Positions 1 through 20,912 of a stretch of DNA of 20,912 nucleotides are shown here, piece after piece; the stretch's first letter is position 1; the number at the start of each line of letters is the position of its first letter. Made by a program: the position numbers and the translations under genes. Below the pieces are notes generated by a model. That model was not told the DNA's origin. It did not search any database and worked only from the letters and a program-made list of their open reading frames with translations. Source of the DNA: a virus; the IMG/VR virus record IMGVR_UViG_3300036791_000617, positions 1 to 20,912 of that record. One strand, 5' to 3'.

Positions 1-150
1 GAGGATGGCGTTGATGAGGACGGCTAGTCCGCCGATGAATGCGATGCTGCCGAGTAGTTCGGTGGATAGGTTTTGGTTGGCGACCAGGACGATGATGGCG
101 GCGGTCATCATCGCGACGCTGATGAGAATCAGGTAGGCCCTGGCTTTCAT
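1..150 (-). CDS. Putative holin / two-TM membrane protein (partial, runs off left edge)
   Basis: An ATG at 150 opens a frame that stays open to the window edge, giving 50 codons. The visible protein starts MKARAYLILI and has two hydrophobic stretches, at about residues 5-20 and 34-50, separated by a short polar turn (NQNLSTE). Two short helices directly downstream of an endolysin gene are typical of phage holins, which permeabilise the inner membrane and release the endolysin. The stop codon is not in the window. If the window is a circularised complete genome, the frame continues from position 20912 for about 50 more codons into a charged tail. The holin role is inferred from position and topology only. 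Confidence 0.6.
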   Translation of the reverse strand, partial: MKARAYLILISVAMMTAAIIVLVANQNLSTELLGSIAFIGGLAVLINAIL

Positions 151-166
151 TGAGGGCCGCTGAGTT

Positions 167-256
167 TTAGCCCCACCCGTTGAAGTATGCGAGGGCGACG
201 AATATTGCGATGGCGATTAGTGCGAGTTCGGATAGGGCGGGTGGTGTGAGTTTCAC
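167..256 (-). CDS. Small single-TM protein in lysis cassette
   Basis: A 29-codon frame starts with GTG at 256, one base after the endolysin stop, and ends with TAA. The product begins MKLTPPALSELALI, has one hydrophobic helix of about 18 residues (positions 10-26) and ends YFNGWG. Its place between the endolysin and the two-TM protein suggests a lysis accessory role, such as a small holin or antiholin. It has no recognisable family. The evidence is a short clean frame, the tight junction with the gene before it and the hydrophobic core. A chance frame remains possible. Confidence 0.5.
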   Translation of the reverse strand: MKLTPPALSELALIAIAIFVALAYFNGWG

Positions 257-257
257 G

Positions 258-1004
258 TCAGTTTTGTTGGCCGGGTGTTCCGAGGGATTCCCATAGAGCG
301 TTGCGGACGCCTTGCTTGGCGCCTACCCATCCGCCGTCTTTTTCGTTCCAGATGTGGAACACTTCGCCGGCTTGGCCGGGTTTGGCGGGTTGCGCTTCGC
401 AGAACACTTCGAAGCGGCCGTCTTTCATTTGTCCTAGTGCGAGGCTCACTGGTTCGACTCCTGGTGGTGGTTCGGGTAGCGGTGGTGGTTGGCTGCCGGT
501 GCGGGCGAGTTCGATGACGTCGTTCCAGGGGAATGATGGGCCTGGATCCCAGTGGCCGCCGCCGCCGGTGCCGAGGTCGACGTGTCCGCAGATGCCGCGC
601 CCGGATCCTTGTGCTTCAGCGGCGGAGAGTTTGACGATCGGGAGGTTGTAGCGGTCGCATTCTTCGCGGATCCACGCGGCGCAGTTTTGGAGCATGGTCG
701 GGTGGTTCGCCCAGTCGTCGGGTGTCCATGCTGCGAAGGCGCAGAGTTCGGTTTGGATGGCGACGGGGTTGTAGTTGGCGGCTGTCCAGGCTTTGTTGGG
801 TGGGACGACGTATTCGCCGATGGTGTTGGGGGTGTCGTCGATGCCGGTGTGCGACGAAACGCCGGAGCTGGATGACGCGAAGAAGTTGCCGAGGGATTGG
901 TAGGTGAGGGCGCCTTCGGCTGTGTGGACGCAGACGAGGCGGACTGCGGCGCCGCCTCGTGACGAGTAGTTGGGACTGCCGATCCAGACGCGTTTGAGTG
1001 CCAT
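258..1004 (-). CDS. Endolysin: N-acetylmuramoyl-L-alanine amidase
   Basis: A 248-residue protein with an Amidase_2 (PGRP/T7 lysozyme-like) fold at residues 15-168, which cleaves the bond between MurNAc and L-alanine in peptidoglycan. The likely zinc ligands are His27 (VCVHTAEG), His141 (CGHVDLG) and Asp153 (HWDPGP); Glu86 is a likely catalytic acid. A Pro-rich linker (171-184) leads to about 60 residues (MKDGRFEVFC, VFHIWNEKDGGWVG) that resemble one blade of a PLL/tectonin-like beta-propeller and may bind the cell wall. There is no signal peptide, so export would need a holin, and two small membrane genes follow. The ATG overlaps the stop of the upstream gene (TAATG). The amidase call is secure; the wall-binding role is inferred. 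Confidence 0.9.
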   Translation of the reverse strand: MALKRVWIGSPNYSSRGGAAVRLVCVHTAEGALTYQSLGNFFASSSSGVSSHTGIDDTPNTIGEYVVPPNKAWTAANYNPVAIQTELCAFAAWTPDDWANHPTMLQNCAAWIREECDRYNLPIVKLSAAEAQGSGRGICGHVDLGTGGGGHWDPGPSFPWNDVIELARTGSQPPPLPEPPPGVEPVSLALGQMKDGRFEVFCEAQPAKPGQAGEVFHIWNEKDGGWVGAKQGVRNALWESLGTPGQQN

Positions 1005-1192
1005 TAGCCGGCGTTGGGTGGGTCGTCGGTTTGGTCTGGGTGCAGGATTTTGCGGTGGCGGCGCGGATCGTCGCGGTCGAGGAATCGTTCGTCGTCGGGG
1101 TTGTCGAGCGGCCCTTGGTGCGGGTCGGCGATTTCGGGGTCGTCGACGCCGTTGGGGTCGGTTGTCATCGGCTCGTCTGGTTCGTTGGTCAT
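1004..1192 (-). CDS. Small acidic hypothetical protein
   Basis: A 62-residue, very acidic, Asp/Pro-rich protein (MTNEPDEPMT... HPDQTDDPPNAG) with no membrane segment and no recognised family. The start at 1192 is chosen because AAAGG lies about 6 bases upstream. The frame is open further upstream, but that part only shadows the tail gene. It sits between a tail protein and the endolysin, with its stop overlapping the endolysin ATG, so translation is probably coupled. Function is unknown. The composition suggests a disordered protein. Confidence 0.65.
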   Translation of the reverse strand: MTNEPDEPMTTDPNGVDDPEIADPHQGPLDNPDDERFLDRDDPRRHRKILHPDQTDDPPNAG

Positions 1193-1202
1193 GGGTTGCC
1201 TT

Positions 1203-1835
1203 TCATCCGACGCGGACGGGGTGGGCGGCGAGCCAGGACGGGCCAAACCGGCAGTTGTGCGTGGCGTAGGCCCAGCAGACCAGGGTGATGACGCCGCCGG
1301 CGGCGAGGTCGAGGGCGGTGTGTCGCATCGTGACGTCGCCGCCCATGTAGGTACCGTTGGCGCCGGATACGAACATCGCTGCGGCGTTGTTGTCAAGGAT
1401 CGCGCCGTTTAGGGCGATGCCGGTGTACATGTTCGTTTGGCCGGCGTCGTAGATTTGGACGCGGCCGGACCATTCGAATCGCCAGTTGCCGGCGATTGGG
1501 ATGGTGATTGATGGGCCGCCGGTGAGCGCGACTGGGGTGGTGGAACTGGTGCTGAGGTCGCCTGAGAGTGGGGTCAGCAGGTTGGTGCCGCCGACCCATT
1601 CCCATTTGTGGCTGCTGGTTGATGCGGCGCGGTATCGGAGGTGCCAGATGACGCCGTTCGCGTCGTCGGCGACGTAGAAGAATTCTTGGCCGTCGGTGGG
1701 GCTGGTGGGGAGGCTGGTGCCGGCGGCGCCGAGTTTGGTGTCGACGCTGGTGGCGAGGGCTTGGATGTCGGCGGGGATGTCGGCGGGGGCGGTTGGTGTG
1801 GGGTATGGGAGTGCGAGGTTTGGGGTGTTCGGCAT
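1203..1835 (-). CDS. Putative tail fibre / minor tail protein
   Basis: A 210-residue protein. Its N-terminus (MPNTPNLALPYPTPTAPAD, then ...IPADIQALATSVDTKL) is the short attachment segment often seen at the start of actinobacteriophage tail fibre or baseplate proteins. Residues 50-80 resemble a segment that displays a feature of the fibre (QEFFYVADDANGVIWHLRY). The remainder is Thr/Gly/Ser-rich beta sequence (TTPVALTGGPSITIPIAGNW, then GNWRFEWSGR), as in a receptor-facing jelly-roll. A weak Shine-Dalgarno (AAAGGCG) lies about 11 bases before the ATG. It is cut off from the main tail operon by the integration module and is the first gene downstream of attP. Tail role is likely; exact location on the virion is unknown. 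Confidence 0.7.
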   Translation of the reverse strand: MPNTPNLALPYPTPTAPADIPADIQALATSVDTKLGAAGTSLPTSPTDGQEFFYVADDANGVIWHLRYRAASTSSHKWEWVGGTNLLTPLSGDLSTSSTTPVALTGGPSITIPIAGNWRFEWSGRVQIYDAGQTNMYTGIALNGAILDNNAAAMFVSGANGTYMGGDVTMRHTALDLAAGGVITLVCWAYATHNCRFGPSWLAAHPVRVG

Positions 1836-1866
1836 GGCGGTTTATCGCCTTTCGTGTCGCGGTTTG

Positions 1867-1900
1867 GAAGCGACTACGAATCGACTACGTCGCGACCACG
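1867..1900 (+). repeat. Left attP arm: three CGAC(T/C)ACG repeats at 11-bp period
   Basis: CGACTACG occurs at 1871-1878 and 1882-1889 and CGACCACG at 1893-1900. All are in the same orientation with starts exactly 11 bp apart, about one helical turn. The longer word GAAGCGACTACG (1867-1878) recurs on the other side of the tRNA fragment at 2112-2123. This layout matches arm-type sites bound by the N-terminal domain of lambda-class tyrosine integrases. The repeats are seen directly; binding is inferred. Confidence 0.65.
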
Positions 1901-1965
1901 GGTCGATCGTGATGTCAGGCGTTGTCGATGCTTCAGTTGCGAAAGTGCTGGTATTCGGCGGGTTT

Positions 1966-1991
1966 GTCTGTCGGTTTTGGTTGGGACAGAC
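1966..1991 (-). other. Hairpin between attP core and tail gene
   Basis: GTCTGTC (1966-1972) and GACAGAC (1985-1991) form a perfect 7-bp inverted repeat with a 12-base loop. No T-tract follows on either strand, so it is not a canonical intrinsic terminator. It lies just downstream, in the tRNA direction, of the presumed crossover. It could be a structural element of attP, a weak terminator or chance. Confidence 0.35.
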
Positions 1992-2009
1992 TGGGCCGGT
2001 ATGTGGCTG

Positions 2010-2054
2010 TTTCGGCTTGGGAAGCCGACGCTCTACCAGCTGAGCTACGTTCGC
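2010..2054 (-). other. attP: attP core: 5' half of tRNA-Gly(CCC)
   Basis: On the minus strand the sequence runs exactly like a tRNA from its first base: acceptor 5' strand GCGAACG (2054-2048), TA, D-arm GCTC-AGCTGGTA-GAGC, then anticodon arm TCGGC-TTCCCAA-GCCGA (2028-2012) with anticodon CCC (Gly). Past about 2010 it loses tRNA character: there is no variable loop, T-arm or 3' acceptor strand. It is therefore a fragment and not a working gene. The integrase gene ends 25 bp away. Phage genes lie on both sides, so this is attP in an unintegrated phage. The symmetric anticodon stem around a 7-base loop is a suitable core site, and the loop is the likely overlap region. Confidence 0.8.
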
Positions 2055-2078
2055 ATTTGCCTGCATATCAGCCACTTT

Positions 2079-3155
2079 TCAGCTTTCGTCGGACTCGTTC
2101 GACGCGGCTATGAAGCGACTACGTTGGGCGAGCATATCGCGGAGGGTAGTTTCGGAGTCGGCGGCGAGGTGGCCGTAGTGGCGTTGGATCATGTCGGGTG
2201 AGCAGCCCATGAGGCGGGCTAGTTGCCAGATGCCGATGCCGGCGGCGAGTGCTTCGGTGGCGAATGTGTGGCGTAGGTGGTATGGGCCGCGTTGGGGGAC
2301 GCCGGCGGCTTCCAGGGCAGGGGTCCATAGCCGGTTGCGCCAGTTGTTGAGGTTGATGTGTCCGCCGCCGTCGGCGGGGAACAGGATCGGAGTGTCGATC
2401 CGAGCGGTAACGAGCTCCAGGGCGTCGACGGCGGCGGGTGTGAGCGGCACCCGGCGCCTGGTCGTCTTCGGGTATGGCGTTAGTTGGCCGTGGGCGTAGC
2501 GGCGGGCGACGGCGACGGCGGGGTTGTGGCGGTCGATGTCGCGGCGTTCGAGTGCGATCCATTCGTGGGTGCGTAGGCCGGTCGCGGCGGCGAATGTGAC
2601 GATCGCGGCGTCTTGGGGTGCGAGTTCGTCGCAGATCTGGTCGATTTCGTCGGTGGTGAATGGCCGGATTTCGTCGGCGCGTGGTTGGGTGTTGCGGCTG
2701 GCGGCGACGGCTGGGTTGCGGTTGATGTAGCCCCAGCGGACGGCGGCTTGGAGGACTTGGCGGAGGGCGCGGGTTTGTTTGTGGCGGGCGTCGTCGGTTT
2801 CGATGCGGCTGCGCCATCGGTTGATGTCGTTGGCGGCGCCTTCGAGTTCGGCGAGGGTCCAGGTGCCGAACCGGGTGCGGGCTGGGGCGAGCCAATGTTG
2901 GATGGTGGTGCGGGTGCGTGGCATGACGTCGATGCCCCATCGTTGGAGGTAGTCGTCGCAGAATTGGTTGAAGGTGATTTCTGGGGTTGGGGTGCCGCGT
3001 CGGATGTTGGGTTTGGCGTGTTGGTCGAACCAGTCGCGGGCGGCGGTTTTGGTTCGGAAGGGGCCGGGGTTGCGGTGTTCTTCGCCTGCTGTTTGCCAGC
3101 GGATGCCGTAGCCGCCTTTTACGGGGTAGGTGGATCCGCGTGTGGGTCTGGGCAC
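2079..3155 (-). CDS. int: Tyrosine site-specific integrase
   Basis: A 358-residue integrase that catalyses recombination between attP and a host tRNA-Gly gene. Residues 8-55 form an AP2-like arm-binding domain (GGYGIRW, FRTKTAARDWF), 60-150 a SAM-like core-binding domain and 165-340 the catalytic domain. Visible active-site residues are Arg195 (ATGLRTHEW), Lys230 (YPKTTRRR), Arg295 (YHLRHTFAT) and nucleophile Tyr327 (QRHYGHL). The first His of the usual HxxR is Tyr292, and the later His/Trp position is Cys318 (LMGCSP); both kinds of change are seen in actinophage integrases. The GTG start at 3155 has a GGAG Shine-Dalgarno 8-9 bases upstream. The stop is 25 bp from the attP tRNA fragment, and the excisionase gene ends 4 bp upstream. 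Right-arm repeats lie inside the last codons. Confidence 0.95.
   Translation of the reverse strand: MPRPTRGSTYPVKGGYGIRWQTAGEEHRNPGPFRTKTAARDWFDQHAKPNIRRGTPTPEITFNQFCDDYLQRWGIDVMPRTRTTIQHWLAPARTRFGTWTLAELEGAANDINRWRSRIETDDARHKQTRALRQVLQAAVRWGYINRNPAVAASRNTQPRADEIRPFTTDEIDQICDELAPQDAAIVTFAAATGLRTHEWIALERRDIDRHNPAVAVARRYAHGQLTPYPKTTRRRVPLTPAAVDALELVTARIDTPILFPADGGGHINLNNWRNRLWTPALEAAGVPQRGPYHLRHTFATEALAAGIGIWQLARLMGCSPDMIQRHYGHLAADSETTLRDMLAQRSRFIAASNESDES
2105..2123 (+). repeat. Right attP arm: two repeats at 11-bp period
   Basis: CGACTACG at 2116-2123, inside the 12-mer GAAGCGACTACG (2112-2123), matches the left-arm repeat in the same orientation. A degenerate copy CGGCTATG (6 of 8) begins exactly 11 bp earlier at 2105. 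Both lie within the 3' codons of the integrase gene, on the opposite side of the tRNA core from the left-arm repeats. They are probable arm-type integrase sites. Confidence 0.55.
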
Positions 3156-3159
3156 TGGT

Positions 3160-3423
3160 CTACTCCTCGCTTTGGGGTGTGGGTGACGGAGTAGACGTTA
3201 GCCTGATGGGGCGGGCGGCGTCGGCGGTGTGGGTGACATCACCTCGCTTTGGCGTCGCCCGTTCTGCGAGCCATTGGTCGAGGTCTTCTTCGCGGAATCG
3301 GATGGCGCCGTTGGGGAGTTTGAAGGCGGGGAGGTTGCCGTTTCGGACCCATGCGAGGATGGTTTCGGTGGTGAGTCCGAGGTTGTCGGCGACGTGGCGG
3401 GCGGTGAGTAGCCGGCCGATCAT
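3160..3423 (-). CDS. xis: Excisionase-like MerR/BldC-type HTH protein
   Basis: An 87-residue protein beginning MIGRLLTARHVADNLGLTTE. The first 60 residues are a classic HTH_17 (AlpA/BldC/excisionase) winged helix: LTARHVADNLG, TILAWVRNGNLPAFKL, then the wing (NGAIRFREEDLDQWL). Such proteins bind and bend DNA at attP to direct excision; some act as small transcription factors. The C-terminal 30 residues are Ser/Thr/Pro-rich and probably disordered. The start at 3423 overlaps the stop of the previous gene (ATGA). The position immediately before the integrase supports an excisionase role, although a purely regulatory role is possible. Confidence 0.8.
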   Translation of the reverse strand: MIGRLLTARHVADNLGLTTETILAWVRNGNLPAFKLPNGAIRFREEDLDQWLAERATPKRGDVTHTADAARPIRLTSTPSPTPQSEE

Positions 3424-3638
3424 CGGAGGCGTCCTTTGGGGCGGTTGAGCTCGCGGCGGGCGATCCGCAGGAGAGCGCGGCGGGCGGCGGCGACCCACCG
3501 GTACAGCTGTTCGAGCTCGGTGTCGGATTGGGCCTGGTGGGTGTGGTCTCGGGCGCGTTCGAGGGAGTGGCCGGCGCGGTCGAGGTGGCGGGCGGCGTCT
3601 CTCAGGTGGGCGGTGAGGTTGTTCGCCGGCGGGGTCAT
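3420..3638 (-). CDS. Small helical hypothetical protein
   Basis: A 72-residue, Arg/Ala-rich, mostly helical protein (MTPPANNLTAHLRDAARHLD, then YRWVAAARRALLRIARREL). It has no recognised domain and no membrane helix, and the C-terminal half is strongly basic. It is linked by 4-bp ATGA overlaps to the nuclease gene upstream and to the excisionase gene downstream, so it is almost certainly translated as part of the early operon. The function is unknown. A basic helical pair could contact nucleic acid, but nothing specific supports that. Confidence 0.65.
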   Translation of the reverse strand: MTPPANNLTAHLRDAARHLDRAGHSLERARDHTHQAQSDTELEQLYRWVAAARRALLRIARRELNRPKGRLR

Positions 3639-3961
3639 AGTTCGCGGAGGGCGAGGAGGTCGAGGAGGTCGTCGAGGGGGAGTGTGGCCATCCAGTCGTG
3701 GCGGCTGGGGCGGTGGATGACGATGGGGATGTCGAGCTCGTGGGCGTCGTCGATCGCTTGGCGTAGGGCTTTGGGGACGTTGAGGCGTTCTTGGCGTTTG
3801 ATTTCGATGTGGGTGCCGGGTGGGCCGGCGAGGATGTCGCCGCGTCCGACCTGGTCGCGGCCGTTGGATGTGCGTTGGGCGTGGGTCCAGCCGGCAGCGC
3901 GGAGGATGGCGACGATTTGGCGTTCGGCGACGGCGCCTTTGGTGCGGTCGCTCGCGGTCAT
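3635..3961 (-). CDS. PD-(D/E)XK nuclease, Holliday junction resolvase-like
   Basis: A 108-residue protein with the compact Hjc/VRR-NUC-type PD-(D/E)XK fold. The motifs are in order: Glu13 in the first helix (GAVAERQIVAILRAAGW), Asp42 (GRGDILAG), and Glu53-Ile-Lys55 (HIEIKRQE), followed by a basic helix (VPKALRQAIDDA). The length and the order of motifs fit archaeal-type Holliday junction resolvases, which cut four-way junctions made during recombination or replication. The ATG at 3961 overlaps the stop of the mIHF-like gene, and an in-frame upstream extension only shadows that gene. With the RecT-like protein and exonuclease upstream it would complete a phage recombination set. Junction specificity is inferred. 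Confidence 0.8.
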   Translation of the reverse strand: MTASDRTKGAVAERQIVAILRAAGWTHAQRTSNGRDQVGRGDILAGPPGTHIEIKRQERLNVPKALRQAIDDAHELDIPIVIHRPSRHDWMATLPLDDLLDLLALREL

Positions 3962-4269
3962 TGGCGTCGTTTGCGCCAGTTGCCGGTGCGGAGCTGGTTG
4001 GCGATGGCGGTGCGTTGCCGGCGGGTTAGGCGTGGGCTGTTGATGCGTTCGTCTGTTGGGATGCCGGCGCGGCCGAGGATGACCCAGACGTAGCGGTTGC
4101 CGACGCCGGGGACGGCGCGTAGGAGTTTCGCGAGTCGCATTGAGCTGTTGCCGCGTTCGATGGTGATGGCGGCGAGGCTGGGGCCGCTGACGCCGGCGTT
4201 GCGAATTTGGGCGCATGTGGCGGCGTGGGCGAGTCGGATTTCGTTGGCGTAGGTGGTGTCGACGGGCAT
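3958..4269 (-). CDS. Actinobacterial integration host factor-like protein (mIHF/sIHF)
   Basis: A 103-residue protein whose central part, LAKLLRAVPGVGNRYVWVI followed by LGRAGIPTDERINSPRLT, matches the layout of mycobacterial and Streptomyces IHF: a helix, a helix-hairpin-helix with PGVG, then IxxxRRI/L and a C-terminal helix. mIHF is a monomeric DNA-bending protein unrelated in sequence to E. coli IHF, and it is required by the L5 phage integrase. A phage-borne copy could bend attP between core and arms or organise the replication origin. The C-terminus is very basic (NWRKRRQ). The start at 4269 overlaps the upstream stop (ATGA). The family call rests on motif pattern alone. Confidence 0.7.
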   Translation of the reverse strand: MPVDTTYANEIRLAHAATCAQIRNAGVSGPSLAAITIERGNSSMRLAKLLRAVPGVGNRYVWVILGRAGIPTDERINSPRLTRRQRTAIANQLRTGNWRKRRQ

Positions 4270-4748
4270 CAGGTGGTTTCGATGGTGTGGAGGGCGTTGA
4301 CGGGGGTGGCGCAGTCGTAGCGGCAGCTGTCGCATTCGGCTTGGATGAACGGGTAGTTGGCGCCGGTGATTCGGACGGTGCCGGGGCAGTTTTCGGTGCG
4401 GAGTCGGTCCCAGATGCGGGCGTTTGGCGGGGGGTCGGGGATGGGGACGGTGCGGTAGTGCGGGCTGCGGATGACGGTGCCTGTCAGGAATTGGCGGGCG
4501 TAGTCATCGAATTTGGCGTGCATCTCGTCGATGGGGTTTCGGGCGGGTGGTGGTTCGGTTGGGAAGTCCTGGTCGCGGATGCGTTTGGCGAGTAGGCCGG
4601 GTCCAACGCCCTGTCTGCCATCGAACCAGCGGCAGGTGGCGAGGATTTCGTCGGGGGTGGCGTAGATGAGTAGGTGGGCGCCGTTGTCGACGCCTCTGGC
4701 GGCGAGGGCGGCGACTGCCTGTTCGTCGGTTGGTTGTTGGTCGTTCAT
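4269..4748 (-). CDS. Hypothetical protein with C-terminal Cys cluster
   Basis: A 159-residue protein. Residues 1-65 are helical (DEILATCRWFDGRQGVGPGL, then LAKRIRDQDFP); the middle is Pro-rich. The C-terminal part has four Cys in the pattern C-x20-C-x2-C-x3-C (ENCPG, AECDSCRYDC), which could bind zinc. It follows the replication initiator and the iteron region, and its stop overlaps the start of the mIHF-like gene (ATGA). The N-terminal helical part recalls C-terminal regions of some actinophage replication initiators, so it might be the detached second half of that protein or a helicase-loader-like partner. That is a weak resemblance; I do not recognise the family. Confidence 0.7.
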   Translation of the reverse strand: MNDQQPTDEQAVAALAARGVDNGAHLLIYATPDEILATCRWFDGRQGVGPGLLAKRIRDQDFPTEPPPARNPIDEMHAKFDDYARQFLTGTVIRSPHYRTVPIPDPPPNARIWDRLRTENCPGTVRITGANYPFIQAECDSCRYDCATPVNALHTIETT

Positions 4749-4774
4749 GGTGTTGACGTTCTTCTGAAAATCTG

Positions 4775-4824
4775 GCTGCTGCTGCTGCTGCGTCTATCAC
4801 TGACGTTGCAGTTAGCAGCAGCAG
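4775..4824. repeat. CTG/CAG hairpin repeat in origin region
   Basis: A (GCT)n run of about five units (4775-4790) is followed by a GCAGCAGCAG run (4814-4824) across a 23-base spacer, forming a long imperfect hairpin. It lies in the only non-coding gap of the early operon (4749-4894), between the iterons and the next gene. It may be a structural part of the origin, or a mRNA hairpin. Confidence 0.45.
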
Positions 4825-4830
4825 TTCTCC

Positions 4831-4868
4831 ACTTCCACTTCCACTTCCACTTCCGCGCACATGTGCGC
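4831..4868. repeat. Four ACTTCC hexanucleotide repeats and a 14-bp palindrome
   Basis: ACTTCC is repeated four times without interruption (4831-4854), directly followed by the perfect palindrome GCGCACATGTGCGC (4855-4868). The iteron array begins six bases later. A strand-asymmetric purine/pyrimidine tract, a palindrome and iterons in one short gap is a layout typical of a replication origin. An open frame across this stretch (poly Gly-Ser) is an artefact of the repeat. Confidence 0.55.
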
Positions 4869-4873
4869 ACGTG

Positions 4874-4939
4874 CGAGGCGGAGCGGCTCCGGAATCATTC
4901 GTGAATCGCTCCGGAATGATTCGTGAGCGGCTCCGGAAT
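4874..4939. repeat. ori: Three 22-bp iterons: candidate replication origin
   Basis: The core GCTCCGGAAT occurs at 4886-4895, 4908-4917 and 4930-4939, starts 22 bp apart. On the minus strand the units share ATTCCGGAGC plus partly conserved flanks (CGCTCACGAATC or similar). Two copies lie within the last codons of the replication-initiator gene and the third straddles and passes its stop. Iterons in or next to the initiator gene are how lambda O-type origins are organised. Binding by the adjacent protein is inferred. Confidence 0.65.
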
Positions 4940-5245
4940 TAGTGACGGGCTGGGGTGAGTGATTCTCTGGTGTTTCGCCCATCCCGGGAGGTATCCGTAG
5001 GCACCTTCCGAATACAATTCGATCAAGTTAGCGTTGACTAATTCGCGCATCCATCGCGGGACTCGTCGCGCGGCGTCGCGGTCATAGGGGTAAACGTGGC
5101 CAACAATGACCGGAACGGCTGCTCGGAATCGTCCTTCGTCGTCGGCAAGTGTGATCAAACCGATGAAAAGTAGGCGAGCCTCGCGGGAAACCGACCCGAG
5201 TTTTTCGTCTTCCCAGACGTAGGGTTTGAGCGTTCGGATTCTCAT
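4895..5245 (-). CDS. Winged-helix phage replication initiator (short form)
   Basis: A 116-residue protein beginning MRIRTLKPYVWEDEKLGSVS. It matches the N-terminal winged-helix domain of the replisome-organiser proteins found in many actinobacteriophages: an RIRTxKP start, SREARLLFIGLITLADDEGRF, and GYLPGWAKHQRITHPSPS at the end. These proteins bind the phage origin and recruit helicase. Most family members continue for 100 or more residues; here the protein stops soon after the domain, and the C-terminal codons are the iterons themselves. The start overlaps the RecT-like gene stop (ATGA). The next gene may encode the missing partner function. Family call is good; origin binding is inferred. 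Confidence 0.8.
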   Translation of the reverse strand: MRIRTLKPYVWEDEKLGSVSREARLLFIGLITLADDEGRFRAAVPVIVGHVYPYDRDAARRVPRWMRELVNANLIELYSEGAYGYLPGWAKHQRITHPSPSLIPEPLTNHSGAIHE

Positions 5246-6204
5246 TGCTCGGGGCCGGGGTCGGCGTCGAGCAGGCTGTCCGCCGGTGGGTCTGCTAGGC
5301 GCATGTCTTCGAGGGCGGCGATCAGTTGCGAAACCTCTGGGGGGTTGAGGTCGTTGTAGGACTGGATTTCGCGTTCGATTTGGGTGTTGACCCAGCGGAG
5401 CCGGTCGAGTTGTTTGCCGAGGCCGCGTTCGCGTAAGAGGGCGAAGAGTTTGGCTCTCTGCGGGTCGGGTGGTTTGGGGGCGGGCGGGTCGTCGAGCGGC
5501 GGTTCATCGCCGCCGGCGGGCGGCTCTGTAGGCGGTTCTGAGCGGGCAGCGATCGCGGCGGGGGGTTGGCGTCGGCGGCGTAGCTTCCGGCCGTTAGCGG
5601 GCTTCTCAGCGGCCGGTGCGGGCGGCTGGTCGATGTCGCCGTCTTCGAGCTCTTCGACGGCGTATGGGACGCCGAGGATTGCGTCGGCGGCGACCAGTCG
5701 GGCAACTTCGGCGGTCGCGCGGGCGATCAGCATGTTTCGCGGTTGGCGGCGCCAGTTGTCCCGGCCGGCGATCCCACGGGCTTTCGCGTCGTCCATCGTC
5801 CACTGGACGCGTTGTTCGTGGTCGTCGCCGTTGCGGACGCCGGCGACGATCGCACGGGTGTTCGTGGCCTCTTCGACCCACATTCGGTGGCCGGCGGCGA
5901 GAACGATCGCGCGGAGCGCGAGGGCGGACAGTGCGGGGGTGGCCTGGATGACGTTGATGGAGCGCAGTGCGGCCATTGGTTCGAGTCCGAGTTCGCGGCC
6001 GGTGAGGATCGCGGCGGTGACTTGCGCGGCGGTCGCGGCGGGGTCGTAGTCGGCGCCGTTGTTTCGGTAAACGCGGAGTGATTGGGGCACGAATGCGGTG
6101 CGGGCCATGTCCCCGGATACTTCGGCGAGGGTGAGGAACGATTGGGCCCAGCGTTCGAGGGCGACGAGGCCGGGTTGCGCGGGTTCGGAGACGGTGACGC
6201 TCAT
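5242..6204 (-). CDS. recT: RecT-family single-strand annealing protein
   Basis: A 320-residue protein with a RecT-type annealing domain at residues 15-200. Diagnostic stretches include AAILTGRELGLEPMAALRSI, the ALALRAIVLAAGH helix, and the basic segment NWRRQPRNMLIARATAEVAR before ILGVPYAVEELED. The 200-255 region is a Pro/Arg-rich linker, and a small helical C-terminal domain (AKLFALLRERGLGKQLDRL) follows, as in other actinophage RecT proteins. RecT coats and anneals complementary single strands and works with an exonuclease, here the RecB/Cas4-like gene two genes upstream. The start at 6204 is preferred because it gives an ATGA overlap; an earlier in-frame ATG at 6252 lies inside the previous gene. 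Confidence 0.85.
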   Translation of the reverse strand: MSVTVSEPAQPGLVALERWAQSFLTLAEVSGDMARTAFVPQSLRVYRNNGADYDPAATAAQVTAAILTGRELGLEPMAALRSINVIQATPALSALALRAIVLAAGHRMWVEEATNTRAIVAGVRNGDDHEQRVQWTMDDAKARGIAGRDNWRRQPRNMLIARATAEVARLVAADAILGVPYAVEELEDGDIDQPPAPAAEKPANGRKLRRRRQPPAAIAARSEPPTEPPAGGDEPPLDDPPAPKPPDPQRAKLFALLRERGLGKQLDRLRWVNTQIEREIQSYNDLNPPEVSQLIAALEDMRLADPPADSLLDADPGPEQ

Positions 6205-6422
6205 AGAATCGACTCCTGGCCGATGAGTCCCCGCCGGTTTTTGGCGATGCACTCGTCGTGGGCGAACTGTTCGAGGTAGCGGTAGACGACGCGGTCTGAC
6301 ATGGCGCGGCTGCGGCCGCTGGTGCGGATTCGGTGGCGGCGGGTGAAGCAGGAGGTGGCCTGCCAGGTTGTCGGTCCGTCGGGGTCGATCGGCTTGCTGC
6401 AGAAGAAGCAGGTGACGGTCAT
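6201..6422 (-). CDS. Small putative zinc-binding protein
   Basis: A 73-residue protein starting MTVTCFFCSKPIDPDGPTTW. A CxxC knuckle near the N-terminus (Cys5, Cys8) and an H-x2-C pair near residue 55 (AHDEC) look like a small treble-clef zinc site. The middle is Arg-rich (FTRRHRIRTSGRSR). It lies between the exonuclease and the RecT-like gene with ATGA overlaps on both sides, so it is surely co-translated with the recombination pair. A role in DNA binding or as a helper of that pair is possible, but I do not recognise the family. Confidence 0.7.
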   Translation of the reverse strand: MTVTCFFCSKPIDPDGPTTWQATSCFTRRHRIRTSGRSRAMSDRVVYRYLEQFAHDECIAKNRRGLIGQESIL

Positions 6423-7186
6423 GCGGCGGCCCTGATTGGCGGGGTGATCGCGGGGCCGACCCATTCGCGTTGTTGGTCTTCGCCGGCGTGGCGGACTACC
6501 CAGAGCAGGTGGCGCCATGCGAGCCAGATGTCGTCGCCGGTCGCGAGTGGGTAGAGGTCGTATCCGTCGGCGCGGATGTGGACGGCGCCGGCGCGGGTGA
6601 TGGCGAGGTCGGCCATCGGGTGTTCGGCGTTTCCGTCGACGTACACGTCGGCGCGTTGGTAGGCGCAGGCTTGGAGGGCGGTTTCGCCGTAGATGCCTGA
6701 CCGGCCGGTTTTGATGTCGAGCAGCCATCGCTGGTTGGCGATGTCTGCGACGAGGTCGAGGGTGCCGCAGTACATGAGCTGCCGGTGGGCGACGACGGCT
6801 TCGACGAGGATGGGTTGGACGTTGAACTGGTCGAGGAACGCGATGTAGGACTCGACGTGGCCGCGTAGTTCGTCGGGGGTGATGTCGGCCATGTCTTCGC
6901 CGGCGATGGCGCGTTCGGCGAGGGTGTGGACTTCGGTGCCGCGTCGCGCGGCGGCGTCGCGTTCCTCATACCGACCCTTTTTGAGGCGTTCGAGGCGTTT
7001 GCTGGGGGTGAGGTCGGCGAGTTCGTCCCAGTAGTCGATGGCGTAGGAGGCGGTGGTGTCCCCGGCCCAGTTGATGAGTGCGGGTTTGGCGAGTGCTTTG
7101 CCGAGGATGGTGGTGACACCGTCGACGCGTTGGCCGTCGATGGCGTAGGAGTGTCCGCGCCCGTAGTTTCGGCGGGTGATCGTCAC
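6419..7186 (-). CDS. PD-(D/E)XK exonuclease, RecB/Cas4-like
   Basis: A 255-residue nuclease with the RecB-family order of motifs: His87 in RRGTEVHTLAERAI, Glu129 (LVEAVVAH), Asp144 (CGTLDLVAD), Asp157-Ile-Lys159 (LLDIKTG), and the Q-x3-Y helix (ALQACAYQRA). These are the catalytic and metal-binding residues of the PDDEXK_1/Cas4-like phage exonucleases that resect DNA ends to give a substrate for the annealing protein. The start is GTG at 7186, overlapping the stop of a 52-codon upstream frame (GTGA). It forms a two-component recombination system with the RecT-like protein. No Cys cluster typical of true Cas4 is visible, so a general phage exonuclease is the better call. Confidence 0.85.
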   Translation of the reverse strand: MTITRRNYGRGHSYAIDGQRVDGVTTILGKALAKPALINWAGDTTASYAIDYWDELADLTPSKRLERLKKGRYEERDAAARRGTEVHTLAERAIAGEDMADITPDELRGHVESYIAFLDQFNVQPILVEAVVAHRQLMYCGTLDLVADIANQRWLLDIKTGRSGIYGETALQACAYQRADVYVDGNAEHPMADLAITRAGAVHIRADGYDLYPLATGDDIWLAWRHLLWVVRHAGEDQQREWVGPAITPPIRAAA

Positions 7187-7341
7187 GGCTCCGCCTTCGG
7201 TCGCGGTGGTGGCGCCGGGGGTTGGTGATACGGGGACCGGGATGGGTCGCGGGGCGCGTCTTCGCGCCCGTCCTGGTAGATGGCGTGGGTTCTTGCCGCC
7301 CTAGCGGCTGCTTGGGCGTCTGGTCCGGCGGTGTTGGTCAT
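7183..7341 (-). CDS. Short Pro/Ala-rich hypothetical protein
   Basis: A 52-codon frame from ATG at 7341 (MTNTAGPDAQAAARAARTHA) to a TGA that overlaps the GTG of the exonuclease (GTGA). The first half is an Ala/Arg helix; the second half is Pro-rich (PPAPPPRPKAEP). It begins 3 bp after the stop of the small membrane protein gene. It fills what would otherwise be the only gap in a chain of overlapping genes, which is the main reason to believe it. No family is recognised. Confidence 0.55.
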   Translation of the reverse strand: MTNTAGPDAQAAARAARTHAIYQDGREDAPRDPSRSPYHQPPAPPPRPKAEP

Positions 7342-7344
7342 GGC

Positions 7345-7542
7345 CTACCCGGGGTTGTGGGGCGGGTTGATGGGTGCTACTTCGACGTGTGGGAGGTGTG
7401 GCCGTGCGTTTGCGGCGGCGGTTTGTTCGTCGATGCGGGCGGCGAGTTTCGCGAGCTCGGTGTTGTCGACGCGGTTGCGTCGCCATTCGTAGGCCGCGAT
7501 GGCGGCGGCGATGGTGGCGACGGCGACGACGGCGAGGATCAT
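7345..7542 (-). CDS. Small membrane-anchored protein coupled to the repressor
   Basis: A 65-residue protein with one N-terminal membrane helix (MILAVVAVATIAAAIAAYEW), a short basic stop-transfer (RRNR), a heptad-like helix (ELAKLAARIDEQTAAANAR) and a Pro-rich tail. Its ATG overlaps the stop of the PAS-HTH gene (ATGA), so it should be made at a fixed ratio to it, including in the lysogen if that gene is the repressor. Possible roles are superinfection exclusion or a membrane partner of the PAS protein. Both are inferred from position; the family is not recognised. Confidence 0.7.
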   Translation of the reverse strand: MILAVVAVATIAAAIAAYEWRRNRVDNTELAKLAARIDEQTAAANARPHLPHVEVAPINPPHNPG

Positions 7543-8192
7543 TTGCCGTTCAGTGGCCGGAACAGTTCACCGACGGGAACTTTGAGCGTGTCGGCGATCC
7601 GTTGGAGGTTGTCACTGTTGGGGTGGATCCGCGCGTTTTCCCAGGCGGATACGTGTTGGCGGTGTTTGCCGAGCATGACCGCGAGTTTTTCTTGGGAGAT
7701 TTTCTGTTCGCGGCGTACGCGGCGGATGTTGACGGCGATTAGGTTGGTGACGGGGTCGGTGGTGGTCATTGGATTGGACACTTGCACCAGGACCGGCTCC
7801 TGCCAAGAATCGCCGCGCGTTTCATGAAACGCCGCGTTATGCGGGATTGTCGCAATTTGCGGGAAAAATCTTAGGACCGTCACGTAATGCTTTACTTTCT
7901 GGTACAGGACCGGCCAGCACATTCCACGGAACTTGAGCGGTTGCCGGTCGCGGTCGAGTAGCGTCGTGTCGCCCGCCCACCACGCGTTTCGGCGTAGGTT
8001 GTCGACACTCCGTTCGCGGGTCGGCGCGTCGACGTCTGGGGACAGTTGTTCGTACGCGGGCCGGCCGATCACTTCTCTCGCCGTCAGCTGGAACGTACCT
8101 TCGAACGCGTGGTTGACCACGGCGATTGTGAGGTCGGGGTCGGCGCGGACGGCGTACGCGGGCGTATCGACGATGTCGACCAGGCGTTGCAT
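7539..8192 (-). CDS. PAS-HTH transcriptional regulator, putative phage repressor
   Basis: A 217-residue regulator. Residues 1-110 look like a PAS sensor domain (PDLTIAVVNHAFEGTFQLTA, EVIGRPAYEQL, the beta-strands KFRGMCWPVLYQ and HYVTVLRFF). Residues 150-213 form a Cro/C1-type HTH (NIRRVRREQKISQEKLAVML, HVSAWENARIHPNSDNL, IADTLKVPVGELF). No S24/LexA-like self-cleavage domain is present. The start at 8192 has a strong Shine-Dalgarno (GGAAGGGA) about 7 bases upstream, and a good minus-strand promoter lies at 8307-8336. An internal ATG at 7769 would make an HTH-only form, but it lacks a clear ribosome site. Position and promoter point to the lysogeny repressor or switch regulator; the ligand is unknown. 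Confidence 0.8.
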   Translation of the reverse strand: MQRLVDIVDTPAYAVRADPDLTIAVVNHAFEGTFQLTAREVIGRPAYEQLSPDVDAPTRERSVDNLRRNAWWAGDTTLLDRDRQPLKFRGMCWPVLYQKVKHYVTVLRFFPQIATIPHNAAFHETRGDSWQEPVLVQVSNPMTTTDPVTNLIAVNIRRVRREQKISQEKLAVMLGKHRQHVSAWENARIHPNSDNLQRIADTLKVPVGELFRPLNGK

Positions 8193-8306
8193 GGGCGGTC
8201 CCTTCCGGTGACGTGCTCGGGACCGTTTCTGGTGGGCTGGGTGGCGCTCCCGAGTTGACGTCGGGCCAGCCCGCTTGCCCGTCTTATCTTCGACGGGCGC
8301 GGCGCG

Positions 8307-8336
8307 ATTCTAAACGCCAGAACAAGGAAATGTAAA
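8307..8336 (-). promoter_or_regulatory. Sigma70-type promoter for the PAS-HTH operon
   Basis: On the minus strand TTTACA (8336-8331) and TAGAAT (8312-8307) are separated by 18 bp, matching the -35 and -10 consensus at 5 of 6 positions each. Transcription would start near 8300 and run into the PAS-HTH gene with a leader of about 110 bases. It is the clearest promoter in the window. All early genes down to the integrase could be read from it. Confidence 0.65.
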
Positions 8337-8379
8337 GGCCTTGCCTAGGCGCGGTTATCATTGCACCACCATGCCTAGG
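8335..8379 (+). promoter_or_regulatory. Operator-like repeats and -10 element of the divergent HTH gene
   Basis: Two palindromes touch: AAGGCCTT (8335-8342) and GCCTAGGC (8343-8350). TGCCTAGG at 8342-8349 recurs at 8372-8379, 30 bp on. Between them TATCAT (8356-8361) is a plausible -10 on the plus strand, 9 bp before the ATG at 8371, so the HTH mRNA may be leaderless. There is no good -35, which suggests activation or a weak promoter. The repeats could be binding sites for either HTH protein and lie just upstream of the repressor's -35. Confidence 0.45.
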
Positions 8380-8667
8380 ATTTCGCCGCTATCGGCAAAT
8401 GGATCATTGGCGTTCAAACTCTTGGACATGGCGCCGAGGGAAGATGCGTACAGCGCCTACAAGGTCGAGTTTGGGCTCCGTCTCGCCGCACTACGGAACG
8501 CCAAGAAACTGAGCCAGCGGGAGTTGGCGCTGCAACTGCCGGGCAGCACTGACGGGCCGCAGGTCAGTCGGTGGGAGCGCGGGGAGTCGCTGCCGATCTA
8601 CCCGACGCGTCTGGTGATCGCCGAGGTGCTCGGCGTCACGTTGCAATACCTGGACCACGGCGACTAG
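8371..8667 (+). CDS. Cro/CI-type HTH regulator (only plus-strand gene)
   Basis: A 98-residue DNA-binding protein with an XRE-type [22 protein letters not shown], then [19 protein letters not shown] and [16 protein letters not shown]. The recognition helix is in QVSRWERGE. It is transcribed away from the PAS-HTH gene, from a shared region with paired palindromes, as Cro is from CI. The ATG at 8371 is preferred because a TATCAT box ends 9 bp upstream, giving a leaderless message; TTG at 8341 and ATG at 8428 are alternatives. Its stop overlaps the stop of the convergent collagen-like tail gene. Whether it is the Cro-like or the main repressor is open. Confidence 0.8.
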
Positions 8668-9284
8668 CCGGCTTTGATTTGCGCGTAGGTGGGGGCGAGC
8701 GGGGTCAGTCGGCCGAATGCGGTGGCGGGCCAGGCGCCGGCGGCTTTGGGTCCCCACATCCGGCCGGTGGTGGTGTCGAGGTAGATCGATCCGTCGACGC
8801 CGGTGCCGGCGGTCGGGGCGCCGGTGCCGCTGACGAACGTGGATGCGCCGGACGGGCCGGCGGGCCCTGTCGGACCTGTCGGGCCTGGTGGGCCCGTTGT
8901 TCCTGTGGGTCCCGCAGTGCCTGTTGCCCCCGGCGGGCCTGCGGGGCCTGTTGCCCCGGTTGGGCCGGCCGGTCCGGTTGGGCCGGTGGGTCCTGCGGGA
9001 CCGGTGGTGCCGCCGCCGCCGGCTGGGGGTGTGGCGGTGACGGTTCCGGCTGCCCACATTCTGGTTCCATCGGCGAGGATGTAGGCGGGTGCGCCGGCGG
9101 GCGGCTGGGTCATCCCGTTGAGCTGCGGGATTTGGTAGGTGGCGCCGCCGAGCTCGATGTTGGCGTACCGGCGGTCGGTGCCGGCGGGTGCGTATGTGCC
9201 GACGATCATCCGTAGGCCGGTGTCGGTGTCGAGTGCGCGGCGTAGGACGGCGGCGAGCGTGCGGGTGGCGGGTACGTTGGTCAT
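8664..9284 (-). CDS. Collagen-like minor tail protein / tail fibre
   Basis: A 206-residue protein. Residues 1-88 form an N-terminal domain ([38 protein letters not shown]) that probably anchors it to the tail tip. Residues 93-147 (8844-9008) are about 18 Gly-X-Y triplets, mostly GPT/GPA/ATG, forming a collagen-like triple helix. Residues 148-206 are a small C-terminal module with a typical phage fibre sequence ([20 protein letters not shown]) ending TYAQIKAG. Collagen stalks are common in actinophage tail fibres. The start at 9284 overlaps the upstream stop (ATGA); the stop overlaps that of the convergent HTH gene. A role in receptor binding is inferred. Confidence 0.8.
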
Positions 9285-10459
9285 GCGGCGATCGGTTTCG
9301 CGTCGGCAGCTTCGCGCCACACGTCCCGGCCGTGGTAACGCCGGTTTGTGTGCGGCGTGATGGTCGGGGTTAGGAGCGTGCGGGTGATGATGTTTTGCGG
9401 GTCGGTGTGCAGGCTGGTAACGACTTGGTCGATGAGGTGCTGTTCGGTGCGGCCGTCGGGGTAGTCGACTTGGATGGTGTCGCCGGCTTCGAGCGCGGGG
9501 TTTGGGGCGGTGGTGAGCGTCAGCTGCTGGGTTTGTTTGAGCTGCAGGTTCAGCAGCGATTGGGCGGTTGCGGCGGCGTCGGCGTCGGTGGCGGCGGTGG
9601 TGGAGTCGGCCATTAGCGCGACCTTGCCGAATGGGCCGCCCCATCTGACGGCGGAGGTCGGGTCGTCGTAGGTCGCGAGGCCGGTGACGGGCGCGCCGTC
9701 GGCTGCGCTTGTGCCGGTGACGATCACGCCGTTGTAGATGCCGGTGCGGTCCAGGGATTCAGACGCGTCGACCATCACCCCGGTTTGGCTGGCGTCGACG
9801 GTCCAGACGACGGGGTCGGTGCCGGCTGGTTTGGCGGCGAATATGAAGTCGCCGTTGGCGTTGAAGTACGTTTCGGCGGCGTAGGACTGTTCGAGTGTCG
9901 AGATGGCGTCGGTGCGTAGGCCGGTGAATGTGATGTCGCCCATCGGTGTCGGCGGCTGGTACGGCTGCAGGTAGGCGATCGCCGATCCGAACACGTCTTG
10001 GACGATCCCGCACGCGACGTCGGCGGGCAGCATGCCGGCGGCGGCGTATGGGGCGGTGAACGGTTCGTCGGCGAGCTGGGCGCCACGATCGGCGAGCTCC
10101 AGTGTCGCGGACGCGTCGAGGGTGTCCCAGGTGACGGATTCGACTCGCAGGCGCCCGAGTAGAACGAGTTCGGTGGTGCCGTCGGCGTATCGGAGGCCTC
10201 GGTGAACGAGCGCGTATCCGCCGAGTGGAAGTGTGCGAATGTCGATTCCGAGGTTTTCGCTTTGGTCGAGTGACCAGGGGATTTGGATGGTGCCTACCCG
10301 CCGGTTTTGGGCGGTCCGGTCGATCGTGACGGTGCCGTCTTCGACGGGGACCGATACGGCGTCCGCATCGGTTTGGCCGGGAAAGATGAGCTCGCACGCG
10401 GACGCGATGACGTGCGAATAGCGGAGCGATTCGAAGAACTGGTTGGTGGCGGACTGCAT
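9281..10459 (-). CDS. Minor tail protein, DUF5047-like
   Basis: A 392-residue tail protein. The N-terminal half has beta-rich sequence with [20 protein letters not shown] and the start [20 protein letters not shown], typical of the DUF5047 family of actinophage tail proteins. The C-terminal half ([40 protein letters not shown]) resembles the baseplate-hub-like part of such proteins. It sits after the tape measure and one other minor tail gene, where distal tail and hub proteins lie. The start at ATG 10459 gives an ATGA overlap; an earlier in-frame ATG at 10480 lies in the upstream gene. Confidence 0.8.
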
Positions 10460-11286
10460 CAGATGTCGGTCGGCGGCCACGGGACGACGTCGGATGGTGC
10501 GGCGCCCGACCAGTCGTACAGAACGGCGTCGTAGCTGGCGCGGCCGGCTTTGAGGTCGGCGTACGTCGCGAACGTCGCTTTGACGTGGGCGTAGGTCGCG
10601 ACGCCCAACGGGACGTATAGCGTCGGGTCGGGCCGGTCGACCTGGCGGCCGGATACGGCGAACCGGCGGGCGGCGGCGGTGCCGGTCGTTGATAGGCGTT
10701 GTTCGTTGTAGCTGACGACCGCGAAGTACAGGTTGCCGACCCCTGCGTCAGGGGTGGTGCGTAACAGGACGGGGACACCGTTGCCGAGCAGCGATTTTGC
10801 CTGGTCGCGTTCGCTGAGCGTTTCGGTGATGACGGACAGGTCGAATGTGGGGGTGTGCGCGATGTCGCTGGTGACGATCGGGTCGCGGCGGGCGATGATG
10901 TCGTGCACGGTGTTGAACGGCGTGAAGTCGAGCTCGGGCAGCGATTCGACGGTGAGGTTGAGGCTGTTGGTCACGCGGGCGAGGTCGCATAGCCAGTAGT
11001 CGCAGTCGCCGGCAGGGACGGTGACCGTGACGGTTTCGGTGTCGATGACGGCGCCGGCGGAGTTAAGCGTTTCGACGGTGTATGTGACGGGGACGTCGAG
11101 CGGGGTTTCGAAGTCGCGGATGATGATCGCGCCGGGGTTGACGGTCGCGGGGTTCCACCCGCGAACGCCGGCGGGCGTGTTTGACGGGCCGACGCGGGTG
11201 GCGTTGACCGACGCGCCGCCGGCGGGGACGGTGTAGTCCAGTCGGACGTTCAGAACGTCAGGTTCGATCGTGACGGTCAGCGCCAT
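10459..11286 (-). CDS. Minor tail protein (distal tail-like)
   Basis: A 275-residue protein directly downstream of the tape measure. It begins MALTVTIEPDVLNVRLDYTV and has an Ig/FnIII-like beta domain (VTYTVETLNSAGAVIDTETV) in the first 90 residues, then an insert with DIIARRDPIVTSDIAHTPTF. The C-terminus contains short Tyr-Ala repeats (ATYAHVKATFATYADLKAG, then ASYDAVL) like those in other actinophage tail-tip proteins. The position is that of the distal tail protein in siphoviruses. The start at 11286 overlaps the tape-measure stop (ATGA). A longer open frame upstream only shadows the tape-measure gene. Confidence 0.75.
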   Translation of the reverse strand: MALTVTIEPDVLNVRLDYTVPAGGASVNATRVGPSNTPAGVRGWNPATVNPGAIIIRDFETPLDVPVTYTVETLNSAGAVIDTETVTVTVPAGDCDYWLCDLARVTNSLNLTVESLPELDFTPFNTVHDIIARRDPIVTSDIAHTPTFDLSVITETLSERDQAKSLLGNGVPVLLRTTPDAGVGNLYFAVVSYNEQRLSTTGTAAARRFAVSGRQVDRPDPTLYVPLGVATYAHVKATFATYADLKAGRASYDAVLYDWSGAAPSDVVPWPPTDI

Positions 11287-13262
11287 CAGCCGGCCCCGTT
11301 GGCGAGCAGCGTCCGGGCGATGCCGGTGTTGGCGTCGACGACCTGGGTGCGGATCATGCCTTTGAGTTCTTGGTTGCCGATGAACACGCGAACCTGGGGG
11401 CGTTGTTCGGCGAGGATTTCGCGTAGCAGCGTTTCGGGTGTGACGATTTCGCGGCCGGCTTCGCCGAGCAGTCCGAGGGTGGGGCGGTCGACGACGCCGC
11501 CCTGTTGGAACGGGATGAGCGGCAGGTTCGGGAATCCGATGTTCCATCCGCCGAAGCTTTCGCCGCCGATTTTGTGTCCGAAGATGGTGATGTGCGGCAG
11601 CGTGATTTTCGGGATGTGAAAGTGAAGGCCGTTCCATCCTTTGATGACTTCGTTGATCGGCCAGGCGATTGCGTGCGCGACGTCTTTCGCGACGCCGGTG
11701 ACGTCGCGGACCAGTCCGCGTAGCCATCCGACGACGCTTCCGAATGCGTGTTTGACGCCGTTGACGGCGTTTTCGGCGCCGTGGACGATGATCCAGAAAA
11801 CGTTGGAGATTGCGCCTAGCGCCCCGTGGAACACCGCCGCGCCTTCGTGGCGCATCCAACTAGCCAGCCCGTTCATCAGCCGTTTGATTGATGACACGAC
11901 GTGTTCCATCGCGCGGACGATCGCGGAGCCGGACACGGCGTTCGCCATCGCTGTCAGGACACCGCCGACGGTTCGTTTGATGCCATCCCAGACGGCGGAC
12001 GTTGCCTTTTCGATCGCTTTCCATGCGGCTTCGATCCGGGTGCGGATGCTGCCGACGATCGAGTCGACGACGCCTTGGAGGGCGTGCAGGGCGGCGGTGA
12101 CGAGCGCTTTGATTCCGTCCCACACCAGGCCGGTGACTGTTTTGATCGCGTCCCAGGCTGTGGTGACGATCGTTTTGATCATGTCGAACGTCGATTTGAC
12201 ACGGTCGATGAGGAGGTTGAGAACGTCCGATACGACTTTCTCGAAGTCCTTCCACGCTTGTGACCAGTCGCCGCGTAACAGCGCAGCGAGCGTGCTGAGA
12301 ACGTCGCCGATCAGCTTCCCGGCCAGCTGCATCGTTGCAACGAGATCGTTTACGATCGGGCCGATCGTCGACCAGTGATCTTTGATGGCTTGGGCGACGG
12401 CGGCGATGTCGTCACCCAGCGCCTTGAGCACCGGGGAGATCGCCTTCCACGCGTCGCTGATCGCCGATTGGATCTCAGGCCAATGATCCTTCAGCCACGA
12501 GATCATGTCTTGGATGTACGGGATGACGTCCGCGACGAGCGTCCCGGCCCAGTCTTTGAACGCGGCTTTCGCGATCGCGATCTGACCGGGCAGCGTTTTC
12601 CCGAGCGCGTCGGCCGACCCGCCGAACTCTTTGTTGAGTTCCTGCAGGATGATTTTCTGGGCGCCCATCGTGTTCCCGGAGTCGACCATCGCTTTGATCG
12701 CGTCCTTCTGACCCTGGGTGAAACTGACACCTTCGCGGTGCAGCGCAGTTATGCCTTTCACCGGGTCTTGGAGCGCTTTGCCAAGCTGGATCGCTGCAGA
12801 GTTCATGTTCTCGCCGAGCGCGACGCTCATGTCGGCCATGATCTGCGTCGCCTGGTTGAAGATGTCGTTGCCTTTGCCGGTTTCGTTCCGGATGTCACGG
12901 AACGTCAGCAGCAGGTTTTCGCCGGAGTGGATGGTGGCTTCGTCGATCCCGGATTTGTGTTGGATCGCTTCGGCGAGGTCGGCGACCTGTTTGGCGGTAA
13001 CGTGCGCCGCGTCGCCCGTCGATTTGAGGACGGCGTTCGTTTGCGCCGTCTCTTTTTGGACTTCGGTGAACCGGTCGATGCCGATTTTGACGGCTTCGGT
13101 CAGGGCACCGAGCGCGGCGCCGCCGGCTGCGAGCGCGGCGACCTTGCCCATGCTTTTGAGCTTCGAACCGAACCCTTCGGCCTCGGCGCCGGCGGCCTGG
13201 GCGCCTTTGACCATCCTGGTTGTGTTCGCGACAAAGTCGACTACGACTTCGGGGTTAGCCAT
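11286..13262 (-). CDS. Tail tape measure protein
   Basis: A 658-residue protein, the longest in the window and the one that sets tail length. The N-terminal part (residues 1-60) has GFGSKLKSMGKVAALAAGGA and a helix; residues 60-260 contain the conserved TMP core (SGIDEATIHSGENLLLTFRD). Residues 260-500 hold many Trp-containing helical repeats (AWKAISP, AWDAIKT, VWDGIKA, VWDGIKR). Hydrophobic stretches follow, and the C-terminus has GGVVDRPTLGLLGEAGREIV, a common TMP end motif. By the usual ~1.5 angstroms per residue the tail would be near 100 nm. Two small chaperone genes precede it. Assignment is secure from size, composition and position. Confidence 0.92.
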   Translation of the reverse strand: MANPEVVVDFVANTTRMVKGAQAAGAEAEGFGSKLKSMGKVAALAAGGAALGALTEAVKIGIDRFTEVQKETAQTNAVLKSTGDAAHVTAKQVADLAEAIQHKSGIDEATIHSGENLLLTFRDIRNETGKGNDIFNQATQIMADMSVALGENMNSAAIQLGKALQDPVKGITALHREGVSFTQGQKDAIKAMVDSGNTMGAQKIILQELNKEFGGSADALGKTLPGQIAIAKAAFKDWAGTLVADVIPYIQDMISWLKDHWPEIQSAISDAWKAISPVLKALGDDIAAVAQAIKDHWSTIGPIVNDLVATMQLAGKLIGDVLSTLAALLRGDWSQAWKDFEKVVSDVLNLLIDRVKSTFDMIKTIVTTAWDAIKTVTGLVWDGIKALVTAALHALQGVVDSIVGSIRTRIEAAWKAIEKATSAVWDGIKRTVGGVLTAMANAVSGSAIVRAMEHVVSSIKRLMNGLASWMRHEGAAVFHGALGAISNVFWIIVHGAENAVNGVKHAFGSVVGWLRGLVRDVTGVAKDVAHAIAWPINEVIKGWNGLHFHIPKITLPHITIFGHKIGGESFGGWNIGFPNLPLIPFQQGGVVDRPTLGLLGEAGREIVTPETLLREILAEQRPQVRVFIGNQELKGMIRTQVVDANTGIARTLLANGAG

Positions 13263-13424
13263 CTAACGCCTCAGGGTTCGTTCGGCTTCGCGTTGCCGAC
13301 GGCGTTCCTCGCGTTGCACGTCGGCGGCGTACCGGATCATCGCCTCGTACTCTTCGGGGCGCAGCTCGTCAACCTGCCTGGGGTTCATTCCCCAGAACCG
13401 GCAGAAGTGCAGCACTTCGGTCAT
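13263..13424 (-). CDS. Tail assembly chaperone, second (T-like) part
   Basis: A 53-residue protein beginning MTEVLHFCRFWGMNPRQVDE and ending in a very basic tail (EERRRQREAERTLRR). Sequence and place fit the second tail assembly chaperone, the lambda gpT-like part. In many phages this is made by a -1 ribosomal frameshift from the first chaperone. Here its ATG at 13424 overlaps the stop of the first (ATGA), so independent coupled translation is possible. The frame is also open upstream (reading GPYGDRL into the ATG), so a fusion cannot be excluded, though I see no canonical slippery heptamer. The stop directly abuts the tape-measure ATG. Confidence 0.7.
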   Translation of the reverse strand: MTEVLHFCRFWGMNPRQVDELRPEEYEAMIRYAADVQREERRRQREAERTLRR

Positions 13425-13717
13425 CAGCCGGTCGCCGTAGGGTCCGGCTCGTCTGTCTGGGCGACAACATCACCCGCCTCGTCCCACGTCACGTCCGGCC
13501 ACCCAGCGCGACGCAGCGCGCACCAGATGAGCGCCTGCAGGCGGTCGGGGGCCATGTCGAGGTCTGACGGGTCGCCGCCGAGCAGTTCGGTCAGCGACCG
13601 GCCGGTTGCTTCTTTGACGGCCCGCATTTCGTTCGGAGAGAGGTTTTGGGCGGGTGCGATCTCCGCCGGCAGCGGTCGCACCAGCGCGGTCACAGTGTTT
13701 TGGTCGGGGTTGGCCAT
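13424..13717 (-). CDS. Tail assembly chaperone, first (G-like) part
   Basis: A 97-residue protein with the typical actinophage tail chaperone core: LSPNEMRAVKEATGRSLTEL, then DRLQALIWCALRRAGWPDVT and WDEAGDVV. These proteins coat the tape measure during tail assembly and are absent from the virion. It lies two genes before the tape measure, as usual. The ATG at 13717 has AAGGA about 9 bases upstream. Its first 28 bases overlap the 3' end of the gp10-like gene. Its stop overlaps the second chaperone start. The assignment rests on motif and position. Confidence 0.8.
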   Translation of the reverse strand: MANPDQNTVTALVRPLPAEIAPAQNLSPNEMRAVKEATGRSLTELLGGDPSDLDMAPDRLQALIWCALRRAGWPDVTWDEAGDVVAQTDEPDPTATG

Positions 13718-14115
13718 GACATCGTCCTTATCTGTTCTTCGGTCGCGAGCTCGCCAGCGAGTTGCAGCTTGAACCGGGCGGCGTGCGCCGTCGGGTACAC
13801 GTACCGGCCTTCGGGGAGGTACGGCCGGCCGCGTGTGCCGCCGTATTCGACCCAGCCGGCGTATGGGAGGTCGCCGCCCATCGTGACGTTCGGCCGGCCG
13901 CCCTGGTCGTCGACGTTCGCGGCGACGCTGCGTTGCAACCGGCCGGTGACAACCGGCACTTTGGGTTTGACGAGGATGGCGGCCTGGTCGGCGATCCTGC
14001 GGAACGCGACGTCGACGGCTTCTTTGACGTTGATGCCGAGTTGTTCGCAGCCGACTATGAATTCGGGGACGCCGCGAACGATGATCGTAACGCCTTCCTC
14101 ATTCTCGGCGGCCAT
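13690..14115 (-). CDS. HK97 gp10-like head-tail / tail completion protein
   Basis: A 141-residue protein with HK97 gp10-type features: a helix with VAFRRIADQAAILVKPKVPV, then TGRLQRSVAANV, LPYAGWVEYGGTRGRPY and a final helix after YVYPTAHAARFKLQLAGEL. Members of this family join head and tail or complete the tail end. The start at 14115 overlaps the stop of the tail tube gene (ATGA); a longer open frame upstream only shadows the tail tube and terminator genes. It comes after the tail tube gene, whereas in most siphoviruses it comes before. Confidence 0.8.
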   Translation of the reverse strand: MAAENEEGVTIIVRGVPEFIVGCEQLGINVKEAVDVAFRRIADQAAILVKPKVPVVTGRLQRSVAANVDDQGGRPNVTMGGDLPYAGWVEYGGTRGRPYLPEGRYVYPTAHAARFKLQLAGELATEEQIRTMSWPTPTKTL

Positions 14116-14591
14116 CACTTCGACGCGGCAGCCGGTGCCTTTGTCGCCAGGGTTATCGCTTTGATGGGCGGCGCGTCGCACGACCACGCGATCTGAATTT
14201 CGGACGCGTTGCCGGCGTCGCCGTTGATCGGCGGGTAATCCTGCGGAATCAGGTTTCCGGACCAGGACGGGTTGTCGGCGCCAGCCGGCCGGGATTTGTA
14301 GCCGGTTATCACGTACGGCGCGAGCGTCCCGTCGGTTTGGTAGGCGGTGACGGCGCTCGACAGTGTGTCTTCGGTCGCGCCGGCGTCGAACGACTGGACC
14401 AGTGTGGCGTTGAGCACCCAGCTGACGCTGCCGGGGTATTCGCGGGTGCCGCACATCGTGTCGAGCGTCGTGATTTTTGTGGTTGGCGTCAGCTCGATGT
14501 GGGTCATGACGCACGCTAGTTCGGTGCCGTTGATGGTGAGGCTGGCGTCGGTGAGGATCAGCGGCGCCGGCGGTGGTGTGGCAGTGCCCAT
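14115..14591 (-). CDS. Major tail (tube) protein
   Basis: A 158-residue beta-rich protein (LILTDASLTINGTELACVMT, YPGSVSWVLNATLVQSFDAG, TLAPYVITGYKSRPAG). The size and the all-beta pattern, with hydrophobic Ile/Val/Tyr strands alternating with polar turns, fit phage tail tube proteins, which stack as rings to form the tail. It lies between the tail terminator-like and gp10-like genes and upstream of the chaperones and tape measure. The ATG at 14591 is separated by 9 bp from the preceding stop and lies close to an AGGAGC-type ribosome site (CTAGGAGCAAACG before the ATG). Good confidence in the role. Confidence 0.8.
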   Translation of the reverse strand: MGTATPPPAPLILTDASLTINGTELACVMTHIELTPTTKITTLDTMCGTREYPGSVSWVLNATLVQSFDAGATEDTLSSAVTAYQTDGTLAPYVITGYKSRPAGADNPSWSGNLIPQDYPPINGDAGNASEIQIAWSCDAPPIKAITLATKAPAAASK

Positions 14592-14600
14592 CGTTTGCTC

Positions 14601-15020
14601 CTAGATGGTTGTTGGGACTTGGTAGGTGACGCGGGCGCCGAGGTAGTCGACGCGGCCGATTGGGTAGATGCGCGGCGCCGCAATGTTGTTCAGCGGCCAT
14701 TGGTAGGCGTCGGCTTTCATGCGGTCGACGGTGTACGCGACGAGCTGTTCGACCATGCGAATCCCGGCGCCGGGTTCGACGCGAGATCCGACGCACAGGA
14801 CTTCGAGTCTGGCGGTCCATTCGCACTGGCCCATTGTCCGGACGGTCGCGACGGCGGGTTCGAGCCACGGTTCGCCCCAGAGCAGCATCAGCGCCGGGGG
14901 GGTGAGGCTGTCGACGACGTCGACGAGGACGACCGGGTCGGTGTCGAGCTCGGGCGCGAGCGCCAGGCCGGCGGCGTCGCGGAGGTCGACCAGTGCGATG
15001 ACGCCGGTGGTGGTGCTCAT
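14601..15020 (-). CDS. Putative tail terminator / minor structural protein
   Basis: A 139-residue alpha/beta protein (MSTTTGVIALVDLRDAAGLA, ALMLLWGEPWLEPAVATVRT, WTARLEVLCVGSRVEPGAGI, RMVEQLVAYTVDRM). Size and strand-helix pattern agree with tail terminator proteins, which cap the tail tube on the head side, and it lies between the adaptor and tail tube genes. Sequence similarity is not diagnostic, so this rests largely on position. The start at 15020 overlaps the adaptor stop (ATGA); the open frame upstream of it only shadows the adaptor. Confidence 0.65.
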   Translation of the reverse strand: MSTTTGVIALVDLRDAAGLALAPELDTDPVVLVDVVDSLTPPALMLLWGEPWLEPAVATVRTMGQCEWTARLEVLCVGSRVEPGAGIRMVEQLVAYTVDRMKADAYQWPLNNIAAPRIYPIGRVDYLGARVTYQVPTTI

Positions 15021-15346
15021 GCGACACCGAACCCCTGTTGCAGTGGTGTGAGCGTCGCCTGGTGGCGGGCGAACCCGGATTTCGGGGCGGTGAGAACGCC
15101 GGTGTCGGCAGTGCCGATCACACCGAACGCGGCGTCGTTGCTTTTGAACCATTCGACGCCTCGGACGATGTTGACGCGGTTCGCGAGCGGGTCCGCCGGG
15201 TCGATCGGCGTGGCCGGGTCGACGTCGATTGATGCGTCGATCTCTTCGGCGGCGGCGTCCAAGCAGGCCTGTAGGCCTGCTTGGTTCGCCGTCGTGACCG
15301 TGATCCTCAGAGCCGCTGCGAGGTCGTCTACGGTCGCGTACGCCAT
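15017..15346 (-). CDS. Head-tail adaptor (gp6-like connector)
   Basis: A 109-residue mostly helical protein beginning MAYATVDDLAAALRITVTTA, followed by LQACLDAAAEEIDASID and NRVNIVRGVEWFKSNDA. The Tyr-x-Thr-x-Asp-Asp-Leu start, the helix with the paired acidic positions and the length near 110 residues are typical of HK97 gp6/SPP1 gp15-type adaptors, which form a ring under the portal. It follows the capsid and Pro-Glu genes and precedes the terminator-like gene, with ATGA overlaps on both sides. Confidence 0.8.
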   Translation of the reverse strand: MAYATVDDLAAALRITVTTANQAGLQACLDAAAEEIDASIDVDPATPIDPADPLANRVNIVRGVEWFKSNDAAFGVIGTADTGVLTAPKSGFARHQATLTPLQQGFGVA

Positions 15347-15522
15347 CAGGCGGCTTCCTCGTCGCCTTTGGCCTTCGAATGGGCCTTGTGCGCCTTAGGT
15401 GCGTCCTCAGGCGGGTTTTCGGGCGGTTCCGGTTCCGGCGTCGGTTCCGGTTCCGGCTCCGGTTCCGGCGTCGACTGTCTCACCACCTCCTGGTTGGGCG
15501 CGTCGTACTGCCGGCCGGTCAT
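15346..15522 (-). CDS. Pro-Glu-repeat small protein
   Basis: A 58-residue protein: a 16-residue head (MTGRQYDAPNQEVVRQ), a Pro-Glu repeat (TPEPEPEPEPTPEPEPPE, about residues 18-36), then a Lys/Ala-rich tail (APKAHKAHSKAKGDEEAA). The length is below the usual cut-off for gene calling, but both ends overlap real genes (ATGA with capsid stop at 15519-15522, ATGA with adaptor start at 15346-15348). The repeat would be extended and acidic while the tail is basic. Its place between capsid and adaptor suggests a head-associated or assembly role, otherwise unknown. Confidence 0.65.
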   Translation of the reverse strand: MTGRQYDAPNQEVVRQSTPEPEPEPEPTPEPEPPENPPEDAPKAHKAHSKAKGDEEAA

Positions 15523-16730
15523 GGTGTCTTCACGACCTTGATGATCCCCTCGGGCTGCAACGTCAGATTCGCGAAGTAGCCGGCGTACGCGACCTGAATT
15601 CCGAGGACGGACGGTTCGACGACCTGCAGCGCCCCGACGCGGTCTTCATACACCTCGGCGGCGGCGGTCGACATCACGATCATCGTGTCGACCGGCATGT
15701 CGAGCGTCATGAACACCGGGATGCCGGCGATCGACCCGACGCCGCCGGTGCCATAACCGGCGGCGGTCAGGCCGGCGGACTGGGCGTTGAACGGGTTGAT
15801 CGGCGGGAACAACGGCCCGAGGATTCCCAGCATGTCGGGGCCGACGATCGCGATCGTTTGTCCGGCGCCGAACACGGACTGGAAGACGCTGGCGGCGGCT
15901 GTCCAGAACGCGCCGGCTACTTCGTCGGACGTTGGGGTTCCGGTTGGTAGCGTCGGGCCGGCGGTCGAGGCGCTGACCAGACTTTGGACGGTCGCGGTTT
16001 CCGTTTCGATCGCGTACTGCGCGGCGAGGTCCTGGATGACGATGTCCATGATCTGCGGCTGCGTCCAGTCAACGTCCTGCCTTGACACGTTGACGTACCC
16101 GCCATACGTGTTCGGCGTCACCGGAAGCTTGCTGATCGTCATTTTCTGCGACACCAGCTCGGTTTTCTCACCGCCCTGCGGGCCGGCCTTCGAGTGCGCG
16201 GTGACCATCGGCCGGGCCCACGACCCGCCGGGCAGCTGCTTGGGTCCGAGGACGGTGACGGTCGGCCGGCTCTGGTCGACGAAATTGACGACCGGCCCGA
16301 GGATCGTTTCGGGCAGCAGGCCGGGGTTGTCCGGCGTTGTCTGGTGGGATGCGGCGCGTTTGAACACGTCCAGCCGCGTCGCTGCATCCTCGACGCCAAG
16401 GCCGGCGCGCCACACGTCGACGATGTACTCGCCGGCCGACCGGTATTCGATCGACGACCTGGGCGATTCGACCCTTGCTTCGGCGAACTGCTGGGCGATT
16501 TCGGCGGTCCGTTTCGCAGAGTCGGCGGCGATCTTCGCGGCGGACTGCAGCGGGCCGACCTGTTCGTTGACTGACGCGATCCGGTCGCGGGTGCGAGCCA
16601 GTAGCGTCATCTCCTGTTCGGTCAGATCGCGTTTGTCCGTTTCGGCGGCCTCGACGATGCTGTCCATGAACTTTGAGCGCTCTTCGATTTCCGCCTGGTG
16701 GCGGGCGAGTAGCGCGTCTGTTGCTCCCAT
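15519..16730 (-). CDS. HK97-fold major capsid protein
   Basis: A 403-residue major capsid protein. Residues 1-100 form a long charged helical delta domain (EERSKFMDSIVEAAETDKRD, LLARTRDRIASVNEQVG) that acts as built-in scaffold and is removed by the prohead protease. The rest has the HK97 fold: GLLPETILGPVVNFVDQSRP, then YGGYVNVSRQDVDWTQPQIM, an E-loop-like segment, and the C-terminal ALQVVEPSVLGIQVAYAGYF. ATG at 16730 is preferred: AAGGA lies 7 bases upstream; GTG at 16733 is an in-frame alternative three bases earlier. It directly follows the protease gene. Assignment is strong. Confidence 0.92.
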   Translation of the reverse strand: MGATDALLARHQAEIEERSKFMDSIVEAAETDKRDLTEQEMTLLARTRDRIASVNEQVGPLQSAAKIAADSAKRTAEIAQQFAEARVESPRSSIEYRSAGEYIVDVWRAGLGVEDAATRLDVFKRAASHQTTPDNPGLLPETILGPVVNFVDQSRPTVTVLGPKQLPGGSWARPMVTAHSKAGPQGGEKTELVSQKMTISKLPVTPNTYGGYVNVSRQDVDWTQPQIMDIVIQDLAAQYAIETETATVQSLVSASTAGPTLPTGTPTSDEVAGAFWTAAASVFQSVFGAGQTIAIVGPDMLGILGPLFPPINPFNAQSAGLTAAGYGTGGVGSIAGIPVFMTLDMPVDTMIVMSTAAAEVYEDRVGALQVVEPSVLGIQVAYAGYFANLTLQPEGIIKVVKTP

Positions 16731-16745
16731 CACGGGGTCCTTTCA

Positions 16746-16768
16746 GCGTCAAGCGTTTGGTTTGACGC
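16746..16768 (-). other. Hairpin in the capsid leader
   Basis: GCGTCAA (16746-16752) and TTGACGC (16762-16768) form a perfect 7-bp stem with a 9-base loop, in the 89-bp gap between protease and capsid genes. It ends about 4 bp before the capsid Shine-Dalgarno region on the mRNA. There is no T-tract. It might stabilise or process the abundant capsid message. Confidence 0.4.
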
Positions 16769-16819
16769 CGCGTCCCCCGCGTCAGCCGGCCCACCCGGTG
16801 GTCTTCGACGGCTGGTAGT

Positions 16820-17443
16820 TCAGCGGTGCGTTGGCGGGGATGCTAACCGACGTTCCAGCAGCCACGAACGCGCGACGTCCAGGTTCGGAGTGGCGGACAC
16901 GGCAGCGGCCGGCACGGCGGAGCGAACCTCGAGGACTTTCGCGTCGGTGTACGCCGGTTCGGCGGTCATCGCGATGTGTTCCAACCAGGCGCGGGTGATC
17001 TGGTAGCTGTCGCGGTTCTGCCACCGCATCCCGCCCTTCATGGGAAGGAACCCGGCGGACGCGTCCAAACAGCCGTCGGCGGCGAGTTCCAACGTTTCGT
17101 CGCCGAGCGGCGTCCGGGCGATCTTGACGTCGGCGAGTAGGCCCTGGTCGCCGGCGGGGTGGAATGCGACGGCACGGCCGATCGTTTGGAGCCGCTGGTG
17201 TTCGCGGTTGACACGAACCCGGTTCGCGCGGCGTTCAATCCCGTCGAACGCGCCACGCGCGATCGTTTCCGTCACCGGCCTGCCCTGCCATTGGACGCTC
17301 GCGGGGGTGTCGTACGGGATCACGACCAGCTTGACGAGCCGGTCGGGGTAGCTGACATCAACGAGCTCGGCGGCGCGCTGCCACGCGGGGCCCGCGACGA
17401 CCTCTTCGGTGACCGCGTCGAACTCTTCGGTATCACTCGACAC
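16820..17443 (-). CDS. Prohead maturation protease (HK97 family, U35)
   Basis: A 207-residue serine protease of the HK97 prohead protease family, which removes the capsid delta domain during maturation. Recognisable parts are the N-terminal strand VKLVVIPYDTPASVQWQGRP, ETIARGAFDG, His82 (VNREHQRLQTIGRAV) and Ser129 (LDASAGFLPM), the likely catalytic pair. The GTG start at 17443 overlaps the portal stop by 11 bp and has a strong Shine-Dalgarno (GGAGGTGA) 3-10 bases upstream. The order portal-protease-capsid is canonical. Confidence 0.9.
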   Translation of the reverse strand: MSSDTEEFDAVTEEVVAGPAWQRAAELVDVSYPDRLVKLVVIPYDTPASVQWQGRPVTETIARGAFDGIERRANRVRVNREHQRLQTIGRAVAFHPAGDQGLLADVKIARTPLGDETLELAADGCLDASAGFLPMKGGMRWQNRDSYQITRAWLEHIAMTAEPAYTDAKVLEVRSAVPAAAVSATPNLDVARSWLLERRLASPPTHR

Positions 17444-18689
17444 TGGTCACCTCCGGTGTTGGCAGGCCTGCGGCGCCGGCTGTTTGGAACCGTTCCGCCG
17501 CACGAATTTCGTCGATCGACAGCGCACCGATCGTGTACAGGATCTGGTAGGTCTGAGCCCGCTGATACGGATCGGCCTCAACATAGGCGTCGCGGTTTAG
17601 TTCGATCGCGGCGCCGCGCGGCAGCGCCCACTGCGACAACGCGGCCATTACGGCCTGGGCTTTGGGTCGCAGTCCGGCCCGCCAGTGGTAGTCGAACAGC
17701 CCGGACGCGTTGGTGTACACCAGCGACGGGTCCGCGCCCGAGGGTAGGCCGGCGAGGTACGGCGGGACGCCCAACAGGACGGCGATCCGGCTTTCGGTGA
17801 GGTGCTGCAGGTCGATCAACGCCATGTCCTTCGGCGAGATCCTGCGGACGGCTGATTCGTGGGTGACGCCGCCGGACAGCACCGCCGGCTCCCCCATCGC
17901 GGACTGGCGGGCAGCGACCCAGTCAGCCTGGAGCGTCGTCGCCTGCGCCGCCGTCAGCTTCTCCGGATGGCTAAGGATCGAGACCGGCACCGCGCCCGAG
18001 CTGATGAACCCCTGCGCGTACCCGGTCAGCATCTGGTCGGCGACCAGGCGGGCGGCGCCGATCTCCAGCGGCCCGTGGCCGTGCAGATCGTGCACCGTCG
18101 CCTTGTAGCGGATGTGCAGGATCTGGTCGGTGACGTCCAACGCGCCCATCATGTACGTCCGTTCGCCAACACCGGCGCCGTAGTCAACGGCGACCATCCA
18201 CGGCGGGACGACGTGAAAACGCGCGGGCCACCCCGTCGCATACCTCGCCGTCGGCAAGACGAACACCTCGCCCATCTGGTAGTCCCAGAACAGCTGTTTC
18301 GCGAAGTCCTCCCACGACGTGTAAATGTCCGGGTCGGGGTTCACGGTCCAACTCGCGTCGACAGATGGGGCGGCGCCGACGAGGTATGGCGGCATGGTCG
18401 CCAGTAGCGAGCTGTTGAGGTCGAGGCAAAGCCAGGCGGTGTCGGTGAGGCCTTCGAGGTCGGTGCCCCAGTACGGCGGCGCCCACCCGTCCGGCCACCC
18501 GGACCACGCAGACGGAACGATCCGGGGTGGCAGCCCGCCGCCGGCCTGGCCTTCGATCGTCAGGCCGTGCGGATCACCAGGGACGGCGGACGGCGGGCCT
18601 ACGGTACCGGGTGCGGCCTCCGCCGGCGTGTTGTCATTCGGCAGCTCAGCCGACGAGGTGGAGCCTGGGCGGATGCTCCTAAGTCGCAT
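17433..18689 (-). CDS. Portal protein
   Basis: A 418-residue HK97-type portal, the dodecameric ring through which DNA enters the head. Signature stretches include EGLTDTAWLCLDLNSSLLAT, YLVGAAPSVDASW, FAKQLFWDYQMGEVFVLPTA, ILHIRYKATVHDLHGHGPLE, IGAARLVAD and the C-terminal ESRIAVLLGVPPYLAGLPSG. The frame can also start at GTG 18710, giving 7 more residues. I prefer ATG 18689 because GGGG lies about 6 bases before it, whereas the GTG has no Shine-Dalgarno and a 10-bp hairpin ends right against it. The gene is followed by the protease with an 11-bp overlap. Confidence 0.88.
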   Translation of the reverse strand: MRLRSIRPGSTSSAELPNDNTPAEAAPGTVGPPSAVPGDPHGLTIEGQAGGGLPPRIVPSAWSGWPDGWAPPYWGTDLEGLTDTAWLCLDLNSSLLATMPPYLVGAAPSVDASWTVNPDPDIYTSWEDFAKQLFWDYQMGEVFVLPTARYATGWPARFHVVPPWMVAVDYGAGVGERTYMMGALDVTDQILHIRYKATVHDLHGHGPLEIGAARLVADQMLTGYAQGFISSGAVPVSILSHPEKLTAAQATTLQADWVAARQSAMGEPAVLSGGVTHESAVRRISPKDMALIDLQHLTESRIAVLLGVPPYLAGLPSGADPSLVYTNASGLFDYHWRAGLRPKAQAVMAALSQWALPRGAAIELNRDAYVEADPYQRAQTYQILYTIGALSIDEIRAAERFQTAGAAGLPTPEVTSVE

Positions 18690-18711
18690 CGTTACCCCGT
18701 AGTTGTACACG

Positions 18712-18746
18712 CTGAGCGGCCCGCCATCTCAGACAAGGCCGCTCAG
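18712..18746 (-). other. 10-bp perfect hairpin upstream of portal
   Basis: CTGAGCGGCC (18712-18721) and GGCCGCTCAG (18737-18746) form a perfect GC-rich stem with a 15-base loop in the 100-bp gap (18690-18789) between the small acidic gene and the portal. No T-tract follows. It may be an attenuator, an RNA-processing site or a factor-dependent terminator that tunes late gene ratios. Nothing else was seen in the gap. Confidence 0.5.
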
Positions 18747-18789
18747 GCTCCTAACCACAACGCACGAAAGGGTACGCCGCCCGCCGGAT

Positions 18790-18978
18790 CTATTCGCCGG
18801 CAGGTTCGACCGGTTCGGCTTCGGCGGCCTCGACGGGGACGAGGTCGGCGATAATCCTGAGCGCGTCCTCCATCGGCGCGACGTTCTTCGCATCATCCGG
18901 TTCGTCCTGCTCAGCGATGTACTGAGCGCCGAGGGACAGCATTTGGCCGAGCGTGTCGAGGTCTTCAGGGTCGGTCAT
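18790..18978 (-). CDS. Small acidic hypothetical protein after terminase
   Basis: A 62-residue acidic protein: a helix (MTDPEDLDTLGQMLSLGAQY, then IAEQDEPDDAK), a second helix (APMEDALRIIADLVPVEAA) and a Glu/Pro-rich tail. The ATG at 18978 lies 5 bp after the terminase stop, so it is probably coupled to it. The frame is open upstream, but that only shadows terminase. No family is recognised. The place between terminase and portal could suit a packaging accessory. Confidence 0.65.
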   Translation of the reverse strand: MTDPEDLDTLGQMLSLGAQYIAEQDEPDDAKNVAPMEDALRIIADLVPVEAAEAEPVEPAGE

Positions 18979-18983
18979 GCCGG

Positions 18984-20720
18984 TCAATGTACTGCCGGGT
19001 CCGGCGGCGGGCGGTGCGCCGCCAGAAGCGCCCACACCACTGCCCTGACCAGATGCGGCGCCCCGAGCGGCAGCAGCACCAACCCCGACGTTGTCTCCCG
19101 CACCGTCGCTTTCGTGACCGCGTCGTCGAGCTCGGCAGTAACAACGTCGTGGCAAACCTGCCCCGTCGCCGCCAGATCGCGTAGCAGCACCAGCCCCAAA
19201 CGGGTGTGCGCACCATGCCTCGCGTCCGCGATTCCTCGAAGGCCCATCGGCAGGCGGTCAAACAGCGACGCGCCAACCAAAACCCGCCGCACACCCCCAC
19301 CATCGGCCAGCGCCTGCACGTCCGCGACCGCGCTATCCCAGTCGCCACGCGGCCACCCATCCACCTCCCACCGCCCATCCGCCAGCCGGCGAGCACACCC
19401 CACCGCCGCACCCAGCCCGTAGTGGTCCTCCAGGCCGACGAACGCCGGCCCGTCCGCCACCCCAACCCCAGCCAGGCCGTCCCACCTCGCACGATCGATG
19501 AGAACTTCCGCCGGCGCGGCGCGTTGTAGCACCAGCGGCCACTGGTTCAGCCACTGCGCCCGGAACGCCTCGACGGGGTCGGGTTCGTCGACGTCCAACT
19601 GCCCACCGCCGCGAGCTCGGGCCAACGCCGCCGAGATCATCCCCTCCCGCTGAGCCGTCCAGTGCGGCGACGCCGCCCGCCACCCGTCACGATCCTCCAG
19701 CTGGGCGTTGCGCGGCGCCGACCACTCCACCAGCAGCACCGACTCGGGCGCGTCGAGCGTGTCGAACGCCGCCCGCCGCCTGTTCAACATCAGCGACGTC
19801 GCGGCACGGTGCGCCGTCGACACCAGAAGCAGCTGGGGTTGTTCGCGTTCGACCATCGTCGGTTCGATCCCATCATCAACCGCCGACGCCGACACCTTCC
19901 ACCCCTCATCCACCGCCGCCAACCCCGCACTGAGGCCATAAACGCCGGTGCGAGCCTTTATCACCCACCTAGACCCGTCGTCCAATTCGATGCTTTCCCG
20001 GCCGTTCGCCTCATACACCGTGAAATGGTCCTGATCCCGAGCCCAAATCCGCACCGGCCGCTGCACATCCCGACACACCGGCAAATCCTTCCCCGTATGC
20101 ACGATCACCTGCGGCTCCCCAAACCGACCCGTCTGCTGCAACCGCCACAACAACAGCTCCCGCAACCACCACGACTTCCCACACTGACGCGCCATCGTCA
20201 AAATCGCCGACGCCCACACCAACCGCCCGTCAGCATCCACCTCAAGCAGCCTGGTTGTCACCAGCCGCTGCCACCACCGGAACGGACGCCCAGTCCTCGC
20301 CGCCGCCGCATCGATCACCTCACCACCCACCGACCCGACCGCCGCCGGGTGCGGCGCCGTCATCAACCTCGGCCACGTCGCCTCCGCCGGCAGCTCCCGC
20401 AACTCATCCAGCCACGCCGCGCCATCCCACACCTCGCTATCGACCGGAAACCCATGCGGCTCCCCCTCGGCAACCTGGATCCGGTCGGTGCCCTTCAGCC
20501 CGCCGGCGGCGAGGTTGCACCGCTTATGAGCCGGCCCGAAATAGCCGCTGCGATCGTCGGTGTGATCCAGATGCCACGCCTCGCCCGGAAGGATCAGCTC
20601 ACCGCACCGGACGCAGCCGGTGGCGCCCTGGGCGACGATCGGCGCCCACGTCGCCCGCGTTCGCTTGTGCTGCGCACCGTAGCCCTGCTCTTTGCTCGTT
20701 CGCTGCCGGGTCGCGGTCAT
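18984..20720 (-). CDS. terL: Terminase large subunit with fused N-terminal HNH endonuclease
   Basis: A 578-residue protein that joins two parts normally made separately. Residues 10-75 are an HNH nuclease: Cys36-x2-Cys39, His50-Leu-Asp52-His53, His65 and Cys68-Asn69 (HKRCN). From about 120 is a terminase ATPase: Walker A ARQCGKS (177-183), Walker B LAAVDE (267-272), coupling motif LLLVSTAH (297-304). The C-terminal RNase H-like nuclease (425-578) looks impaired: the usual first Asp is GLED (Glu431/Asp432), the second sits in VLVGASL (480-486) without an acid, and the last in APHLVRA (554-560) has His where Asp is usual. The HNH part may therefore do the cutting. No separate small terminase was seen. 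Weak ribosome site AGGG before the ATG. Confidence 0.9.
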   Translation of the reverse strand: MTATRQRTSKEQGYGAQHKRTRATWAPIVAQGATGCVRCGELILPGEAWHLDHTDDRSGYFGPAHKRCNLAAGGLKGTDRIQVAEGEPHGFPVDSEVWDGAAWLDELRELPAEATWPRLMTAPHPAAVGSVGGEVIDAAAARTGRPFRWWQRLVTTRLLEVDADGRLVWASAILTMARQCGKSWWLRELLLWRLQQTGRFGEPQVIVHTGKDLPVCRDVQRPVRIWARDQDHFTVYEANGRESIELDDGSRWVIKARTGVYGLSAGLAAVDEGWKVSASAVDDGIEPTMVEREQPQLLLVSTAHRAATSLMLNRRRAAFDTLDAPESVLLVEWSAPRNAQLEDRDGWRAASPHWTAQREGMISAALARARGGGQLDVDEPDPVEAFRAQWLNQWPLVLQRAAPAEVLIDRARWDGLAGVGVADGPAFVGLEDHYGLGAAVGCARRLADGRWEVDGWPRGDWDSAVADVQALADGGGVRRVLVGASLFDRLPMGLRGIADARHGAHTRLGLVLLRDLAATGQVCHDVVTAELDDAVTKATVRETTSGLVLLPLGAPHLVRAVVWALLAAHRPPPDPAVH

Positions 20721-20912
20721 CGCCCTATTTTCGCCCGGAGAGGGAGATGATCGTCAAGAGGCCTCGCGCGGTGCGTACCTCAAAAAAATTCGGCCGTTCA
20801 ACTTTTCGATTTCGCGTTTCGTTTTTGCGATTGTTCGAAGCGAACTGCGAGCAGGATGGCGGGTGGGGTGGGGGGTGGGGGTGGCGTGCCGGGTGGTGGT
20901 GGCCGTGCCGGT
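20721..20912. other. Non-coding end region upstream of terminase
   Basis: No convincing gene in these 192 bp. Near the terminase start the DNA is mixed; 20781-20840 is AT-richer with A and T runs, unlike the rest of the window; 20851-20912 is extremely G-rich on the plus strand. A weak promoter-like TTGAAC lies upstream of the A/T run on the minus strand, without a good -10. The position just before terminase is where cos or pac and the late promoter are normally found. Confidence 0.4.
20861..20884 (+). other. G-quadruplex-type G-tract array
   Basis: Four runs of three to six G (ggg, gggg, gggggg, ggggg) separated by single T on the plus strand, ending about 30 bp from the window edge. Single-base loops make this a strong G-quadruplex motif by sequence. 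It lies upstream of terminase, where the packaging site should be. Confidence 0.6.

What the first reader, a model, noticed from the sequence alone, without database searches (positions are those of the whole stretch)
2010..2054. attP carries the 5' half of tRNA-Gly(CCC), not the 3' half
Seen: the fragment runs from tRNA base 1 to the end of the anticodon stem, then stops. Known: most tRNA-targeting phages and islands carry the 3' part so that the host gene keeps its promoter and regains its 3' end. Inference: after integration the working tRNA would be made of a phage-supplied 5' half, read from the integrase side, joined to the host 3' half. The tRNA would then depend on a phage promoter or integrase read-through, giving the prophage control of a host glycine tRNA. 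The minus strand has only a weak -10-like TGATAT about 13 bp before the tRNA start.
Basis: partly seen in the sequence, partly recalled or inferred. Interest (0 to 1): 0.75.

Follow-up and report, generated by a model that had tools for sequence, protein, structure and literature searches.

The report
Phage site reversed within host tRNA
A small soil phage carries the front half, not the usual back half, of a bacterial glycine tRNA gene at its integration site, apparently because the integrase's landing site is a near-perfect palindrome that can be used in either direction, so the rebuilt host tRNA would sit behind phage DNA.

Summary
Window 2054-2011 (minus) matches nt 1-44 of tRNA-Gly(CCC) of Solirubrobacterales/Thermoleophilia with one mismatch, then stops. 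It lies 24 nt after a tyrosine integrase stop codon, read in the same direction. It is the core of an intact attP flanked by direct-repeat arm sites. Two other phages with related integrases carry the same 5' half; the three integrases form a clade (100/99) inside a family whose other members mostly carry 3' halves in convergent orientation. One relative uses the same tRNA the ordinary way: the two cores, read from int, are TCGGCTT-CCC-AAGCCGA and TCGGCTT-GGG-AAGCCGA, so only the anticodon triplet is inverted. Chromosomes show 5'-mode use: an orphan 5' half with a host promoter (L131), and decayed int plus arm sites just upstream of an intact tRNA-Gly(CCC) (L123). The hybrid-tRNA inference is therefore well supported. 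Prophage control of the tRNA is not: the window has no good promoter there, and the "weak -10" overlaps an integrase-associated motif. 5'-fragment integration is known but rare; polarity reversal within one integrase family on one tRNA appears new in the papers searched.

The parts
2011..2054 (-). 5' half of tRNA-Gly(CCC), nt 1-44, one mismatch to closest host genes
2012..2028 (-). probable attP core: anticodon stem-loop, palindrome TCGGCTT-CCC-AAGCCGA with the anticodon in the overlap
   Evidence: core boundary by analogy with the 46-bp repeat of the G452 prophage
2058..2067 (-). TATGCAGGCA element between int and the tRNA half; GCAGG starts 44 nt before the anticodon middle
2103..2123 (-). 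int-side arm-type repeat, inside the 3' end of int
1858..1889 (-). far-side arm-type repeats, two overlapping copies 11 nt apart, +131 from the anticodon middle
2079..3155 (-). tyrosine integrase, 358 aa
   Evidence: PF00589, E 6.4e-12
3160..3498 (-). HTH_17 (Xis-like) small protein, candidate recombination directionality factor
   Evidence: PF12728, E 4.9e-12; role inferred
2065..2070 (-).
   Evidence: PWM -0.7, 21% of random segments score as high

Best explanation
The element is the attP of a temperate actinobacterial phage whose tyrosine integrase recombines within the anticodon stem-loop of tRNA-Gly(CCC) of Thermoleophilia hosts, in the opposite polarity from nearly all its relatives. The integrase reads the anticodon stem as two inverted core sites (TCGGCTT / AAGCCGA) around an overlap containing the anticodon. 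Because the stem is palindromic, a tRNA can be docked either way; with CCC rather than GGG in the overlap as read from int, the int-side arm of attP must supply the 5' half. Integration would leave the host promoter and original 5' half at the far end of the prophage and rebuild the tRNA from the phage 5' half plus the host 3' half, 24 nt after int's stop codon. Transcription of the rebuilt tRNA would come from int read-through or a phage-side promoter. Shown: attP anatomy, related integrases, both polarities at the same tRNA, chromosomal junctions of relatives. Inferred: strand-exchange position, polarity set by the anticodon, transcription source.
For: Host match and taxon: 38 loci, 24 with titles naming Solirubrobacterales/-aceae, Thermoleophilaceae, Conexibacter or Svornostia; 37 of 38 hold a complete tRNA-Gly(CCC). 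Same 5' half in L137 (int 63% identical) and L268 (55%). Survey of 39 int loci: 34 convergent 3'-side, 2 co-directional 5' half (window, L137), 2 with a tRNA-Leu piece (L192, L231; L231 shown to be 3'-type with int at the far end), and L268 with no tRNA within 650 nt but a 5' half 2.4 kb away. Clade window+L137+L268 100/99, inside a 100/99 group with L152, L215, L270. Same tRNA in 3' mode: L236, cores differing only in CCC/GGG. Chromosomal 3'-mode pair with a 46-bp repeat ending at the same side of the anticodon stem (G452). Far arm at +131 in window, L137, L268 and in the 3'-type L152; arm spacing 234 nt in all three 5'-types. L131: host promoter + orphan nt 1-43, then foreign DNA. L123: frameshifted int end, arm repeats, -10, complete co-directional tRNA-Gly(CCC).
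Against: No complete lysogen of the window's own lineage was found; int searches of 232, 399 and 129 genomes gave at best 56% identity, and that one is 3'-type. L131's other end is not in its 1.8-Mb MAG, so misassembly is possible. L123's integrase remnant belongs to a different branch (71-76% to L183/L272). L268 lacks the GCAGG element. Some 3'-type relatives also have short int-side arm distances (L181 -102, L218 -110, L182 -112, L188 -115), so that distance does not define polarity. Cleavage positions are not known.
Confidence: 0.82

Rival explanations
1. The rebuilt tRNA is deliberately driven by a phage promoter, giving the prophage control over a host glycine tRNA.
For: L268 has TAGTAT and L137 TAGGCT at -18 (top 0.24% and 1.1% of random segments); host -10 TAGAAT starts mostly at -17 to -15. 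L123, L125 and L129 have TAAAAT/TAGAAT between phage arm repeats and the tRNA.
Against: The window itself has none. In L137 and the window the region is shared with the GCAGG element. Svornostia abyssi has another tRNA-Gly(TCC).
Confidence: 0.3
2. The 5' half is a passive relic of imprecise excision that picked up host DNA, and the real attP is elsewhere.
For: The fragment ends at tRNA base 1 without host leader.
Against: It lies at the standard distance from arm repeats on both sides, in three phages with different arm sequences, and the tRNA bases are kept while the surrounding DNA is not.
Confidence: 0.04
3. tRNA-dependent lysogeny: the host tRNA is broken and a phage tRNA replaces it.
For: Known in actinobacteriophages (PMC10865867, abstract and section 10 read).
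Against: Shared core is 43-44 nt, not about 10, and no tRNA gene is present in the window, L137 or the L268/L387 stretches held; all three records are or may be partial.
Confidence: 0.04
4. The fragment is transcribed with int as a tRNA-like 3' tag, and RNase P cutting at the rebuilt tRNA after integration silences int (retroregulation).
For: int and the tRNA half are co-directional and 24 nt apart in the window or 15 nt apart in L137.
Against: No expression data; L268 has 2.4 kb between int and the half.
Confidence: 0.1

Closest known systems
Bacterial islands with a displaced 5' tDNA fragment (Islander, PMC4383910, passages read)
   Same: Tyrosine integrase, tRNA target, element rebuilds the tRNA and leaves a 5' fragment behind; 159 of 3919 islands in that survey are of this sort
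   Different: The passages read give no within-family polarity reversal and no attP geometry; here a clade of phages does it, at a tRNA that a relative uses the other way
Archaeal pTN3-like integrases (PMC8371274 and PMC5495485, passages read)
   Same: [quoted passage not shown] the rebuilt tRNA is cut off from its own promoter and reported as expressed from the integrase promoter
   Different: There integration disrupts the integrase gene; here the tRNA half lies outside the int reading frame and int stays whole
Actinobacteriophage integrases at tRNA-Gly(CCC) such as B22, BritBrat, Spooky, Jace (PMC10865867, section 10 table read)
   Same: Same tRNA isotype, 42-47 bp core, tRNA rebuilt
   Different: The paper's introduction says cores typically include the 3' half; the polarity of those particular phages was not checked here

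Membership tests
tDNA-targeting tyrosine integrase system (anticodon-centred site) | Tyrosine recombinase catalytic domain | tested here: met
   PF00589
tDNA-targeting tyrosine integrase system (anticodon-centred site) | attP holds a fragment of a host tRNA gene ending in the anticodon arm | tested here: met
tDNA-targeting tyrosine integrase system (anticodon-centred site) | Arm-type sites flank the core | tested here: met
   direct repeats on both sides; binding not tested
tDNA-targeting tyrosine integrase system (anticodon-centred site) | Integration rebuilds a complete tRNA | tested here: inconclusive
   follows from sequence identity; only relatives' junctions seen (L131, L123)
5'-fragment islands (Islander sense) | Displaced 5' tRNA fragment upstream, complete tRNA at the other end, integrase between | tested here: inconclusive
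   each junction kind seen, never both in one genome
pTN3-like suicidal integrases | att site inside the integrase gene, int disrupted on integration | tested here: not met
   tRNA half starts 24 nt after the int stop codon
tRNA-dependent lysogeny | Short common core (about 10 bp) and phage-encoded replacement tRNA | tested here: not met
   43-44 nt core; no tRNA gene, record may be partial

The most novel reading that the evidence does not exclude
Polarity of integration into a tRNA is set by nothing but the three anticodon base pairs in the overlap of a palindromic anticodon stem, so one integrase could insert either way into tRNAs differing in anticodon orientation; and repeated 5'-mode insertions followed by prophage loss have replaced the leader of tRNA-Gly(CCC) with phage-derived DNA in several Solirubrobacterales lineages.
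Probability: 0.3. Interest if true: 0.75.

Novelty: new variant of a known kind. Interest (0 to 1): 0.6.

Why it matters
Nearly all tRNA-targeting elements keep the host promoter on the rebuilt tRNA; why the polarity is so biased is an old question. Here one integrase family uses the same tRNA gene in both polarities with cores that differ only at the anticodon, which makes the question testable with a three-base swap. It also gives host (Thermoleophilia), target and site anatomy for a group of uncultivated soil phages, and shows phage scars upstream of a chromosomal tRNA gene.

Tried and rejected
Exact window 43-mer in genome contigs: none, then a two-position degenerate pattern worked. Integrase alone in viral contigs: no relative; relatives were reached through the portal protein and an integrase alignment. 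Considered and dropped: TGATAT as a promoter; L192/L231 as 5'-type (L231 resolved as 3'-type at tRNA-Leu(CAG) with int at the far end, 31-nt repeat; L192 by analogy, its contig ends); int-side arm distance as a mark of polarity (exceptions). The helical-turn reading of the GCAGG shift (44 against 52-57) is suggestive only. Searching named phages with the tRNA and with the fragment gave, in the rows listed (60 of 623 and 60 of 300 records), mostly annotated full-length phage tRNA genes. The 399-genome tRNA-Gly search lists only its best matches, so further orphan 5' halves could be missed.

Rows dropped: near-identical ints L186, L220, L229 and the duplicate L317 were left out of the tree. L180 and L317 are the same element in two collections; L125 and L380 have identical 110-nt leaders.

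Full report
What was checked. The window is a 20,912-base IMG/VR virus record without end repeats coding for terminase-like, portal, capsid, tail, amidase, RecT-like and integrase proteins. On the minus strand, 24 nt after the stop codon of the integrase (2079-3155), lies a stretch that matches nt 1-44 of the tRNA-Gly(CCC) of Svornostia abyssi with one mismatch, at nt 4. There is no tRNA gene in the window and no Rfam match at gathering scores.

Host. A pattern allowing the two positions that differ between phages gave 38 places in one-per-species genomes, 24 with titles naming Solirubrobacterales or -aceae, Thermoleophilaceae, Conexibacter or Svornostia. Odd labels (a Planctomycetota, a Polyangiaceae and a 'Bifidobacterium breve' MAG) are probably mis-binned (inference). 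ARAGORN finds a complete tRNA-Gly(CCC) in 37 of 38; L131 has none. The three host variants occur 28, 6 and 4 times; the window differs by 2, 1 and 1 bases, L137 by 0, 1, 1, L268 by 1, 2, 0. The window and L268 share A4 with the rarest host type, whose 3' half carries the matching CGTTCGC.

Relatives of the integrase. Eighty portal relatives were kept from IMG/VR; 17 of the 43 records searched held PF00589. Closest integrases: L137 63%, L215 55%, L268 55%, L270 54%, L152 52-53% in alignment or tblastn. In bacterial genomes, 10 of 232 of the order of Svornostia (E<=1e-35) and 23 of 399 of its class (E<=1e-45) carry relatives.

Polarity survey. With 45 tRNAs of Svornostia abyssi as a library, 39 integrase loci were scored from 150 nt before to 650 nt after the int stop. 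Thirty-four show the tRNA convergent with int (complete genes or 3' parts: Thr, Asp, Ala, Arg, Val, Met, Pro, and Gly(CCC) in L236). Window and L137 show nt 1-44 and 1-43 co-directional. L192 and L231 show a 3' piece of tRNA-Leu(CAG) co-directional; in L231 the complete tRNA lies at the far end of the element with a 31-nt repeat, so it is 3'-type with int on the other side. L268 showed nothing within 650 nt, but carries nt 1-41 of tRNA-Gly(CCC), same direction as int, 2.4 kb downstream. The 39 include some duplicates (named in Tried and rejected).

Tree. Window, L137 and L268 form a clade with 100/99 support; with L152 (Val), L215 (Ala) and L270 (Asp) they form a wider clade with 100/99. The 5' polarity is thus nested among 3'-types. 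L268 is in a different phage: no portal match in its 33.2-kb record.

Core. Read in int direction the cores are GTCGGCTTCCCAAGCCGAA (window), GTCGGCTTCCCAAGCCGAC (L137), TCCGGCTTGTCGAGCCGCT (L152), TCCGGCTTGCAAAGCCGGC (L215) and TTCGGCTTGGGAAGCCGAC (L236). Window and L236 share the 17-bp palindrome and differ only in the central triplet. In the G452 prophage (int 55%) both ends are present: a 46-bp repeat from the tRNA-Ala end to ...CCGGCTTGCAAAGCCG, ending at the same side of the anticodon stem as the window's fragment. That the anticodon stem-loop resembles the lambda core, with the loop as overlap, is established (review PMC8371274, passages).

attP geometry. Direct repeats flank the core in window, L137, L268 and L152; start-to-start spacing between arms is 234 nt in all three 5'-types and 257 in L152; copies 11 nt apart within an arm are seen in window, L268 and L152. 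From the anticodon middle the best far-side 11-nt tandem pair starts at +131 in all four; the int-side pair at -103, -101, -101 in the 5'-types and -127 in L152. Among 31 3'-type loci, 18 have an int-side pair with at least 9 of 11 matches, 14 at -121 to -137 and 4 at -102 to -115. A control on one contig found pairs with 10 or more matches in 0 of 3000 random 80-nt stretches and with 9 or more in 1.6%. GCAGG lies 43-57 nt before the anticodon middle in 24 of 36 loci, the commonest 5-mer there: at 44 in window and L137, at 52-57 in 22 of 34 3'-types; absent in L268. So TATGCAGGCA between int and the tRNA half is best read as an integrase or accessory site (inference).

Chromosomal junctions in 5' mode. 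L131: promoter-like TAGAAT, nt 1-43, then unrelated DNA; TTTGGGTCGC repeats at +90 and +109 resemble the arm of L180's element; the other end was not found in that 1.8-Mb MAG. L123: a frameshifted integrase C-terminus (71-76% to L272/L183 over short pieces), stop, GTTTGGGCCACCATTGGGCCACG, CCTAAAATCG, complete co-directional tRNA-Gly(CCC), with methyltransferase-, radical-SAM- and transporter-like genes further upstream (my reading of translations), so the prophage seems lost. Of 64 leaders of at least 110 nt, L123, L125, L380 and L129 match the arm pattern with 0, 1, 1 and 4 mismatches (null 0.0022 per locus at up to 7 mismatches; L125 and L380 identical; the pattern was taken from L123). L119 keeps one copy. 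The same arm pattern occurs on both sides of an attP with tRNA-Pro in the phage contig L390.

Promoter. The host -10 is TAGAAT-like, mostly starting at -17 to -15. Against a matrix from 30 of 38 host leaders (host median 10.3), the window scores -0.7 (21% of random segments as high), L137 5.8 (1.1%), L268 7.1 (0.24%). No clear -35 appeared in the hosts.

Literature. Islander lists 159 of 3919 islands with a 5' fragment (PMC4383910, passages). pTN3-like archaeal integrases use the 5' half, with the tRNA expressed from the integrase promoter, and the same is 'seldomly' met in bacteria (PMC8371274, passages; PMC5495485, passages). Actinobacteriophages often target tRNA-Gly(CCC), with cores that typically include the 3' half (PMC10865867, abstract, section 10 and passages). 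Searches listed no paper whose title or abstract start reports polarity reversal within one integrase family; Williams 2002 is not held and may discuss it.

Verdict. An intact attP of the rare 5' polarity, with a plausible structural reason and relatives of both polarities at one tRNA. The hybrid-tRNA inference stands; prophage control of the tRNA is unproven.

Noticed in passing
L146 (G014) 8921-8959: Another small phage of the same portal group, with a distant integrase, carries about 39 nt of the 5' half of a serine tRNA with no T-arm match nearby, opposite in direction to int and 427 nt from it: possibly an independent 5'-half attP.
   Followed up: partly
window 7539-8192 (-): Repressor-like protein with an N-terminal PAS-like fold and a C-terminal Cro/CI helix-turn-helix, opposite a second small HTH gene at 8341-8667: perhaps a sensing repressor.
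   Followed up: no
window 8664-9644 (-): Reading frame with a long collagen-like Gly-X-Y stretch, probably a tail or fibre protein.
   Followed up: no
L119, L123, L125/L380, L129: Phage arm-site scars lie between the tRNA-Gly(CCC) gene and upstream host DNA, with the tRNA's -10 inside the scarred region: possible domesticated phage leader.
   Followed up: partly
L112 3520-3593 and 3749-3824: Two tRNA-Gly(CCC) genes in tandem, the second diverged; G268 and G051 also list two such matches.
   Followed up: no
L231 (G437) and L192 (G058): A branch of the integrase family at tRNA-Leu(CAG) with the integrase at the end away from the rebuilt tRNA.
   Followed up: partly
L117, L126, L132: MAGs labelled Planctomycetota, Bifidobacterium breve and Polyangiaceae carry the Thermoleophilia-type tRNA-Gly(CCC) pattern, probably mis-binned or mislabelled contigs.
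   Followed up: no

Follow-up and report, generated by a model that had tools for sequence, protein, structure and literature searches.

An HNH domain fused to a large terminase with an eroded RNase H-like triad in small soil siphoviruses, and clustered contig ends beside the fused gene

The stretch of DNA analyzed here, hereafter the window, is 20,912 bp long and constitutes an IMG/VR virus record. Its minus strand has the gene order of a siphovirus: terminase, portal, protease, capsid, tail genes, recombination genes, integrase, and amidase. At 18984–20720, minus strand, the original prediction had placed an HNH nuclease fused to a terminase whose own nuclease looks dead, and these coordinates are correct: the open reading frame is one intact, uninterrupted gene encoding 578 aa, with the ATG at 20720 and the stop at 18984–18986. 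The encoded protein matches phrog_1808 (HNH; residues 4–79; 1.9e-10) and phrog_9 (TerL; residues 107–418; 8.8e-26). The fusion is recognized by neither Pfam nor NCBIfam, and a PDB profile search with the family profile returned only spurious repeat-protein matches. The AlphaFold (AF2) model has a mean pLDDT of 89.6 and a pTM of 0.67. Its top Foldseek match in the PDB is HK97 TerL (6z6d, E 4.1e-22), and the matches include full-length TerL as well as isolated TerL nuclease domains. An assembly artefact or a frameshift as the origin of the fusion was ruled out, because many independent contigs carry it.

A scan of viral contigs yielded 131 relatives, of which 80 were retained; most span the whole fusion, with 48–94% identity across residues 1–578. 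Three further scans brought the total to 114 de-duplicated sequences, the window counted in, and all of them derive from viral contigs; denominators below 114 in the per-residue counts reflect gaps at contig ends. HNH is present in every sequence whose contig reaches the N-terminus, and the eight sequences without some of the HNH residues are all cut off by a contig end. Among 50,697 cultured phage records, no single place covered 80% of the fusion query. Similarly, two scans of genome contigs for prophages, as a guide to the host, found no relative, a plasmid scan recovered one distant terminase only, and no description of an HNH-TerL fusion was found in the open literature searched. The family contigs are mostly 18–30 kb. 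Collectively, the fusion is the large terminase of a large group of small soil siphoviruses, and the member in the window has an integrase.

The N-terminal HNH (beta-beta-alpha metal) domain spans residues 1–75 (20496–20720, minus; phrog_1808, 1.1e-11), and the model contains a hairpin (residues 49–53/60–65) and a helix (residues 66–72). Compared with solved HNH structures, it gave a weak Foldseek match to the Gme HNH nicking endonuclease (4h9d; prob 0.84, E 0.27). The motif set at residues 36–69 (20514–20615, minus), predicted to be intact, indeed contains C36, C39, D52, H53, H65, C68, and N69, and thus the Cys-x-x-Cys zinc site, the catalytic His, and the catalytic Asn of an HNH nuclease are present. 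In the 114-sequence set, C36 and C39 are conserved in 106/106, H53 in 107/107, and N69 in 106/109. Position 52 is Asp in 48 members and Gly in 58, leaving approximately half of the HNH domains without an Asp immediately before the catalytic His. However, 52 of the 58 type-1 domains with Gly at this position (LGH) have Asp at position 50, from which we infer that Asp50 may stand in functionally for Asp52, the acid usually being retained two residues earlier on the same strand. The domain is joined to TerL by a flexible linker (residues 75–95; 20436–20498, minus), which is variable in the alignment and has a pLDDT below 50 at residues 75–84. A second HNH motif was sought in four genomes (the window, G014, and two other relatives), and none was found besides the fused HNH.

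The TerL packaging ATPase domain occupies residues 96–418 (19467–20435, minus) and accounts for the phrog_9 and 6z6d matches. As predicted, Walker A (residues 176–183, MARQCGKS, with R178-Q-C-G-K182-S183; 20172–20195, minus) and Walker B (residues 267–272, ending in D271-E272; 19905–19922, minus) are intact, with K182 conserved in 110/110 and D271/E272 in 112/112. The remaining residues, 419–578 (18987–19466, minus), show the secondary-structure order of the RNase H fold in the AF2 model, but the catalytic triad is eroded. In HK97 TerL, this triad consists of D302, D388, and D471 (PMC9410871). At the first position, E431-D432 (19425–19430, minus) was correctly predicted and represents a remnant of the site: residue 431 is Glu in 110 members and Asp in 3, and D432 is found in 113/113. 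In alignments, E431 corresponds to the first Asp of the TerLs of Preamble and its group and, by MAFFT, to HK97 D302. The second acid would be expected at VGAS (residues 482–485; 19266–19277, minus), which aligns with LVGAQ of Island3 TerL, and this segment is never acidic (0/113). Asp488, which lies in an FDR comparable to the FDR at HK97 D388, was rejected as the second acid, because it follows the strand and is Asp in only 73/113. At the third position, H556 (19053–19055, minus) begins the last helix of the model (residues 555–569); it is His in 103/113, and Asp occurs only in L203 and L206, the two most divergent members, which are likewise fused.

The claim that two of the three positions lack acids therefore stands for VLVGAS (residues 480–485) and GAPH (residues 553–556), but the third is not simply empty, since it holds a near-invariant His. 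In some RuvC-like nucleases, a His here is compatible with activity. Neither of the two observations named beforehand as refuting was made: the model topology and the profile alignments place no three acids in the C-terminal domain, and the full acidic triad is kept in 0/113 fused homologues, so that the three-acid criterion for TerL is not met. The mapping onto HK97 D302/D388/D471 rests on MAFFT, the model, and intermediates, with no supporting hhalign profile comparison. R514-D515 and D532 are also strongly conserved in this domain. Moreover, all domains of the fusion protein are under purifying selection, with omega in three close pairs of ~0.07–0.17 for the C-terminal domain and 0.22–0.41 for the HNH region.

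No small terminase had been visible in the sequence, and this holds at the profile level: no convincing TerS match was obtained among the scanned window ORFs, although a divergent TerS could escape. The sole match, a weak one to phrog_57 (1.3e-4), comes from an excisionase-like HTH protein (3160–3498), which was rejected as TerS because it has better excisionase matches and adjoins the integrase.

Two distinct HNH subtypes occupy the same N-terminal position on TerL. Type 1 (WxL[D/G]H...GPxHxxCN) belongs to phrog_1808, and type 2 (LDHxPPLxxH...CCRLxPxCxxCN) matches phrog_10378/338/589. On a quick tree of the TerL part alone, with SH-aLRT support only, the types interchange, with 9 changes for type 2, at least 3 of which are forced by strongly supported branches. 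In particular, the window (type 1) sits within a mostly type-2 region, and L004 and L015 are sisters yet carry different HNH types. Among the relatives found, HNH has been replaced repeatedly but never lost, which suggests that its function is required.

The contig ends of the family cluster at a putative cos site at 20745–20780 (minus) of the window. In 67 of the 107 members with a usable position, a contig end lies upstream of the fused gene at a distance of ≤330 bp, and in 62 it lies within ~100 bp. In L002, a close relative with 94% identity, the contig end falls at the homologous CTC, 39 nt upstream of the ATG, and the coding strand of the window is predicted to be cut between 20761 and 20760 (CACCGCGCGAGGC / CTCTTGACG). 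Among the type-1 contigs with an end ≤330 bp upstream, 15 of 39 begin at NTC[ACG], mostly GTCA or CTCA, against a chance expectation of ~2; this pattern was picked after viewing the data. In 13 uncut type-1 contigs, NTC[ACG] directly follows a GACCCCCG-like sequence (GACCCCCGCA, GACCCCCGTTC, and similar). Both contig ends of G014 (30,608 bp) fall in the putative site. L067 ends on the right at TGAC and starts on the left at TTCA with the intervening bases missing, a gap consistent with a 3' overhang trimmed in library preparation, of ~9 nt judging from L046. L011, L062, L063, and L078 instead cross the site with terminal overlap, indicating that they were assembled as circles or concatemers. 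The evidence for the site is thus the position of metagenome contig ends, with no reads mapped, and some of these ends are circular overlaps rather than physical termini. Collectively, the clustered ends resemble cos termini that carry short 3' overhangs and suggest a site-specific cut beside the fused gene. The 11-base 3' overhang of Arthrobacter cluster AN phages, CCCGCGCCACC (PMC5679792), resembles CCCCGCGCCA/GTCACGG of L016. Additionally, upstream of the fused gene, most members with either HNH type have a pyrimidine tract (TTTTCCCCCC or CTCTCTC) ~5–15 nt past the putative cut (in L016, around 2530–2560); this tract is a possible terminase binding element.

Many mycobacterial and Arthrobacter phages carry an unfused type-1 HNH next to their right end, typically as the last gene. 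The comparison of TerL sites and left ends covered only a selection of cultured phages. Positions 1/2/3 of TerL are Tyr/Asp/Asp in Charlie (left end GTCA) and Eyre (GTCG), Ala/none/Asp in Island3 (GTCA) and MooMoo (GTCG), Ala/Asp/Asp in Shoya and Sarge (GTCA) and in Kumotta (GCCA), and Asp/Asp/Asp in Bridgette (GGGT), Cornie (GGCT), and Faja/Raphaella (GGTG). This distribution is suggestive of a pairing between GTC[AG] left ends and a TerL without the first Asp, and between other ends and the full DDD; however, Kumotta is an exception, having lost the first Asp with a GCCA end, and the comparison involves only about three independent TerL lineages against three. In Preamble, Rollins, Maja, and Morrissey, where HNHs of other types lie at the right end or close to it, the acids of positions 1 and 3 are retained and no second acid is clear. 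The survey of co-occurrence thus agrees with the original prediction in that every fused homologue lacks the triad, but acid loss is not restricted to the fusion, since actinophages with a separate HNH also lack RNase H acids. Profile comparison with the fused family supports Island3/MooMoo (E 4.3e-7) and the Preamble group (E 6.3e-7), and other cultured TerLs are unsupported; the TerL alignment between the fused family and cultured phages is uncertain at such distance.

Among these phages, Island3 and MooMoo (Brujitavirus, Moomoovirus) share with the fusion a type-1 HNH (61% identity between Island3 and L016 over 59 aa), a GTC[AG] left end, and a TerL with an alignable C-terminal domain, in which the second acid is missing at the same place (LVGAQ vs. 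LVGAS). In contrast to the fusion, they encode HNH separately, as the last gene and across cos; their TerL is preceded by a gene 1, for which the MooMoo annotation is small terminase, and has lost the first Asp and kept the third. Similarly, Charlie (Nclasvirinae) and Gordonia phage Eyre carry the same HNH family near the right end with a GTCA or GTCG left end, and the right end of Charlie, TGACCCCGCCGCAATGG, resembles the GACCCCCGCA site of the fused family; however, their HNH is unfused, and TerL has changed the first Asp to Tyr with positions 2 and 3 still Asp. HK97, the top structural match, packages at cos with 3' overhangs and has an HNH partner, GP74, which promotes cos cleavage (PMC9410871). 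In HK97, however, the HNH is a separate protein, the triad is complete, and TerS is separate, whereas here the HNH lies within the terminase gene and the contig ends, at the inferred cos, lie directly upstream. The fusion would act like the HNH-plus-terminase of HK97, but as one polypeptide and probably with a changed division of labour. The phi29 gp16 protein is homologous to TerL and has a nuclease domain that is vestigial and inactive (PMC9410871); unlike the fusion, it packages protein-capped unit-length DNA, for which no cutting is needed, and has no HNH.

The fusion, its conservation, the loss of acids, the swapping of HNH types, and the clustering of contig ends are direct observations. 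With one nuclease site conserved and the other eroded, the most parsimonious interpretation is that HNH nicks at cos, and we consider it probable that HNH makes the cos cut while the RNase H domain stays as a structural part of the motor. A cos-associated HNH nuclease would have become fused to the N-terminus of TerL, and the TerL ring, with its normal ATPase, would translocate the DNA. The linker-tethered HNH domains would nick both strands at cos, at points a few bases apart and immediately upstream of the gene, producing short 3' overhangs and thereby starting and ending packaging. The RNase H-like domain, with the second acid gone and the third almost always gone, would not cut and would be retained as a structural or a DNA- or portal-contacting part. 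The conservation of HNH, its swapping without loss, the absence of another HNH in four genomes, and the clustered ends favour the proposed takeover of cutting, which is nevertheless inferred from sequence and not shown biochemically; the same applies to the roles of HNH as the catalyst that cuts both strands and of the RNase H domain as inactive.

The presence of an HNH does not in itself imply a takeover, because HK97 and Bridgette keep the triad alongside HNH. HK97 TerL and HNH act jointly on cos (PMC9410871), and the fused protein might likewise use HNH to nick or stimulate while a rearranged C-terminal site (E431, D432, H556, and perhaps D515/D525) cuts. The conserved E431, D432, and H556 could form an unusual active site; these residues, R514-D515, and D532 are strongly conserved, and the low omega of the C-terminal domain indicates strong purifying selection. 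We nevertheless regard such cooperation as unlikely, since the second acid (HK97 D388) is absent in 113/113, and the cultured relatives have lost differing combinations of acids, a pattern more reminiscent of relaxed constraint on catalysis than of a single alternative site.

Alternatively, neither site might cut, with another phage or host nuclease making the ends and HNH only binding cos. The window encodes a RusA-like resolvase with a PD-(D/E)XK match (phrog_244, PF24608) and an exonuclease, and many HNH domains have Gly at position 52, but the near-invariance of His53 and Asn69 would be unnecessary for binding alone, and we know of no cos system that relies on a RusA-like enzyme; this explanation is very doubtful. 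It is hardly credible that HNH is a homing-endonuclease-like passenger on TerL without a packaging role. A passenger would be expected to be often absent or degenerate, whereas none of the relatives found has lost the fusion, the active-site residues are retained, no other HNH motif is present in the four genomes examined, and the fused HNH matches the one that cultured phages encode next to cos; these points outweigh the exchange of two HNH families several times at the same position and the frequent location of homing HNH endonucleases beside terminase genes (PMC10448857).

Beyond cleavage by HNH, the protein might be a single-polypeptide terminase in which HNH is both the sole cos endonuclease and the cos reader, with TerS and the RNase H site unneeded, and HNH rather than TerL might cut cos in several actinophage lineages; we put this forward only tentatively. 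The role of HNH in HK97-like phages is unclear because TerL is credited with the cut. The fusion places both activities on one protein with one site apparently lost, which makes them separable by site mutation, and Island3, MooMoo, Charlie, and Shoya are cultured phages offering the same question in the laboratory. If the takeover is true, a phage motor can replace its own nuclease by a swappable domain.

Other arrangements were observed in cultured phages. The last gene of Gordonia phage McGonagall (L084; 16335–16976), annotated as polynucleotide kinase, starts with an HNH domain and continues with a kinase-like part, and the TerL of this phage has none of the three RNase H acids. In Arthrobacter phages Faja and Raphaella (L222, L233; 599–2258), TerL is split into separate ATPase and nuclease genes, the latter retaining an apparent DDD triad. 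In the window, a small protein (3958–4335, minus) shows weak similarity to S13-like H2TH (PF22525, E 0.068) and, in a PGVG motif, resembles actinobacterial mIHF; it may help integration or cos bending. Moreover, a regulator (7539–8192, minus) combines a weak PAS-like sensor domain (E 1.5e-4) with a Cro/CI-type HTH, which is unusual in a small phage, and a tail fibre protein (8664–9644, minus) carries collagen-like Gly-rich repeats.
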